Positions 1 through 64,000 of a stretch of DNA of 64,000 nt are shown piece by piece. Below the pieces are notes generated by a model, which was not told the origin of the DNA, did not search any database, and saw only the letters and a list, made by a program, of their open reading frames with translations. Position 1 is the first letter of the stretch; every line of letters starts with the position of its first letter. Made by a program: the position numbers and the translations under genes. This DNA comes from Symmachiella macrocystis (GTDB lineage Bacteria > Planctomycetota > Planctomycetia > Planctomycetales > Planctomycetaceae): positions 4,189,490 to 4,253,489 of the forward strand of contig NZ_SJPP01000001.1 in assembly GCF_007860075.1 (NCBI RefSeq), written 5' to 3'.

Positions 1-1
1 A

Positions 2-991
2 CATCCGCGGCGGAAGCACGCCGAAGATTTACTTCGCAGCAGCGACCATCCCGGCATCATGCAGTTGGTTGTGGATTTCATGGCGCTCAGCCATCCCAGT
101 TATCTGTCCTTTCGCTGTTTGGCGGAGCGCGACGATCCGCAGTTTATCTGCCATTTGCTGCGGACGTGGCCGCGGAGTTTGACGATCTCGCAGCGAAAAA
201 ACTTCAAACAAATCGAGACGGTCTGTTGGTTGGAAGCGCAACCGTTGGAGTTGGAACTGATTCCCACTGAGCTGCATGCCAAGCTGCTGCAATTCGTCAA
301 TGCGACTTCGATCAAGCGGGAGTTCAAGCTCCACGTCGCCGAATGGGTCGTCAGTCATGGCTGCGAAGAAGCGCGGCGCGCGGCGACCGACATGCTCGAC
401 GAGTTGGACGGCGGACGGATGCATACGTTGATCGAAGAAGGTTTGGAATCCGATGACGAAGAGGTCCAGGCATGGGCCACCTCACAACTCCGCGCCAAAC
501 GCGTTCCCGAGGCGTTCACGAAATTGATCGAGCGATTGGACAGCCCAATGGAGCAGGTCCAACAGGCGGCACGTGAAGAATTGGAGGATTTCAATCTCCG
601 TCGCATTTTGACGTTATACGATCTGTTGGACACACAGACCTGTCGGCTGGCTGGGATATTGATTCAAAAAATCGATCCCGATGCGCTACAGAAGTTGAGC
701 CAGGAAATGACCGGTCCCATGCGGAGTAAACGGATGCGGGCCACTCAAGCGGCGATTGCCATGGGGCTGCAAGAGCCGTTATCGGAAACATTTATCCAAC
801 TGTTGGAAGACGACGACGTGCTGGTGCGGCGGACCGCCACCGAAGTCGTGGGCCAAATCCCCGGTGAACAATCATTGACCGCATTGCAAGGCATGCTGGA
901 CGATTCCAATCCCAGAATCCGAGAAATTGCCCAGCAAGGAATCGAACGACTCCAAACGACGCCCGCACCCGATGCGCTCGCCGGCGAATGA
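2..991 (+). CDS. HEAT-repeat protein, 5' partial
   Basis: The reading frame is open to the left window edge, so the true start lies outside; an internal ATG at 59 would cut into a continuous helical sequence. The visible 329 residues are an alpha-helical solenoid, with paired helices rich in Leu, Ala and acidic residues. The C-terminal part (about 240-310) reads as classic HEAT repeats, for example LLEDDDVLVRRTATEVV followed by MLDDSNPRIREIAQQGI. HEAT solenoids serve as protein-binding scaffolds; no catalytic motif or membrane segment is visible in this part. The substrate or partner is unknown. A perfect hairpin follows 5 bases after the TGA stop. Confidence 0.75.
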   Translation, partial: HPRRKHAEDLLRSSDHPGIMQLVVDFMALSHPSYLSFRCLAERDDPQFICHLLRTWPRSLTISQRKNFKQIETVCWLEAQPLELELIPTELHAKLLQFVNATSIKREFKLHVAEWVVSHGCEEARRAATDMLDELDGGRMHTLIEEGLESDDEEVQAWATSQLRAKRVPEAFTKLIERLDSPMEQVQQAAREELEDFNLRRILTLYDLLDTQTCRLAGILIQKIDPDALQKLSQEMTGPMRSKRMRATQAAIAMGLQEPLSETFIQLLEDDDVLVRRTATEVVGQIPGEQSLTALQGMLDDSNPRIREIAQQGIERLQTTPAPDALAGE

Positions 992-996
992 TGTAG

Positions 997-1014
997 GGCA
1001 GGCTCCCGCCTGCC
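997..1014. repeat. Hairpin GGCAGGC-TCCC-GCCTGCC after stop
   Basis: A perfect 7-bp inverted repeat with a 4-base loop begins 5 bases after the HEAT gene stop. No T-run follows, so it is not a standard intrinsic terminator. It may protect the 3' end of the transcript or belong to a family of dispersed intergenic palindromes; no second copy was found in this window. Confidence 0.55.
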
Positions 1015-1143
1015 ATCCCTGATCTTCACCTGTTTAGACGCAGACAAGTGCCTGCCCAACCGAGGCCTGACATGTTGAATCACATTTTCGCCCGCGCCGG
1101 TAGCCTGGATGACATCGCCCGTTCGTCATACCACTCGACCACG

Positions 1144-1470
1144 ATGAGCGACAATTTGTTTCTCATCACGTGGATGGGATTGATTGTCGCCTTTTGGGTC
1201 GGATTGTATTATTTCGATAAATGGCGAAAGAGCCGCAGTGGCCTTGTCGGCAGTGCCAAATCGTTGTTTCTCGAACTGTGTCGCACGCATGGACTGTCGC
1301 GCAAAGAGAGGTCGCTGTTACTCAGGGCAGCCAAATTGTACCAGCCACTTGAGCCGGCGGTGATTTTTGTTGATCCGCAAATTTTGGCACGCTGCGAAAA
1401 AGCCCAATCCCCTGAAAAGGAAGGCTATGCCGGCCTGTCTGCGAAATTGTTTGGGATCAAGTCCAAATAG
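1144..1470 (+). CDS. Small single-TM protein of unknown function
   Basis: This 108-residue protein starts with MSDNLFLITWMGLIVAFWVG, a clear membrane segment at about residues 5-24, followed by a basic stop-transfer stretch (KWRKSR) and a cytoplasmic helical domain ending in KLFGIKSK. I chose ATG 1144 because the frame upstream to 1048 encodes a non-membrane extension of different composition. The region LELCRTHGLSRKERSLLLRAAKLY looks like a folded helical domain. No known family was recognised. It is co-directional with the HEAT gene and with the methyltransferase downstream, but the gaps are too large to argue for one operon. Confidence 0.6.
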   Translation: MSDNLFLITWMGLIVAFWVGLYYFDKWRKSRSGLVGSAKSLFLELCRTHGLSRKERSLLLRAAKLYQPLEPAVIFVDPQILARCEKAQSPEKEGYAGLSAKLFGIKSK

Positions 1471-1691
1471 TCCGCAAGCAATCAGACGCCGCTGACAAGC
1501 AAGCCGTTCGTCACTCCCGTGTCCAATGCCATGCACCCCGTGTACCCCACGGCAATCGCGGAATCGTGTTACTTTTGAGATAGCCGAGCCCGGTGTGCTG
1601 GCTCCCCGCTTCGGATTGACACGCCTGCGGCAATTCCTTATAGCTGCGGCCGATTTCCCGACCGGTTGAGCGATAGGTAAAGGCGCTACGC

Positions 1692-2651
1692 ATGCAAATC
1701 AGACGGCTTTCCTCATTATTTTCGCCCGTGCGCTATGGCTATTGCCGCGAATTGTTTCAATCGCCGTTGCGCGCATTGTGCAATTTGGCGTTCATGGGGA
1801 AATCCGCATTTTCGCTCACGCTCCGCTCGGGACGCACCGCGAAATTTTCCCGCCAAGGCCGCGACCACAAATTGTGGGACTGGTACTTCGAGCATCGGCC
1901 GCCGATCGATTTCACCGAAGACGGTTTGGTACAAATCGAGTGGCGGGGACAATCGGTGCTGCTACGGCCCGGCACGCAGGATTTTTTCATCTTCCACGAG
2001 ATTTTCATCGACGACGACTACAATCTGTCCGGCCATGACCAGCGGTTGGGAACGGTGATCGATCTGGGAGCCAACGCAGGGTTGTTTTCATCCGCCTTGC
2101 TGAGCAAAGCCGAGCGGGTGATTTCTGTCGAAGCAGTTGGCGAGAACTATCGGCACACACTGCGGAATCTGAAACTCAACGACGGCGTCGCTGAGGATGT
2201 CTTGCATCTGGCGGTCTCAGCTCATTCCGGGGAAACGCTGAAGTTGTATCACAACTCCCGCAACTCCGGCGGGCATTCCGTGGATCGCAATTGGTCCGAA
2301 CAACAATCCACCGACACGGATTACGAAACGACCCAGAGCATCTCTCTGGCGGACCTGATCGCCTGGGCGAATTGCGAAACCGTCGACTTGTTGAAGTGCG
2401 ATATTGAAGGTTCGGAATACGATGCCTTTTTGGCGACCGACGAGCAGACCCTCCAAAAAATCGAGCGGATCGTGATGGAGGTGCACATCTCGGAAACCTA
2501 TCCGCCGTCGCGACTGTTGAAATTGATCGACCATTTGCGTTCCGCAGGATTCCAAGTCCAGCTCGACCGCGACATGCCGACCACGACGGCGACACAGGCC
2601 AGAATGCTCTATGCGGACCGTCGCCACGCGGTTGCGACCAAGGCGGCGTAG
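1692..2651 (+). CDS. FkbM family methyltransferase
   Basis: The 319-residue protein carries the SAM-binding glycine motif VIDLGANAGLF (122-132), the acidic strand-2 end VISVEAVGENY, and the FkbM-type motif DLLKCDIEGSEYDAF near residue 235. These define the Methyltransf_21/FkbM family, which O-methylates sugars and other small or polymeric substrates. Here the substrate is unknown; in planctomycetes such enzymes often decorate surface glycans, which is inference only. The N-terminal 60 residues are basic and contain no membrane segment. Start ATG 1692 lacks a strong ribosome binding site. NAD kinase follows about 100 bases downstream but looks independent. Confidence 0.85.
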   Translation: MQIRRLSSLFSPVRYGYCRELFQSPLRALCNLAFMGKSAFSLTLRSGRTAKFSRQGRDHKLWDWYFEHRPPIDFTEDGLVQIEWRGQSVLLRPGTQDFFIFHEIFIDDDYNLSGHDQRLGTVIDLGANAGLFSSALLSKAERVISVEAVGENYRHTLRNLKLNDGVAEDVLHLAVSAHSGETLKLYHNSRNSGGHSVDRNWSEQQSTDTDYETTQSISLADLIAWANCETVDLLKCDIEGSEYDAFLATDEQTLQKIERIVMEVHISETYPPSRLLKLIDHLRSAGFQVQLDRDMPTTTATQARMLYADRRHAVATKAA

Positions 2652-2749
2652 GCCGACCGGGGCGGCGCACTCCCTTCCGGGGCCGATTCCCCGTATACTT
2701 CATGTTGCAGCCGTTCCCATCCCGACCCTCCTTCTGGCCAAATTCCGCC

Positions 2750-3607
2750 ATGTCGCCGCCACCGTTGAAACTGATCATCATCGCTCGTGACCAAGCTCCG
2801 CACGTTCAGGCCGCTTGGGATGCATTGCGCCCGGTGCTGGAGGCGCAGGTGGGCATTGAAATTGTCGGCGTGGAATATGGCGAGACCGATTTTAAAGACT
2901 GTCCTGCGGACATTGCCGTGGTGCTCGGCGGAGACGGATCGATTTTACGCGCCTGTCGGCAGATGGGGATGCATCAGATTCCCATCTTGGGCATCAATCT
3001 CGGCCGACTCGGATTTCTGGCCGACGTTTCCCCCAAGGAATTCTGCCAGGATATACCCAAACTTCTGGCCCGGGAATACACGGTTGTCGATTACCTGATG
3101 TACCAATGCCGCTTGATCCGCCAGGGAGGCGAAGAGCGGGTCCATCTGGGACTGAATGAAGTCGCCATCTCGGCTGGCGCATCGTTTTCGATGATCGATG
3201 TGCATCTGGAGATCGATGGAGATCCGGTCACGACTTACAGCGGCGACGGGTTGATTATCAGCACGCCGGTCGGCTCTACAGCGCACAACCTTTCCGCGGG
3301 CGGTCCGATTTTGCGACAGGACTTGCCGGCCTTTGTAATCACGCCGATCTGCCCACACACCTTGACCGTTCGTCCGCTGGTCGATCGCGCCGACTGCGTC
3401 TATGCCCTGACCGTGCCCAAATGCGCCGAAGGGGTCACGCTGGTCATCGATGGGCAGATCCACGAACCACTGACGGCGGCCGACCGTATCGAAGTCACCC
3501 GCGCATCGGTCTCGATGCACATGCTGAAGCTTCCCGGCCACAGCTACTACCGCACACTGCACAGAAAACTCGGCTGGGCCGGCCAACCCCGCTATCAGCA
3601 ACACTGA
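2750..3607 (+). CDS. nadK: NAD kinase
   Basis: It phosphorylates NAD to NADP in the cytoplasm. Sequence hallmarks are the GGDGS motif (residues 60-64 from ATG 2750), NLGRLGFLAD (83-92) and the NAD-binding stretch GDGLIISTPVGSTAHNLSAG, which ends in the conserved S-A-G-G-P. The length of 285 residues fits bacterial NadK. The frame is open upstream to an ATG at 2702, but the extra 16 residues are unlike the family, whose members begin with the KLIIIARDQAP strand. ATG 2750 is therefore preferred. It is a housekeeping gene with no clear operon partner here. Confidence 0.93.
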   Translation: MSPPPLKLIIIARDQAPHVQAAWDALRPVLEAQVGIEIVGVEYGETDFKDCPADIAVVLGGDGSILRACRQMGMHQIPILGINLGRLGFLADVSPKEFCQDIPKLLAREYTVVDYLMYQCRLIRQGGEERVHLGLNEVAISAGASFSMIDVHLEIDGDPVTTYSGDGLIISTPVGSTAHNLSAGGPILRQDLPAFVITPICPHTLTVRPLVDRADCVYALTVPKCAEGVTLVIDGQIHEPLTAADRIEVTRASVSMHMLKLPGHSYYRTLHRKLGWAGQPRYQQH

Positions 3608-3713
3608 TGACACCGGTTGAAACCTCGTCCGTAGGCTGCCTATCGACGCACTTATCTTCGCAGGACGAGCGATTCTCCCCCACGAAGAAACCTCATGCCA
3701 CGAAGCTGTGCGA

Positions 3714-4748
3714 CTAACCAGATTTGCGGGAGAGAAATCCGTTGATTACCAGTGCGGTCATCAGCACCACGCCCATCAACAGCGGTCGCATGCGGTCTTC
3801 CAGGAAATCGACTTGGGAGATCAATCCGCTCAGGCCGACGCCCAACACGCTGAAGGTGAGGACACCGATCACCGTCCGGCCGATGCCTCCTTCGCCGCCA
3901 AACAGGCTCGTCCCGCCCAACACCACACAGGCCACGGCGCTGAGCAATAACTCGCCGTTTTGATCCAACGTCACGCTCCCCAACCGTCCGGCATTCACCA
4001 GGCCGCCCAAGCCGGCCGTCACAGCACAAATGGCCAAGCAAGCGATCACGATCCACCCCGTTCGCACCCCCGCCAACCGCGCGGCTTCGCGATTGCCACC
4101 GGTCATATAAACGTAACGGCCGAAGCGGGTATGTTGCAATACCAGGTGGCCCAGAATCATCACGGCAGCTGCCAAGATTGCGGAGTACGGCAAATAGAAA
4201 TCGTCCGTCACGCGCAACCGCCCGTTGCCGATCTCTTTGAGCACCTCGGGCACGGAAAATTTTTCGCTCTGCGTCAGCGTTTTCGACAACCCGTCGGCGA
4301 TGTTCATCATGGCGAGCGTGATGATAAAACTGGGCAACCGCGACGAAACCGTTAACAGCCCCGAAATCAAACCCAACAACAGACTGCTGACCAGCGGAAC
4401 GACGATGACCACCACAAGGGTTGTCACCGAAATATCTCCTTGACCGCCTTCCCCGGCAGCGAATGGTTGTTCGTACAACACACCGCAAGCGCATGCGGTC
4501 CACAGCGCCAACATGCCGACCGACAAATCAATTTCCGCGCACAACAGCACGAACGTCAATCCGGTCGACACGATCGCTAATACGGCCCCTTGCTGCAGAA
4601 CAAGCCGTAAGCGTCCGAACGACAGGAACTCGTCGTTGGTCAGCGTGAAGAACATCACAATGACAAACAGGCTGATCAGCGGCGCGAAGTCGCGTAGGCT
4701 GAAACGGCTCAGTACCGAATGGTTTATCTTCTCTTCCAATTCCGTCAT
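3714..4748 (-). CDS. Sugar ABC transporter permease (RbsC/BPD_transp_2 type)
   Basis: The 344-residue protein has 8-10 predicted membrane segments. It shows typical RbsC/XylH motifs: GLTFVLLCAEIDLSVGM, corresponding to the conserved glycine- and aspartate-containing second segment, and TGGNREAARLAGVRTG in the cytoplasmic loop that meets the ATPase. Family members import pentoses, hexoses or related compounds together with an RbsA-like double ATPase and a periplasmic binding protein. Neither partner is nearby: the adjacent ATPase (4809-5471) is of the LolD/MacB type. The 60-base spacing to that ATPase suggests cotranscription, but functional pairing is doubtful. The partners may lie elsewhere on the chromosome. 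Confidence 0.85.
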   Translation of the reverse strand: MTELEEKINHSVLSRFSLRDFAPLISLFVIVMFFTLTNDEFLSFGRLRLVLQQGAVLAIVSTGLTFVLLCAEIDLSVGMLALWTACACGVLYEQPFAAGEGGQGDISVTTLVVVIVVPLVSSLLLGLISGLLTVSSRLPSFIITLAMMNIADGLSKTLTQSEKFSVPEVLKEIGNGRLRVTDDFYLPYSAILAAAVMILGHLVLQHTRFGRYVYMTGGNREAARLAGVRTGWIVIACLAICAVTAGLGGLVNAGRLGSVTLDQNGELLLSAVACVVLGGTSLFGGEGGIGRTVIGVLTFSVLGVGLSGLISQVDFLEDRMRPLLMGVVLMTALVINGFLSRKSG

Positions 4749-4808
4749 GCGTCAACTCAGTTCTTCAATGCTTCGTGGTGTTTGCAGTTTCGGTTGGTGA
4801 TGTACGTT

Positions 4809-5471
4809 TTAGTTGCCCGCATTAATCGTTCGTAACCGGCCATGTTCTAAATGCACGACGCGGTCGGCGACCTCGTCCATGCGTTCGCTATGCGTCGCCA
4901 CAATCACCGTGCCACCCAATTTTTGATATGCCTTCAATTGCTCCATGACCACTGTGGCATTTTTCGGATCGAGATTGCCGGTCGGCTCGTCCGCCAGAAT
5001 TAACTTGGGAGAATTCAAAAACGCACGCGCCAATGCCGTCCGTTGACATTCCCCCGCACTCAACTCGGCCGGATGATGTCCCGCGCGTCCCGACATTCCT
5101 AGGTGGTCCAATAAACGAATCGCCTCATCGCGGGATGACTTGCCCGTCCCGGCCAACAGCACATTGTCCAACACGTTCAGATAGGGGACGAGGTGAAACA
5201 TTTGAAATACAAAGCCGATCTCATGGCTGCGAATCGTCGCCCGTTCGTGTTGTGGGAGCGCGTATAACTCTCGGTCCCCCATCAACACGCGCCCGCTTGA
5301 GGGACGCAACATGCCGGCGGTCGTCAGCAGCAAGGTGGTCTTGCCGCTGCCGCTCGAACCCCGGACGGAGACGAATTCACCAGTCGCAATTTCTAGCGAG
5401 ACATCGGCCAGCGCCGAGACATCCGCTGATTTTTTGCGGTACGTTTTGGTGATGTGTTCGAATCGAATCAT
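4809..5471 (-). CDS. ABC transporter ATPase, LolD/MacB type
   Basis: The 220-residue ATPase has Walker A GSSGSGKTT (38-46), a Q-loop region (FVFQMFHLVPYLNV), signature LSAGECQRTALARA, Walker B LILADEPTGNLD and the switch His in VIVATHSERM. The TGNLD after Walker B is typical of the MacB/LolD/FtsE group, which drives mechanotransmission-type permeases rather than importers. In the signature, SAGE replaces the usual SGGE, a tolerated variant. It lies 56 bases downstream of the FtsX-like permease gene and is its obvious partner. It probably powers extrusion or extraction at the inner membrane; the substrate is unknown. Confidence 0.92.
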   Translation of the reverse strand: MIRFEHITKTYRKKSADVSALADVSLEIATGEFVSVRGSSGSGKTTLLLTTAGMLRPSSGRVLMGDRELYALPQHERATIRSHEIGFVFQMFHLVPYLNVLDNVLLAGTGKSSRDEAIRLLDHLGMSGRAGHHPAELSAGECQRTALARAFLNSPKLILADEPTGNLDPKNATVVMEQLKAYQKLGGTVIVATHSERMDEVADRVVHLEHGRLRTINAGN

Positions 5472-5527
5472 GACGTCAACGAAGTTTCTTATACTGAGTG
5501 AGCGGCTTATTTTTACCGTGGCGCGGT

Positions 5528-6676
5528 CTAGGTGTCACGCAATACCACAGCGGGGTCTTGTGCTGCGGCTGCTGCGGCGGGCAGAAAACTGGCAATCACC
5601 GTAAACCCCGTAGCCGCCGCTAATGATGCGTTGAGTAGCGGCCAAGGCCACTTGATGGCGGCGGCGGTCACGGGGAAGATTATCGGTCCGAGGTTTAAGG
5701 CCAATGCCCCACCGAGGAAAAAACCGGCCGCTGCGCCGCACAAACCAATCACAATCGCCTTTCCAATAAATAGCGCCATGATCCGTGCTGAGGACCGTCC
5801 CAACGCGCGATACAGGCCGACCTCCTGGCGACGATCGTTGACGTTCATCATCGCCAACGCCCCGACGCACAACGCGCAGCCGATGAGAATGATGGGCGTC
5901 AAATAGGCAAAAAACTTTTCCGCCGATTGCCGTTGCCGCGCCCGTGCTTCGGCCATCGACTTAAGCATGATGACCTTGGCATCGGGAAAGGCCGAATCCA
6001 ATTCGCTGCGGAGAATTCCCAATGGGTCTTCGTCGGGTGTCATACACAAACAATCAATCGCTTGAATTTCATTGATTCGGCCCGGCTCACTTAAGATGTC
6101 TTGCACGTCCGATAGGTTGGCAGAGACGCGCACGTCCTCACTGGTTCCCGTTTCAGAGAGCGTGCGTTCCACCACAAAGGACTTTCCACCGACATCGAGC
6201 GTCTCTCCGTTTTTGATGTTCAACCGCTGCGCGACTTCGAAACCAACATAGACCTTGCCCGGTGGAACGGTGAAGATCATCGGTTTCTTTTTTTGACCCG
6301 GTGGGGCATATTCGTTGGAAATCCCTGTCAGCAACACCGGGACTCCGCTCAATTCAAAATGTCGCTGCAATGTGGCGACCAGATGGTTGTAAGACAGACC
6401 CGGATATTCGACCAAGCGATGCACGGCTTGTTCGTCCATGGTGAGGTCCGAGTAGCCGGTTGCATAAAACCGATCCATATCGGTTTCGCGAGGAATCACG
6501 CGGAGATTGAAGCCCAGGTCACGGGTCACGCGGCGCGTCTCTCGCTCTTGCGCCGTTGTGATCGTGTGAAAGGCAACAAAGATCGCCGTCGCCGCAGCCA
6601 CAGCGCCGAGACTCAACAGAAAGTTGAATTTGCGATAGCGGATCTCGTTAATGATTAAGCGCATTGTCCCGATCAT
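5528..6676 (-). CDS. FtsX/MacB-type ABC transporter permease
   Basis: The 382-residue protein has one N-terminal membrane segment (about residues 10-32), a roughly 210-residue extracytoplasmic domain, and three C-terminal segments holding the FtsX signature with MNVNDRRQEVGLYRALG. This is MacB-like topology. The start is set at ATG 6676, whose ATGA overlaps the stop of the upstream gene. A longer frame to 6733 lies wholly inside that gene and is unlikely. The tight overlap indicates translational coupling with the exported protein 6673-8001. With the ATPase 4809-5471 it should form an inner-membrane mechanotransmission complex. Confidence 0.88.
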   Translation of the reverse strand: MIGTMRLIINEIRYRKFNFLLSLGAVAAATAIFVAFHTITTAQERETRRVTRDLGFNLRVIPRETDMDRFYATGYSDLTMDEQAVHRLVEYPGLSYNHLVATLQRHFELSGVPVLLTGISNEYAPPGQKKKPMIFTVPPGKVYVGFEVAQRLNIKNGETLDVGGKSFVVERTLSETGTSEDVRVSANLSDVQDILSEPGRINEIQAIDCLCMTPDEDPLGILRSELDSAFPDAKVIMLKSMAEARARQRQSAEKFFAYLTPIILIGCALCVGALAMMNVNDRRQEVGLYRALGRSSARIMALFIGKAIVIGLCGAAAGFFLGGALALNLGPIIFPVTAAAIKWPWPLLNASLAAATGFTVIASFLPAAAAAAQDPAVVLRDT

Positions 6677-8001
6677 GCCTGTCCCTGCCTGCGATACAGC
6701 AAAAACAACCCGCCGCCTATTGCGACGATGCAAAGCAGGGCGGTCGTAATCACTGCCATGTCTCTCGATGCTAAGCGTGATGTTTCTTCTGGCTCCGCCG
6801 CGGTCTCGTCAGTGGTGGTTGTTGCGTTGGGTTTTGACGCGACAACCGCAGGGGGAACTTCGGTGGTTATCGGCTTCTCGGGTGCGTCATCCGCGGTCGA
6901 GAGGCTGTCGGCCGATTCCTCATCGAGCGGCGCTTCATCGAGTGGAGATTCATCAATTGAAACGGTATCGACATCGAATTCTCCGTATCCGAGCAAAGGG
7001 TCGATGGCAATGGCATCGACTGCATCCTTGGCTGAGCGGTTTTGGTCGCCGCGGGCGATGATGCGGCTGATCTCGACTTTGATCAGCGGGTTTTCCGCAT
7101 CAAACCCCAAGGCCCGAGTTACGTCTGCTTGCCGGTTGATGTCCCAGGCGTGCGGAAACATCGGTCCTTGCATCCAACTGCGGTCCAATTCGCACTCACA
7201 CGACTTGCCCACGAGCGCCAAGGTCTCAAACAATTCCGTGCCGCTGATGTCACTGCCGGTGACGACCGGTCCGAGTTGGCGTCCCCGTCCAAATAGCGTC
7301 ACCACCGCCGGTTCCTTACGTTCTTCCGCACTGAGTCCCCAACTCCAAAGCAACACCGGTTCCTGCGCCGCCTGTTCCGCGGAAACGGTTAACAACTTAG
7401 GAGGCGTATCGACCGGTTTATCCATCTGGGCCATAATGCCGTTCAACTGCTTTATCGCGAAACGGCCCGCGTCGGCAGCGCGGCGGTTTTCTTCTGCTGA
7501 TTCCCCTTCGATCACAACCACAACCGCATAAGCCTCAACGATGGAATTCCAAATCTGATCGCGCAAGGGAGAGGCGACCAGACGACTCAGTTCATTGCCC
7601 ATTTCTGTTGCGGAGACAGCTACTGGCAACGGATACAAATCGGACTCTGGAGCGACCAACACGAGTTCCGGCGCGTCACTCGCTGCTGTTGCGGAGCGAT
7701 ATTTCAATGCAGGGTGATCGGGATTCGCGACGACGTCGATGACTTCGGCGATCACATTGCTATCCGCAAACCGTGACTGGGCGGTTTTGAGAAATTCCGC
7801 CGCGAAATCCGCGTGTGAGTCGCTATCCAGAAAACAATACAAACGATACGGCTGCGAACTGAGATCCACAAAACCGACATCCCGCACCGAGTACTTGCAA
7901 GCCGTGGCGGTCGCCGGCGCTAAGCAGAACGCGACACAGACGGCGCAATACAAAATTCGCGCCGTCCGCTTCAGCTGGTTATTGCAAAATCGTCTCAACA
8001 T
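6673..8001 (-). CDS. Exported membrane-anchored protein linked to FtsX-type ABC system
   Basis: I do not recognise a named family. From ATG 8001 the 442 residues begin with a signal peptide (a basic stretch, then a hydrophobic run ending in ATATA, then Cys). An extracytoplasmic domain follows, starting CKYSVRDVGFVDL, then an acidic Pro/Thr/Glu-rich linker (about 320-400) and one C-terminal membrane segment ending in LLYRRQGQA. This gives an N-out protein anchored at the C-terminus. Cysteines in SCECELDRSW could form disulfides or bind metal; the first 150 residues resemble a thioredoxin-like alternation, which is a weak inference. The frame extends to 8109, but the signal peptide argues for 8001. 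The stop overlaps the FtsX start, so it is likely an obligate partner of that transporter. Confidence 0.7.
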   Translation of the reverse strand: MLRRFCNNQLKRTARILYCAVCVAFCLAPATATACKYSVRDVGFVDLSSQPYRLYCFLDSDSHADFAAEFLKTAQSRFADSNVIAEVIDVVANPDHPALKYRSATAASDAPELVLVAPESDLYPLPVAVSATEMGNELSRLVASPLRDQIWNSIVEAYAVVVVIEGESAEENRRAADAGRFAIKQLNGIMAQMDKPVDTPPKLLTVSAEQAAQEPVLLWSWGLSAEERKEPAVVTLFGRGRQLGPVVTGSDISGTELFETLALVGKSCECELDRSWMQGPMFPHAWDINRQADVTRALGFDAENPLIKVEISRIIARGDQNRSAKDAVDAIAIDPLLGYGEFDVDTVSIDESPLDEAPLDEESADSLSTADDAPEKPITTEVPPAVVASKPNATTTTDETAAEPEETSRLASRDMAVITTALLCIVAIGGGLFLLYRRQGQA

Positions 8002-8289
8002 GCATGCCAATTCTGGAAAGAAGTCGCGTTGTCTCCTGGTTATAAGATAAGTGGCCGATTCGCTGTTGTACATGCTCAACGGGCCGAGGGCTTTTGAGAT
8101 GGGCATCATTCCTGCCGTGGTGGTCGCTGCCGGGGCAGGGGAATCGAGAGAAGTCGGGCGGACCGTAACGACGATAACACTTTAGCCGGTCCGCTCGGAA
8201 TTCCGACACAAGTGTACAGGGCGAGAGAATTTCGCTCTTCAGCAGCCACCGCCAAAAAGCATTGTGCATCACGTAGGTAGAGAATTGCC

Positions 8290-9018
8290 ATGGATGACGA
8301 ACCTGCGGGCGTCCCAGAATGGGTCGTGACTTACGGTGACATGATGTCACTGTTGTTGACCTTTTTTATCATGCTCGTCTCGCTCAGCGAAGTCGTCGCG
8401 GATTCGAAATACCGCGCCGTGATGGCGGCGCTGCATGGATATTTGGGATACAGCACGGCTCCCGCAGCTCCGGCGGGGAAGAACTATCCACTGAATAGTC
8501 TGGTGGAGAGGATGAAATCGCTGGGCGCCTTTCGCGACGATGTCCCCAAGAAAAAACGGGGCACCGGGGGCGTGCGTATCAAGGCACCCGACGGGACGCA
8601 TCTCCGTGTATTCCGCGGGCGTGAAGGGACGGCGATTACGATCGGGGGCGAGCTTTCCTTCAAGAGGGGAAGCAGCAAAGTCTCGCCGGAGGTAGCCGCT
8701 ATTGTTCGCACGATTGCCGAAAAGCTTGCCGGCAAACCGAACAAGATTGAAGTGCGGGGACATTCGTCAAACGACGAAGTCCCCCAGGATCCTCAATTGG
8801 ATAAGGTGCAGCTCTCTTATCAACGGGCGCGCGCCGTTGCCGATTTACTCGTCCGCGATGGAGTTGAACAACGCCGATTGCGGATCAGCGCCGCCGGCGA
8901 CACCGAGCCGATCGACGACATCGGAGATGAAGATTCCGTCGATCACGCCCGTGTCACCGTCTTCGTCTTGGACACCTACGCGCAAGAGTTCGTAGGGACA
9001 GCCGATGCCGAAGAATGA
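8290..9018 (+). CDS. MotB/OmpA-family protein without adjacent MotA
   Basis: This 242-residue protein begins like MotB: WVVTYGDMMSLLLTFFIML, a single membrane segment (about 18-36) with Asp17 at the position of the proton-carrying Asp of MotB. After a linker, residues about 120-235 form an OmpA-like peptidoglycan-binding domain (VRGHSSNDEV, then LSYQRARAVADLLVRDGV). The architecture fits a stator B subunit that uses proton flow. A MotA-like partner with four membrane segments is not found on either side, which is unusual because the two genes are normally adjacent. It could serve flagella, gliding or another envelope machine. Confidence 0.85.
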   Translation: MDDEPAGVPEWVVTYGDMMSLLLTFFIMLVSLSEVVADSKYRAVMAALHGYLGYSTAPAAPAGKNYPLNSLVERMKSLGAFRDDVPKKKRGTGGVRIKAPDGTHLRVFRGREGTAITIGGELSFKRGSSKVSPEVAAIVRTIAEKLAGKPNKIEVRGHSSNDEVPQDPQLDKVQLSYQRARAVADLLVRDGVEQRRLRISAAGDTEPIDDIGDEDSVDHARVTVFVLDTYAQEFVGTADAEE

Positions 9019-9049
9019 CGCAGCGCTGCGGTAATTCGAATTCGCCGAA

Positions 9050-9358
9050 TTAGCTGTTCGGGCTTGCCGATTCAGCGGCGGAATCGATGCGAAACAGCAA
9101 GGTCCCTTCCGATTTGGTCAGCGCGGGTTGCCGGTGGGTCGCCAGCGTTTGATGCGGTGCAAGGGGCACCAGTGCGCCGGAAAAGGCATGCGGCTTGAGC
9201 GTCATCTCATGCTCACTGTCGCGGCGGCGCATCTCGTCGAGCACAATCGGATGCCAAGTCGCATCCCGCTCTTCGCTCGCCACATGGTGTTGCCTCGCCC
9301 ATCTCCGTAATCGTAGTTCGTCTACTACATCCATGCCAACGTCCGTGGTCCCGGCCAT
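9050..9358 (-). CDS. Small planctomycete-type protein of unknown function
   Basis: The start ATG 9358 is decided by a strong ribosome binding site, GAGGAGG, about 6 bases upstream; a longer frame to 9433 has none. The 102-residue product begins MAGTTDVGMDVVDELRLRRW and is rich in Arg, Glu and His, with no membrane segment or signal. The middle stretch RDATWHPIVLDEMRRRD appears folded, while the C-terminus is polar and Ser-rich. From memory, similar short proteins occur in other planctomycetes without an assigned function; this should be treated as weak. It is convergent with the MotB-like gene, and the two stops are about 30 bases apart. Confidence 0.65.
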   Translation of the reverse strand: MAGTTDVGMDVVDELRLRRWARQHHVASEERDATWHPIVLDEMRRRDSEHEMTLKPHAFSGALVPLAPHQTLATHRQPALTKSEGTLLFRIDSAAESASPNS

Positions 9359-9729
9359 ATCGCGCCTCCTCGGTGAGTTGGAAATATTAATGAGAAAATC
9401 AACCATCCCCGGACATACACTTTGGCCAACCATCTTCCGATCTCGGTTTCTAGACCGACAGCAAATAATGGTGGCCGCCCGGTTCCCCGTCTCGCTGGCC
9501 GAGAGAAGTCGCGAGCAGTTGAGTCCCGTGCCTTCAAGGCGGGGCTCATGGATGAACGTTGCCGGCCCCCTCAGAAAACAATGGGGGCCAGCACGTGTGG
9601 TTGATTGATCGGAACAGAATCAGCGGGGAAGTTCCCAACTATTCGTTCCTGCTTTTACATCGGCTGGGCTTGTCTCAAAACGTCGCAAAAACCGGCGCGG
9701 ACTGAAGGCCAAGTCGGTTTTGGCCGGCA
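9359..9729. other. Intergenic region, no gene seen
   Basis: No convincing coding frame occurs on either strand. The right half contains an imperfect hairpin with GGCCCCC and GGGGGCC arms near 9563-9592, downstream of the methyltransferase gene stop at 9730. It lacks a clear T-run. The left edge carries the ribosome binding site and presumably the promoter of the 102-aa gene. Confidence 0.5.
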
Positions 9730-10500
9730 TCAACCCGCATGCCGCGATTGACCGGCAGGACTTTCCTGAGCAGCCAACTGCATACCGGCGGTAAGGTCGG
9801 GAAGCTGTGCCTCCGCCTGATCGCCCAGATACCGTGTCCGCAGTAAGGCAATGCCGGAAACCATCCACCCCAGGGCTTCAAAATGGACCAACGGTTCAAG
9901 CGTCCCATACCACACCGAAGCGGAATAACCCAAAAACATGCCAAAAAATACGCCATTGCCCAGAATACCGTCAATCGTGGCAAACGGCCCGGCAAAATGT
10001 TGACGGCTGATCGTGATGGGCCACCAACGCGGCACGGTTTTGCAATAGGCGTCAAACTGAGCGCCCCATTCCTGTTTCAAAAAGCCTTCTTCGTACCGGA
10101 TCACGCGACCGTAACGCAGCCAATGCACGGCGACAAAAATCGCGGCGAACACCGGTCCAAAGAACATTCCAAAACCGGCAAAAATCAACAGCGTGCCGAC
10201 GTACAGCGGGTTGCGTATGGCGGCAAACGGGCCCCCGACCACCAAACGGTCATTGCGGGCCGTCAAACCGGTGACGACTTCCGCAGTTAAGAAACTCGTC
10301 CCCCAAATGCGGATCGCCAGTCCGCAACCGGCCAGCAACGTGGCGATGAATCCATAGGTCGGATCAATCGGGGGCGCGTACCAGACGCCCTGGGATCCAT
10401 TCCAAAAATAATAGATGGCAGCCAGCACGGGTTGGCTCAAAAAGAGTATCGCGATGCGCCATCGGTATTCCCAAGGTTGTGCAGCTTGAAATATGTTCAT
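9730..10500 (-). CDS. PEMT/ICMT-like membrane methyltransferase
   Basis: The 256-residue membrane protein has about 5-6 hydrophobic segments and the SAM-binding signature region of the phospholipid methyltransferase / isoprenylcysteine carboxyl methyltransferase fold: GGPFAAIRNPLYVG followed by EEGFLKQEWG and a PRWWP turn. Family members methylate lipid amines, isoprenylcysteines or other membrane-embedded substrates using SAM. ATG 10500 is chosen because AGGGGA sits about 7 bases upstream; the longer frame to 10557 overlaps the dehydrogenase gene. It follows that gene by only 16 bases, so the two are probably cotranscribed. The substrate is unknown, and the C-terminal 60 residues extend beyond the core fold. 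Confidence 0.78.
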   Translation of the reverse strand: MNIFQAAQPWEYRWRIAILFLSQPVLAAIYYFWNGSQGVWYAPPIDPTYGFIATLLAGCGLAIRIWGTSFLTAEVVTGLTARNDRLVVGGPFAAIRNPLYVGTLLIFAGFGMFFGPVFAAIFVAVHWLRYGRVIRYEEGFLKQEWGAQFDAYCKTVPRWWPITISRQHFAGPFATIDGILGNGVFFGMFLGYSASVWYGTLEPLVHFEALGWMVSGIALLRTRYLGDQAEAQLPDLTAGMQLAAQESPAGQSRHAG

Positions 10501-10516
10501 ATGGGTTCCCCTGGTG

Positions 10517-11248
10517 TCAGCCTCGGCCGATGTAAAGTTGTTCATTGGGTAGCACAATCGCCTCCAACATATTCACCTCAGGCGGTAAGGTGGCCATCGT
10601 CAGCGCGACTTTGGCAATCGTTTCCATGCTCATCATGGGTTCGTCATCAGAATTCAAACCGGATTCAACACGACGTTCGACCCGCACGTTTCCGGGGTGC
10701 AGGCAACTGCAGATGATTCCAAAAGGCCGCCCGTCCAGAGCGGTCGCTTGCGTCAATCCCCACACGCCGAATTTCGCCGCTGTATACGGACCACATGCCT
10801 CGCGGGTGCGTTGGGCGGAAATCGAACCGATGTTGATAATCCGACCGCCTCCCTGTTCTTTCATCATGGAGAAGGCACTGCGGCTACAAAGGAACGCGCC
10901 GGTCAAGCAGGCACCGATCACATTGTTCCAACCCTCGGTCGTCACCTGATCCAGCCGGCCCCCATCGAAGGCGCCCGCGTTGTTGATCAGCACATCCACA
11001 CGACCAAACCGCTCCTGGATGAGGCTGAAAAACTGCTCAACCGCCGCATCGTCAGAGACATCGGTGGAAACCGCCAAGACGTCGGCGCCCCCTTGCGTCA
11101 ATTCTTTTTCAACTTTGCCAAGCTTCTCCATGTTTCGCGCACAGAGCGCCAACTTGGCTCCTTCGGCGGCGAATGCTTCGGCAATGGCTTTGCCAATCCC
11201 TTGATTCGCACCGGTAATCACACAAACTTGACCGTCGAGTTGTGGCAT
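10517..11248 (-). CDS. Short-chain dehydrogenase/reductase (SDR)
   Basis: A classical SDR of 243 residues: cofactor motif TGANQGIG (12-19), NNAG (89-92), catalytic Ser near 142-144, and Tyr155 and Lys159 in YTAAK. It should reduce or oxidise a carbonyl/hydroxyl group with NAD(P)(H) in the cytoplasm. The residue after strand 2 is Ala-Arg-Asn (CARNMEK), which favours NADP over NAD; this is inference from the general SDR rule. The methyltransferase gene follows after 16 bases, suggesting a joint role in modifying a lipid or small hydrophobic compound. The substrate cannot be read from sequence. Confidence 0.88.
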   Translation of the reverse strand: MPQLDGQVCVITGANQGIGKAIAEAFAAEGAKLALCARNMEKLGKVEKELTQGGADVLAVSTDVSDDAAVEQFFSLIQERFGRVDVLINNAGAFDGGRLDQVTTEGWNNVIGACLTGAFLCSRSAFSMMKEQGGGRIINIGSISAQRTREACGPYTAAKFGVWGLTQATALDGRPFGIICSCLHPGNVRVERRVESGLNSDDEPMMSMETIAKVALTMATLPPEVNMLEAIVLPNEQLYIGRG

Positions 11249-11399
11249 AAACTACGCCTTTTCTATTCAGGTTGCCTGTTTAGCCTAGATTATCTTAGCG
11301 TCTCTAGTTGACAGCCTCAAGAATATTTCACCCAAATTTGGTACCTCGGCCCAGGCGCAACGGTTGCCAGGAGCACTGATTCCAGGGTGGCGAAGGTCG

Positions 11400-11948
11400 C
11401 TATCTCAATTCAGCCGCTGCCATTACGGTATATCGGGCACCCCGGGACGTCAGTTCAGACTGATACAGTTCCAAGGATTCAACGATGTGACTTCCGTAAT
11501 CGGTGTTAGCGTTGTGGGCGACATAAGTCGCGAGTTCCACCGGTGCAGTCCCTTTAATACGAGCGACCGTGAGGTGTGGAGCAAAGGGGCGTGATTCGCG
11601 GGAGAATCTCAACGGTGTTAGGCGTTCATGGAACGTCTCCACCAATTCCCCCAATCCGGCATCTGTGCGCAATCCAACCCACACAACATTTGGACGGCGC
11701 AGATGCGGAAACGCTCCCATCCCGTGGAGATCGACCAGGAATGGCTCCCGTCCGGCCGCCGCCTTGTTGAGGATGTCTGTGAGGGGGGCAATCAACTCCT
11801 CTTGGGGGTCGCCCAGAAATTTAAGCGTCACGTGCCAATTCTCTGGCGCGACCGGGCGGACGGATCGTCCCAGTTCACCCAGATCGGCGTGCACGCGCTG
11901 CAATTTCGGATTGGCAGCGATTCGGAATGCAAGAAATGTCCGCAGCAA
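11400..11948 (-). CDS. thpR: RNA 2',3'-cyclic phosphodiesterase
   Basis: The protein belongs to the 2H phosphoesterase superfamily. It shows both HxTx motifs: HVTL at residues 39-42 and HLTV at 125-128, at the spacing expected for the ThpR/LigT group. Length is 182 residues, normal for the family. It hydrolyses RNA 2',3'-cyclic phosphate ends to 2'-phosphates and may seal RNA in reverse; the in vivo role is uncertain. The start appears to be TTG at 11948, giving MLRTFLAFRI, which matches the usual family N-terminus (a short basic start, then the FLAF strand). It is a solitary gene, divergent from the EamA gene. Confidence 0.9.
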   Translation of the reverse strand: MLRTFLAFRIAANPKLQRVHADLGELGRSVRPVAPENWHVTLKFLGDPQEELIAPLTDILNKAAAGREPFLVDLHGMGAFPHLRRPNVVWVGLRTDAGLGELVETFHERLTPLRFSRESRPFAPHLTVARIKGTAPVELATYVAHNANTDYGSHIVESLELYQSELTSRGARYTVMAAAELR

Positions 11949-12036
11949 AGTTACACAACCTGTTCGGTTTTGACTTGCCGGTCCGCTGTCGATGACGTCT
12001 ACTGCTCAGGGACCTCCCTGATGACTTTATGACAAT

Positions 12037-12924
12037 ATGCTTGACGATTCCACAACACGATCGATTTCCCGCGGGCGACTGCTGGTTGTTGCGGCGGCGC
12101 TGCTCTGGAGTACCAGTGGTGTCATCGTCAAGAGCCCTCCGCTGCAGCAGTTGATGCCGCAGTCGGAACGCGGCCCGACGATTGCCTGTTATCGGGCAGC
12201 AGCGGCGGCAATTTGTCTGTTGCCGTTCGTGAATTACAGCCGCATTCGATTTCGCCCTGCGCTGGTTCCGTTGGTTTGTTCGTTTGCTGCGATGAACTGG
12301 CTATTTATTTCGGCGATGACTTACACCACCGCAGCAGCGGCGATTTTTCTGCAATACACCAGTACGTTTTGGGCGTCGCTGTTCGGCGTGGTCTTTTTGA
12401 AGGAGCCGCTGGAACGCCGTAACATGGTGGCGCTCGGATTCGCCTTGGCCGGCATTTCTTGGATTGTGGCTGCTGATTGGAATAACGAGCGGTTTTGGGG
12501 CACGTTGATGGGGTTGGGCAGTGGGTTCGCCTATGGCGGCGTGGTCGTCAGTCTGCGCGTCCTGCGTGAGGAAAACGGTCCTTGGCTCATTGCGCTTTGT
12601 CACGTTGTCAGCTGTGGCGTGCTGTTGCCTTGGGTCCTGTCGGGCAGCGCGGTTCCGGACGGCATGCAATGGAGCATGATCATCCTGTTGGGAGTCATGC
12701 AAATGGCAATTCCCTACGTGTTGTTTTCGCGGGGTTTACGCTACATTCCCATCCAAGAAGCCGCCTTGATCCCGTTGTTCGAGCCGATTTGCAATCCGTT
12801 GTGGGTCTGGCTGGTTTGGAATGAAAGCATTCCTGGCCCAACGCTGATCGGCGGCGCCATGATTGCGGCCGGATTGTGCCTGCGCTCACTGAGAGGATGG
12901 AAAGTCCGTGGAGGCGGGCAGTGA
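12037..12924 (+). CDS. EamA/DMT-family transporter
   Basis: The 295-residue protein has ten predicted membrane segments arranged as two tandem EamA repeats. It begins with a basic N-terminus and LLVVAAALLWSTSGVIVKSP, and in the second repeat has FAYGGVVVSLRVL and the final segments with LIPLFEPICNPLWVWLVW. These are typical of drug/metabolite exporters of the DMT superfamily, usually proton-coupled exporters of amino acids or other metabolites. The substrate cannot be predicted. Start ATG 12037 gives a short cytoplasmic N-terminus before segment 1. A hairpin terminator follows the stop. Confidence 0.88.
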   Translation: MLDDSTTRSISRGRLLVVAAALLWSTSGVIVKSPPLQQLMPQSERGPTIACYRAAAAAICLLPFVNYSRIRFRPALVPLVCSFAAMNWLFISAMTYTTAAAAIFLQYTSTFWASLFGVVFLKEPLERRNMVALGFALAGISWIVAADWNNERFWGTLMGLGSGFAYGGVVVSLRVLREENGPWLIALCHVVSCGVLLPWVLSGSAVPDGMQWSMIILLGVMQMAIPYVLFSRGLRYIPIQEAALIPLFEPICNPLWVWLVWNESIPGPTLIGGAMIAAGLCLRSLRGWKVRGGGQ

Positions 12925-12962
12925 TTTTCTCGGAGTGCCGCGCGCTCCCGTCGGTTGAACGA

Positions 12963-13004
12963 AACAGGGCACGGGGAATTGGCCCCCATGCCCTGTTCTG
13001 TTTT
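12963..13004. terminator. Hairpin terminator between convergent genes
   Basis: AACAGGGCA (12963-12971) pairs with TGCCCTGTT (12989-12997), followed on the plus strand by CTGTTTTAC. It lies between the EamA stop (12924, plus) and the thiol peroxidase stop (13027, minus) and could serve both genes. Confidence 0.65.
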
Positions 13005-13026
13005 ACGTTCAACATCGCGACAAACG

Positions 13027-13545
13027 TTACCCTTTGGCGGCGGCCAGGGCAGCGTCATAGTTGGGTTCGTCGGCGATTTCGCTGACGTATTCAACGTGTG
13101 TCAATTTGTTGTCCGGACTGATCACAAAGATCGCTCGGGCCAAGACGCGATCCAGTGGACCGCCGGAAATGGTCACGCCATAATCGTCACCGAATTTCGT
13201 GCAGCGGTGGCCGCTCAGGCAGGAGACGTTTTCCACGCCTTCGGCTCCGCACCAACGTTTTTGACCGAACGGCAAATCCATGCTCACGCACAGGACTTCG
13301 ACGTTGTCCAACGTGCCGGCGACTTCGTTGAATTGTTTGGTTTCTTTGTGGCAGGTCGGCGTATCCAGCGACGGCACGGTGGCGATGATCCGCGTTTTAC
13401 CAGCCGAGCTGGCCAATGTGATGTCGCTCAGGTCCGCGCCTTGCAGTGTGAAATCGGGGGCATCGTCGCCAACTTTGAGTTCCGGTCCGACCAAATCCAC
13501 CGGACCGCCTTTGAGCGTGACCGCTCCTTTACGAGTATCAGCCAT
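13027..13545 (-). CDS. tpx: Thiol peroxidase (Tpx-type peroxiredoxin)
   Basis: It reduces hydrogen peroxide and alkyl hydroperoxides using thioredoxin-type reductants. The 172-residue protein has the peroxidatic Cys65 in TPTCHKET and the resolving Cys99 in RWCGAEG, at the spacing typical for atypical two-Cys Tpx. The C-terminal half (YGVTISGGPLDRVLARAIFV) also matches Tpx. Two further cysteines sit in VSCLSGHRC, which is unusual for the family. A start at ATG 13545 matches the family N-terminus. No redox partner is encoded next to it. Confidence 0.94.
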   Translation of the reverse strand: MADTRKGAVTLKGGPVDLVGPELKVGDDAPDFTLQGADLSDITLASSAGKTRIIATVPSLDTPTCHKETKQFNEVAGTLDNVEVLCVSMDLPFGQKRWCGAEGVENVSCLSGHRCTKFGDDYGVTISGGPLDRVLARAIFVISPDNKLTHVEYVSEIADEPNYDAALAAAKG

Positions 13546-13851
13546 GGTTGTGCTCCTTGAATCCTATTTTCCAAAATGGTGATCAGCGCGTTTCCACAGC
13601 GTGGTTCGCCGACGCGGCCGACCGGCCGCTACTGAGTGCAAAATCCAATATGCCTTGAAGTATGGCGATTCAAACTCGACTTGCAAGCGTTACAGGTGCG
13701 CAGTTTCTTCTTCGGCCCAAGTTGCTTAGAATGGCGGCGGCCGAGGGTGATTGCGAACCGGAAAGTGGATGTGTAGGTCATTTAATTCCGGGGGACAGCC
13801 CTGTTCTCGGTCCTCGAATTTCGTATCTGGTTGTGGAAGTTGTCGTGAGTT

Positions 13852-15681
<1,830 letters not shown>

Positions 15682-16231
15682 GGACCATAAGACGAGTAAT
15701 ATTGTGACTCTGCAAAGGGCACCATAAGCCTCGCCATTTGGGGGCGCACGGCGAATACGAAGGGTATTGCACGATTCCGCAGAATGGATATAATGTGGAT
15801 CAACGGTAAAATCGGTAAGCATTCTGCAGTCTTCCCGTTTGCCTGAATATGCCCATTTGGCCATATTTAAGCAGCTTGGCGTTGACTCGGTTATTGTTTA
15901 TTGACTGTTGACACTGAAAAATCAAATTGGCACTGAACGTAATTGGCATTGGAAGTCACGTTCATACGACGATGAGTGTTTTGGACTGGAGCGGTTCACC
16001 AGGGCCATCCAGTCACCCGGATTGTCCTGATCCACGCAGCCTCCCCACGTTTTGCCCGCAACGTTTCGAGATCTTTGCATGCAGATGTGGTGTGGATGCC
16101 TTGAGAGGTCGGTCCGAAAAGCGGTTGTCGCGGTCAGGGAGGGCTTGGCCTCTCTTCGCGGAGGGATTCACGAGAGGTTCTGTTACGTCGGATGCGGGAT
16201 CGCAGACCGATGGTGAAGGTGGACGAGCACC
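15682..16231. other. Intergenic region upstream of the HTH-receiver gene
   Basis: No coding frame with convincing composition was found. Around 15901-15953 the sequence contains three similar 11-mers in direct orientation: TTGACACTGAA (15908), TTGGCACTGAA (15927) and TTGGCATTGGA (15943), plus a TTGACT at 15901. These may be binding sites for a regulator or part of a promoter for the response regulator gene, about 280 bases downstream. This is inference only. The rest of the gap is GC-rich with no feature I can name. Confidence 0.4.
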
Positions 16232-16813
16232 ATGAAAACAGTCTTTACGACCGGTGAGGCGGCAAAGGTCTGCAAAGTCAGTCAGCAAACGATTATTCGT
16301 TGTTTCGACTCAGGCCAACTCAAGGGGTTCCGGGTTCCCGGATCCCGGTTTCGTCGGATTCCTCGGGACTTGCTGTACAAGTTCATGAAGGAAAACGGTA
16401 TTCCAACCGATGCGCTAGAAAGCGGACGCCGCAAGGCGCTGGTAGTGGATGACGACGAAGAACTAGTAGAATTGATCAGCGACGCATTGGAAGCTGACGG
16501 CCGTTTCGAAATCCGTACGGCCAACAACGGGTTCGATGCCGGGATGATGGTCAAGGAATACCGGCCCGACGTCATCGTGCTGGACGTCATGCTTCCGGAC
16601 ATCAACGGTAAAGAAGTGTGCCAGCGCGTACGCAGCGATTCGAATTTGGACGATACGCGGATCATCTGTATCAGCGGTATGGTCGAAGAGGACAAAAAAG
16701 GGGAACTGATTGAGGCCGGCGCGAATGTGTTTCTGCAAAAACCATTCGAAGTCGACGCGCTTGTCGATGAGCTGTGTAGCCAGTTGGACATCGAACCGAC
16801 CAGCGGGAAATAG
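16232..16813 (+). CDS. Excisionase-type HTH fused to response-regulator receiver
   Basis: Residues 1-60 form an excisionase/MerR-like helix-turn-helix: TTGEAAKVCKVSQQTIIRCF, then a wing with GFRVPGSRFRRIPR. Residues about 67-190 form a receiver domain with acidic pair Asp73-Asp74, phospho-acceptor Asp118 in VIVLDVM, the switch Ser in IICISGM and Lys in LQKPF. The DNA-binding domain comes first, the reverse of most response regulators. It should be a phosphorylation-controlled DNA-binding regulator. It is followed by a strong terminator, then by a soluble histidine kinase gene 129 bases downstream, its likely partner. The product is 193 residues; a GAGCACC stretch precedes the ATG and no ideal ribosome binding site is present. 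Confidence 0.85.
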   Translation: MKTVFTTGEAAKVCKVSQQTIIRCFDSGQLKGFRVPGSRFRRIPRDLLYKFMKENGIPTDALESGRRKALVVDDDEELVELISDALEADGRFEIRTANNGFDAGMMVKEYRPDVIVLDVMLPDINGKEVCQRVRSDSNLDDTRIICISGMVEEDKKGELIEAGANVFLQKPFEVDALVDELCSQLDIEPTSGK

Positions 16814-16832
16814 TCAGCGAATTCAACGAGAG

Positions 16833-16867
16833 GCCCAGCCCGGCAAATCCCGGGCTGGGCTTTTTTT
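16833..16867 (+). terminator. Intrinsic terminator
   Basis: A perfect 11-bp stem (GCCCAGCCCGG with CCGGGCTGGGC, loop CAAATC) is followed at once by a seven-T run. It sits 20 bases after the response regulator stop, and would separate that gene from the histidine kinase gene downstream. Confidence 0.9.
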
Positions 16868-16942
16868 ACTACAAGTCGTTACAAATCAACGCGGCAAACA
16901 TCCCCCGGTTCAATTTCACGTTGTCACCGGAATCAATAATCC

Positions 16943-17722
16943 ATGCGCCCGCTTTTCAATGATCCACCGGCTCATTCCGGCAATACAGGCCCGACCATGG
17001 ACTCCGAATTGGCGCAGCAACAGTTATGGCAAGCCAAGTTGGAGGCATTGGCCGAATTCGCCGCCGGGGCGGGTCACGAAATTAACAATCCGTTGGCCGT
17101 GATCATCAACCGTGCGCAGCGTCTTCTGGATGAGGAGTCCGACCCGCGACGTCGACGGGAACTGGCTGCCATCGGTGCTCAAGCGTATCGCATTCGCGAC
17201 ATGATCGGCGATACGATGCTGTTTGGCCGACCTCCCGAACCAGTTCCCCAAGCGTGTGATTTGGCGGCCACGGTCAGCGAAGTTGCGGACAAGCTCGCCG
17301 AAGTTTTCGCCGCTACGGGCACGACGTTGGAACAGCAGATCGAGGACTGCCCAGCACTCCACGCCGATCCGCTGCAACTGAAAATCGTCATCAGCAGTTT
17401 GTTGCAAAACGCCGCCGAAGCCACCGGAGAACAGGGCCGCGTGCGGGTCACCACGACATCTGTCTTGGAAGGCACCGCACGGTTTGTTAGGCTGTGCGTC
17501 ATCGACAACGGCCCCGGCTTGAGCGATATCGACCGGGAGCATTTGTTCGACCCGTTTTATTCCGGACGGCAAGCTGGTCGTGGATTGGGTTTCGGCCTGT
17601 CCAAATGCTGGCGGATTGTCGATGGTCACGGCGGACGGATTGACGTTTCGCGTACACCGTCGGAAGAAACGGTCTGCGCGGTGTTTTGGCCCACGCACGA
17701 CAACGGCAACAACGACAAGTAG
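16943..17722 (+). CDS. Soluble sensor histidine kinase
   Basis: The 259-residue protein has no membrane segment and no recognisable input domain. The phospho-acceptor H45 sits in the H-box AGHEINNPLAV; the ATPase domain has an N-box with NAAEAT, a G1 box with DNGPGLSD, and a G2 box with GRGLGFGLSKCWRIVDGHGG. The C-terminus ends CAVFWPTHDNGNNDK. The first 35 residues are unlike a known sensor, so stimulus recognition must come from a partner or a very short region. It is the probable kinase for the HTH-receiver protein encoded just upstream, although a terminator lies between them. The first codon ATG 16943 lacks a clear ribosome binding site. Confidence 0.85.
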   Translation: MRPLFNDPPAHSGNTGPTMDSELAQQQLWQAKLEALAEFAAGAGHEINNPLAVIINRAQRLLDEESDPRRRRELAAIGAQAYRIRDMIGDTMLFGRPPEPVPQACDLAATVSEVADKLAEVFAATGTTLEQQIEDCPALHADPLQLKIVISSLLQNAAEATGEQGRVRVTTTSVLEGTARFVRLCVIDNGPGLSDIDREHLFDPFYSGRQAGRGLGFGLSKCWRIVDGHGGRIDVSRTPSEETVCAVFWPTHDNGNNDK

Positions 17723-17830
17723 GTGAGTTGCCGCGGCTGCATTTGATGCAAGGGTGCGCCATTTTGTCGTACGATGGAGCGGCCTCGTTTTGCCTCATCG
17801 AGAGTATGCCAAAGGAATGGTGGCTGAGTG

Positions 17831-20041
17831 ATGAAAACGTTCTCGGCGAGTTGTCTGCTACTGCTGTTGCTGGCGCATCCCGCCTGTGGGCAAGTGCCGG
17901 CCGCCGAGCGTAACCCGCCTCCGTTGCCCCCGCAATTTCGCATCCTCAATCCGGGTGTGGTCATCTCCGGTGTCCCGGTTTCAAAAGTGGTCATCGAAGC
18001 CCTCGATCCGGACGGACAACTGGATACCGGTTTCAACGACCGTGCGATGATCGAAGGCATCATCATTCGCACTGCCGGCAAACCCAAGGCGATTCCTCCG
18101 TTTCAACATGGTCTCCTGACGCTCACCACCGACTTCGCCCGCGAGACGAAGGTCTACGTGGAAAGCAACAAAATTTCCGTCCACCGATTGAAGCAGCCAC
18201 AGCGGACTGTCGTGTTGTCGGTCGTACGGATTTCGGGACTGCTCAGCCTATTGCCGCCGCTACTGGCGATTGGCGTTGCCGTTTGGCTGCGGAACGTCAT
18301 TGTCGCACTGTTTGCCAGCGTCTGGGTGGGGGCGGTCATATTAGCGCGAGGCAATTTTTATGCCGGCTTCGTTCGCACGCTCGATACGTACTTGCTGAAT
18401 CAACTAACGCAGCCCAATGATCCAGCGCACTCGCATTTGCTCATTTTACTGTTCACGATGTTTCTCGGCGCGACGATTGGTGTGATGTCGGCCAGCGGCG
18501 GCACGCATGCGCTGGTGGACTCGATGTCGCGGTTTACGCGGACACGTCAGCGGGGCCAGTTGATGACGTGGTGTCTCGGTATGGTCGTGTTCTTTGATGA
18601 TTACGCCAATACCATGCTCGTCGGAACGACGATGCGGCCGGTGACCGATCGTCTGAAAATCTCGCGTGAGAAACTGTCGTTTCTGGTCGATTCCACAGCG
18701 GCCCCGGTCGCCGGTTTGGCGTTGATATCCACGTGGGTGGGATTTGAATTGGGCCAGATCCAGGACACGTATACGATCTTGGGACTCGATTCACAGAGCG
18801 TGTACGAGGTTTTTCTGTTTAGCATCCCTTTTCGATTCTATGCGGTTTATTTGCTGGTGTTCGTCGCTTTGATTGCAATCGTGGGTCATGACTATGGTCC
18901 GATGCTCAAAGCCGAAATCCGTACTTTGGTTTATGACCAACCAGCCGCGCCGGGATCGGCCGTTGCGGTCAATGACTCGCCATCGGTCGACCTGCCCGAT
19001 CGGCCGACTGCTTTCAATGCGATCATTCCCCTGGTCGGTCTCGTTGCATTGGTGTTGCTGGGCCTATGGTTCAGCGGGAGCCGTCTGCTGGATGTCGCCA
19101 ATGCGCAGGCAGTTGCATCGGGTCAGCCGGTGTTGGAAAAAACGATCTGGCGGGTCATCGCATTGGCCGAATCGAACCGCGTGTTGTTTTTTGCGTCCTT
19201 CACGGCCTCACTGGTTGCCATGGCAACGGCATTGCTCTTCAAGTCGTTAACGTTGAATCAAGCGGTCGAAGCTTGGCTGAATGGAGCCAAGAGTATGTTT
19301 TTGGCCGTGGTGATTTTGATCCTGGCGTGGGCCTTGGCCGATATTTGTCAGGCAGGCCAATTGAATACAGCCGGTTTTCTTGTCGAACATACGCAGCAAA
19401 CACTCGCCGTCCAATGGGTGCCGGCCGTGGTGTTTGTTTTGGCGGGTGTGATTTCCCTGGCAACGGGAAGCTCCTTCACGACCATGGGACTGCTGATGCC
19501 GCTGGCGATCACCATCACGCACAGTAAACTGGCCCTGCTCAACCAGGGAGATCCCAGCCATCATTTGATGGTCGCTTCGATCGGAGCGGTCCTGTCCGGC
19601 GCTATTTTTGGTGATCATTGTTCGCCGATTTCCGATACGACGGTCCTTTCGTCGGCCGCCACAAATTGCGACCACCTGGATCACGTCGGCACGCAAGTCC
19701 CGTACGCGCTGACCGTCGCCGGCGTCTCACTACTGTTTGGTTATATCCCCATCGGTTTTGGCTATTCGTTTTTAGTCGCCCTGTTGCCGATGGGGGCCAT
19801 TGTGTTGCTGTTGATCATTCAATTCTACGGCCGATCGGCTGAGACCCAAGCCAATATCATCCTGGCTGAAATCGGCGAAGCGACTCCGGAATCCAACGTC
19901 GCAGACGACGAATCCGAAGAGGCGAATGAGGATGAAGAAAAACGCGAACGCCGCCTGGAACGTGAGGCCGCCGAAGCGGCTGAAGCCGAAGCAGAGGTGG
20001 AAGAAGAGCCGTCGGAAGACGATGAGGGCGGAAAGTATTAA
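17831..20041 (+). CDS. NhaC-family Na+/H+ antiporter with exported N-terminal domain
   Basis: The frame starts GTG-ATG; ATG 17831 gives 736 residues with a signal peptide (MKTFSASCLLLLLLAHPACG). An extracytoplasmic domain of about 115 residues follows, with a beta-rich feel (ILNPGVVISGVPVSKVVIEA). From about residue 130 the protein is an NhaC-type antiporter with many membrane segments and conserved stretches VVFFDDYANTMLVG and GDHCSPISDTTVLSSAA. The C-terminal 60 residues are a Glu-rich cytoplasmic tail. Family members exchange sodium for protons, and some exchange other solutes. The exported N-terminal domain is unusual. No binding partner is encoded nearby, and the histidine kinase gene is about 110 bases upstream. 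Confidence 0.85.
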   Translation: MKTFSASCLLLLLLAHPACGQVPAAERNPPPLPPQFRILNPGVVISGVPVSKVVIEALDPDGQLDTGFNDRAMIEGIIIRTAGKPKAIPPFQHGLLTLTTDFARETKVYVESNKISVHRLKQPQRTVVLSVVRISGLLSLLPPLLAIGVAVWLRNVIVALFASVWVGAVILARGNFYAGFVRTLDTYLLNQLTQPNDPAHSHLLILLFTMFLGATIGVMSASGGTHALVDSMSRFTRTRQRGQLMTWCLGMVVFFDDYANTMLVGTTMRPVTDRLKISREKLSFLVDSTAAPVAGLALISTWVGFELGQIQDTYTILGLDSQSVYEVFLFSIPFRFYAVYLLVFVALIAIVGHDYGPMLKAEIRTLVYDQPAAPGSAVAVNDSPSVDLPDRPTAFNAIIPLVGLVALVLLGLWFSGSRLLDVANAQAVASGQPVLEKTIWRVIALAESNRVLFFASFTASLVAMATALLFKSLTLNQAVEAWLNGAKSMFLAVVILILAWALADICQAGQLNTAGFLVEHTQQTLAVQWVPAVVFVLAGVISLATGSSFTTMGLLMPLAITITHSKLALLNQGDPSHHLMVASIGAVLSGAIFGDHCSPISDTTVLSSAATNCDHLDHVGTQVPYALTVAGVSLLFGYIPIGFGYSFLVALLPMGAIVLLLIIQFYGRSAETQANIILAEIGEATPESNVADDESEEANEDEEKRERRLEREAAEAAEAEAEVEEEPSEDDEGGKY

Positions 20042-20086
20042 GTCCCCGCCCTCAATCGCTCAGTCAATGAACCGCTTGGTCTGCAA

Positions 20087-23000
20087 CTACTTGGTTTCGT
20101 CCACGATCCGCACCTGCATCTCGTCGGAGTTGCCCTTTAGCTCCGGAGCATACATCGCATAGCCGCGCGTCGGCAGGGCGTTGAAGAGGCCGGGGATCTC
20201 CGCCCGCATGCGATAGGCGATGCTGTGTTTACCGCGAGCCAAATGCCGCACGAAGAACGTGACACGGTCATCGCGCAGTTCCATATAGGCTCGCATGCCC
20301 TTACCGCCGTAGCCGCTACGGACTTCGTACGGTTCAAACCCGGCCGCTTTCATGTCTTCGAAGACGAGGTATTCGTAGTCGTTTTTGCTGTCGATTTCTA
20401 ATTCGATTTCGATCAGGTCGCCGCTTTGGATTTGTTCCAGATTGACGAGCTGTTGCCGATCATATTTTTCGACTTTTTGATCGACCGCTTGCCCGCGGGA
20501 GCCGGCGACTTTGACCGTTTTTTCACGCTCGACCAACTTGTAGTACTTGCGATTGACTTTGACTTCTAAACCGGCACGCTTGATGAATTTCTCTAGCGTG
20601 AAAGTCGTCAGGTAGCCGTTGAAATAGAGCGGGCCGGTTCCCTTTTTGCGGAGTTCAATCGTATGCCGACCGGTGGTGATCGCATCGCCCACCAGAACGA
20701 CTTTGTTGTCGAAGCTGAAGAGGTTTTCGGCGTCGATTTTGACTTCCTTCTGTTTTTCGCCGTCGTAGTAGATCTCGACCGTCATGTCCGGCCGGTCTTC
20801 GCCGCTGGCGACCATGTAATCGGCAAGGGCTTCAACACACAACGCCGTGTCGCGAGTGCTGTTCCAGTAGGTGGCGTGCTTGCGATTGTTCAACAGATAT
20901 TTCACCAGCCGCGACGCCTTGCGTGACTTCGGTTCTGTGCGAGCCAGCAATTTGAGGTACATCGCATGCGCCTCAAATTCGCTGCCGTACCAAGACCACC
21001 AATACCCGCCGTTGGGGAGGTTGAGATACGCGGTTTGGTTTTCGTCATCTTCGACGAGGTATTGTTCGATGTTCCGCATGATCATCGCCAACTGTTCAGC
21101 TTGCTGTTGTTTTTGCAGTGCCAAACCAAACAGCGCCATGCCGTAGACCGACAACTTGGTGCGATCGCGATACAAAAACTCTCGCATGTCGGCGCTGGCG
21201 ATGTCGGCGTCGACGAGCACCATATAGACCAGTGCGTCGAGATTATCGGCCCTCGTTTTATACGGTTTCTTTTCGGTGGCTGCGTTTTTGAGCAATTCGA
21301 TTTGCTGATCCTGGTAACGCTTTAACCACTCGACGCCGCGTTCGTACATCCCCGGTACCAGGGCGACGTCGTTGGCCTGGGCCAGTTGCAGGCCGCGAAC
21401 GACGTTGGCTGTCGTGTGCGGATAGGAATGCTCGCCCCATCCGGAGAACCAACCCCAACCGCCGTCGGCCAGTTGCATCTCGGTCAAAGCTTGCAGGTTT
21501 TCGGCAACGATCTCGCGCATGAGGTCCTCGTCGAAGACCGGATCCACGTCGAACCGTTTCCATTGCGTTGCCCGCTGGGCATCGTCGCCGATTTCCTGGG
21601 CATTGAGATTCGTCCGTTTTTCGCGGATGTCTTTGAGGTTCAGTTTCATCCGCAACAAAATGTTCTGCGTGATGACCGCCGGCAAGAACCGATTGAGCGT
21701 GCTTTCGGTCGTCTTATAAGGGTAGTTGATCAGATAAGGCAGCGCATCGACCATCGCGCCGGCCAAACTGGGGGAATAGCGGATTTCTAAGATCGACTCA
21801 TTGATCCGTCGTGCCTCGGGAACGTCGATCGTAAACTTTCCGCTCGTTTCGTCGGGCCGCAACGCACCGGAGAATGACTCCAGCTTGAGCATGCCATGGA
21901 CGTACACCGGGAACTTCATCTGCATCGCGTCCGATTCTTCATCGGTCAGTGCTTTGACGCGAATCGTTGCTTCACCGGGATTGACTACGCTGACCCGCCA
22001 ATCGACACGGACATCGCCGCCGGCCGGCACGGTGATGGTTTGCGTGGTGCCGGATTGTGCTCGCAGCGTGTCGCCGTCCAATTCAAGTTCGACGCGCACT
22101 GATTTGTCCTGGTCCAGATAATTATGCACGTTGGCCGACAGAACCACTTCATCGTTTTGCATGAAAAACCGCGGAGCCTGTAGACGGACGAGCAGGTTTT
22201 TGGCGGTTACGACTTCTGATTCACCTTGCCCGACTTTCGTCCCCTGTCCCATCGCCCAGCTACGGATTTTCCAAGCGGTGAGGTTTTCCGGCATATCCAA
22301 GGTGACTTCCGCTATGCCGTTCTTGTCCGTTTCAAGGGTTCCGACCCACAGGGCGGTATCGGCGAAGTTGCTGCGGACCGTCGGTTCGACAACGTCCCCT
22401 CCGCCGCTGTCTTCGGGGACGGCATCGGCCATGGCCAGCCCTTCAGACGCTTCCATCCGCGTGGCAGCCGGTGCCGCCATGGATTTAGACATCGCGCGGC
22501 CTCGAGATGGGCCGAATCTTGCGCCGCCACCGCCGCGGTTCTCTTTTATGGCACTGTCGGCAATTTCATCGACAACCGTCGCCCCGAACGCGCCCAGAAA
22601 CTGCATGGCGACCTCTTTGGGTTTCAGCATGTTGCCGAAATACCGTGTGAGATTCGATTCGGTCCGCGGTGTATGTCGCCTCCGCCATTTCCAGAAGAAG
22701 GCTTTGATCTCCGGTACGTTTGATCCGCCGGAAATGTATTCCACGCTCTTATCGTAGATCGAGAGCACTGTCGATCCCATGAACGGTTCGCCATCGGTGT
22801 CGGTCAATTTGATGCTGACCTTGGCCGGTTCTCCCGGTTTATACGATTCGGCCGAGGAGGTGACGTCGACGTTTAACACTCGTTTTTCGGGCGGAACGAT
22901 GACTTCGCGCATCCCGGTATGAATCTTGGCGTCGGAAATGGTCATCGCTTCGACGAAGAAGTTGGGCATGTCCTTTTGGACGACCGTCACATCAACAACC

Positions 23001-26000
23001 GTGCTCTTCCCATCCATACGGATCACTTGCGGCGGCAGATAGACGCCGTTGGTGGGTCGCACAAATAACAAAATGGTGGCGTCGCTACGATTGGTATTGA
23101 GCGCCATCCGTACCGTTTCACCCGGTTTGTATTCCCGTTTGTCGGTAATGATTTCGATGTCATCAAAGCGAAACTGTCGGCCGTCAAAGCCATCGCCACG
23201 GACGATGAAGACGTAGGCGCCTTCGATTTCGTGTCCGGCGGCATCGGTCAGTTTATAGGAGAGCCGAAATTGCCCGGCGCGGGAGGCGGCGATTTTTTGT
23301 GACGCCTTGCCCTCGTCATTCGTATTGACGTCCCATGTCTCTTCAACGGTTTCAACCGGTTCATTCTTTTCGTTATAGCTGACGCGGTACAAGGTTAGCT
23401 TTCCGGTCCCTTGCACCGGTTTGTTATCCAGGGTGTGGGCCGAGAAACTGGCGTTGATGTCGTCGCCAACGCGGTAATACCCACGGTCGAGCCAGGTGAA
23501 GACCTTGAACGGTTTGCGGGCGACGAGCACTTTGCCTTTGCCGACGATGGTTCGCCGCGACTCGTCTACGACTTCAGCGGTGATCTCGTAACGGTGGTCG
23601 CTGTTGCCGTGAATTTCTTTGGCCAGCGCCGTATCGATTTCCAAGGCGACGGTGCCGTCTTCGCCGATTTCGACTTCGTTCTCCAGGACCACCTCGGGCG
23701 GATCGTGACGCGCGGGCCACCACCAGCCGACCGGGCGCCGGCAACCCCAGTCGTTCCAACCGGGGTACCAAGTGTAGTCATACCCAAACCACCAGTATCC
23801 CGGACCGTAGAACCAATCCCAAATGCTGGGCGGGTACCATTGTTGTGAATACTTAGAACGCAGGACCTTGTATTTGACCGTTCCGTTGGTGACCGGTGCT
23901 CCGAAGTAATATTTGGCGACGATTTTGGCGGTGATTTTTTCGCCCAGCATGACCGGTTCGTCGGGCGCTTCGACGGTGACTTCGAATTCGGGCTTTTTGT
24001 ATTCCTCGACGCGAAACGAGCCGCCGCCGTGCCCGATGATCTGCAATTGATATGCGCCAAGCGTGGCGTCTTTGGGCAGCGAATACTCCCCGACGATTCC
24101 GCCGTAATCGTCGCTCTTCAGTTTTTCTTCGAAGACTTTTTGCCCACGGCCATCGGTGATGCGAACCGTGAATTCTTGATTCGCAAAGTCCGAGCGGTCC
24201 GCTTGGTCATACTGCGCGTGCCGCACCCAGAACTTGAATTCGACCTTTTGGTTGGGGCGATAGACCGGACGGTCCGTGATCGTAAAGACCTTGGTCTGGT
24301 TGTATTGCTGATCGTAGTACTGACCGTACCACACAGAATTGAAACCGTAATACGCGAAGCGTCCGTCTTTGGTACGAGCGGTGATCAGCCACGTGTAATC
24401 CCTCGGCTGACGTTTGGCGTCGGTGGTGACAATACCGTTTTCGTTGGTGAACTCCGCAAAATTATTGGTGAGCACGCGGAATTGATTGCGGCGATTCTTG
24501 ACTGGTTCCTGACGAAAGCCGAAAAACTCTAAGTTGGCCTTAGGGATCGGCTTGCCGGTGACGGCGTCGGCGACGTAGTACATCACTTGGCCATCCAACT
24601 GCTTCTTGGCGATCACCGTATCGTCCAGCCAAACGATGATGCGGCTGACGTTGCCGTCCTCCAGTTTCGCCGTCAGCAAATAGGCGCCGGCATTTTGGAG
24701 CGGCGTGGTGATGGTGATGCGTTTGTCGAAATGGTTCTCACGGGGCTCCAAATCGAGCGACCAATCGGCGACCTGCTTGCCCAGATATTTGCGTTCGTTT
24801 TGCTGAACAATTCGATACCCAATGTTATCGATGTTCATCTTCTTGTAATCGAGCCGTTGCGGATTGTCGGAGATATATTTTTTAACGTCAGCCAACAATT
24901 CGGGGATGCGGAGTTCATATGCGGTCAGTTGCAAGCGTTTGCCGTTGCGAAAACGATAGTCGATCGTCGCTCCGCTTCGCGCGGGTTGAACGCCGGAGGC
25001 ATCAAACATCCCCCAGTTGTCAACGATCTGCGCCAGTTGCTGTTTTTTGTTGGAGCCGTTTCGATTGGGAAAGCGTTCCAAGCTTTCCCGCCAATACTCC
25101 GCCGACCGGTCATACTGACGACGGTCGGAAAACAGTTGTGCCAATGTCATGAGCGCCTGATCGGCGTAGTGATCCTCCGGCATCTCAGCGACTGATTGGT
25201 AGATTTTGATGAAGTTGAATTCATCGGGGAGCGAAAAGCGTTTGATGCCGGTGGCTAGGCGGGCGATCGTCTCGGTTTCCTTGAGCGTGTGTAGTGCATA
25301 GGTGCCGCTTTCATCCCCCTCGTCGTCGGTTTGCCCGAAGAATCTGGAATAATGAGCCAATGTCGTCACACCAAATTGTTCACGAAGGAACTGCGCGAAG
25401 AACGTGTCGATTTCCGCACGTCGCTGCGGCGCGAACTCCACCACTTGGGAGAGCAACCACCGCCAGCGCTCGCCGTCGGATTGTGAGGCCGCGTAACTTT
25501 CCGGCACATGATAAAAGACCGGTTTGCCCTCGGCATCGACCGCCGCCCCTTGCGTGCTGCCCCCGTAACCATAACGATTTCCGCCGACCTCGTAGTCGGG
25601 CAGCGTCGTCAAGTCGGTCAAATACTGCAACCGCCACGCCTGCCCGCCGCGGCGATTTTGTAATAGCATATTGGCGAAGTCGCGATAGTACTGCGCGACC
25701 TCGGGCTTTGATTGTTCCTCGTCCAGCAGCGGCATGGCTTGCTGCATCAATTGCAACGCCCGCACGCGGTCGCGCTGCTGAGAACTGGCATGTTGCCCAC
25801 CGCCGCGATGTTGCCCCCGCTCGAATTCTCCGGCAATCATGAAACCGTAGTGCGGGCCGTTCTGCAGCGACTGAGCCGCTGCTTTGAGCAACCGCCAATT
25901 GTCGGCATGTTGGGCAATCACTTCGTCGCGAAACGCATCGATCTCATTGGCACGATTTAAGCGCTGCAGACAATTCAAGGCCATCAGGAGATCGGTCCCG

Positions 26001-26191
26001 ACCTCCCGCGGGTTCGCATCCTTGAGTAAGGCACGCCGGCGGAAATCGTCGTATGCCTCTTTGTAATTCCCTTCGTTGAACAATTTTTGGACCTCGCCCT
26101 GTTTGGGGACCACTGAGGCTTGGGCGGCATACGCGCAAGCGGCGCCGACCAGCACGATCATAAGCGATTTCACGTAGAATTTCTGGAACAT
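20087..26191 (-). CDS. Very large secreted alpha-2-macroglobulin-like protein
   Basis: The 2034-residue protein has a signal peptide (FYVKSLMIVLVGAACAYAAQA), then about 600 residues of mostly helical, possibly TPR-like sequence. MG2 and A2M core domains follow, including PVYRPNQKVEFKFWVRHAQ and, near residue 1290, the A2M signature LWVGTLETDKNGIAEV. A Gly/Ala/Met-rich stretch with GGGGARF lies before the A2M domain, where a protease bait region would sit. The helical thioester domain follows (about 1450-1800), but the motif region reads INYPYKTTESTLNRFLP in place of PxGCGEQ, so the thioester is missing. An aromatic-rich insertion lies at about 784-830. It probably acts in the envelope as a protease trap or scaffold. 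The start is ATG 26191. Confidence 0.85.
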   Translation of the reverse strand: MFQKFYVKSLMIVLVGAACAYAAQASVVPKQGEVQKLFNEGNYKEAYDDFRRRALLKDANPREVGTDLLMALNCLQRLNRANEIDAFRDEVIAQHADNWRLLKAAAQSLQNGPHYGFMIAGEFERGQHRGGGQHASSQQRDRVRALQLMQQAMPLLDEEQSKPEVAQYYRDFANMLLQNRRGGQAWRLQYLTDLTTLPDYEVGGNRYGYGGSTQGAAVDAEGKPVFYHVPESYAASQSDGERWRWLLSQVVEFAPQRRAEIDTFFAQFLREQFGVTTLAHYSRFFGQTDDEGDESGTYALHTLKETETIARLATGIKRFSLPDEFNFIKIYQSVAEMPEDHYADQALMTLAQLFSDRRQYDRSAEYWRESLERFPNRNGSNKKQQLAQIVDNWGMFDASGVQPARSGATIDYRFRNGKRLQLTAYELRIPELLADVKKYISDNPQRLDYKKMNIDNIGYRIVQQNERKYLGKQVADWSLDLEPRENHFDKRITITTPLQNAGAYLLTAKLEDGNVSRIIVWLDDTVIAKKQLDGQVMYYVADAVTGKPIPKANLEFFGFRQEPVKNRRNQFRVLTNNFAEFTNENGIVTTDAKRQPRDYTWLITARTKDGRFAYYGFNSVWYGQYYDQQYNQTKVFTITDRPVYRPNQKVEFKFWVRHAQYDQADRSDFANQEFTVRITDGRGQKVFEEKLKSDDYGGIVGEYSLPKDATLGAYQLQIIGHGGGSFRVEEYKKPEFEVTVEAPDEPVMLGEKITAKIVAKYYFGAPVTNGTVKYKVLRSKYSQQWYPPSIWDWFYGPGYWWFGYDYTWYPGWNDWGCRRPVGWWWPARHDPPEVVLENEVEIGEDGTVALEIDTALAKEIHGNSDHRYEITAEVVDESRRTIVGKGKVLVARKPFKVFTWLDRGYYRVGDDINASFSAHTLDNKPVQGTGKLTLYRVSYNEKNEPVETVEETWDVNTNDEGKASQKIAASRAGQFRLSYKLTDAAGHEIEGAYVFIVRGDGFDGRQFRFDDIEIITDKREYKPGETVRMALNTNRSDATILLFVRPTNGVYLPPQVIRMDGKSTVVDVTVVQKDMPNFFVEAMTISDAKIHTGMREVIVPPEKRVLNVDVTSSAESYKPGEPAKVSIKLTDTDGEPFMGSTVLSIYDKSVEYISGGSNVPEIKAFFWKWRRRHTPRTESNLTRYFGNMLKPKEVAMQFLGAFGATVVDEIADSAIKENRGGGGARFGPSRGRAMSKSMAAPAATRMEASEGLAMADAVPEDSGGGDVVEPTVRSNFADTALWVGTLETDKNGIAEVTLDMPENLTAWKIRSWAMGQGTKVGQGESEVVTAKNLLVRLQAPRFFMQNDEVVLSANVHNYLDQDKSVRVELELDGDTLRAQSGTTQTITVPAGGDVRVDWRVSVVNPGEATIRVKALTDEESDAMQMKFPVYVHGMLKLESFSGALRPDETSGKFTIDVPEARRINESILEIRYSPSLAGAMVDALPYLINYPYKTTESTLNRFLPAVITQNILLRMKLNLKDIREKRTNLNAQEIGDDAQRATQWKRFDVDPVFDEDLMREIVAENLQALTEMQLADGGWGWFSGWGEHSYPHTTANVVRGLQLAQANDVALVPGMYERGVEWLKRYQDQQIELLKNAATEKKPYKTRADNLDALVYMVLVDADIASADMREFLYRDRTKLSVYGMALFGLALQKQQQAEQLAMIMRNIEQYLVEDDENQTAYLNLPNGGYWWSWYGSEFEAHAMYLKLLARTEPKSRKASRLVKYLLNNRKHATYWNSTRDTALCVEALADYMVASGEDRPDMTVEIYYDGEKQKEVKIDAENLFSFDNKVVLVGDAITTGRHTIELRKKGTGPLYFNGYLTTFTLEKFIKRAGLEVKVNRKYYKLVEREKTVKVAGSRGQAVDQKVEKYDRQQLVNLEQIQSGDLIEIELEIDSKNDYEYLVFEDMKAAGFEPYEVRSGYGGKGMRAYMELRDDRVTFFVRHLARGKHSIAYRMRAEIPGLFNALPTRGYAMYAPELKGNSDEMQVRIVDETK

Positions 26192-26833
26192 GAATCAACC
26201 CGATATATGATGGAGATAGATTTTGAATAAAAACGGGCGTGCAAGCGTACAGCGATAGCATATCGCATAGCCGAATTTGCCCCAACTACACCGCATGAGA
26301 CGGCAGCGACGCGGCGAAAGTTCCGGAAAAACGCCCCGGAACATAAAATCGCGGCCTGCTTCCACGGTTGTCGGCGGCGCAACCGTTAGGATAAGTTATT
26401 GCGGACCATTCACGATCCGGCGATGCTCCGGTTGAGCCGCATCGCTACTCTAGGCGTGATTTGCAAAATCGTTAGCTCGCATGACAAAAATGGGAGTCAC
26501 ACACCACAGCATTACCCCAGCCCAATAAACCCTATAGCAAGCCCCTTCACGCACACCAGCGACCAACGGGAGCGGACCACGCCACACCGAGCGGAAGCTC
26601 GAACCCGCCGGCGGTCGTCACCGCCCGCCGCCTGGAAATGCCGACAAGCCTTCCGTGGGGGGCGGAAGGCTTGTCGGTTTCGTTTGGCCCATTTGAGGAA
26701 GGCAAGAACCAGGGTGGGGGACAATGCGGGGGGCATTCACCTGTGGTTATCGACAATCCGATGGGCGTGAGTCGACGCTCGGTTGGGGAGGTCCGAACGC
26801 TCGTTCGTACCGGCTATTGCCGGCGGCACTGGG
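26192..26833. other. Intergenic region with hairpin, no gene
   Basis: The left part holds the promoter of the A2M-like gene. The central part is GC-rich with inverted repeats, including a 15-bp perfect stem (26641-26677). The right part follows the stop of the metallopeptidase gene. No coding frame with supporting evidence was found; apparent short frames have no start or conserved motif. Confidence 0.5.
26641..26677. repeat. Perfect 15-bp hairpin
   Basis: CCGACAAGCCTTCCG pairs with CGGAAGGCTTGTCGG around a 7-base G-rich loop. On the plus strand it is followed by TTTCGTTT; on the minus strand, the transcription direction of both flanking genes, no T-run follows. It lies about 157 bases downstream of the metallopeptidase stop. 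It may be a transcript-end hairpin or part of a dispersed repeat. Confidence 0.6.
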
Positions 26834-28111
26834 TCATTGTCGCGATGTTCGGTCGGGGAATTCCGAACGTTTCTTTGTGCGACGGTCTGCGGAGATCTGT
26901 CGTTGATTTGAGGTCTTGCTGCCGGGCCAGCTTCTAGGCGTCTCGGTTGTTTCCGGCAGGTCTGTGGTATTGGAATTAGTTCGCCGTCGTGAGCGAACAT
27001 TTGTTTGTTCTCTGCGATTTGCAGCAGCAATGGTTTGCGAGGTAGCCATGGCCGGCAGGGCGCGGCCGGAGGTGCGAATGGCAATCCAACCATCGTTGCC
27101 GCTACGCGAATTGGTCTTCGTGTTGGGACGCGTTTGTCGTGCCGCCGCTGCCAAGGCGGTTGGCTGTGTTGTGCGACGGGGGCGGGCTGCGACTTTAGGC
27201 CGCGGAGCCACTAAGCGGCTCAGTGGACCGTTTTTGGCGGCCACACCGGATTGAAGTTCTGCTTCCGGCTCATCGGGCGTTTGCGAGCGGACGACCAGGT
27301 TTTCGTTGTTACGATTGTTCGAGTTTCCAGCAGCTAAGAGAGGTGCTTCCTGTCTGTCGAGGCGCGGGCATCCCTCTTCAATCCAATTCTCCCAACGTTT
27401 TTCCAATGATTCCAAATTGTGGTAACCGTAGTGTTTTTTGATGGCACGATCCCAGCCCAGTTTTTCTGATTCGGCGAGAAATTTCAGGTAGCACTCCTTG
27501 CCCTCAGTTTGCACCAATAACTCGGCCAACGTATATCCCTGAGCATACAAGCTCAACACGGCTTGCGGGTCTTTGGGATATTCTTTCATGCTCAATAATT
27601 TCCGCAGCGGAATTCGCTGGCTGGTATGTAGGATTTGTTTGACGGTCATCAGTTGGCGTCTTTTTTCCGACTCGTGTTCGGCCAACGTGGCCGCTCCTTC
27701 ATCGGCCCAACGCGGTAACGGACGGCGAAAGTGACAGGCGAAGATGGTGTGGCTGACTTCGTGGGGAATGACCGAATCCAACACGCGTTCCAGCGAGCCT
27801 TGGACGACCATATTCCAGCCAAAAACTTCCATTTGGCCCGACTTGCCACGATCGAAGGAGAACGATGTATATCCGCCGGCTCCCAGTTGGCCGACTTTGA
27901 CTTTGACAGGGCAGGGGGAATACCAGTTGGGCAATTCGTGTCCCAACCAAGCCATCGCCAATTCGCGACGATGATGCTCAGCATGTTGAGCCACTTGTTG
28001 GGCCATTTTTTCGGTGGGTGCGGTAACGGTAAAGTTCGGGGATTGATAACTTGCGCCCATCGATGTGATGGCAGCGGCGGCAAGCGCGAGTCGAATCAGG
28101 AGAGCATCCAT
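26834..28111 (-). CDS. Exported gluzincin-like zinc metallopeptidase with basic tail
   Basis: From ATG 28111 the 425-residue protein begins with a short signal-like hydrophobic stretch. The zinc motif HEVSH (His117, Glu118, His121) is followed by PRWADEGAA with Glu138 as the likely third ligand, the pattern of the MA-like/gluzincin peptidase domain (about residues 20-260). A helical stretch with KKHYGYHNLESLEKRWENW completes it. From about residue 270 the sequence is low complexity, rich in Arg, Thr, Ser and Asn, and probably disordered. The natural substrate is unknown. The tail may be a linker or could reflect a frameshift, but no alternative frame is better supported. It is co-directional with the A2M gene downstream, with a gap of 640 bases. 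Confidence 0.75.
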   Translation of the reverse strand: MDALLIRLALAAAAITSMGASYQSPNFTVTAPTEKMAQQVAQHAEHHRRELAMAWLGHELPNWYSPCPVKVKVGQLGAGGYTSFSFDRGKSGQMEVFGWNMVVQGSLERVLDSVIPHEVSHTIFACHFRRPLPRWADEGAATLAEHESEKRRQLMTVKQILHTSQRIPLRKLLSMKEYPKDPQAVLSLYAQGYTLAELLVQTEGKECYLKFLAESEKLGWDRAIKKHYGYHNLESLEKRWENWIEEGCPRLDRQEAPLLAAGNSNNRNNENLVVRSQTPDEPEAELQSGVAAKNGPLSRLVAPRPKVAARPRRTTQPTALAAAARQTRPNTKTNSRSGNDGWIAIRTSGRALPAMATSQTIAAANRREQTNVRSRRRTNSNTTDLPETTETPRSWPGSKTSNQRQISADRRTKKRSEFPDRTSRQ

Positions 28112-28420
28112 GCTCGATGTATCCTCCAGAGTGGAGTGCGGTCTTCGCTTCCTGCGAGGACCGTAGTGTTTGAAATGAGTGACGGCTGACCAGGGGACGT
28201 GTTTGTAAATGTCAGCCGCGTCGTGCGGTCAGATCAAAGAAGCAAACTTGAGGCCAAATCTGTGAAAAGGCACATTTCACCGCAGCAGCATCGCACGCAC
28301 CGCGCGGTAAGAGCTTACACGGCTGGAAGTTGCAGGTTGGGAAAGTTTTTATCTCGAAACCAGCGCATCGCAGCCTTGCCAAGGCCCGATTGTAAAAAAT
28401 GCAATGTTTACATTTTGGCT
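28112..28420. other. Intergenic region, no gene seen
   Basis: This region between two minus-strand genes shows no convincing coding frame. Stretches such as AAAAAATGCAATGTTTACATTTTGG near 28395 are AT-rich and lie near the end of the sulfatase gene. The right-hand promoter belongs to the peptidase gene. No repeat or regulatory motif is clear. Confidence 0.45.
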
Positions 28421-29779
28421 TCAAGGAAATTGCGAGCGCCACTCGGCGAATGCCCGGCGCAGAGAGTCGGCAACTTCCGGCTGTGAAGAGGCTAGGTCAA
28501 CTTTTTCCGACACATCGCTGCTCAGATCAAACAGTTGGGCAACGGGCCGTCGTTTGGGGAGAATCCATTTGTAGCGGCCCTCTCGCACAGCTTGCATGCC
28601 GCGAAATCCCCAAAAGAATCGCCGCGGCGACGGTCGCGTATCATCGCGTAACTCTGGCAGCGGATCGACCCCGTCCAGTACCGGCGTCTCGGGACGTTCA
28701 ACGCCGGCGACGGAAAGAATGAGGGGGAGGATATCGAGACTGATCCAAGGTTGGTCGCTGAGCGAACCCGGTTTGAGTCGCCCTGGCCAACGGACGATGC
28801 AGGGGACGCGAATCCCCCCTTCCCACAATGTGATTCCCCCATCACGGAGCGGTCGATTCGAGGCGACCTCCAAGCCACGGCCCGGCAACATGAAAGCGCC
28901 ATTGTCGGAGTAGAAAATGACCAGCGTGTCGTCGGTCAGGTGGAGTGCGTCCAATTTTTTTAAGACGCGATCAATCCCCGTATCCAGCGCGGTGACGACG
29001 GCGTGATATCGCTTTTGCGGATCGGCTTCATCCTCTGCATATCCGTAGGCAGCCAAAGCGGTTGCCGGGGCTTGCCAGATATTCGGCTCGCCCGGCCCTT
29101 TGTTCCGCGAGCTGGGGAAGTGCGGTGCATTGAAGGGAAGATACAAGAAAAACGGGGACTGCGTATGGCGGCCGATGAAATCGCATGCCGCTTCGGCGAA
29201 CAGATCGGTGCTGTATCCTGCGACCTTTACCGGTTCGGTACCGTGATAGAGGTCGTTGCGGCCAGCATAAATGTGTGTGTAATAGTCGAAGTTCCCCGAC
29301 GCGTTCCCGAAAAACTCATCGAACCCTCGTTCGGTCGGGCGACTGCCGGGCGCGAAACCGATATTCCATTTACCGAAACAAGCGGTCGCGTAGCCCAATG
29401 GTTTGAGATATTGCGGAATCAGTTTTTCGGTCTGCCGCAATCCAATGCCTAGGTTTTGCTTGGCACTGAGTTGATGATTCAGCCCGATACGCTCTGGATA
29501 TCGTCCGGTGAGTAACGTCGCCCGCGAAACAGTGCAGGTGGGAGAGGCCGAATAAAATGAAGTGCAGCGCACCCCTTGTGTCGCCAACCGATCAATGGCG
29601 GGCGTTTTGATCGTGGAGTTGCCATAACAACCCACGTCGCCATAGCCCAAATTGTCAGCGGTGATCAGTACAATGTTGGGCAAACGATTTTGCGGTGCCT
29701 CGCCACCGGAACTCATTTCCGGCAACCCCGCGAGCAGAATGATGATCAGCCCTGTATTGACGAGTCGTTTTCTATCCAT
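28421..29779 (-). CDS. Secreted sulfatase (arylsulfatase family)
   Basis: The 452-residue protein has a signal peptide (residues 1-25). The sulfatase core follows, with NIVLITADNLGYGDVGCYG at the metal site and the formylglycine motif at Cys82 in CTVSRATLLTGR. Asp/Asn metal ligands recur in FYSDNGAFM. The second metal-ligand position is Asn43, where many sulfatases have Asp, and Val replaces the Pro of the CxPxR motif. It is expected to hydrolyse sulfate esters on glycans outside the cytoplasm after oxidation of Cys82 to formylglycine by a maturation enzyme. No such enzyme is encoded in the window. Sulfatases are abundant in planctomycetes; the substrate is unknown. Confidence 0.92.
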   Translation of the reverse strand: MDRKRLVNTGLIIILLAGLPEMSSGGEAPQNRLPNIVLITADNLGYGDVGCYGNSTIKTPAIDRLATQGVRCTSFYSASPTCTVSRATLLTGRYPERIGLNHQLSAKQNLGIGLRQTEKLIPQYLKPLGYATACFGKWNIGFAPGSRPTERGFDEFFGNASGNFDYYTHIYAGRNDLYHGTEPVKVAGYSTDLFAEAACDFIGRHTQSPFFLYLPFNAPHFPSSRNKGPGEPNIWQAPATALAAYGYAEDEADPQKRYHAVVTALDTGIDRVLKKLDALHLTDDTLVIFYSDNGAFMLPGRGLEVASNRPLRDGGITLWEGGIRVPCIVRWPGRLKPGSLSDQPWISLDILPLILSVAGVERPETPVLDGVDPLPELRDDTRPSPRRFFWGFRGMQAVREGRYKWILPKRRPVAQLFDLSSDVSEKVDLASSQPEVADSLRRAFAEWRSQFP

Positions 29780-29837
29780 GTGGTTTCACCTATCACGCGT
29801 CACGTTCCCACCGCGTTTTTTTGAAAACGCGACGATG

Positions 29838-30605
29838 CTAATGTCGTGATTCATACAATTGAGCGACGACTCCATCCAGGAAAATGGCGAGACGCTCGGC
29901 GGCAAAATTGGCTGATTCGCGGAGCTTCCATAAATCCTTAACGGCGGCGGGGCGTTTCCACATGGCTCCCATAGCAGCACCCACGCGATACGTGCCGGTC
30001 GCCCCTAGAATCGACAAGACTTCCGGCGGCAGGTCGGCCGACATATCGTCGCTGATCACCCGCACAGCTAAAAACCGCGTCTGCGTATCGCGACAGACTT
30101 GAGCGACAGCCAAGCTTTCCATGTCGACGGCCAGCGCGTGATGTTGTTCGGCCAATTGCCGTTTCTCATCCACGGTGCGGACGATCTCGTCGGTATTCAG
30201 GATCCGGCCCACGTAGAGTCCACCGTCGGGGTTGGCCGGCATGTTGATGTCGACACGTAATTCCTGTCCATGCACGTCGCAAACATCGTTGGCCATCACA
30301 ATGTTGCCAATTTTCATTTCCGGTTGTAATGCGCCTGAGAAGCCGGCGGAGAGAATCCAGGAGGGCGAGTGCGCATCGACCATGGCCTGCGTCGCCCGCC
30401 GGGCAGGCGCGAAGCCGGTGCCGGTTTCCACAATGGCGACTTTAATGTCTCCATAACGACCGCCGCGAAACACGAAGTGATCGCTCTTGTATTTACGGAG
30501 TTTTTCGCAACGTTCCAAAAACGGTGCGATTTCCAGCGGCAGTGCGCAGACAATGCCGATGTCGGCATGCGCGGCATTCTTTTCGGGTGGGGGCGGGGTG
30601 GTCAT
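29838..30605 (-). CDS. MTA/SAH nucleosidase-like phosphorylase family protein
   Basis: From ATG 30605 the 255-residue protein has the PNP/UDP family fold: ALPLEIAPFLERC near the N-terminus, the base-binding stretch SAGFSGALQPEMKIGNIV, and ALAVDMESLAVAQVC with the conserved DMES-type motif that binds the ribose. Members cleave nucleosides such as 5'-methylthioadenosine or S-adenosylhomocysteine; others phosphorolyse purines, or, as HpnG, act in hopanoid synthesis. The exact substrate is not clear. An extension to 30713 is basic and unlikely. The gene stands alone on the minus strand, divergent from the gene at 30843. Confidence 0.82.
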   Translation of the reverse strand: MTTPPPPEKNAAHADIGIVCALPLEIAPFLERCEKLRKYKSDHFVFRGGRYGDIKVAIVETGTGFAPARRATQAMVDAHSPSWILSAGFSGALQPEMKIGNIVMANDVCDVHGQELRVDINMPANPDGGLYVGRILNTDEIVRTVDEKRQLAEQHHALAVDMESLAVAQVCRDTQTRFLAVRVISDDMSADLPPEVLSILGATGTYRVGAAMGAMWKRPAAVKDLWKLRESANFAAERLAIFLDGVVAQLYESRH

Positions 30606-30842
30606 TCTTGGTCCAGTAGCAATTTCACAAAGTGGACGATTCCGGGACGAACGGCAACGGTCCGCTGCGAAATCTCCACCCGCACTGTATCGCATGTCCA
30701 CAGGATGATCCATCCGGCGGCCGATTTGTGCGAGTTTTCGAAAAGTCGGTTAAGATAAACGTGCCTCGGACGAATGACTGGTTACGGGGCGTTGCGCACG
30801 CGCTCGCCGGCGAATTCACTCACAGCAAAAACGGACGAAACG

Positions 30843-32696
30843 ATGTTCATTTCCCGCGAAAAAATCCGCAAACATCGCCACGTGTGGTTGTTCTTTGGCG
30901 TTTGGCTGCCGATGACGATCCTGGCCGTACTGTGGTTCGGCTTTTCGCCCGATGTTCCGAACCAAGCGATTCGAGCCGAGCGGGATGCCGAAGGAAACTT
31001 CATCGAACAGCTGTTGGGGGACGAATCAGAACCAGCGGCCGGTGTGACATTTGAGGCCCAATTCGGCAAGCTGAATGCCAAGAACAATCTGGCGTCCTCG
31101 GCGAGCTCGACTTCTAGCAACCCTAGTTTTTTTGCTGACAGCCATATTGCGATCATCAATCGCAGCGACCACACCTTGATGAAACGGGTTGGAGGACTAG
31201 TACTGGAGCGGCTGAAACAACAGCCTGCGTTCCAGCGAATCGACTACTACCCGCTGGGGGAGTCGATGCCGCAAGGGGAACGAGCGCCGGACATTTTTGT
31301 CTCATTAGACCTCAAGAATTTGGAAGAGTCCGGGTTGCTCATCGAACATGCGGTTCAGGCCAAAATCAGTATTGTGGCATCAGACAACGTGGTCCGTAGC
31401 CACAATTCGTATATCGATAATCTCACACCGCCGAAAATTGAGTTTGATTGGCACGGCAAGCTAGAACACGATTCGACGACGACTGGTATTGGATCGTCAG
31501 CAGCGAAATACAAATTGGTGGCCGAAGACATTGCCAAGCAAATCGCGGACGCAATGGTCAAACATTTCGACGGTTTGCGTGAAAAGCATAGCATGCTACC
31601 GCCGCTTCCAAATTATTTTTATCCGGATTTTAAAGAGACGGAGCCGCTGACGTTTTTAGAAAATCACAATGCAGAGTTGCTATTTTCCGGACACGGGCTG
31701 ATGAACCGCAACCAGTCGGTTTGGACCTTTCAAGCTGATGAGCCGCCCCAAGACCTTCTACGTGCGATTTCCGACGAATTGGCGACCCAGGGTTGGGACG
31801 TGCCCGAATTGGCAGCCGACGAGAGCGTGCAACATTTGCGTGTCAAGCATAACAACTTCGTCCTCGAGGTATTCCCGGATCACGAATCTCGTACGGACTT
31901 GGACATCAATGGAAATCTGAATGGTGGCGGTCAATCCAGGCGGTATACTTACTACGTGTCGTATTTGGACCGTATGCAGCGTGAGGAAATTCGTGCGGCC
32001 TGCGAAGCTTTTCTGACAGAGAAGCCTCCAGTCGAGGCGCTCGTCTTGTTCCACCGTCATTGGTATGGTGATCGAGATTTGGAATCACGAGTTCTGTCGT
32101 ATCTGCAATCTCAATCCACTACATCGATTGAGGCATTGATCGCCACAGCAGAGTTGCTGCACCGGCTCAAACGAGCCGACGAAGCGTTGCATGTCATACT
32201 GACCGCACACGCGCTCAGCGAAACGACGTCAGATCCAGGGAAATACAAAAACCGTCTGAAACAACTCGCCAAGACCATGAAAATCGAGGACTTTCCTCCC
32301 AAGACAATCGATGTCGAATTGTTGAAGGAGCTGGGGATTCGCGAAGTTGAACAGGGGAGCAAATTCGCGGACCTTGAATTCGCGGTGAATGAGCCGGCGG
32401 TATTTATCTATCGTACCCTCGAAGGTACGACAAAGCTTCTTAGTTTCCGCGTGGTCCCTCTGGGAAATCACCAATTCGAGTTCGCATTTGTCGATTCCGA
32501 ACCGGACAAGGGTTCTCGATCCTGGGGCAACGGCGGGCTTGTTTCTGAGGATCGCTGGACCAGCCATCAAATACGTTTGGGTGACTCATCGACCCTCCGG
32601 TTCTACGCACGCAAGTTAGAGGGGAAGCCGCGATTTCGTGTTGCCGTTGATGTCATCGACAGAAAAAATCTGCCACCGCAACTTCCCTATGAATAG
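30843..32696 (+). CDS. Membrane-anchored protein of unknown function
   Basis: I do not recognise this family. From ATG 30843 the 617 residues begin with a basic segment (FISREKIRKHRH) and one membrane helix (WLFFGVWLPMTILAVLWFG), so most of the protein is extracytoplasmic. The following Ser/Ala-rich stretch (SSASSTSSNPSFF) is a linker. A mixed alpha/beta region then includes PDIFVSLDLKNLEE, similar in pattern to an exported binding domain. The region about 390-460 is helical, possibly TPR-like (LLHRLKRADEALHVILTAHA). A frame upstream to 30774 is possible but would place extra residues before the membrane helix. It is followed by the DHDPS-family gene. Confidence 0.65.
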   Translation: MFISREKIRKHRHVWLFFGVWLPMTILAVLWFGFSPDVPNQAIRAERDAEGNFIEQLLGDESEPAAGVTFEAQFGKLNAKNNLASSASSTSSNPSFFADSHIAIINRSDHTLMKRVGGLVLERLKQQPAFQRIDYYPLGESMPQGERAPDIFVSLDLKNLEESGLLIEHAVQAKISIVASDNVVRSHNSYIDNLTPPKIEFDWHGKLEHDSTTTGIGSSAAKYKLVAEDIAKQIADAMVKHFDGLREKHSMLPPLPNYFYPDFKETEPLTFLENHNAELLFSGHGLMNRNQSVWTFQADEPPQDLLRAISDELATQGWDVPELAADESVQHLRVKHNNFVLEVFPDHESRTDLDINGNLNGGGQSRRYTYYVSYLDRMQREEIRAACEAFLTEKPPVEALVLFHRHWYGDRDLESRVLSYLQSQSTTSIEALIATAELLHRLKRADEALHVILTAHALSETTSDPGKYKNRLKQLAKTMKIEDFPPKTIDVELLKELGIREVEQGSKFADLEFAVNEPAVFIYRTLEGTTKLLSFRVVPLGNHQFEFAFVDSEPDKGSRSWGNGGLVSEDRWTSHQIRLGDSSTLRFYARKLEGKPRFRVAVDVIDRKNLPPQLPYE

Positions 32697-32883
32697 CCGT
32701 GTTCCTAGAGTCAAGAATGGTGCAACCGTCTGACGCCCCGCATATTAGTCGTTGCACCAGCAGCCTCACACTGTTGCGGTTTTCACTGCCGATTGATTTG
32801 GTATGATCTCCCCGCCGATCCCGCACAGGGGCCGCGCGGATGCGATCTTGAGTCGCACATCCCAAACCATCGTCGAGAACCAC

Positions 32884-32957
32884 TTTCAAAACCCGGTTGA
32901 GCTTGTTCTGGAAACTTGCAGATCAGTGTCAGCGAGACGCTGCAGAGGGTTTTGAAA
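32884..32957. repeat. 74-bp dispersed repeat, copy 1
   Basis: The element is bounded by perfect 11-bp inverted ends: TTTCAAAACCC (32884-32894) and GGGTTTTGAAA (32947-32957). It matches a 74-bp stretch at 61016-61089 at 64 of 74 positions by hand count, with identical length. The copy lies immediately upstream of the DHDPS-family gene start at 32984. No coding function. It resembles a small miniature inverted-repeat or REP-type element. Confidence 0.8.
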
Positions 32958-32983
32958 CGAATTGCAGTGAAAGTGCCGTGATT

Positions 32984-33925
32984 ATGAACAACTCGGAGGA
33001 TCCAGATACATCGCAAGTTGGACTGCGGGGCATGATGCCGATTCTGCCCACAGCGATCACTCGCGATGGTGCTATTGACGAAGCGAGCCAGCGGCGGTTG
33101 GTGCAATACTGCCTGAAGTGCGGCGCCGTGGCGATTGGCCATTTTGGGATCGCTTCGGAATTTCACAAAATCCCCGACCATGCCCGGCAGAGTTTGACCG
33201 AGATGATTGTCGACGAAGTGGCCGGCCGCGTGCCGGTGTTTCTCGGTGTCACTGCTCCGGGGGTCGGTACCTCGCTGAACTATGCCCGCCAAGCCGAACA
33301 ACTTGGCGCGGATATGATTATGGCGGCGCTGCCGTATGTCGATCTGCCCGATGCGGAGGGCGCCTTCGACTATTATGCGTCGCTGTCGGAGGCAACCACA
33401 CTGCCAATCATCATCCAAGACACCCCCGCTAGTTCATCGATTCTGACGGCCCAGTTATTGTGGCGGATGGATCAAGAGATTGCCGGCGTACAACACGTCA
33501 AAGCCGAAGGCAAAAACTTTGTCACCAAGACTGCACAGCTGCTGGAACTTTCCGGCGGGAATATCTCGGTGATCGGCGGCGCGGGTGGTAAGCACTTGCT
33601 GCATCTGTTGCGCTTGGGTGTCACGGCATTCATGACCGGGACCGAAGCCCTCGACCTACACGCCGCCGCCGTTCACGCACATCTTGAGGGCGAGACGGAG
33701 CAAGCGGCCAAGATTTACGTGGAACAGATTCTGCCGTACTTGCAGTTTTATCTGGACTATTCCGAGGAACTACTCAAAACGATGCTGCACGAGCGTGGCG
33801 TGATTGATTGCCCTGACGTGTTGGCTCCCCCAGCAGCGGCGGCGATGAGCGCCGTGGAACAAGCGGAGTTGGATTGGATCCTGGACCGCATTGGTTGGCG
33901 AAAACATTGGCCGAACATCCCCTAA
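32984..33925 (+). CDS. DHDPS-family (class I) aldolase
   Basis: The 313-residue protein (from ATG 32984) belongs to the dihydrodipicolinate synthase / N-acetylneuraminate lyase superfamily, whose members form a Schiff base with Lys. That Lys is Lys173 in HVKAEGKN. The GxxxE motif appears as GIASEFHKI (55-63). Other landmarks are GRVPVFLGV and AALPYVDLP. The reaction may be synthesis or cleavage of a keto acid such as dihydrodipicolinate, sialic acid or another sugar acid, and cannot be assigned from the sequence. An open frame upstream to 32897 runs through the 74-bp repeat and is rejected. It is the only metabolic gene in this stretch. Confidence 0.85.
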   Translation: MNNSEDPDTSQVGLRGMMPILPTAITRDGAIDEASQRRLVQYCLKCGAVAIGHFGIASEFHKIPDHARQSLTEMIVDEVAGRVPVFLGVTAPGVGTSLNYARQAEQLGADMIMAALPYVDLPDAEGAFDYYASLSEATTLPIIIQDTPASSSILTAQLLWRMDQEIAGVQHVKAEGKNFVTKTAQLLELSGGNISVIGGAGGKHLLHLLRLGVTAFMTGTEALDLHAAAVHAHLEGETEQAAKIYVEQILPYLQFYLDYSEELLKTMLHERGVIDCPDVLAPPAAAAMSAVEQAELDWILDRIGWRKHWPNIP

Positions 33926-33958
33926 CAGCGGCATGCTCTGCTGACAGAGGTTGAGACA

Positions 33959-35314
33959 ATGCACGTTCGCGGAAAGGCGATTTTCATGGAGGACAAATCG
34001 GCGAAACGGTCGTCACTGCTGAAGCGGCTGGCGCTTTGGACGGTGCCGACGTTACTGGTTGCGGCGGCGGCGGTCTATTGCTTCCAACTGTACCAATCCC
34101 ACGCTGCTTGGAAGGCGGAGATTCGCCGCATCGAAGGTCGTGGTGAACCGGTGCGTAGCGCGGACCTGGCAATCAAGCTCGACAACCCTCAGGACGATGC
34201 CGGTCCGTTGTTGCTGGAAGCGATCGGCGCGCTACAGGAACCGGAACAAGCGTATTTGCAATTGATGACGGCCGAAACACCAACGCGCGCCGGTGCGCAC
34301 GGGCCGCTACGTGATGAATTGCAGGCGAATCAAAAAAGTCGAGAGCTGATTGCGCAGGCGGTGGCTCGCCCGCACTGCCGACTTTTGGTCGATGCCTCTG
34401 CAGGCGATCCGCGTCGGTCCAAGATATTGAAATGCCGGGCATTGAGCGATTTGCTACACGCGGAGGTCCTCTGGTCGTTGGGAACCGGGGAAGACCAGGC
34501 GGCGTTCTCGTCGACGATTCAAGGGTTTCAGTCAGCTAGGCTGGTTGGGGAAGAGTCGCTGACAGAATCTCGTTTCACGGCGATCGCCATGCAAAACACG
34601 AGCCTCAATTCTCTAGCAGAACTGCTCTCCGGGGGAAAAATCACACCGGCGGATTTTTTAGCACTGGACGGCGAACTCTCGCGCGCAGCAAGCGACTGCC
34701 GTTGCCAACCGACGTTGATTGCAATTCGAACTTATTTGATTGACGGAACCGCGCTGCCCCGGATTCGAGAAGCGATCAGCATGCCAGGAGCGCCTGCATG
34801 GATTGCTTGGTGCAAACGAGTGCTCTCTGAGCCACAGGTGATTGACAATGCCGTGTACTGGATACAGATGCTTTCCGAATTGGCAGCGATCAGTGATCAA
34901 CCGGGGTTAGACAATCCAGACATCCGCGATTGGCAACAGCGGGTCGCACAAAGTTCTTTTTTGTACGTTAAGCCTTACCTCGCAGCTGCCCCGCAATTGC
35001 GGGGGCCGATTCTCGCCATGCGGCAACGGTTCATTCTGGCCCGTTGGGCGCTGCGAGTGGATCGCTTTTACCGCCAAAATGGCCGCTTTCCAGCCGAGTT
35101 GTCGCAAGTTTGCGATGCAGAGTGCCGGATCGTCGCCCCCGACTTATTATTCGGTCAACCGCTGGTCCTGGAGACCTATGAACGGGGTTTTGTGATCCGA
35201 ATCGAAACCGAGGAGCACTCCAGCCAAGAATTCGTCAAAAACTGCCGGTTCGAAGTCACCTATCCCGCAACCGGCGACTTGCAGGACACGTCCGATGTCA
35301 GTACACAGGAGTGA
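33959..35314 (+). CDS. Membrane-anchored protein of unknown function
   Basis: The 451-residue protein has a basic N-terminus and one membrane helix (LALWTVPTLLVAAAAVYCF), leaving the rest outside. It is mostly helical, with conserved-looking stretches such as VRSADLAIKLDNPQDDAGPL. Near the C-terminus RWALRVDRFYRQNGRFPAEL resembles a motif I have seen in other planctomycete exported proteins of unknown function; treat this as a weak memory. AGAGG precedes ATG 33959 by about 9 bases and supports this start; an alternative ATG at 33986 is possible. It begins 33 bases after the aldolase and may share its operon. Confidence 0.6.
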   Translation: MHVRGKAIFMEDKSAKRSSLLKRLALWTVPTLLVAAAAVYCFQLYQSHAAWKAEIRRIEGRGEPVRSADLAIKLDNPQDDAGPLLLEAIGALQEPEQAYLQLMTAETPTRAGAHGPLRDELQANQKSRELIAQAVARPHCRLLVDASAGDPRRSKILKCRALSDLLHAEVLWSLGTGEDQAAFSSTIQGFQSARLVGEESLTESRFTAIAMQNTSLNSLAELLSGGKITPADFLALDGELSRAASDCRCQPTLIAIRTYLIDGTALPRIREAISMPGAPAWIAWCKRVLSEPQVIDNAVYWIQMLSELAAISDQPGLDNPDIRDWQQRVAQSSFLYVKPYLAAAPQLRGPILAMRQRFILARWALRVDRFYRQNGRFPAELSQVCDAECRIVAPDLLFGQPLVLETYERGFVIRIETEEHSSQEFVKNCRFEVTYPATGDLQDTSDVSTQE

Positions 35315-35328
35315 ATCGACGCCGCGTA

Positions 35329-35348
35329 GGGGGCGTCGCGACGCACCC
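35329..35348. repeat. GC-rich palindrome after stop, core GCGTCGCGACGC
   Basis: A 20-bp inverted repeat with a 12-bp perfect core (35333-35344) and one mismatched pair follows 14 bases after a stop codon. It shares the core with the palindrome at 46445-46462, also next to a stop. It is probably a dispersed transcript-end element. Confidence 0.65.
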
Positions 35349-35513
35349 TTCTATGCAGTACGATAGACAAGCATTCCAACCTGCGACGCGCCGCAGCGGA
35401 ATTCCAAACGAAGCTCAGTTAGAAATCCAAACTCAGCAATTGCCAAAACGGCAACTGAAACCAGATTGTTAAAACGTTCGAAGCACACGTTATTCTAGGA
35501 AAGACACAGTTCG

Positions 35514-36263
35514 ATGTATAAAGTCGTTTTATTGCGGCACGGTGAAAGTCAGTGGAACCTGGAAAACCGATTTACCGGTTGGACCGATGTGGATCTGACG
35601 GAGGCTGGAATCGGCCAAGCCAGCGGTGCCGGAAAAATTCTCAAAGAGCAAGGATTCACTTTTGACCAGGCGTATACGTCGGTGCTCAAACGAGCGATTC
35701 GCACGTTGTGGTTGGCGCTGGATGAGATGGACTTGATGTGGATTCCGGTCGAGCGGGACTGGCGGCTCAATGAGCGGCATTACGGGGACCTGCAGGGACT
35801 CAACAAAGCGGAGACCGCTAAAAAGTTCGGCGACGAGCAAGTTTTGGTTTGGCGACGAAGTTACGACACCCCGCCGCCGCCGTTGGATGCCGGCGATGAA
35901 CGGTGTCCCGGCAATGACCGTCGTTACGAGAACCTGTCCGCCGAGCAACTCCCGTTGACGGAATGTCTGAAAGACACCGTGGAACGAGTCATGCCGTATT
36001 GGCACGAGACGATTGCTCCGGCGATTAAGGCAGGCCAAAAGTTGATCATCGTCGCCCACGGCAACAGCCTACGTGCGCTGGTCAAGTATTTGGATGACGT
36101 GAGCGAAGAAGAAATTGTCGGCCTGAATATCCCCACCGGCGTGCCGTTGGTTTATGAGTTGGATGAAAACCTCAAACCAATCCGGCATGAGTACCTGGGG
36201 GATCAAGCAGCGATCCAAGCGGCGATGGATGCCGTCGCCAAACAAGGCCAAGCCAAAAGCTGA
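35514..36263 (+). CDS. gpmA: 2,3-bisphosphoglycerate-dependent phosphoglycerate mutase
   Basis: It interconverts 3- and 2-phosphoglycerate in glycolysis and gluconeogenesis through a phosphohistidine intermediate. Catalytic features are the RHGESQWN motif with His9, [11 protein letters not shown], the Glu in [15 protein letters not shown] and the second His in [15 protein letters not shown]. Length 249 residues matches GpmA, which is longer than other histidine phosphatases. The start at ATG 35514 sits directly before the first strand ([10 protein letters not shown]). A perfect bidirectional hairpin follows the stop. There are no glycolytic neighbours; it is a free-standing gene. Confidence 0.96.
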
Positions 36264-36276
36264 CCCGCCCACGAAA

Positions 36277-36306
36277 ATCGGCCGCCGAATAGAATCGGCG
36301 GCCGAT
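36277..36306. terminator. Bidirectional hairpin terminator
   Basis: ATCGGCCGCCGA (36277-36288) pairs perfectly with TCGGCGGCCGAT (36295-36306). On the minus strand it is followed by TTTTCGTG, so it fits best as the terminator of the DUF1559 gene, and it could also end gpmA. Confidence 0.75.
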
Positions 36307-36335
36307 GGTTCATGGTTGCTTGAAGCGAACGTAGA

Positions 36336-37415
36336 TCAAAATTCTTCGGAGATCCGTTCCTGGCCATTGCGAGTGGCCAATGCATTGAGAATGGTTTTGT
36401 CCATCGTCTTGGCTAGCGGACGAGCGGAACCGTCGACGAAGAAGAAGTTCACCGCATCACCGTGAAAACTGCCGAAGCCAAAATATGTGAAAACCGCGTT
36501 TCTATCGGGAATCGGATGATTCTCTTCGTCGTCGACATCGTCTACGTCATCGCCGTCGTCATCGACATCGGGAATATCATCCATCTCCCAACCCGCTTGG
36601 AAGGGGGCGCTGTACCAGTCCCAAAGTTTTTGATCCCTTCCATTTCGCAAGGGGTCGTTTTCGCTGTAAGTGTCGTCCATGCGGGGGACACGGGCACAGC
36701 AGGAGAGGGCATCGCCCCAAAAACCGAACCGGCTTTCTCCGAAGAGAATCGTCATCGTAGTTCCATCCGTGCAATCTCGATCGCTGTAGGTACTATTCAT
36801 ATTCATCATCCCATTGTCGGCCGTGTTGCCCATGCAGCCGCGATAGGTTGCGTAGCCCAACTCGCCGGCGCGCTGGTCGGGGAGTGTTGCGCTGGGGCAG
36901 ACATAGGTGGGAATCACCATTTGAATGCCCTGCAGGTTGTAGTTCGTTGATTTTGGCTCGTTAAACTTGAGGTTCACCGTGCCTTGATCCATCTCCGAGA
37001 GCAGGAACGCTTGCCAACCCCACATGTAGGATACGCTCCATTTGTTGGAGCCTGTCGGAAGGTCCAGGTCAACCTCGCCGGTGGGGTGTGGTCCATTAAA
37101 ACCCGCAACGATGCCATAACTCGCTGGCGTGGCAGGATTCTGATACTCCTCGAAGTAGTCGCCTTGAATCCAACCCGGCGGAAACGTGTTGTACGTCGAG
37201 AGGTAGTTATGGGAGGCGATGCCAATTTGGTGCAGATGATTTAAGCATTGCGCGCGGCGAGCCGATTCACGCACCTTTTGTACGGCCGGCATCAACAGGG
37301 CAATCAGCAAGGCAATGATGGCGATCACCACCAACAGTTCCACCAGGGTAAAACCTTCGCGGATTGTCTGCCGCGGAAGCCAAATCTTGCGAACGCGTCG
37401 TCGATTCATCATCAT
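36336..37415 (-). CDS. DUF1559 protein with prepilin-type N-terminus
   Basis: The 359-residue protein has the planctomycete DUF1559 architecture. The N-terminus has a basic stretch (residues 1-20), then a prepilin-type cleavage site at Gly21-Phe22 in [18 protein letters not shown], with the conserved Glu at position 5 of the mature protein. The C-terminus carries [18 protein letters not shown], typical of the family (the H-X9-DG motif). Three consecutive ATGs precede the frame; TTGGAGA lies about 9 bases upstream. Near residue 290 an Asp-rich stretch ([15 protein letters not shown]) resembles a calcium-binding loop. The family is exported and expanded in planctomycetes; its function is poorly known. 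Confidence 0.9.
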
Positions 37416-37843
37416 AAAATTTTGTCTCCAAAGTTTTGGGAGCGCAACACAGTCAGCGTCTCACGCTACGGTTTTGCCGCATCCGAAAAACGTTCCAGAG
37501 TGGATTTGTACAACTCCGACGCATGTCTCCGCCTCAACGCAATTTGTGGCAGTGCGTCATTCGTGCTTTATACAGTTTAAGCACAATTCACGGCCGATGC
37601 GACCGTAATTTGCCCTCTTCGACAAACGTTCCTGCTAGAAATCCTGCCTGTTAGCAAACGGTAATTATCCCCTATTCTGCCGATCTTGGATCGTTCGTGT
37701 TCCAGTCCGATTATTTCGCTGGATGGTGGGGTTGCGAAAAAGCTATCCCTGTTTGTTCTCCTACGATACGATGTCGACCGGTTCGTCCGGCAGCAGGACG
37801 GTTCTTTTCGACGATTTTCAGGTTATTGAATCTGTAGGCGAAT
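37416..37843. other. Intergenic region between divergent genes
   Basis: This gap should contain the promoters of the DUF1559 gene (minus) and the TVP38-like gene (plus). No coding frame was supported on either strand. The first 150 bases are moderately AT-rich; a plus-strand TTATCCCCTATTCTGC stretch is unremarkable. No repeat found. Confidence 0.45.
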
Positions 37844-38560
37844 GTGAAAAACCGGCAAAGCATCCTCATACGGCTAGTCATCATTGTGGCATTGGTCGTC
37901 GCTGTGATCCTGTTCGGACGTTGGATGGGGAGCGAAATCCCCAAAATCGAGGCCGATATTGCCGCATTGGGCTTTTGGGGACCGCTTGCGCTAGCCGTTA
38001 TCGTGGCCTTAGCCACGCCGCTATTCGTGCCCGATACACTGTTCGCCGTCGCGGCGGGGGTGCTGTTTGGATTGATCGAAGGGACCGTGGTCGTCGTCAC
38101 CGGTGCGCTGGGGGCATCCTGCCTGTGCTATATCATCTCCCACTTTATCCTACGGAAACGTGTGGCTGCGGCATTGAGTCAGCAGCCAAAAATCGCCGCA
38201 GTCGCCGCCGCTGCGGAACGTCGGGGGTTGAAGTTTCAGGTGTTGTTGCGGCTCACGCCACTCAGCCCAGTCGCCATTAGCTATGCGTTAGGCACGACCA
38301 ACACGCGCTTCAGCACGTTTATCCTGGGATGCCTGGGGATCATTCCGGGGATTTTTGTCGAAGTCTATTTCGGTTACGTGGCAGGGCATGCGGCCAAAAT
38401 CGCCGGCAACGCCAGTTCGCATTCCCGACTCCACGAATTCGTGTTGTTCGCCGGGCTGGCAGTCTGCATCGTGTTGATCATCTACGTAACCCGCATGGCA
38501 CGGCAAGCACTGACCGAAGCGGACCCTGCGTTGGATGAAGACTTGAGGCCTGAGCAGTGA
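37844..38560 (+). CDS. TVP38/TMEM64 (DedA-like) membrane protein
   Basis: The start is GTG at 37844. The 238-residue protein has about six hydrophobic segments, with the VTT-domain signature around PLFVPDTLFAVAAGVLFG and FQVLLRLTPLSPVAISYALG. Members of this superfamily act at membranes and some flip lipids or undecaprenyl phosphate; no specific role can be given here. The C-terminus is acidic (EADPALDEDLRPEQ). The stop lies within a tandem 14-bp repeat. The next gene is a 45-residue membrane protein about 170 bases downstream. Confidence 0.85.
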   Translation: MKNRQSILIRLVIIVALVVAVILFGRWMGSEIPKIEADIAALGFWGPLALAVIVALATPLFVPDTLFAVAAGVLFGLIEGTVVVVTGALGASCLCYIISHFILRKRVAAALSQQPKIAAVAAAAERRGLKFQVLLRLTPLSPVAISYALGTTNTRFSTFILGCLGIIPGIFVEVYFGYVAGHAAKIAGNASSHSRLHEFVLFAGLAVCIVLIIYVTRMARQALTEADPALDEDLRPEQ

Positions 38561-38637
38561 GGCCTGAGACGCGAGCAGTGCGACATGCGGAAATTGCCCC
38601 GTCAGTCCTCACGCCTGTCCCCTCAAGCCTCACGCCT
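38544..38637. repeat. Tandem 14-bp repeat with inverted counterpart
   Basis: Two similar units, TGAGGCCTGAGCAG (38544) and TGAGGCCTGAGACG (38558), overlap the stop of the TVP38-like gene. Near 38606-38637 the opposite-strand relative CCTCACGCCT occurs twice. It resembles short intergenic repeats that move into 3' ends of genes; the last codons of the upstream gene (LRPEQ) come from it. Confidence 0.55.
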
Positions 38638-38730
38638 ACAACGTCCCTTGATTCTCCGGCGCTGCTTCGCGAGAATCGACGCCCGTTTCAAAACGAATTG
38701 ACTTTTAAATAAAGGTGCTGAAAGCAAGCT

Positions 38731-38868
38731 ATGGGAAACAAAAAAGTACAAATCGCCGTCGTGGTGTTGATGCTGGTCGGAATGGTGATTTACGTAATGT
38801 CGATGGATCTCTCAGAAGATCCGGTCAACGAAGGCGACGGCGTCCCGGTGCCGGCGGCAGCGGAGTAG
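38731..38868 (+). CDS. 45-residue single-TM protein
   Basis: The product begins MGNKKVQIAVVVLMLVGMVI and has one membrane helix (about residues 6-24) and a short acidic C-terminal tail (SMDLSEDPVNEGDG), with Pro/Ala at the very end. A basic N-terminus and acidic C-terminus suggest that the tail lies outside. An AAAGG lies about 14 bases upstream of the ATG. It is too short for most gene finders but has clear coding features (start, helix, stop, composition). It is convergent with the LRR gene; the two stops are 2 bases apart. Its function is unknown. Confidence 0.6.
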   Translation: MGNKKVQIAVVVLMLVGMVIYVMSMDLSEDPVNEGDGVPVPAAAE

Positions 38869-38869
38869 G

Positions 38870-39937
38870 TTACGGGAAACAGAAATCCGTATCAAAGGAT
38901 CGACGACTGGTCACCTTGTCGTTTTTTTTGAGACCGGCTGGGGTGACTTGAGTCTGTTCTACTGACAACTCATAGAGCTTTGGCAGTTTTAACAATCGCT
39001 CGACACCGGCATCGGTGACTTGCGTGCCGTTGAGTGATAACGTTTCTAATTTGGACAGGCCGAGGAGCGACTTCAACCCCGCACTATCGATGGAAGTGCC
39101 GTCCAAAGCTAGGTCTGTCAGCGTGGTCAAAGCACGCAAATGCTCCAACCCGGCCCCAGTGATTTTCGTATACATGAGGTCCAGAGATTCCAGCGAGGTG
39201 AATCCGCCAAGATGTGCGAACGCCGCATCGTTGATAAGGGTTCGGCGAAGATTGAGATGCTTCAGTCCGTTTAACCGCGCAAGGTAGACCAGACCCGGTC
39301 CAGCAACGGTTGTCCTCTCCAAGTCGAGGTATCGGAGATTCGTCAGATCATGCAACTGCTCTAATCCGGCGTCACTTACTTTGGTGTTCGAGAGCGAAAG
39401 GGTTTCCAATTTCTTCAACTGACCGATGTGCTGCAGCCCCGCATCCGTGACACGAGTTTTGCCGAGCGCGAGCATGTTGAGTTGGTACAGATGTCGCAGC
39501 TCCGCTAGCCCCGCGTCACTAATCTGCGTATTGTAGACGTCAAGACTTTCTAACTCGCTAATTCCGCCAACGTGTCGCATCCCGGCATCGGTGATCTGCG
39601 AATATCTGAGGCCAAGACTTTTAAGGTGCTGAAAGTCGCGCAATAGGGCAATATCCTCGTCCCGCACCCTGGTAAAGCTCAAATCAACGTATCTCACACG
39701 CTGAAACAGCTCCAGGCTATCCTCATCGTCAATTAGTTTGGCCAGAGGCTTCGGACAAACGAGTTCGTAGTCGACCCTACCGCCCAGACGTTCTATAGCG
39801 GCCACCGCCTGTTGTTCGCGGTGATACGGCAACCACACGCTGAGCACTCCGCCGACGAGTAGCAACATGACGCCGACGAGCAGCATCAGCCCCGCGCGGG
39901 GCCAGCGAGATTTTTTTGGGGGGTGGGGTTCGGACAT
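38870..39937 (-). CDS. Membrane-anchored leucine-rich repeat protein
   Basis: The 355-residue protein has a basic N-terminus (HPPKKSRWPRAG) followed by one membrane helix (LMLLVGVMLLLVGGVLSVWL). The rest is a solenoid of roughly 24-residue leucine-rich repeats of the type LxxLxLxxTxVTDAGLxxL, about ten copies (LETLSLSNTKVSDAGLEQL, for example). This LRR type is common in planctomycetes and probably mediates protein-protein contacts in the periplasm. A frame-internal conserved Cys (ELVCPKPLAK) lies before the first repeat. No catalytic residues are visible. The start ATG 39937 fits the membrane helix. Confidence 0.85.
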   Translation of the reverse strand: MSEPHPPKKSRWPRAGLMLLVGVMLLLVGGVLSVWLPYHREQQAVAAIERLGGRVDYELVCPKPLAKLIDDEDSLELFQRVRYVDLSFTRVRDEDIALLRDFQHLKSLGLRYSQITDAGMRHVGGISELESLDVYNTQISDAGLAELRHLYQLNMLALGKTRVTDAGLQHIGQLKKLETLSLSNTKVSDAGLEQLHDLTNLRYLDLERTTVAGPGLVYLARLNGLKHLNLRRTLINDAAFAHLGGFTSLESLDLMYTKITGAGLEHLRALTTLTDLALDGTSIDSAGLKSLLGLSKLETLSLNGTQVTDAGVERLLKLPKLYELSVEQTQVTPAGLKKNDKVTSRRSFDTDFCFP

Positions 39938-40044
39938 GGCGAGCGCTCCTATTTTGTGTGTCCGGGAAGTCTACCAGAAAAATGCGCGGCGGCAATTTTT
40001 GCTAGATCGTACCACCAGCGCGCTCGCCAAATTAGAACCACCGA

Positions 40045-40087
40045 ACAAAAACAGACCGCCGACGTATCTACGCAGGCGGTCTGTTTT
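40045..40087 (-). terminator. Hairpin terminator of PEP-CTERM gene
   Basis: A long stem pairs AACAGACCGCC with GGCGGTCTGTT around a 14-base loop. In minus-strand orientation the stem is followed by a T-run. It lies 23 bases after the PEP-CTERM gene stop at 40110. Confidence 0.7.
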
Positions 40088-40109
40088 CATTTCGTGTGTA
40101 GCGGTCGTC

Positions 40110-40826
40110 TCAGACCGTTCGGCGTTTGCGTCGCCAACCGTAGCCGCACAGGGCGATGCCGCCGATGGCCAACATTGTGATGCTGGCTGGTTCGGGGACC
40201 AGCTCGGCGCCGGTGGCTGTTGTCAGATGGGCGCCGACGACAAAGCCGTTGATTTGGTTGATGTCCATGTTCCCATCCGAAATTCCCAATCCATAATTGG
40301 TCAGGAATGCGTCGAAACTCAACGGGCCGGTGAAAGGGCCTTCGGCTGGGAAAAATCCGCCGTATACCAAATGCGCCGGATTCAGCGGGTTGACCTGCGG
40401 GGCTCCCAATCCGGGAATGGTGGTGATGTTTTGTGCGGCGGTGCCGTTGATGGTCCAGTAGATGAAGAATCCATCGTAAATCACCGGAGTGGTGACCGGA
40501 ACATTAAAGATTTCTGTTTTCCAACCACCGGTGGTCACATCGGCCAACGGCGCATCGGTCTTTTCAAAGATCCATTCAATCCATTGTGCTTCGGAGCTGG
40601 TGTCGGTAATCCGTTCACGCACCGTCAGACCTCCCGAACCGGCGCCGCCGATCGGTTTGGCTGTCGAGTTGATCGTCAGCGGTCCGCTCGTAAACGAATT
40701 GGGGAAGTTCGTATTCGTAACGTTATACGTGCCTCCCACCTGAATCGGTCCAGCTTGAGCCGCTGTCCCCGTCGTGACTGTCATCGCCAGAGCGACGACG
40801 ATAAGTCCTGTTTTTTTGAACGCCAT
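40110..40826 (-). CDS. PEP-CTERM sorting-signal protein
   Basis: The 238-residue protein has a signal peptide (MAFKKTGLIVVALAMTVTTG, ending before AQAGP), a beta-rich Gly/Asn/Thr body, and a C-terminal sorting signal: VPEPASITMLAIGGIALCG, then WRRKRRTV. This is the PEP-CTERM signal read by exosortase, which cleaves and transfers the protein in the envelope. No exosortase gene is encoded in this window. The body has no recognised enzymatic motif. A hairpin terminator follows the stop, and the gene is divergent from dnaE. Confidence 0.93.
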   Translation of the reverse strand: MAFKKTGLIVVALAMTVTTGTAAQAGPIQVGGTYNVTNTNFPNSFTSGPLTINSTAKPIGGAGSGGLTVRERITDTSSEAQWIEWIFEKTDAPLADVTTGGWKTEIFNVPVTTPVIYDGFFIYWTINGTAAQNITTIPGLGAPQVNPLNPAHLVYGGFFPAEGPFTGPLSFDAFLTNYGLGISDGNMDINQINGFVVGAHLTTATGAELVPEPASITMLAIGGIALCGYGWRRKRRTV

Positions 40827-41157
40827 TTCTGTGCCTCATCGTTCGTTGAAAATCTTTGAAGAAAAATCCGTCTGGTTTCGCCGGGCACCTTCCCCACGTG
40901 TTTATCCTTCCATCATGTCCCAAGCTGCTGGCAACGACAAGCAGAATCAATGGGGACGCCTCGTGCTTTTTGCAAATAATTCCGAGCAAATTGGCGAGCC
41001 ATTGGTCCCGAATTTGCCTTGAAACCTAGGCAAAACTGCCCGTTATCAACATTCCCGCTCCATTCGGTCGATGCCCCGCAGGGCTGTTGATACAATGGGG
41101 AGAAACCCGCTCGCGACGGACCGTCCGCGCTACAGGCACACCCACTGAAGGATCGTT
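40827..41157. other. Divergent promoter region, PEP-CTERM gene and dnaE
   Basis: This gap lies between two divergent genes. A minus-strand TGGCTCGCCAATTTGCT (near 40982-41002) resembles a sigma-54 promoter but has a spacing of 11 rather than 10 bases, so it is not accepted. No gene or repeat found. Confidence 0.4.
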
Positions 41158-44100
41158 ATGAACGACGCACGTCCCTTTGTTCATCTGCATTGCCACACCC
41201 ACTACAGCTTGCTCGACGGTGCCAGCAAGATTCCTGCTTTGGTTCAACAAGCCAAAGACATGGGTATGAATTCGCTGGCGATCACCGATCACGGGAATTT
41301 ATTCGGCGCGCTGGAGTTCTACCAAACCTGCCAACGAGAAGGGATCAATCCGATCCTGGGCTACGAAGCCTATATCGCCCCCGGCAGCCGCTTTGATCGC
41401 AATGCGTCGCGCATGAAAGAGGCGAGTTTCCACCTCACGCTATTGGCCAAAAACTACACCGGTTTCAAAAACCTGGTCAAGCTCGCGTCGGCCGCCTACT
41501 TGGAGGGGTTTTATTACAAGCCCCGTATCGACAAGGAACTCCTGGAACGGCATCGCGAAGGTTTGATTTGCCTTTCCGGATGTGCGGCCGCGGAATTGTC
41601 GCAGCAAATCCTCGGCGAACGGATGCAAGAAGCCGATAACACGATTCAGTGGTTTCACAAGATGTTCGGCGAGGATTACTACCTCGAGATTCAAAATGCC
41701 GGATTAGAAATTCAAAAAATCTGCGCCGATGCAACGGTCGACTTCGCCAACAAAAAAGGCCTGCCGCTGGTTGCGACGAATGACTCGCATTATTTGTGTG
41801 AGGATGACGCAGCCGCTCACGATGTGCTGCTGTGCGTGAATACCAAGAGCTACCGCAGCGACACGCGGCGGATGAAGATGGAAGGCTCGCAGTTTTTTGT
41901 CCGTTCGCCCGAAGAGATGTACGCCGCCTTCCCCGATCACGCCGACGCCGTGGCCCGCAGTCAGGAAATCGCCGACAAGGTCGATATTCAAATTGACCTA
42001 ACCGCGCGGCATTATCCCGTATTCAAACCACCCGAAGGCAAAACCGATGTCGAGTACCTCCGTGAATTGTGCACGGACGGCATTGAATGGCGGTATGGAA
42101 AAGACGCCGACCAGAAGTACTTCGACCGCTTGGACTACGAGCTGGGCATCATCGAGCGGATGGGGTATTCGAGTTACTTTTTGATCGTGTGGGACTTCGT
42201 CCGCTTTTCACGGTCCAAGGGCATTCCGAATCTGGCCCGCGGTTCGGCGTGTGGAGCGATCGTGGCCTATGTGTTGGGCCTGAGTAACGTTTGCCCGTTG
42301 GAATATGACCTGCTGTTCGAGCGGTTTCTCGATCCCAACCGGGCCGAGGCGCCTGATATCGACATCGACTTCTGCCGCGATGGCCGCGCGGACGTGCTCA
42401 ACTATGTGAAGGAAAAATATGGCGAAGCCAACGTCGCCCAAATTGGCACGTTCGGGACGCTGAAAGCCAAAGCGGCGGTCCGCGACGTGGCACGGGTGCT
42501 GAGCATTCCCATCGATCGGGTGAATCAAGTTGCCAAAATGATTCCCGAAACCTTGGGGATCAAACTCAAAGATGCCATCGAAGAGAGCGGCGAGTTGAAA
42601 GCCGTTTACAACTCCGACCCGGAAATCAAAGAGGTGCTCGACTTCGCGATGCGGTTGGAAGGTTTGGCACGCAATGTCGGAACCCACGCCGCCGGTGTGG
42701 TGATCGCCGACCGGCCATTGGACGAGTATGTGCCGCTGCAGAAAATCACCGGCAAAGACGACATCCTCACACAGTGGACCGACGTCGAGACTGCCGGGCT
42801 GCTGAAGATGGACTTTTTGGGGCTGCGGAATCTGACGATTCTCGACAAGGCGGTCAAAAACGTCAAAAAGCACGCCGGCCACGATATTGATCCCTCTAAG
42901 TTTCCACTGGACGACAAGGAGACGTTTGCCCTGCTGCAACGGGGCGAGACCAAAGGCATCTTCCAGCTGGAAAGCGGCGGGATGCGGGACCTGTTGCAGA
43001 AAATGCGTCCTGACCGGTTTGAAGATATCATCGCCACCTCGGCCCTGTATCGTCCCGGCCCGTTGGAAGGGGGCATGGTGATGACCTACGTCGACGTGAA
43101 AAACGGTCGCATGGATCCACCGACCGTGCACCCGGTGGTCGACGAGATCCTGGCTGAGACGTACGGCGTGATGGTCTACCAAGAACAGGTGATGCGGATC
43201 CTCAACCGGTTGGGGAATATTGAACTTTCGTCGTCGTATCAATGTATTAAGGCGATCGGTAAGAAAAAGCTGGCTGTGATTGCCAAGTACCGCGAGGAGT
43301 TTTTAAACGGGGCGGTCGAAAACAACATGGATCGGAAACAGGCGGAAGAACTGTTTCAGATGATCGAGTTCTTCGCCGGTTACGGATTCAATAAATCGCA
43401 CTCCACGGCCTACGGAGCGATCGCTTATCAGACGGCCTACCTCAAGGCGCATTATCCCTGGGAGTTCATGGCGGCGCTGTTGTCCTGCGGCATGGAAAGT
43501 TCCGACCGCATCAACGAGCACATGGACGATGCGCGGCGGATGAACATCAAGGTGTATCCTCCCGATGTGAATCAATCGGTGGAAGAATTTGGCGTCATCG
43601 AGGATGGATTGACGTTTGGATTGAATGCCATCAAAGGTCTCGGCGAAAGCAATACCAAGGCCATCGTCGAGGAACGGCAGGCCAACGGACCGTACAAGAG
43701 CATTTTCGATCTCGCCGAACGGGTCGATCCCAAGAACATGACCAAAGGGACGTTGGAGATCCTCATCAAAGCTGGGGGACTGGACAACCTCGACGGCACC
43801 CGCGCACAACAAATGGCTGTGGTCGAACGAGCGGTGCAGGGGGCGGCTGCGATTCATCGCGATAAAGCCAGCGGTCAAAAAAGCTTGTTTGGCGACGACG
43901 ACGAACCGGAGAACAATACGACGGACGAACCGGTCTGCACATTGCCGGAGGTCCCGGACTGGCAACACGCGCAGCAATTGGCCTTTGAAAAAGAGGTTTT
44001 TGGATTTTATCTGACGTCACATCCGTTGACGGAGAGTGCGGCCGTCTTGAATTTGTATGCGACGCACACGACCAGCGACCTGCATGCCTTGGACGATAAA

Positions 44101-44661
44101 GCCGAAGTTCTGTTGGGGGGCATCATCAATTCGGTGAAGATGGCGGCGACCAAAAAGCCGAGCACCAACGGCCATTCCCGCTACGCCAACTTCGATTTCG
44201 AGGATGTCCAGGGCATTGTCCGGTGCATTTGCTGGCCGGAAGATTATGCCCGGTATGAGGAATTGATCAAACCGGAAATGATCTGCTTTATTCGCGGGCG
44301 AGTCGACCGGCGTGGTCGCGAGCCGAATTTGATCGTCAACGAAATGGTGACCATCGAGGATGCCAAACGGAAGTTCACCGAACAGGTGGCCATCAAATTC
44401 CAAAGCGGTCTTCACAGCGACCAAGATATCGAACGCGTGCATGATGTTCTCCGCCGGCATCCCGGCAAATGTGAAGTTGTGCTGGTCGTCGAATCGGTCG
44501 ATCAGGAAGATCGTTCCCGGCAGGTGCGGTTTATCCTCTCAACGCCTCCAGAGATGCGCGTTTCCGGCGATCCCCGCGTCGCAGCGGAATTGCAGGATGT
44601 CGTCGGCCAGGCAAATGTCCGCTTGCACGGCGCGCGACGTCGACGTCGGCGGACCGGTTAA
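41158..44661 (+). CDS. dnaE: DNA polymerase III alpha subunit DnaE
   Basis: The replicative polymerase catalytic subunit, 1167 residues, typical length. Domains in order: N-terminal PHP domain (HLHCHTHYSLLDGASKI at residues 6-22, with HGNLFGALEFY), palm with the catalytic aspartates in DIDIDFCRDGR, thumb and finger domains (GGMRDLLQKMRPDRFEDI; YGFNKSHSTAYGAIAYQ), and C-terminal helix-hairpin-helix, OB-fold and tau-binding segments. The C-terminal tail ends in Arg-rich RRRRRTG. The start ATG 41158 fits the family. The gene is not linked to any other replication genes here; pyrH and frr follow downstream. Confidence 0.97.
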   Translation: MNDARPFVHLHCHTHYSLLDGASKIPALVQQAKDMGMNSLAITDHGNLFGALEFYQTCQREGINPILGYEAYIAPGSRFDRNASRMKEASFHLTLLAKNYTGFKNLVKLASAAYLEGFYYKPRIDKELLERHREGLICLSGCAAAELSQQILGERMQEADNTIQWFHKMFGEDYYLEIQNAGLEIQKICADATVDFANKKGLPLVATNDSHYLCEDDAAAHDVLLCVNTKSYRSDTRRMKMEGSQFFVRSPEEMYAAFPDHADAVARSQEIADKVDIQIDLTARHYPVFKPPEGKTDVEYLRELCTDGIEWRYGKDADQKYFDRLDYELGIIERMGYSSYFLIVWDFVRFSRSKGIPNLARGSACGAIVAYVLGLSNVCPLEYDLLFERFLDPNRAEAPDIDIDFCRDGRADVLNYVKEKYGEANVAQIGTFGTLKAKAAVRDVARVLSIPIDRVNQVAKMIPETLGIKLKDAIEESGELKAVYNSDPEIKEVLDFAMRLEGLARNVGTHAAGVVIADRPLDEYVPLQKITGKDDILTQWTDVETAGLLKMDFLGLRNLTILDKAVKNVKKHAGHDIDPSKFPLDDKETFALLQRGETKGIFQLESGGMRDLLQKMRPDRFEDIIATSALYRPGPLEGGMVMTYVDVKNGRMDPPTVHPVVDEILAETYGVMVYQEQVMRILNRLGNIELSSSYQCIKAIGKKKLAVIAKYREEFLNGAVENNMDRKQAEELFQMIEFFAGYGFNKSHSTAYGAIAYQTAYLKAHYPWEFMAALLSCGMESSDRINEHMDDARRMNIKVYPPDVNQSVEEFGVIEDGLTFGLNAIKGLGESNTKAIVEERQANGPYKSIFDLAERVDPKNMTKGTLEILIKAGGLDNLDGTRAQQMAVVERAVQGAAAIHRDKASGQKSLFGDDDEPENNTTDEPVCTLPEVPDWQHAQQLAFEKEVFGFYLTSHPLTESAAVLNLYATHTTSDLHALDDKAEVLLGGIINSVKMAATKKPSTNGHSRYANFDFEDVQGIVRCICWPEDYARYEELIKPEMICFIRGRVDRRGREPNLIVNEMVTIEDAKRKFTEQVAIKFQSGLHSDQDIERVHDVLRRHPGKCEVVLVVESVDQEDRSRQVRFILSTPPEMRVSGDPRVAAELQDVVGQANVRLHGARRRRRRTG

Positions 44662-44796
44662 GTCGATATTACGCCCCAGTTCACAGACCTTGCCGGTTGC
44701 ACGAATTGGGTGACCTGATATAAAACGGCATGGCTCGACCAACAATTGGCGCGGTTTTCCGTCCGATAGATTCAATGCCCAAAAGGAACAGCGGCG

Positions 44797-45597
44797 ATGC
44801 CCGACTCTGATGACTCTCCAGTGTCCGATGACTCCTCGGTCTCCAAAGACGCGCTGATTTATCCGCGTGTGTTGCTCAAATTGAGCGGCGAAAGTTTTTG
44901 CCGCAGCGGCGAATCGGGCATTACCATGTCCGAAGTTGCTGCCGTTTCACAACAAATCAAACGGGTCGTCGAATCGGGCGTGCAATTGGCGATTGTGGTC
45001 GGCGGGGGGAACATTCTCCGCGGCAAGCAATTTTCTGCCGTGAGCGCCTCGATTAAGGCTCCCACAGCCCACTACATGGGGATGTTGGCGACCGTGATCA
45101 ACGGGTTGGCACTGCAGGATGCCTTGGAAAACGCCGGGGTCCCCACGCGGTTGCAAACGGCGATTCGTATGGAGGGTGTGGCGGAACCGTTCATTCGTCG
45201 CCGCTGTATTCGCCATTTGGAAAAAGGCCGCGTGGTGATTTTGGGAGCGGGGACCGGCAGTCCTTTTGTGACGACCGACACCGCCGCCGCGCTCCGCGCC
45301 CGGGAAATCGAAGCGGATGTCGTGTTGAAGGCGACCCGCGTTGACGGCGTTTATGCCGAAGACCCTGAAAAAAATCCACATGCCGTCCGTTACTCGGACA
45401 TTTCCTATCAGGATGTGCTTGCTCAAAATCTGCAGGTGATGGATGCGCAGGCTTTCCATCATTGCATGGAGCATGGCATTCCGATTGTTGTTTTCAATTT
45501 CAAACGGGAGGGCAACTTAGAACGGGCCGCCGCCGGAGAGCGGATTGGCACCCGTGTCCTCCCCGCCGCACAAATTCGCAAAGAGGCTGCGGAATAA
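44797..45597 (+). CDS. pyrH: UMP kinase
   Basis: It phosphorylates UMP to UDP in pyrimidine nucleotide synthesis and belongs to the amino acid kinase family. Motifs are [19 protein letters not shown] and [22 protein letters not shown]. The 266-residue protein has an N-terminal extension of about 22 residues rich in Ser and Asp ([20 protein letters not shown]), longer than the usual PyrH. It is followed by frr after 57 bases, matching the common pyrH-frr order. In most bacteria rpsB and tsf precede it; here dnaE does, 135 bases away. Confidence 0.96.
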
Positions 45598-45653
45598 CTG
45601 TTCTGCCTCATCGAACCGTTTTTACGGACATTATATAAGCAGGAACTTCAACT

Positions 45654-46214
45654 ATGGATCAAGACGAAATTTTGCTCGATGCCGAGGAGCGGATGGAAAA
45701 AGCCGTTGAAGTATTTCACGGCCAACTGCAAGGGCTGCGCACCGGCCGCGCCACTCCCGGACTAGTCGATTCAATTCGCGTGGAATATTACGGCTCACAA
45801 ACACCGATTAAGCAGTTGGCGAGCATTACTGTTCCCGAGCCGCAACAAATCGCCATCCGCCCCTTCGACGCCTCTTCGATCAGCGCGATCTCCAAGGCAA
45901 TTCAAGCCAGCGACGTCGGCTTAGCGCCTAACTCCGACGGCCGCATCATTCGCCTGAACATTCCGCCGCTGTCCACGGAACGCCGTCGGCAATTGGTGTC
46001 GCGGGTCAAGGAGTTCGCCGAAGAAGCCCGGATCTCGATCCGCAATATCCGCCGAGACGGTAATAAACATGCGGAGCAGGCGGAAAAAGATAAGCTGATG
46101 ACCGAAGACATTCGAGATACGACCAAAGACAAGGTGCAGGAACTGACCAAAAAATATGAAGGCCGCGTGAACGAACAAGCGACGACCAAAGAGAAAGAGG
46201 TCATGGAAGAATAG
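45654..46214 (+). CDS. frr: Ribosome recycling factor
   Basis: It releases ribosomes from mRNA after termination together with EF-G. The 186-residue length and the sequence match the family throughout: the N-terminal RMEKAVEVFHGQLQGLRTGRATPG, the middle RLNIPPLSTERRRQLV, and C-terminal Arg- and Lys-rich helices. The start is ATG 45654. It follows pyrH closely and is probably cotranscribed. A known dispersed repeat-type sequence follows about 60 bases after the stop. Confidence 0.97.
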   Translation: MDQDEILLDAEERMEKAVEVFHGQLQGLRTGRATPGLVDSIRVEYYGSQTPIKQLASITVPEPQQIAIRPFDASSISAISKAIQASDVGLAPNSDGRIIRLNIPPLSTERRRQLVSRVKEFAEEARISIRNIRRDGNKHAEQAEKDKLMTEDIRDTTKDKVQELTKKYEGRVNEQATTKEKEVMEE

Positions 46215-46274
46215 TCGCGGCGAAGCGAAAGCCGCGCTCTCCCGGGCCGCTGCTAAAAAAACGCGCCAAGAAAA

Positions 46275-46316
46275 TCTCCCCCTCTCTCTCTGGGAGAGGG
46301 CCGGGGTGAGAGTTTT
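46275..46316. repeat. CTCTC...GGGAGAGGGCCGGGGTGAG intergenic repeat
   Basis: The sequence contains a 7-bp stem (CCCTCTC with GAGAGGG) followed by CCGGGGTGAGAGTTTT. From memory, sequences close to this occur as short dispersed repeats in several unrelated bacteria, including planctomycetes. It sits about 60 bases after the frr stop and could act as a terminator; the second copy needed for proof is not in this window. Confidence 0.5.
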
Positions 46317-46444
46317 CGATCGCCAAGCGACAGGCCATCCCACAGTCTACGGAACACATTCAAATGCGTTCGGTGCGATGCGCGGGGCGGAATGGTTTGC
46401 GTCGCTGATTAGGCTGGGGGGGATCTTTCATGCTACGCGAGAAA

Positions 46445-46462
46445 GGTGCGTCGCGACGCACC
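46445..46462. repeat. Perfect 18-bp palindrome at gene end
   Basis: GGTGCGTCGCGACGCACC is a perfect palindrome and lies directly next to the stop codon of the amidohydrolase gene (46463). Its core GCGTCGCGACGC also occurs at 35333-35344, again next to a stop. The pair suggests a dispersed transcript-end element. Confidence 0.75.
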
Positions 46463-47194
46463 CTACGTTTTTGTTTGCTGTGCGGTTTCGACCAAGGCGT
46501 TGAATAAACGTTGTTGGTGCGCGTCGCGGGCGGCGGTGAGTTCGGGGTGCCATTGTACGGCGAGTAGCCAGGGATGTTCGCGCGCTTCGACGGCTTCGAT
46601 TGTGCCGTCGGGTGCTCGGGCGGTGACTGTTAGCGCTGGTGCGACGTCGCGAATCGCTTGGTGATGCCACGAAGCGGTCGAGACATCGGTTTCGCCCATG
46701 GCGGCGGCCAAACGTGAATCGGCGTCGATCGTGACTTGATGTTCGACTGGTTCACGCGGCGGTAGGCGGTGGAGAATTTCTTCGCCGACCACATCGGGAA
46801 GATGCTCGTGCAAATTGCCGCCCAGCGCGATATTGACCAATTGAGCGCCGCGGCAAATCGCCAATGTGGGAAACCCCGCTTTGATAATCGTGCGCGCCAA
46901 TTCCAGTTCGCTGTTGTCCCGTTCGCTGTCGACCATGTAGATCGATTCGTGCATGCTCCCTCCGTACAAGGTCGGACAGAGATCGCCGCCACCGGCAAGG
47001 ACGAGTCCGTCGAGAATCGCGAGCACGTCATCCACCTGCGATTCGCCGGGAGCAATCAGCAACGGAATGCCGCCGGCGCGGCGGACGGCATCGACGTATT
47101 CGCCTGGGAGCGTAAATCGGTTTCCCTCATCCCGCCCATACGTCGTGATGCCAATCAGCGGGGCCGTCCGAGAGTTATGTAATGGAGTTGTCAT
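46463..47194 (-). CDS. Gamma-glutamyl-gamma-aminobutyrate hydrolase-like (peptidase C26)
   Basis: The 243-residue protein has the class I glutamine amidotransferase-like fold of PuuD: GLVLAGGGDLCPTLYG, the nucleophile Cys in AICRGAQLVN, SWHHQAI and the catalytic His-Glu in AVQWHPE. Members hydrolyse gamma-glutamyl amides, such as gamma-glutamyl-GABA in putrescine breakdown. The gene follows the glutamine-synthetase-like gene by 72 bases on the same strand, which matches the puuA-puuD arrangement, so a role in gamma-glutamylated amine breakdown is plausible. The other Puu enzymes (oxidase, dehydrogenase) are not in the window. Confidence 0.85.
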   Translation of the reverse strand: MTTPLHNSRTAPLIGITTYGRDEGNRFTLPGEYVDAVRRAGGIPLLIAPGESQVDDVLAILDGLVLAGGGDLCPTLYGGSMHESIYMVDSERDNSELELARTIIKAGFPTLAICRGAQLVNIALGGNLHEHLPDVVGEEILHRLPPREPVEHQVTIDADSRLAAAMGETDVSTASWHHQAIRDVAPALTVTARAPDGTIEAVEAREHPWLLAVQWHPELTAARDAHQQRLFNALVETAQQTKT

Positions 47195-47266
47195 GTCTGC
47201 TGCTCTGAAATATTCACGTCGCCCGTGCCGCTGCCTGTTGTACGCGGCTCAGTCTCACCAGGTCGA

Positions 47267-48646
47267 TCAAATCCGTTCGAAATACCGCTGCCGTTCCCAA
47301 TCCGTGACCGCCTTGTGATAATCGTCGACCTCAGTGCGGAAGAAGTGTGCGTAATGTTCGACAACCTCCGCGCCAAAAGCCGCTTTGGCGAATTCGCTGT
47401 TTGCGAAATTGTGGGCGGCTTCTTCGAGGGTGCGGGGGACATGCTCCAGTTCTTCCGCAGCATAGACGTCCCCTTCGAAGATCGACGGCGGCTCGGTTTT
47501 GTTGGCGATGCCGTCCAAACCCGAGGCGAGTGCAGCTGCGTAGGCCAGATACGGATTGCAGTCCGCACCGGGAATGCGGCATTCGATCCGCAAGCTCGGG
47601 CCATTACCGACGACGCGAAACCCAGCGGTCCGATTATCGCGGCACCAAGCCAAACGCGTTGGTGCCCAGGAGCCGGATTGATAGCGTTTGTAGGAATTGA
47701 CTGTGGGGGCATAACAGACCATCAATTCCGCCGCATGGCCCATCCAACCAGCGAGGAACCAGCGAAATAGGTCTGAACATTGGATTCCAGCGAATTCCTG
47801 ATCACCGGCAAACGCGTTTTTGCCATCTTTCCACAGGCTGAGATGGATGTGGCAACTGGAACCGGCATGGTCGTGAGAATATTTGGCCATGAACGTTACG
47901 CTGATGCCTTGCGAATCGGCAACTTCCTTCACGCATTGTTTATAGATGCCCTGATTGTCGGCCATGGCCAGGATGTCGGCGTATCGTACATTCAGTTCGT
48001 GCTGCCCGAGTCCCCATTCCCCTTTAGTGCATTCCACCGGAATTCCCGACCGTGACAAATGCCGACGGACGGCGCCGTTGAACGATTCCTCCCGCGTGCC
48101 CTGCAGTGTGTGATAATCCTCGATGTACCATCCCGCCGGTTTGAGATTTGCATATCCCCCTTCGGCAGCATCACGGTAGGAATTCTCGAAGATGAAGTAT
48201 TCCAATTCCGAACCGGCCTTGGCGGCGTATCCCAACTTTTCCGCCTGCTCGATTTGTTTTTGCAACAACGAACGGGGTGCCACGTTGACGAGCGCGTGGG
48301 CCGATTCATTGTGGACGTCGCACAGCACCATGGCTGTGCGGTCCAGCCAAGTAGCGACGCGGAGCGTGGTCAAATCGGGCACGAGATGAAAGTCACCGTA
48401 ACCACGCTCCCAGTTAGAAAAGCGATAACCGGCGACCGGCGTCATCTCCATATCGACAGTCAGCAGATAGTCACACGCGTGCGTGCCCGATTTTTCGATC
48501 TGTTCGACGAAAAACGAGGCATCGAAACGTTTGCCAACGAGTCGCCCATACAGGTCCGTAAATGCGACCAACACGGTGTCAATCGTTTCGGCCGTGACAA
48601 GTTCAGCTAATTCGCTGGAGGTGAGAAGACCTTGCGGTACGGTCAT
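47267..48646 (-). CDS. Glutamine synthetase-like enzyme (PuuA/GlnT type)
   Basis: The 459-residue protein shows the glutamine synthetase catalytic domain: GSELEYFIFE, GEWGLGQHELNVRYADIL, HDHAGSSCHIHLSL, the Arg-rich NRTAGFRVVGNGPSLRIECR, and DCNPYLAYAAALASGLDGI. The N-terminal domain is short, as in PuuA-type ligases that join glutamate to an amine using ATP, not in standard GlnA. The GlnA adenylylation Tyr region is not clearly present. With the PuuD-like gene downstream it suggests a gamma-glutamylation pathway for polyamines or a similar amine. A 14-bp palindrome lies about 25 bases upstream of the start. The exact substrate is unknown. Confidence 0.85.
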   Translation of the reverse strand: MTVPQGLLTSSELAELVTAETIDTVLVAFTDLYGRLVGKRFDASFFVEQIEKSGTHACDYLLTVDMEMTPVAGYRFSNWERGYGDFHLVPDLTTLRVATWLDRTAMVLCDVHNESAHALVNVAPRSLLQKQIEQAEKLGYAAKAGSELEYFIFENSYRDAAEGGYANLKPAGWYIEDYHTLQGTREESFNGAVRRHLSRSGIPVECTKGEWGLGQHELNVRYADILAMADNQGIYKQCVKEVADSQGISVTFMAKYSHDHAGSSCHIHLSLWKDGKNAFAGDQEFAGIQCSDLFRWFLAGWMGHAAELMVCYAPTVNSYKRYQSGSWAPTRLAWCRDNRTAGFRVVGNGPSLRIECRIPGADCNPYLAYAAALASGLDGIANKTEPPSIFEGDVYAAEELEHVPRTLEEAAHNFANSEFAKAAFGAEVVEHYAHFFRTEVDDYHKAVTDWERQRYFERI

Positions 48647-48669
48647 GGTATTTTCGTTTTCTCGGAAAC

Positions 48670-48683
48670 AATTGTCGACAATT
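48670..48683. promoter_or_regulatory. 14-bp palindrome AATTGTCGACAATT, candidate operator
   Basis: This perfect palindrome lies 24-37 bases upstream of the glutamine-synthetase-like start (48646, minus strand). Its TTGTCGACAA core resembles operators of some GntR-family regulators, as an inference from general knowledge. It could regulate the operon or lie in its promoter. No regulator gene is next to it. Confidence 0.5.
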
Positions 48684-48834
48684 TTAACAGCAACGGAAGT
48701 GAGGCATCGTGCCGACGCTCTAGGCGTCGCAAGTGGTGCCAGAGTCTTACAGAATATACAAACTGCGGCAACGGGACCATAATGGACGAAAAATAGACCC
48801 GCCCGCCGATGTCCTTTGGAGATCCCTGTTGTCT

Positions 48835-49947
48835 ATGCGCATCTTGGCCCTCGAACCCTACTACGGCGGCAGCCATCGCGCTTTTCTGGATGGTTGGCAA
48901 GCGCAGAGTGAGCATGATTTCACACTGCTGGGGCTGCCGGCCTATAAGTGGAAATGGCGGATGCGGCATGCTGCTGTGACGTTTGCGGAGATGGTCGCCA
49001 AACGCGTCGATCAGGGCCAGCGGTGGGATGCGATCTTTTGTTCCGACATGTTGAATCTGCCGGAGTTTCGCGGTCTGACCGCGCCGCACGTGGCGTCGTT
49101 GCCAGCGGTGGTCTATTTCCACGAGAACCAATTGACATATCCGCAACAACGAGCAAAAGAGCGGGATTTACATTTTGCCTACACCAACATCACCACGGCG
49201 TATGCGGCTGAGGCGGTGTGGTTCAATTCGAAGTATCATCACGACATTTTTCTCGAGGCAGCTGCCACATTTCTGCAGCGGATGCCGGATTACTCGCATG
49301 CGGACGTGTTGGATGGTATCCACGACAAAGCGGTCGTGCATTCGCCGGGCATTGATGAGTTCCCTGCACGCGGTGCGCGGCGTGACGGTCCATTGCGGAT
49401 TTTATGGGCAGCGCGCTGGGAGCATGACAAGAACCCCGACGATTTTTTCGCGGCGCTCGAAATCCTTCAGCAGTCCGGCATTGAATATCGGCTGAGCGTG
49501 ATCGGCGAATCCTTCGCACAGGTTCCCGCGGTTTTCGCCGAGGCGCGGCGCCGTTTCGCTGACCGAATCGACCGGTGGGGCTATCAAACATCGCGCGAGG
49601 AATACGTCGCAGCGCTGCTGGACGCGGACGTCGCTGTTTCAACAGCTGTGCATGAGTTTTTCGGAATCGGCATCATCGAAGCAGTCACCGCCGGCGCGTT
49701 TCCGGTCGTGCCGAGACGATTGGCCTATCCGGAAACCTTGGCGGCACTTGAGAGTGATGAGACCGCCGCTATTTTTTTCGACGGCACTGTGGGCGGGCTG
49801 GCGGATCGTTTGCAAGAATTAGCTACCCGGCAGCAAGCGGGCCGTTTGTGGGGTGCGACTCCCCAGCGCGGTCGTCTGGCAATGCGCCAGTATTATTGGG
49901 ATCGTATTGCGGCGGAGATGGACGCTGCCATGGACAACTTGCGTTAG
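48835..49947 (+). CDS. QTMAN-like tRNA-queuosine alpha-mannosyltransferase family (DUF3524)
   Basis: The 370-residue protein begins MRILALEPYYGGSHRAFLDG, a strong match to the DUF3524/QTMAN family, and continues with LGLPAYKWKWRMRHAA, FCSDMLNLPEFRGL and YFHENQLTYP, all family landmarks. The C-terminal half carries GT-B glycosyltransferase features (ILWAARWEHDKNPDDF; the HEFFGIGIIEAVTAGAFPV motif that binds the nucleotide sugar). The human enzyme adds mannose to queuosine in tRNA-Asp; whether the bacterial ones do so is not settled from this sequence. The start is ATG 48835, with GGAGA about 13 bases upstream. The frame is open to 48733 but the extension is poor. No queuosine synthesis genes are nearby. 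Confidence 0.85.
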   Translation: MRILALEPYYGGSHRAFLDGWQAQSEHDFTLLGLPAYKWKWRMRHAAVTFAEMVAKRVDQGQRWDAIFCSDMLNLPEFRGLTAPHVASLPAVVYFHENQLTYPQQRAKERDLHFAYTNITTAYAAEAVWFNSKYHHDIFLEAAATFLQRMPDYSHADVLDGIHDKAVVHSPGIDEFPARGARRDGPLRILWAARWEHDKNPDDFFAALEILQQSGIEYRLSVIGESFAQVPAVFAEARRRFADRIDRWGYQTSREEYVAALLDADVAVSTAVHEFFGIGIIEAVTAGAFPVVPRRLAYPETLAALESDETAAIFFDGTVGGLADRLQELATRQQAGRLWGATPQRGRLAMRQYYWDRIAAEMDAAMDNLR

Positions 49948-49956
49948 CGAACGACG

Positions 49957-50709
49957 TTATTCGTTTTTATCATCCTCGGTTTTGCTTTCCTCGTTCTCTT
50001 CGCCATTGGGGTCGGCGACAAAGCGATAGCCGACGCCGCGGACTGACAGGAAGTGCTGCGGGTTGGCTGGGTCGATCTCGAAGTAGCGTCGCAGGCGGAC
50101 AATGAAATTGTCGACCGTACGGGTGATCGGCGATGAATCGACGCCCCAGACGTTGTCCAACAAATCACCGCGGGACAACACTTGTCCTTCCCGCGCGACG
50201 AAAAACCGCAACAGGTCCAATTCCTTGGTCGTCAATTCCAATAACTCGCCATCGACTGTGACCTCATGCCGCTTAAAATCGATACGGGCATTGCCGAAGG
50301 TAAAGACATCGGGAGTCGGCAGAGCAGCGGGTTCGGGCTTGCGGCGATTGACGAGGCTTTTGACCCGGCTAATTAGCTCTGGTAGTTCAAACGGTTTGGT
50401 CAGGTACTGGTCGGCGCCGGCATCGAATCCGCGGACCTTATCCTCAGTCAGGGTCCGCGCGCTGAGAATCAGCACCGGAATCTGAATGCCGCGGGCACGG
50501 ATCTCTTCGAGCACGGCATAGCCGCTCATATCGGGGAGCATGATATCTAAGATGACGGCGCAAAATTCATCGGGTTCGTCGGCAATCAATTTCAACGCCG
50601 ACGGACCATCTTCGACCAACGTCGCCTCGAGACCTTCAGCCTCACAATTGAACTTGATCCCGATGCCGATGTGCGCTTCGTCCTCGACAATCAAAACTTT
50701 CTTGTTCAT
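49957..50709 (-). CDS. OmpR/PhoB-family response regulator
   Basis: The 250-residue protein has a receiver domain with acidic pair Glu9-Asp10, phospho-acceptor Asp55 in VILDIMLPD, Ser/Thr switch in LILSART and Lys in LTKPF. A C-terminal winged helix follows (LELTTKELDLLRFFVAREGQ and TRTVDNFIVRLRRYF; SVRGVGYRFV). The C-terminal tail is acidic (ENEESKTEDDKNE). It is the response half of a pair: its start overlaps the kinase stop by 4 bases (ATGA). Target genes are unknown. Confidence 0.95.
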   Translation of the reverse strand: MNKKVLIVEDEAHIGIGIKFNCEAEGLEATLVEDGPSALKLIADEPDEFCAVILDIMLPDMSGYAVLEEIRARGIQIPVLILSARTLTEDKVRGFDAGADQYLTKPFELPELISRVKSLVNRRKPEPAALPTPDVFTFGNARIDFKRHEVTVDGELLELTTKELDLLRFFVAREGQVLSRGDLLDNVWGVDSSPITRTVDNFIVRLRRYFEIDPANPQHFLSVRGVGYRFVADPNGEENEESKTEDDKNE

Positions 50710-51686
50710 GTGTGTGGGGACGGCGGAGTCTCCGCCGAATGCTGGGGTGTCAGGTTTTCAGCCGGTTGTTCCGGCGTCGGTGGCTGTTGAGCTGCTTCTA
50801 TCATACGCCCCGGCAGCTCGACTTCAAACGTCGCGCCGGAGAACGGTCCACGATTGTTTACCGAAATCTTGCCTTTGGCCTTTTTGACCAGCGAACGGAC
50901 CAGATACAACCCCAGTCCGGTGCCGACGGTGGTGCGAACCAACTCCGATCCACCGCGGAAAAAACGCTGGAATATCTTTCGCCTTACTTCAAACCGCACA
51001 CCGCGGCCATTGTCCGAAATGCGAATGATCACGCGATCTATGCCGCCGGGGCGGACTTGTACGTGGATTTTTGGATTTTCGCCGGCATACTTGGCGGCAT
51101 TGTCCAACAGGTTGGTGAAGATCATTTCCAAATCGCGGTTGCGGGCATGCACGGTGCAAGGGACCAGGTCCATTTGGACTTGTTCCGGTTGCAACTGAAA
51201 ACGTCGCGAGACGATATCAACGCAGTGGGTCAAACAATCCACCGCATCAACATCCCGCGGCGCTTCCTCCTGTTCTTCAAAATCTAGCCGCGCCGCGACC
51301 AACAGATGATCGATGAGCGCGTCGAGCCGTTGCACATCTTCGAGCATAAACCGATGAAATTCCCGCTGTTGCTCAAGATCGACTTCGCGCATGTCGAGCG
51401 TCTGCAGGTACAACTTGATTGAGGCAATCGGCGATTTTAATTCGTGCGTGACCGCGTCAATAAAATTCGCCTGTCGCCGGCTGAGATTGACCTCTTTGAT
51501 CGTGAGGATGAAATACAGCACGACGCCGATCAACACCAGCGAAAAGAAGATGGCGCCGAGAATCAACATCCCCCACTGTTGGGAGGAGGCTTGATTGACG
51601 ATCCAAATCACCAACATCGCCACGACCAGCGCGACGAGGATCACACCGAGAATGATCGGCCATTTGCGTGAGGAGTAATGAACCAT
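50706..51686 (-). CDS. Membrane sensor histidine kinase
   Basis: The 326-residue protein has two membrane helices (about residues 10-30 and 38-62) separated by only about 8 residues, so there is almost no periplasmic sensor domain. The H-box is FIDAVTHELKSPIASIK with phospho-acceptor His81; the N-box has LLDNAAKYAG and the G boxes include DNGRGVRF and TGLGLYLVRSL. The C-terminal Pro-rich tail (PTPEQPAENLTPQHSAETPP) is probably unstructured. It sits upstream of its response regulator with overlapping stop/start codons. The sensing mechanism is probably membrane-based or through another protein. Confidence 0.94.
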   Translation of the reverse strand: MVHYSSRKWPIILGVILVALVVAMLVIWIVNQASSQQWGMLILGAIFFSLVLIGVVLYFILTIKEVNLSRRQANFIDAVTHELKSPIASIKLYLQTLDMREVDLEQQREFHRFMLEDVQRLDALIDHLLVAARLDFEEQEEAPRDVDAVDCLTHCVDIVSRRFQLQPEQVQMDLVPCTVHARNRDLEMIFTNLLDNAAKYAGENPKIHVQVRPGGIDRVIIRISDNGRGVRFEVRRKIFQRFFRGGSELVRTTVGTGLGLYLVRSLVKKAKGKISVNNRGPFSGATFEVELPGRMIEAAQQPPTPEQPAENLTPQHSAETPPSPHT

Positions 51687-51877
51687 GATAAATCCAGCGC
51701 CGGGAACGCGCCCCTGGAAATGAAGGATGGCAGATTCCGAGAAACCGTCGCCGGTCTCGCTGTTGGTATTGTATCAGGAAACCGTCCGCGCGCCCCCCTC
51801 GGTACCCGCAGGGTTTGCTGTGTCTTCCGATTCAGTTGTGTTACCCTCAAGTATCTGTCATACGCGGAGGTTAGATA

Positions 51878-53158
51878 ATGTTTGGGGCAGCGAGCCCGTT
51901 GGGGAGAGGTTGTGCGACGATGCGAATCTGTTTGCTGGTAGTTTTTTTGATCGGGGAATTGACGGTCGGGGCCATCGCTCGGGCGGAGGATCGGATTCCT
52001 GACGTCGCAACGCCGTTTCCCTATGGCCGTCCGCCGATCGATTACGAGGATGAATCCAGCGCGGATCCAATTGCCCAGCTCAGCAAAAAATTAGACGCCC
52101 GGCAGGTGCGGTTGAAGCATGAACCATCGCGCGGCTACCTGCGGTCTCTGTTGCGGGCATTGGACATTTCTGTCGAATCGCAGGTGTTGGTTTATTCAAA
52201 AACCTCACTGAACCGCAAATTGATCAGCCCCAAAACGCCGCGGGCGATTTACTTCAATGACCAAACCTACGTGAGTTGGACTCCCGGGAGTCAGGCTTTG
52301 GAAATTTCCACGGTCGACCCTCAAAAAGGGGGGATGTTTTACACCATGCCGCAAACTCCGGAACAGCCGGCCAAGTTCGTGCGCGCCAAAAACTGCCTCA
52401 CCTGCCATGTGACGACCAATACCTTGCAGGTTCCCGGACATCTTGCACGCTCCTTTTTCACCGACCATCGTGGCGAACCGCTCAATGGTCGCTCCCTCAT
52501 TAACCACGACAGCCCGCTCATCAAACGCTGGGGCGGATGGTACGTCACCGGTGACCATGGCGCTCAACCGCACATGGGCAATGTCATCGGCGCCGACGCC
52601 GCCCGTGAATTCCGTAAGGACCCGTTGCTGCACGGCAACATCAACGACCTCTCCTCGTTTTTTGACGTCCAACTCTACCTGACGCCTCACAGCGACATCG
52701 TGGCTTTGATGGTGATGGAGCACCAAACCTATCTCCAAAATCTATTGACGCGGCTGAATTATGAAACGCGTCTGGAACGCGAGTCGACCGTGGAGGAGTT
52801 TTTGTTGCGGTATCTATTTTTCATCGACGAACCGCCGCTGACGGAGGAGGTGCTGGGCGATAGCGGATTCACCGGTGCCTTTGAATTCAACGGGCCGGAG
52901 GATTCTCACGGCCGTAGCTTGCGGCAATTCGACTTGAACACGCGGCTGTTCAAGTACCGCTTGAGCTACCAGATCTACACCCCCGCATTTCAGCAACTCC
53001 CAGCCGCTGCCAAGGCTCGCTTGTACAAACGCATTTGGAAAGTGCTGAGTGGGGAGGAGCCGGGGCAGGATTTTCAGAAAATCCCGCTGGCCGAGCGGAA
53101 GGCCATTCTTGAGATCCTGCGGGAAACCATTCCGGATCTGCCCGCGTATTTTCGCTGA
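51878..53158 (+). CDS. Secreted CxxCH heme-binding protein of unknown function
   Basis: The start ATG 51878 has GGAGG about 7 bases upstream, giving a 426-residue protein. A long basic start precedes a hydrophobic signal sequence (MRICLLVVFLIGELTVGAIARA, about 15-36). One CxxCH motif (Cys173-Leu-Thr-Cys176-His177) indicates covalent heme c. The surroundings (KFVRAKNCLTCHV) look like a cytochrome domain; the rest of the protein is not a known domain. It shares no clear homology with the other CxxCH protein at 58269. Redox function is inferred from the heme motif alone. No obvious partner is adjacent. Confidence 0.8.
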   Translation: MFGAASPLGRGCATMRICLLVVFLIGELTVGAIARAEDRIPDVATPFPYGRPPIDYEDESSADPIAQLSKKLDARQVRLKHEPSRGYLRSLLRALDISVESQVLVYSKTSLNRKLISPKTPRAIYFNDQTYVSWTPGSQALEISTVDPQKGGMFYTMPQTPEQPAKFVRAKNCLTCHVTTNTLQVPGHLARSFFTDHRGEPLNGRSLINHDSPLIKRWGGWYVTGDHGAQPHMGNVIGADAAREFRKDPLLHGNINDLSSFFDVQLYLTPHSDIVALMVMEHQTYLQNLLTRLNYETRLERESTVEEFLLRYLFFIDEPPLTEEVLGDSGFTGAFEFNGPEDSHGRSLRQFDLNTRLFKYRLSYQIYTPAFQQLPAAAKARLYKRIWKVLSGEEPGQDFQKIPLAERKAILEILRETIPDLPAYFR

Positions 53159-53260
53159 GCCGCTTGGCGTGTAAAAAATCATTGAGGCGGATAAACAATA
53201 CGGCCGCGCCGCGAGGGGACTCGGCGCAGCCGTTCCAATGATTCAGTGGCCCAATGCCGC

Positions 53261-53443
53261 TTACTTGACCTCGTCGATCGTGTCGTAGGCCATATAAAGC
53301 ACAACGGCAGCACCGATGATCATGCAGATGTCCATCACGGCGCTAAATTTGCCAAACGGGAATCCTGTGATCAAGTCCACCAACGCGATGGCTCCCACTA
53401 GTCCCGATGCCGCTAATGATACAATTACGATTTTTTTCGCCAT
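53261..53443 (-). CDS. 60-residue two-TM protein
   Basis: From ATG 53443 the product begins MAKKIVIVSLAASGLVGAIA and has two hydrophobic segments (about 5-25 and 35-52) joined by a short hydrophilic stretch with FPFGKFS. It ends DTIDEVK. The frame extends to 53464 but the upstream residues are basic and GC-driven. It resembles short planctomycete membrane proteins of unknown function from memory; that is weak. A CGAGG lies directly before the ATG, so initiation is not clear. Confidence 0.55.
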   Translation of the reverse strand: MAKKIVIVSLAASGLVGAIALVDLITGFPFGKFSAVMDICMIIGAAVVLYMAYDTIDEVK

Positions 53444-53613
53444 GCCTCGTCCCGTTGCCCGCAATTTTCATCAGGAGGAAATCTTGCCTTAAGTTCCCAG
53501 TATATGCGGCTTGGCGTATCGGATTCCAGTGGGGAAATCGCCAGATCGCCTTTTTTTCAGTTCTTAATCCCCGCGAATTCGGCATAGTCCGCACCACCTG
53601 CCGCTGAGCTGCG

Positions 53614-54801
53614 TTATTCACTAGGTCCGCCGCTTGCATTTTCCTGATCCGTCAGACGCGCGCCTCGGCCCAAGGCCGATTCGCCGAACTTCTCCCGAAT
53701 CGCGTCCCGCACAACATCCAGCCGGCTATGCCGCTCCGTGTCTTTGTCGGCAAACAACGAACCTTGCTGCGGACCACGATTGTCAAAACCGCTCACTCCC
53801 ATCCCCAATAACCGCACCGGCGGTGTCGCGGCCGACAGGTTCGACGCTAGTAATTCCGCCGCCGTCTCCCACAAGGTCTGCGTCACATTTGTCGGCACCG
53901 GCAAGGTGTTCGCACGCGTGATCGTGCGGAAATTGGCAAACCGAATTTTCAACTGAATCGTCCGGCCGCTAAGTTTCTGTCGTCGCAACCGCCGGGCAAC
54001 CTGTTCTGTGAGATCCAACAAACAGGCCCGCAGAACGTCGAAGTCACCCACGTCCTGGGCAAAGGTAGTTTCGTGCGAAATCGATTTCGCCAAGTGATCC
54101 GGCACCACGCGCCGCTCGTCGCGCCCATGTGCCAGATCCCACAGATGGTCCCCCTGTTTCCCAAAATGGTCCCGCAGAATACTGACGTCCATTTGCCGCA
54201 ATTGACCAATCGTCCGCACCCCCAATTTGTGCAGAACCTGTTGGGAAACTTTACCAACGCCCCACAACCGCTCGATCCCCAAGGGTTCAAGAAATGCGGC
54301 CACTCCGTCGGGCGGAACGTACACAAACCCTTGCGGCTTGCGGAGGTCACTGGCAATTTTGGCAACAAATTTATTCGGAGCGACGCCAACCGATGCTGCC
54401 AGATTCAACTCTTCGCGAATGGTTGTCTGGATCTGTCGTGCGACATCGCAAGCGGAACCAAACAGTTTTTCAGTCCCCGCCACATCCAGAAACGCCTCGT
54501 CCAATGAAAGCGGTTCGATCGTCGGTGTGTAGCGCTGAAAGATTTCGCGAATCTGCGCGGAGATGGCAGCATAATGTCGCATGCGAACCGGCAGACAGAC
54601 GGCTTGCGGACACAGTCGTCGCGCAGTGATTGCCGGCATGGCGCTATGGATCCCGAATTGCCGCGCCTCATAACTCGCCGCCGCCACCACGCCCCGCCCT
54701 TCCGGCGTACCCCCCACGATCACCGGTCGCCCCCGCAACTCCGGCCGATCGCGTTGTTCCACTGACGCGTAGAACGCGTCCATGTCGACGTGTAGGATCA
54801 T
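53614..54801 (-). CDS. dinB: DNA polymerase IV (Y-family)
   Basis: An error-prone translesion polymerase of 395 residues. It starts HVDMDAFYASVEQRDRPEL, with the metal ligands Asp6 and Asp8, and has SLDEAFLDVAG (99-109) with Asp101 and Glu102. The little-finger region follows in the C-terminal half. Domain lengths match DinB. The start ATG 54801 is normal. It is a free-standing gene; SOS regulation is typical but no LexA site was seen. The C-terminal beta-clamp-binding motif is not clearly visible (QGSLFADKD is a candidate at the right distance). Confidence 0.95.
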   Translation of the reverse strand: MILHVDMDAFYASVEQRDRPELRGRPVIVGGTPEGRGVVAAASYEARQFGIHSAMPAITARRLCPQAVCLPVRMRHYAAISAQIREIFQRYTPTIEPLSLDEAFLDVAGTEKLFGSACDVARQIQTTIREELNLAASVGVAPNKFVAKIASDLRKPQGFVYVPPDGVAAFLEPLGIERLWGVGKVSQQVLHKLGVRTIGQLRQMDVSILRDHFGKQGDHLWDLAHGRDERRVVPDHLAKSISHETTFAQDVGDFDVLRACLLDLTEQVARRLRRQKLSGRTIQLKIRFANFRTITRANTLPVPTNVTQTLWETAAELLASNLSAATPPVRLLGMGVSGFDNRGPQQGSLFADKDTERHSRLDVVRDAIREKFGESALGRGARLTDQENASGGPSE

Positions 54802-54820
54802 TGTGTGTTTTTTTAAAATG

Positions 54821-55366
54821 CCTCACGCGAAGGCGCTAAGGCGGCAAAGGTGTTTAATGGCGTGCAAGGGGTTGGATTTACGTTTTGTGATTCTAGGGCG
54901 TTATTCTTCTAAATTATTTACTACGCGTGAAACTCCGTTCTTGAATAGTTCGCAGCCAAAATTGATCAATAACCCAAGACGGCAATCGGTGATTCTCAGA
55001 TACGTGAGTAGCTGTTTTTTGTGGACAGGTGCAATTTGCTCTATGGACCTCAATTCCACAATCATTTTGCCGTCAACAATCAAATCAGCGCGATAGGCGG
55101 TTTCAACTTCAATGCCACCCCACAGCAAAGGAACAGAAGCTTGAGATTCCACACGGAACCCCCGTTGTTTCAATTCATGAACCATGATGGCTTCGTAGGC
55201 CGATTCCAGCAGTCCTGGTCCTAATTTGCGGTGTACGTGGTAGGCAACATCCACGACCGCGGTCGCCAACTCATTTTCACTAGGCCTTCCCACACGTTTA
55301 TCCTTTTAGATTCTCTTAAAAAAGTGTCCCCTAAAATATTTGCGTCTTTTGCGCCTTCGCGTGAAG
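54821..55366. mobile_element. GxxExxY gene unit flanked by 28-bp inverted repeats
   Basis: Inverted repeats of 28 bases flank the GxxExxY gene: 54821-54848 (starting CCTCACGCGAAGGCGC) and 55339-55366 (ending GCGCCTTCGCGTGAAG), 23 of 28 positions paired by hand count. Repeats of this kind next to GxxExxY genes are known to me from other bacteria, and suggest a small moving unit, though no transposase is present. The 545 bp unit has lower GC than its surroundings in parts (TTATTCTTCTAAATTATTTAC). Confidence 0.6.
54901..55293 (-). CDS. GxxExxY family protein
   Basis: The 130-residue protein carries the GxxExxY family signature: GPGLLESAYE with Gly27, Glu30 and Tyr33. It continues with TAYRADLIVDGKMIVELR and QLLTYLRITDCRLGLLINFG, both strong family landmarks. 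The layout resembles a PD-(D/E)xK nuclease core (Asp70, Glu80-x-82), but residue 82 is Arg where many members have Lys, so catalytic activity is unsure. Function is unknown; it is often found in repeat-flanked units. The start is ATG 55293, and the gene lies between inverted repeats. Confidence 0.9.
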   Translation of the reverse strand: MGRPSENELATAVVDVAYHVHRKLGPGLLESAYEAIMVHELKQRGFRVESQASVPLLWGGIEVETAYRADLIVDGKMIVELRSIEQIAPVHKKQLLTYLRITDCRLGLLINFGCELFKNGVSRVVNNLEE

Positions 55367-55496
55367 CCCTTTTTGATTACGCCGAACGCGATCAACACGA
55401 TTGTTACCGTCACGGAATTGATCCGTCGCATAATAACAACTATTGTCGACGAAATTCTGGTTCGAATGGAACGACGCTCTCTGGCGAAGCTGAGGG

Positions 55497-56612
55497 ATGG
55501 TGACATCTATGTATTGCGTTTCTGACATTGTGCGATTTCTCCGGCAATTCGCGCCACCACAATTGGCCGAGGATTGGGACAATGTGGGGCTGTTGCTGGG
55601 GAGCGGCGATGCGGCGGTGACTAAGGTGATGACTTGTTTGACGCTCACGCCGGATGTGGCTGCTGAAGCCATCGAACAAGACGTCCAACTGATCGTCAGC
55701 CATCATCCGATCATGTTTCGTCCGATTCAACAAATCACCGACGGCGATACACAAGGCAAAATGTTGTTGGATCTGATCGCCGCCGGAATTGCCGTTTATA
55801 GCCCGCACACCAGTTACGACAGCGCCGCTGCCGGGATTAATCAACAACTGGCGGAAATGCTGAACCTGCAGCAGATCGCGCCGCTGCGTCCTCGGATGCA
55901 TGCGTCGTCGAAAATTGTCTGTTTTGTCCCGGAAGCACACCTGCTCGTTGTGCGACAGGCACTGTGGGACCACGGAGCGGGCGAAGTCGGTGACTACTCG
56001 CAATGCAGTTTTGCCGCACTAGGAACCGGGACCTTTCATGGAGCCGAGGCGACCTCTCCCGTTGTTGGTGAAGCGGGGCGACTGGAACAAGTCACTGAAA
56101 TCCGTTTGGAAGTCCAATGCTCAAGTGAGAATGTCAGCCGCGCTGTCGCGGCCATGCTTGCCGCGCATCCCTACGAAGAACCAGCCTATGATGTTTACCC
56201 GCTCGCCGAACAACGTGCGGATATCGGAGCCGGACGGTATGGCGTCCTGGCTGACGAAATCACGCTGAGAGAATTCAATAACCGCGTGAAATCCGGTTTG
56301 GGCGTAGAGCATTTGCAATTTGTGGGAGATCCCAAGCGGACTGTCCGCCGCGTCGCCATGGCTTGTGGAGCGGCGGCGGAGTTTATGCGGGACGGGCACC
56401 GCCTTGGCTGTGACGTCTTACTGACCGGAGAGGCCCGATTTCACGATTGTTTGGAGGCGCGGCATCTGGGGATGGCGCTGGTCTTACCCGGACATTACGC
56501 GAGCGAACGCCCGGCCATGGAACGTCTGGCCGAAACGTTGTCGTCCCAGTTTCAGGAATTATTCGTCTCGGCCAGCCAAATCGAATCTGATCCGCTAAAC
56601 TGGGATATCTAA
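55497..56612 (+). CDS. NIF3/DUF34 family protein
   Basis: The 371-residue protein has the NIF3-like dinuclear metal fold: LIVSHHPIMFRPIQQI with paired His ligands, VYSPHTSYDSAAAGINQQLAEML, and a C-terminal part with LTGEARFHDCLEARHLGM and GHYASERPAM. A CutA/YqfO-like domain lies in the middle (KIVCFVPEAHLLVVRQAL to HPYEEPAYDVYPL), as in many DUF34 proteins. The biochemical role of the family is unresolved (metal handling or hydrolase proposals). Start is ATG 55497; ATG 55509, four codons later, is an alternative. Confidence 0.92.
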   Translation: MVTSMYCVSDIVRFLRQFAPPQLAEDWDNVGLLLGSGDAAVTKVMTCLTLTPDVAAEAIEQDVQLIVSHHPIMFRPIQQITDGDTQGKMLLDLIAAGIAVYSPHTSYDSAAAGINQQLAEMLNLQQIAPLRPRMHASSKIVCFVPEAHLLVVRQALWDHGAGEVGDYSQCSFAALGTGTFHGAEATSPVVGEAGRLEQVTEIRLEVQCSSENVSRAVAAMLAAHPYEEPAYDVYPLAEQRADIGAGRYGVLADEITLREFNNRVKSGLGVEHLQFVGDPKRTVRRVAMACGAAAEFMRDGHRLGCDVLLTGEARFHDCLEARHLGMALVLPGHYASERPAMERLAETLSSQFQELFVSASQIESDPLNWDI

Positions 56613-56664
56613 GACCGCGTTACCACAGGACCCAACCTAGGCCATCCTCACCGAAGGCAAACTC

Positions 56665-57087
56665 TTGAATCGACTTCCATTAGATACGATTTTATCGAGG
56701 GCAGTTCATCTACGCTGTCCGCGTTGCGGAGAAGGGCGGTTGTATCGCAGTTTGATTCGCATGCATGACAGGTGCGACCATTGTGCGCTGAAATACGAAC
56801 GGGCGCCGGGCTACTTTCTCGGCTCGATTTACATCAACTATGCGATCACAGCGATGACGATGAGTTTTTCGTACATCCTGTTTCACATTGTTCTGGGATA
56901 TGAAAATCGCGAAGTCCTTCCGCCGGTGATCGCCTTTTGTTTGTTGTTTCCGATCCTCTTTGTGCGATACGCGCGTTCATTCTGGATCGGGCTGGATTGC
57001 TATTTCGACCCCGAAGGTTTCTCGCGCGACGATGCCGCTGATGACCACTCCGCACAGTACACGAACCCACCCGTTCCACCGGCTTGA
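56665..57087 (+). CDS. DUF983 zinc-ribbon membrane protein
   Basis: The start is TTG 56665. The 140-residue protein has a zinc ribbon with CPRC (Cys18, Cys21) and CDHC (Cys37, Cys40), then two membrane helices (about 52-75 and 88-105) with YFLGSIYINYAITAMT, and FVRYARSFWIGLDCYFDP at the C-terminal side, all DUF983 landmarks. Function is unknown, though the family is sometimes near cytochrome oxidase genes. No such genes are here. The last residues are Pro/Asp-rich and unstructured. Confidence 0.88.
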   Translation: MNRLPLDTILSRAVHLRCPRCGEGRLYRSLIRMHDRCDHCALKYERAPGYFLGSIYINYAITAMTMSFSYILFHIVLGYENREVLPPVIAFCLLFPILFVRYARSFWIGLDCYFDPEGFSRDDAADDHSAQYTNPPVPPA

Positions 57088-57174
57088 CGGATTGCAATTG
57101 CCGATGGTTCCTGTCGTCACTGCAATAACTTTAAAATCTAAAAGCTCACATCAGACACAAGAGGGCATTTCCCG

Positions 57175-58239
57175 TTGTCACTTGCCATTACACTTGCCGA
57201 CTTGCAGAAACAATCCGGCGCCGTTTTCGCTGAGGATTCCGTCGCGGCGCCTCTCCACTACGGCAACCCCCATGGGGAATACGCAATCGCCGATGCCGAA
57301 GCAGGCGTCGTGGATTTTAGCCAGCGTTGTCATTTCGAATTGACAGGCAACGATCGTGTGAAATTTCTGCAGAACTTCTGCACCAACGACCTGCTGCCGT
57401 TACAACCTGGGCAAGGCTGTGAGGCGTTTTTGACCTCGCTCAAGGGGAAGGTGCTGGCGCATTTGTTTGTGTTCGTCGATGAGAATCGCCTCGCGATCGA
57501 AGCGGCCGCAGGAACCGCTGACGTAATTGCCGCGCATCTCGACAAGTATCTGATCGCAGAAGATGTGGAAATTCTTCCCCGCTCAGACGAATGGGGCGAG
57601 TTTTTTTTAACCGGACCGGATTGTGTGCATCGCTTGTCCGGGTTGGGAATTGCAGTGGAGGACCTGTTGCCCTACGGCCATCGGGCTGGCGATATCGACG
57701 GCATCCCTTTGAATATCCGCCGTGTGAATTGGACGTCACAGCCGGGGTTTTCGCTCGTCATGGCACGGAGCGAATTGGCGGCGATTTGGTCGCGGCTGAT
57801 CGACGGCGGAATTCGCCCGGTCGGCAGTCAAGCGTTTCATGCGCTGCGCATCGAAGCCTGTATGCCCTGGGACCGGGTGGACATCACCGATGACAATCTG
57901 GCTCAGGAAGTCGCCCGCACTGATCGGGCGATCAGCTTTAGCAAAGGGTGTTATTTGGGACAGGAACCGATTGCCCGCATCGATGCGCTGGGGCATGTCA
58001 ATCGCGAGTTACGCGGCCTGCGGCTATCGGCTGGTCCGATCCCGCCGACAGGAACACCAATCCTCGGCAAAGAGGGCGGAAATCCGATCGGTGAAATCAC
58101 CTCAGCTGCGCTCTCCTATCGCAATGACCTGCCGGTGGCCCTGGCCTACCTGCGCCGCAATCATGTGCAACCCGGGGTGACGGTTCTCGTTGAACACAGT
58201 GACGAGCCAACGCCCGCCACCGTGTTTTGGCAAGAATAA
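57175..58239 (+). CDS. ygfZ: YgfZ-type folate-binding Fe-S protein
   Basis: The start is TTG 57175. The 354-residue protein resembles the T-protein/GcvT fold, with the YgfZ signature KGCYLGQEPIARIDALGHVN (about 258-277), where the Cys is essential for its role in iron-sulfur cluster protein maintenance. Earlier segments include CHFELTGNDRVKFLQNFCTND, typical of the family. The alternative, an aminomethyltransferase, is excluded by this motif. It is adjacent to the DUF983 gene (87 bases). Confidence 0.92.
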   Translation: MSLAITLADLQKQSGAVFAEDSVAAPLHYGNPHGEYAIADAEAGVVDFSQRCHFELTGNDRVKFLQNFCTNDLLPLQPGQGCEAFLTSLKGKVLAHLFVFVDENRLAIEAAAGTADVIAAHLDKYLIAEDVEILPRSDEWGEFFLTGPDCVHRLSGLGIAVEDLLPYGHRAGDIDGIPLNIRRVNWTSQPGFSLVMARSELAAIWSRLIDGGIRPVGSQAFHALRIEACMPWDRVDITDDNLAQEVARTDRAISFSKGCYLGQEPIARIDALGHVNRELRGLRLSAGPIPPTGTPILGKEGGNPIGEITSAALSYRNDLPVALAYLRRNHVQPGVTVLVEHSDEPTPATVFWQE

Positions 58240-58268
58240 GATCCGCCGACAATTGTCGGTGAGTGATG

Positions 58269-59039
58269 TTATTTGCGGTACGCTTTGTGGCAGCCGCTGC
58301 AGGATTTCGCCAGACGGGTGTAGGCTGTCTTGGCTCCCTGGCCATCGTTCTTGCGAAACGCGGCAGCAGTTGCGATCGCTGCCGTTCGTTGCTCGTTTGC
58401 GTAGTTTATCCAGCCGGCGATTGTAGCTTTGTCTTTGACGGGATGTGTATCGGCGACAGCAACCATTGCGAGCACAGCGAGGATGTCTGCGTCGTTGGCC
58501 ACCTCGTCCCGCGCGGTTTGATCCAAGCCGCGTCGCATTTTTCGGACCGCGCGGCCGACACTTCTGTTTCGCAGCGCGACCTCGTTCATCAAGCTGTCGA
58601 ATTTGATGAGCTGTGCCCAATCCATGGAGACATCGCCGCCTGTCTCTTTGCCTGCCTGAGCCTGCTGGAGTTCTTTGAGAGATTGCGTAGCGTCTTCTAG
58701 GGTTTTGGCCTCGGCTAATTTTATAGCAGCGTTTCGCAGCGGCACAGCCGATTGTTTTGCCGGAGACTCCTGATCGTGTTCGGCGATCACCTGCGCCAAG
58801 ATGGCCACCATCCCCGCATCACGCTTTAATTTCCGCGCGGACTTGTCGAAGGCTTCGGGAGTGGCAACATATTTCTGCAGCGCGACAATTTTCTCATCAG
58901 CAGCGGAAGTGAAATTCTCAACCGGGGCGATATCCGACATTTTGGGTTGCGTTTCACCATCGGCTGAAACGGTGACGGCCGCGACAAACAACAGGGCGGT
59001 CAGAACTAGGGCTGTCAACTTGGGCATGCGCATGCTCAT
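58269..59039 (-). CDS. Secreted cytochrome c'-like CxxCH protein
   Basis: The 256-residue protein begins with a signal peptide (MRMPKLTALVLTALLFVAAVTVSADG). It is highly helical, with the single CxxCH motif at the C-terminus: Cys247-Ser-Gly-Cys250-His251 (SCSGCHKAYRK). This is the pattern of class II cytochromes c, a four-helix bundle with heme attached near the end. It may carry electrons or bind gas ligands in the periplasm. The N-terminal 150 residues form helical repeats rich in Ala and Lys. It converges with ygfZ; a 14-bp palindrome lies between the two stops. Confidence 0.82.
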   Translation of the reverse strand: MSMRMPKLTALVLTALLFVAAVTVSADGETQPKMSDIAPVENFTSAADEKIVALQKYVATPEAFDKSARKLKRDAGMVAILAQVIAEHDQESPAKQSAVPLRNAAIKLAEAKTLEDATQSLKELQQAQAGKETGGDVSMDWAQLIKFDSLMNEVALRNRSVGRAVRKMRRGLDQTARDEVANDADILAVLAMVAVADTHPVKDKATIAGWINYANEQRTAAIATAAAFRKNDGQGAKTAYTRLAKSCSGCHKAYRK

Positions 59040-59128
59040 ACGTTGGAGAACGTTATTAGGAATCTCACCAAAGGCAACGATCGAAACATCGTCTAGAGTG
59101 ATCGGTGCCTTGGGTGTGAGCTGTCAGG

Positions 59129-60946
59129 TCACTTGAGATTCGCGTTGATTTCCTGGGCCAGCACTTTGCCGATGAATCTCAACAGGCCGGTGTCGATGTC
59201 TTCGTGAACGACGACACGATTCTCCGCCACTTTTTCGAGTGTAAGCACCAGAATATCATCTTCGACATTTCCCAGCGTTTGCCAGGCAATACGGCCGATG
59301 TCGTACGCTTCCTTCTTCTTGGCTCCCCGGGCGCGACGGCGGCCGCGGCGGGGGCGTTTTGATTTTTTCGCCGGAGCTTCCGCCTTTTTGCTTTCCGGAT
59401 CGATCAGGGCATCGACCCATGAACCGACTTTAATGCGGAGTTGCGCAGCGACCGGACCAGCCGCTTCGTTGGCCTCGATCGCTTTTTTAATTTCGGCGAC
59501 GGCGTTGTGTCCCATGCCAACCCATACGCGGTCCTGCAGTTCTCCTGCACCGGTTGCAATGTAGATCGCCAAGTCATCGCCGAATTGCCCTTTCAACCCG
59601 TCGTAATCGCCGTAAATGGCTACTTTATGTATGTCCGCTTTGTCCGCGACCTTATCCACGTTCAGTTCAGCCACGCCACTGTCGGTGAGAATGGTGGCGA
59701 TCTGCGGGACGTTCTTAACCGTGGTTTGCCCCAACAGCGTGTGCTGTTTTTCTTCGTTCTTGAGAACCTTCATCCAGCCGAACAGGGTGCCTTCATTGGT
59801 ATTGGCATCCAGCAGGCTGAAAATCAGGTCGCTCACCTTTTTGGCATTCTCTTTATCCGCATCGGCAATCTGTTCGTCTTCGCCGATCAGCTGGTGCGCC
59901 TTGTCTCGGAGCAATTTCGAAATTGCCAGCATGTGCTCCTGCCGCATTTTGTCGAACAGAAAATGGGTCGAGCTATAACTGACGTAATCCTTGGTCACCG
60001 TTGTATTGGCGTCGCCGTCGGTCTGTTCCAAGACTTCAATGGTTTTGGCCAACTCGGTATCCGGCAGCGCTTCCAATTCAATATGCACCACGCCCCGCTT
60101 GCCTTCGACGTCGGTCGTCCAACCTAATTCAATGGTTTTGGATTCGGAGAAATAGCGTTCAATTTCGTCGAGTTGGAATTCCACGACAGACTTTCGAATC
60201 TGAAAATCAAGCTCCTCTTCGTCCTTCAATTTTTTCAGCGAACCGGTGGTTTCCTTGCGAAATTCTTTAAACGCATCCCGCCGTTGTTCAATCGATGTCG
60301 ACGAACCGTCGATATGAGCGGCCACATCGTACTTCTTTTCCAAGAAGTCGTGAAACAATTCTTCAGGTTTGGGAAGGTCTCGCAGCAACAATGCCTTGGA
60401 TTCGGCAAAATAGACGTATCCGTTGGCCAGCCGAGCGTGGCTGTTGGGGAAGACCTCGCCACTGATGGCGTAAAAGCCCCCGCCGACTTCTTCGTTATCA
60501 ATGCCGACATCGGAAATGGTGTCAAAGAATTCTGCTTCGTTTTGAACCGGAAAGAACAGTACGGTTTGGAGTTTGGCATCTTCCAAGTAGACCACTGCGC
60601 CTGATGGCTTGTCGCTCGGTACCGGCGGGTTTTTCGGGTCCAGGCCGACCAGGTAGGGATCTAACAACAGTAATTGCAGGTTTTCAAGCGCCTTATCCTC
60701 ATCATGTCCTTTGCCCATCAAAAATTTCAAATCGGCCAAAAACTCATTGGCATTGGTGAACATAAAGGTCACCAAGGGACCCGACCCTTGCGGTTCCGCT
60801 GCGGCAGCGGGTTCAGTCTCCGCTGCCTGCGTTTCTGCAGCTGCTTCCGTAACCGGAGCCGGCGTCTCTTCTTGAGCAGAGACGCTGGGGGCAGCTAAAG
60901 CGACCAGGACAAACGACGCGAACATCAAATGAAAAATGCGGGCCAC
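59129..60946 (-). CDS. Large secreted protein of unknown function
   Basis: No family was recognised. The start is GTG 60946 with AAGGAG 7 bases upstream; a longer frame to 61021 begins inside the 74-bp repeat and is rejected. The 605 residues begin with a signal peptide (VARIFHLMFASFVLVALAAP), then a Glu/Ala-rich stretch. A mixed alpha/beta domain with acidic coil-prone segments follows, such as ESKTIELGWTTDVEGKRGVV. Near the C-terminus lies a Lys/Arg-rich segment (KKSKRPRRGRRRARGAKKK), unusual for an exported protein. The C-terminus returns to a folded region (VAENRVVVHEDIDTGLLRF). The copy of the 74-bp repeat lies about 70 bases upstream of the start. Confidence 0.6.
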   Translation of the reverse strand: MARIFHLMFASFVLVALAAPSVSAQEETPAPVTEAAAETQAAETEPAAAAEPQGSGPLVTFMFTNANEFLADLKFLMGKGHDEDKALENLQLLLLDPYLVGLDPKNPPVPSDKPSGAVVYLEDAKLQTVLFFPVQNEAEFFDTISDVGIDNEEVGGGFYAISGEVFPNSHARLANGYVYFAESKALLLRDLPKPEELFHDFLEKKYDVAAHIDGSSTSIEQRRDAFKEFRKETTGSLKKLKDEEELDFQIRKSVVEFQLDEIERYFSESKTIELGWTTDVEGKRGVVHIELEALPDTELAKTIEVLEQTDGDANTTVTKDYVSYSSTHFLFDKMRQEHMLAISKLLRDKAHQLIGEDEQIADADKENAKKVSDLIFSLLDANTNEGTLFGWMKVLKNEEKQHTLLGQTTVKNVPQIATILTDSGVAELNVDKVADKADIHKVAIYGDYDGLKGQFGDDLAIYIATGAGELQDRVWVGMGHNAVAEIKKAIEANEAAGPVAAQLRIKVGSWVDALIDPESKKAEAPAKKSKRPRRGRRRARGAKKKEAYDIGRIAWQTLGNVEDDILVLTLEKVAENRVVVHEDIDTGLLRFIGKVLAQEINANLK

Positions 60947-61548
60947 TACGGACTCCTTGATTCGATAGACAGCGGTATCGGCTGTATGCAGGATGGCACA
61001 AATGCCTAGAATTAGTTTCAAAACTCGGTTGCGCTTGCTCCGGAAACTTGCAAATCATTCTCAGCGAGATGCGTCAGAGGGTTTTGAAACGATTTGTCGT
61101 GGCACAACCACTCTAAAATGTTACGTTGCTCTTGGTGAATTCCGCGCACAATCCTATTGGATTTGTGCTCGTCCAATACAAAACAACCTGACATCACAAA
61201 GTGAATGCTGCACCAGTACTTGAATTCAGTCAAAAGGGTGAGGAGCTTCAAACGACACAGAGCGCATGGGGCTTGCCCAGCTATGCGGCACCACCGGATT
61301 CGATGAAAAATCGAGTGGAAGGACAACATCTACTTGGCTTATCGAGAAAACTCCATCGATGCCATCAACACGGCGACCGAACCCCGTAGATCTAGACGAA
61401 CTGAGGCGAATGAACGAACCGCCTGATTTCACCTAATCCGAACCAAGCATTCGACCCGCTTGAAGGCAGCGCGTGATTTTATTCGGGCTGCGTAGTTTAG
61501 GGAAGTCCATCACAAAATTGCCCCTAAGTTTTCCCGACAAAAGGAATT
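60947..61548. other. Intergenic region with 74-bp repeat
   Basis: Contains the second copy of the dispersed repeat (61015-61090) and the promoter of the 605-residue protein gene. From 61200 to 61450 the plus strand has weak coding-like stretches, for example PVDLDELRRMNEPPDF near the right end, which may be decayed gene fragments, but no intact frame was found. Confidence 0.5.
61015..61090. repeat. 74-bp dispersed repeat, copy 2
   Basis: The core 61016-61089 has the same length as copy 1 (32884-32957) and matches at 64 of 74 positions by hand count. Ends are GTTTCAAAACTC and GGGTTTTGAAAC, a 12-bp inverted repeat with one mismatch. It lies upstream of the 605-residue protein gene on the minus strand. 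Confidence 0.8.
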
Positions 61549-64000
61549 CTACTCGTTCGATGCAGCTGCGTCGGCGCCCTCTGGGGGGATTGGGGGGGTA
61601 GGGTTCGTTGGTTTCTCGACCGTTGAGCCCAGCAAGATACCTGTGTAGATCGAGACTTTTTCCGTGTACTGCGGTTGCAGCTGGTCGGCAAATTTCAGGA
61701 TTTCTGCACCGTGACCCATCGTCGATGCCTGGGCAGACACTAGTAATAATGCCTCCTCGGACAATCCGGCATCTGACAGAAGATGAGCGATGGATAAGGC
61801 CGATTTCCAGTCACCTTGGCGCACAAGACGACTCAACAGTTGATGCACGTCATGGTCACGTTGGTCAGCGGTTCCGGCCAGACGATTGATCTGATCCGCA
61901 GCATCGTCAATCTCTCCATCAGCGATCATGTTGCGGATTTGCGGGAGTTGCCAGGCATTAGATTTTGAATCTTTTGCCATTTGGTTGTAGACCTGCTTGG
62001 CCCGGTCATTCTCGCCGGTCGCTTGGAATTGTTCGACCAACATCCATGAGATTGCGGTGTCGCCGAACGCTTCATTGTCGGGTATTTTTTGTTTGTCGGT
62101 AATGAATGCGACGACTGCCTCCAACGAGGTGGGAGCGATGGCCGCTTCGATAGTGGCGACTTGCAATTCAAACCGCTCATCAGCCATCTCCTTCAGCACT
62201 TTGCAGTTGCGAACATAATCGGCGGCTTGTTGCCGGGCCCGGTCGTTACTGGGAAGCGACAATTCCGATTTGATACGGGATTCTATGACCGACATTCCCA
62301 ACTGATTGATTTCATTAAGCCAACCTTGTACGACCGCTGGAGCAGGACCCATGGCTCGACAGAATTGCAGTCCGCGGTCGACCGCATCGATACCCGCTTT
62401 GGTATTGCCCAGCGCAATTTCCAGACGGGCCAATTCAGCGGTGGCCCGTGCCGCTGTTCGGATTTCACCCAGTTCTGGTGCGCGAAAGTTGATGATTTCT
62501 TTTTTGCTCTTTAATTCCATGGCCGGCGGGATCGGAATGCCCGCCAACTCTGCACGGGCTGCCGTGGCCCAAACATCAGCCGTTTCGGCTTGTTCACGTT
62601 TCAGAAGGGCCAAGGCGGTGCGACCGCGCACCAATGCGCGACCGGCAGGTGAAAGGTTTTTGATTGCCGCGTCGATCGCTGCAAGTTGATCGGGCAGTTC
62701 CGCAATTGTTGTCGATTGGACGAGGAAATCCGCCCAGACCATCGTGGCTTCGGCGAGTTTTTCAGGACCGTCCGCCAACTTTGCCCAGCGCAACGCTGCG
62801 TCTGGTTCGCCGCGAGTGACCAAGGCCGCAGTCATTCCACTGAATTGCGGTGCATGCCAGCCGCCGATCGGGGCTGCTTCAGTCGCACGGGCAAAGTCAA
62901 AATCCGTTGCCTGCATGGCGACAAAAACGTCCGCCGCCGCACGACCTGTCATCGACGAGGTGTGATGCTGGCGAATCATATCCAGCGCCTCCTGATCCCG
63001 ATTGGCAGCCACCAACAAACTGGCCAAGCTCATGGCCGCGTCATAGCGGAATCGGCCCTGAGGCCGCAATGTTTCTGCCGCCTGCAATGCTTCTTCCAGT
63101 GTGGCCGCAACTTCGGCGTCGCCCGCTTTTTCCTGGCGTTGTTGCCAACCAATTTCTGCCAGGGGGGGGACCTTGAGGAAGAATACTGTTCTACCGACTT
63201 CTTCTAACTTTCTCAGCTGTCCATTCGCTTCGCTCACTTTCCCCATTCGCGCAGCTGCTTCAGCCGACCAACGTCGCGCAAAGGGTTTGCGAGTACGTGG
63301 GACACGTCGTGCCGCGCTTGCGAGGTCTGCTGCCAGTCTTGGTAGGTTGACTACAGGCGGCGCCTTGACCTCACCTCCCGCATCGGGAACGGGCACTTTT
63401 TCGCCCTTATCAATGGGATCCTCTGAGTTGGTTGGCGGAATGATGGCAATCGGACGGTCGGCATCGTTGATCGGGGGTTTATTGAAAAACAGAAAATAGC
63501 CGCCAATACCCAGCGCAATCACAACACCCGCAATGGCGCCGTACATCCACACTGGTAAACCGGAGGATTCCGGTTCGGCAGCGACTTCTTTCTTTTCGAT
63601 GGCCGGTGCTGTGAAAATCGGGACGAGACAATCGGGGTTGTGACATTTGACGTCGTGTCCGGCCCCTTTGATGGGAATGTAACCCGTGGTCTCGCACATG
63701 GGGCACACAACCTTGTGGCTGCATCCTTTGACAGGCTGCGCGCGCACTGGAAAGGCCCGTTTGAGGGCTTCTTGATCCGTGGCGATGATTTCATCCGGAT
63801 CAACTTCCTTCTCGTCAAACAAACCAAGCCGCTTCGGCGGTGTGGTGGCAGCAGAGGCCGTATCGGATTTTGCGACCGGAGCGGTATCCGAAGTGCTGGT
63901 TGATTTCGCAGCGGGCTTGGTCGACGATTTTGTCGCAGAGGCAGCTGCCGATTTTGAATCGGGCTTTGACGCCGTATTTGCAGGCGGATTTTTTTTGTTT
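61549..64000 (-). CDS. Zinc-ribbon and helical-repeat membrane protein, 5' partial
   Basis: The frame is open to the right window edge, so the protein start is beyond it. Visible order: an Ala/Lys/Ser/Thr-rich segment (SKSAASATKSSTKPAAKSTS), a zinc ribbon-like region with CPMC and CHNPDC, a Pro/Glu-rich linker, one membrane helix (LPVWMYGAIAGVVIALGIGG) and about 560 residues of extracytoplasmic helical sequence that resembles TPR-like repeats (LARLEIALGNTKAGIDAVDRGL; GDWKSALSIAHLLSDAGL). The zinc ribbon would be cytoplasmic. About 817 residues are seen. The family is unknown. It may work as a scaffold or adaptor spanning the membrane. The C-terminus is rich in Pro, Glu and Ala. Confidence 0.75.
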   Translation of the reverse strand, partial: NKKNPPANTASKPDSKSAAASATKSSTKPAAKSTSTSDTAPVAKSDTASAATTPPKRLGLFDEKEVDPDEIIATDQEALKRAFPVRAQPVKGCSHKVVCPMCETTGYIPIKGAGHDVKCHNPDCLVPIFTAPAIEKKEVAAEPESSGLPVWMYGAIAGVVIALGIGGYFLFFNKPPINDADRPIAIIPPTNSEDPIDKGEKVPVPDAGGEVKAPPVVNLPRLAADLASAARRVPRTRKPFARRWSAEAAARMGKVSEANGQLRKLEEVGRTVFFLKVPPLAEIGWQQRQEKAGDAEVAATLEEALQAAETLRPQGRFRYDAAMSLASLLVAANRDQEALDMIRQHHTSSMTGRAAADVFVAMQATDFDFARATEAAPIGGWHAPQFSGMTAALVTRGEPDAALRWAKLADGPEKLAEATMVWADFLVQSTTIAELPDQLAAIDAAIKNLSPAGRALVRGRTALALLKREQAETADVWATAARAELAGIPIPPAMELKSKKEIINFRAPELGEIRTAARATAELARLEIALGNTKAGIDAVDRGLQFCRAMGPAPAVVQGWLNEINQLGMSVIESRIKSELSLPSNDRARQQAADYVRNCKVLKEMADERFELQVATIEAAIAPTSLEAVVAFITDKQKIPDNEAFGDTAISWMLVEQFQATGENDRAKQVYNQMAKDSKSNAWQLPQIRNMIADGEIDDAADQINRLAGTADQRDHDVHQLLSRLVRQGDWKSALSIAHLLSDAGLSEEALLLVSAQASTMGHGAEILKFADQLQPQYTEKVSIYTGILLGSTVEKPTNPTPPIPPEGADAAASNE

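Follow-up and report, generated by a model that had tools for sequence, protein, structure and literature searches.

An 88-bp palindromic repeat family of planctomycetes, read as a MITE with a candidate IS5-family partner

Related small repeats and the element in the window

The described systems closest to the element reported here are RUP of pneumococcus, the ERIC/IRU and Correia/NEMIS repeats, the IS427 group of the IS5 family, and the REP/REPIN sequences with their RAYT transposases. RUP (107 bp, IS630-Spn1) is alike in having about 100 intergenic copies of about 100 bp, a TA target and, in the same genome, an insertion sequence (IS) with similar ends; the likeness is one of description, and the partner proposed here is IS5/IS427-like rather than IS630. 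ERIC/IRU (127 bp) and Correia/NEMIS share TA termini, target duplication and a stable stem-loop, and ERIC likewise occurs in several genera. In contrast, the present element measures 88 bp, belongs to planctomycetes, has a candidate IS partner and combines a hypervariable apex with a near-constant length. The IS427 group agrees in its 2-bp duplication, in its ends (NAACCAGTTTCAAAACC) and in the two-frame transposase found in the candidate partner, whereas the element lacks coding capacity and the palindrome formed by its arms is more exact than that of the IS ends. REP/REPIN sequences are also intergenic palindromes of about 100 copies with variable stem sequence and conserved pairing; unlike them, our element has a 2-bp duplication and a length of 88 bp, and no tyrosine transposase flanked by it was seen. 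Other palindromic repeats of REP type occur in planctomycetes according to the part of PMC3733652 drawn on here. No description of the element was found in the literature searched, which included few subscription papers; set beside the described systems listed first, it is classed here as a new family of MITEs.

The window is a stretch of 64,000 nucleotides of Symmachiella macrocystis DNA. An earlier note on it had reported two copies of a 74-bp repeat, at 32884-32957 and 61016-61089, identical at 64 of 74 bases. Both were found at these positions with this length, both are bounded by the inverted repeats TTTCAAAAC/GTTTTGAAA, and with a 77-nt query they match at 87%, in agreement with the hand count. 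The number of copies had been greatly underestimated: of the 96 candidates from a genome search with copy 1, 40 were scored and gave at least 41 matches in 40 copies, and 33 elements genome-wide, nearly all of 74 bp, show TTTCAAAAC and GTTTTGAAA exactly, separated by a gap of 41-71 nt. A reversed control pattern with the same gap gave none in the whole genome; the repeat is thus far beyond chance. A covariance model (CM) built from 37 copies of this genome yielded 129 matches at E ≤ 10; with 150 of 2614 candidates scored and opposite-strand duplicates removed, at least 107 distinct places remained at E ≤ 1e-3.

The 74 bp proved to be the core of a longer unit. When 37 distinct copies were aligned with their flanks, conservation read CTA-GAACCAG-[74]-CGACTTG-TAG and ended at the TA; since it reaches 7 bases past the core on each side, the unit consists of 88 bp plus a duplicated dinucleotide. 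In the consensus, the outer arms are complementary over 11 bp and the tips partly so. Copy 1 occupies 32877..32964 of the forward strand (CM score 104.8, all 98 model positions). Its arm A (32877..32899) comprises the tip GAACCAC, the outer stem TTTCAAAACCC and the conserved GGTTG; arm B (32943..32964) comprises the conserved CAGA, the outer stem GGGTTTTGAAA and the tip CGAATTG. The flanking dinucleotides are GA on the left (32875..32876) and CA on the right (32965..32966). In the congener G001, CA flanks the orthologous copy (L142) left and right; the original duplication at copy 1 was therefore probably CA. Copy 2, on the same strand, occupies 61009..61096 (CM score 103.1), is flanked by TA (61007-61008) and TC (61097-61098), and has its counterpart at G001:5687961-5688058. 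The element is non-coding, shorter than 200 bp, multi-copy and intergenic, as is expected of a MITE.

Matches at E ≤ 0.01 were found in 7 of 40 genomes searched with the CM, including its own. With at most 103 candidates scored per genome, and a few matches possibly representing the opposite strand of one copy, they number at least 100 in the window's own genome (G000), at least 103 and 87 in the congeners G001 and G002, and 29, 9, 2 and 1 in G020, G022, G006 and G018. A class-wide search under stricter filters, in which 10 candidates were scored per genome, gave matches at E ≤ 1e-4 in at least 9 of 397 genomes (own included); these represent 7 genera, all from the window's own family. In a collection of 84,980 species, the exact two-arm pattern was met in 34 stretches, all from records titled Planctomycetaceae, Planctomycetales, Planctomyces or Planctomycetota. 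Although the pattern permitted 34-50 bases between the arms, 34 of the 35 matches, among them many sister copies of single genomes, span 70 bases and one spans 69. A similar exact arm pattern had no match in viral contigs, and one G001 copy had none in plasmid records. As a separate observation, a stretch inside an ORF of the window (37169-37357) has many repeats in G001 and G002, probably reflecting a shared N-terminal protein motif.

Insertion sites and the candidate partner

Mobility was assessed by setting 850 kb of this genome against 800 kb of the syntenic congener G001, which is 83-94% identical over large matching pieces of one 19.5-kb stretch. Among the 14 copies of this genome in the compared stretch, 10 have a counterpart in G001, three have none and one is unmappable; of G001's 20 copies, 10 are shared, eight are absent here and two are unmappable. 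Both window copies are common to the two genomes. Another 400 kb of G001 allowed 8 of 46 copies from this genome to be mapped: five are shared, one site is empty (L057), and two hold 85 and 63 bases not called as copies. Filled and empty sites differ by a net insert of 90 bp, of which 88 bp are the element and two the duplicated dinucleotide, in most cases TA. At the G001 copy 6027550, the filled site reads TAT-TA-[element]-TA-GGAAAC and the empty one TAT-TA-GGAAAC; at G001:5737036-5737133, the filled site reads TTC-AA-[element]-AA-GGC, and the window has the single AA of TTC-AA-GGC on the reverse strand (13645..13664). The G001 copy 6052615 fits the same pattern with few substitutions, and at L057 in this genome the net difference is again 90 bp, the left flank no longer being TA. 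The remaining sites lacking a copy are less clean. At least two of them (G001 5447376; this genome 4072113) still carry part of an arm or of the palindrome, which indicates later deletion and not a site that was never filled.

The target-site duplication is established by these filled and empty pairs. Among 98 copies, the flanking dinucleotide is TA in 66 cases on the left and in 55 on the right, and both sides are equal in 50. Non-TA dinucleotides stand on both sides of 22 copies, five of them equal (AA, TC, CA, CA, TT), which taken alone is not beyond chance (shuffle mean 2.4; reached in 862 of 10000). A repeat of two copies only, with neither duplication nor terminal conservation, had been named in the earlier note as the picture that would speak against a mobile element; instead, we found more than a hundred places, a 2-bp duplication and conserved ends. 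The proposal that the repeat is mobile is further borne out by filled and empty orthologous sites and by an IS with nearly equal ends in the same genome.

This IS is present at two loci (L319 and L323), with lengths of 927 and 918 bp and 88.7% identity. One reading frame carries DUF4096 and an overlapping one DDE_Tnp_1; the two halves of L323, which alone were compared, scored 104.2 and 109.9 against the NCBI IS5 model NF033580, just under its cut-off of 110. The ends of the IS start with CAACCAGTTTCAAAAC and [CG]AGCCAGTTGCRAAACC, and its two copies are flanked by TA/TA and GA/GA. Paracoccus elements of the IS427 group (IS5 family) mostly have 2-bp duplications and two overlapping ORFs, as stated in the portions of PMC3281130 used here, and at about 0.83-0.87 kb they are slightly shorter than our candidate. 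The two overlapping ORFs and the 2-bp duplication place the candidate in the IS5/IS427 group. The four IS ends agree with arm A of the element at 13, 15, 15 and 16 of 17 bases and with arm B at 11, 13, 11 and 14 of 17; when detected copies were masked in 1.65 Mb, five sites on either strand reached at least 15 of 17 for arm A or B. Judged by these matching ends, the IS qualifies as a putative autonomous partner in the same genome.

Three observations count against this IS as the mover: the tip of arm B (CAAGTCG) fits the IS ends less closely (11-14 of 17), the IS ends are less palindromic than the element arms, and G001 has insertions that are absent here, yet no such IS was seen there among the 26 of 31 DDE_Tnp_1 loci examined. 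A tblastn search with the IS proteins over all loci examined returned L319, L323 and, weakly, L318, and nothing else. The IS may have been lost from G001, or another enzyme may act there. On balance, the IS5-family (IS427-like) IS of this genome is the likely mover, and we infer from the similarity of the ends that the element is moved by this IS or by a related one that has since been lost.

The other candidates fared less well. Integrase-core (rve) transposases were rejected, as none of 9 loci had matching ends. The IS630/Tc1-mariner kind would make the element a RUP-like MITE brought into TA by an IS630 transposase. Duplications other than TA, such as AA and GA, are unusual for IS630, and we count them against this explanation. 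Genes with PF13358 do exist, one in this genome and three in G001, and a TA duplication with terminal inverted repeats is what the consulted part of PMC2229807 gives for IS630 MITEs such as RUP. Nevertheless, at none of 19 PF13358 loci in four genomes do element ends (GAACCAGTTTCAAAACC) stand on both sides, the best single-end matches there carry 4-6 mismatches in 18, and G022 holds elements without any PF13358 match; we therefore regard an IS630 origin as very improbable.

A longer, gene-bearing version with a gene in the apex was also looked for and not retained: paired ends up to 3 kb apart were scanned in 1.65 Mb, and three pairs exceeded 160 bp, namely a weak pair, the ends of two adjacent copies paired crosswise, and a 191-bp relative at 4274819. 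The single ends left over in the 1.65 Mb and the loci examined (32 of 36 listed) appeared by eye to be mutated or partial copies or chance matches; eight exact single-end matches outside the CM matches of this genome were, by eye, solo ends or unrelated sequence. Between two pairs of copies 2-3 kb apart lie ordinary-looking genes, the ORFs being read by eye.

Some further elements deserve mention. L108 contains two small elements (1590-1667 and 2468-2613) of other lengths, whose ends TACAACCAGTTTCAAAACTG/TAGAATCAGTTGCAAAATCGC are by eye nearer still to the left end of the IS5-like IS than those of the 88-bp element. G001 harbours a second IS (L342 1008-2065, L343 1087-2066) with DDE_Tnp_1, a 297-aa ORF and the ends TTGCCTTGTTGAAAAC; in two of five G001 copies compared it is inserted within the AACCAGTT tip of the palindromic element, as if the element end were its target.

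That the repeat is a MITE family, and as such an ordinary kind of thing, is well supported. In detail, an IS5-family (IS427-like) transposase would recognise the two facing ends of the non-autonomous 88-bp element and carry it, in DNA form, to a TA dinucleotide (at times AA, CA or TC), which a 2-base staggered cut would duplicate; the inserted copy would have no evident host function and would decay. We give this reading as a whole a probability of roughly 0.6.

Hairpin structure and length

The earlier note's suggestion of a structured element found support between genomes, where the stems co-vary. Within this genome alone, covariation is nearly absent (RNAalifold, 1 of 15 pairs), and the RNA folding of the two window copies, proposed there as a check, was carried out and is unremarkable (z -1.60 to 0.09). 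The cross-genome alignment A3 comprises 44 copies in 13 genome groups, G000 and G001 forming one group and G002, of the same genus, counting as its own; three divergent G022 copies of 47, two of them 77-bp variants, were omitted. In A3, 97.1% of 615 pair cells are standard; shuffles give 84.7%, and sliding the partner gives no more than 59.0%. The covariation score is 0.365 versus 0.137 in the control, and 8 of 14 pairs show changes on both sides, a count that 5 of 500 shuffles reach; the other four pairing and covariation measures are reached by none of 500. Note that the pairs were counted on the RNAalifold consensus of the same alignment, which somewhat favours structure in all these values.

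Between groups, the internal loop GGTT/CAGA reaches 98% identity and the outer stem 86%, against 60% for the tips, 55% for the inner stem and 42% for the apex; the inner stem still pairs in 94% of its cells. Several stem types with matched arms coexist in one genome, and others were found elsewhere (G244 TCCGAAAACC, G159 TTTCATAACC, G293 TCCCAAAACC). Despite the diverging apex, the length is nearly constant: among copies scoring at least 50, 98 model positions are occupied in 48 of 55 copies of this genome, in 15 of 18 in the G001 stretch and in 11 of 11 in loci L076-L099.

Two size variants and a motif were noted alongside. L080 and L086 (G022) have the same type of ends and a different interior in 77 bp, i.e. 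11 bp less or about one helical turn. The relative at L161 (G000:C1:4274819-4275009) measures 191 bp (142 bp in G001) and has a GGGTGCCACTG...CAGTGGCACCC hairpin nested within it; many IS copies in G001 are bordered by a motif of similar kind.

A covarying stem with an invariant internal loop would also suit an element of the REP/REPIN kind that a tyrosine transposase of RAYT/IS200 type moves in the form of a single-stranded DNA hairpin, and Y1_Tnp genes are present in all 10 element-bearing genomes searched. However, REP units of 20-40 are much shorter than 88 bp, the clean empty sites show a 2-bp duplication, and none of the 30 Y1_Tnp loci examined (of 77 matches) is flanked by the element on both sides; it lies within 3 kb at two of the 30, once over the 5' end of the gene. 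Moreover, the orientation of 55 copies shows no significant bias relative to GC skew (p = 0.24). A tyrosine transposase thus appears improbable as the agent, and of the earlier label "MITE or REP type" the mobile, structured and MITE parts stand, and the REP type finds no support.

Returning to an element moved by a DDE transposase, paired changes are also expected if both facing ends have to fit one enzyme; consequently, covariation alone is no proof that the hairpin itself is read. On the other hand, a loop more conserved than the tips lies outside what plain MITE theory predicts, and a hairpin-read or length-gauged mechanism is made worth testing by an asymmetric loop that does not vary, by the presence of several matched stem types and by the constant length. 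The machinery would then read a hairpin with the GGTT/CAGA loop and a length of about 88 bp, so that the element would move as a folded object whose stem and apex may drift freely as long as pairing and length are kept; this we consider possible, if rather doubtful. In fixed copies the loop decays like its surroundings (differing at 15 of 81 positions), and the constraint therefore seems to act on mobility and not on the host: source copies must probably retain the shape, or two facing sites, in order to move.

Placement, decay and meaning of the copies

Judged by a simple codon-usage gene caller, 56 of 58 copies scoring at least 35 are intergenic, against 83% coding sequence; the other two overlap predicted gene starts. 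The intergenic copies lie in 33 tandem, 20 divergent and 3 convergent gaps, distributed much like the intergenic bases themselves (58%, 32% and 10%). In G159, one element (L297 1413-1510) overlaps the 5' end of a Y1_Tnp gene of IS200 type. In 11 orthologous pairs, the element is identical at 963 of 1140 positions (84.5%) and its 100-bp flanks at 1960 of 2189 (89.5%). Nine orthologous pairs differ at 67 of 381 positions in the inner part, at 33 of 162 in tips and flanking dinucleotides, and at 18 of 216 in the outer stem.

Copy 1 precedes a DHDPS-family gene (32984..33925, forward strand; PF00701, E 3e-26; ATG at 32984). The distance of 26 bases given for it holds when measured from the 74-bp core and shrinks to 19 for the 88-bp copy. 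A promoter-like site upstream (32780..32807, forward strand; a consensus match alone, 1 found against a shuffle mean of 0.3) would place copy 1 in the 5' leader of this gene. The suggested effect on its expression gained no support, as copy 1 is common to the congener with 9 of 98 positions differing and the copies track intergenic space; from its position, an influence is possible.

This leader position, the covariation between genomes and the slow change of the outer stem relative to the inner part could be taken as signs of a regulatory or terminator RNA hairpin with a host function, selected at each site. The slower decay of the outer stem may, however, be a detection bias, the elements diverge more than their flanks, and in copies that stay in place the invariant loop changes much as the inner part does. 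The placement of the copies mirrors the intergenic base composition and does not favour convergent gene ends, and the stem is not followed by a T-run. Rfam covariance models, by which a known structured RNA family was rejected, gave no match at gathering score and chance-level ones only (E 3.8-8.3). Since, in addition, the other genome lacks a counterpart to 3 of the 14 copies here and to 8 of the 20 in the congener stretch, selection at each site is extremely unlikely.

The MITE reading gives planctomycetes a family whose candidate IS partner can be named; these sequences thereby become annotatable and are no longer unexplained intergenic palindromes. What lifts the element slightly above an ordinary MITE is the combination of the IS5/IS427 candidate partner with a strongly conserved fold. 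If the hairpin reading were true, it would be a miniature element of the DDE type in which the shape as well as the tips is under selection.
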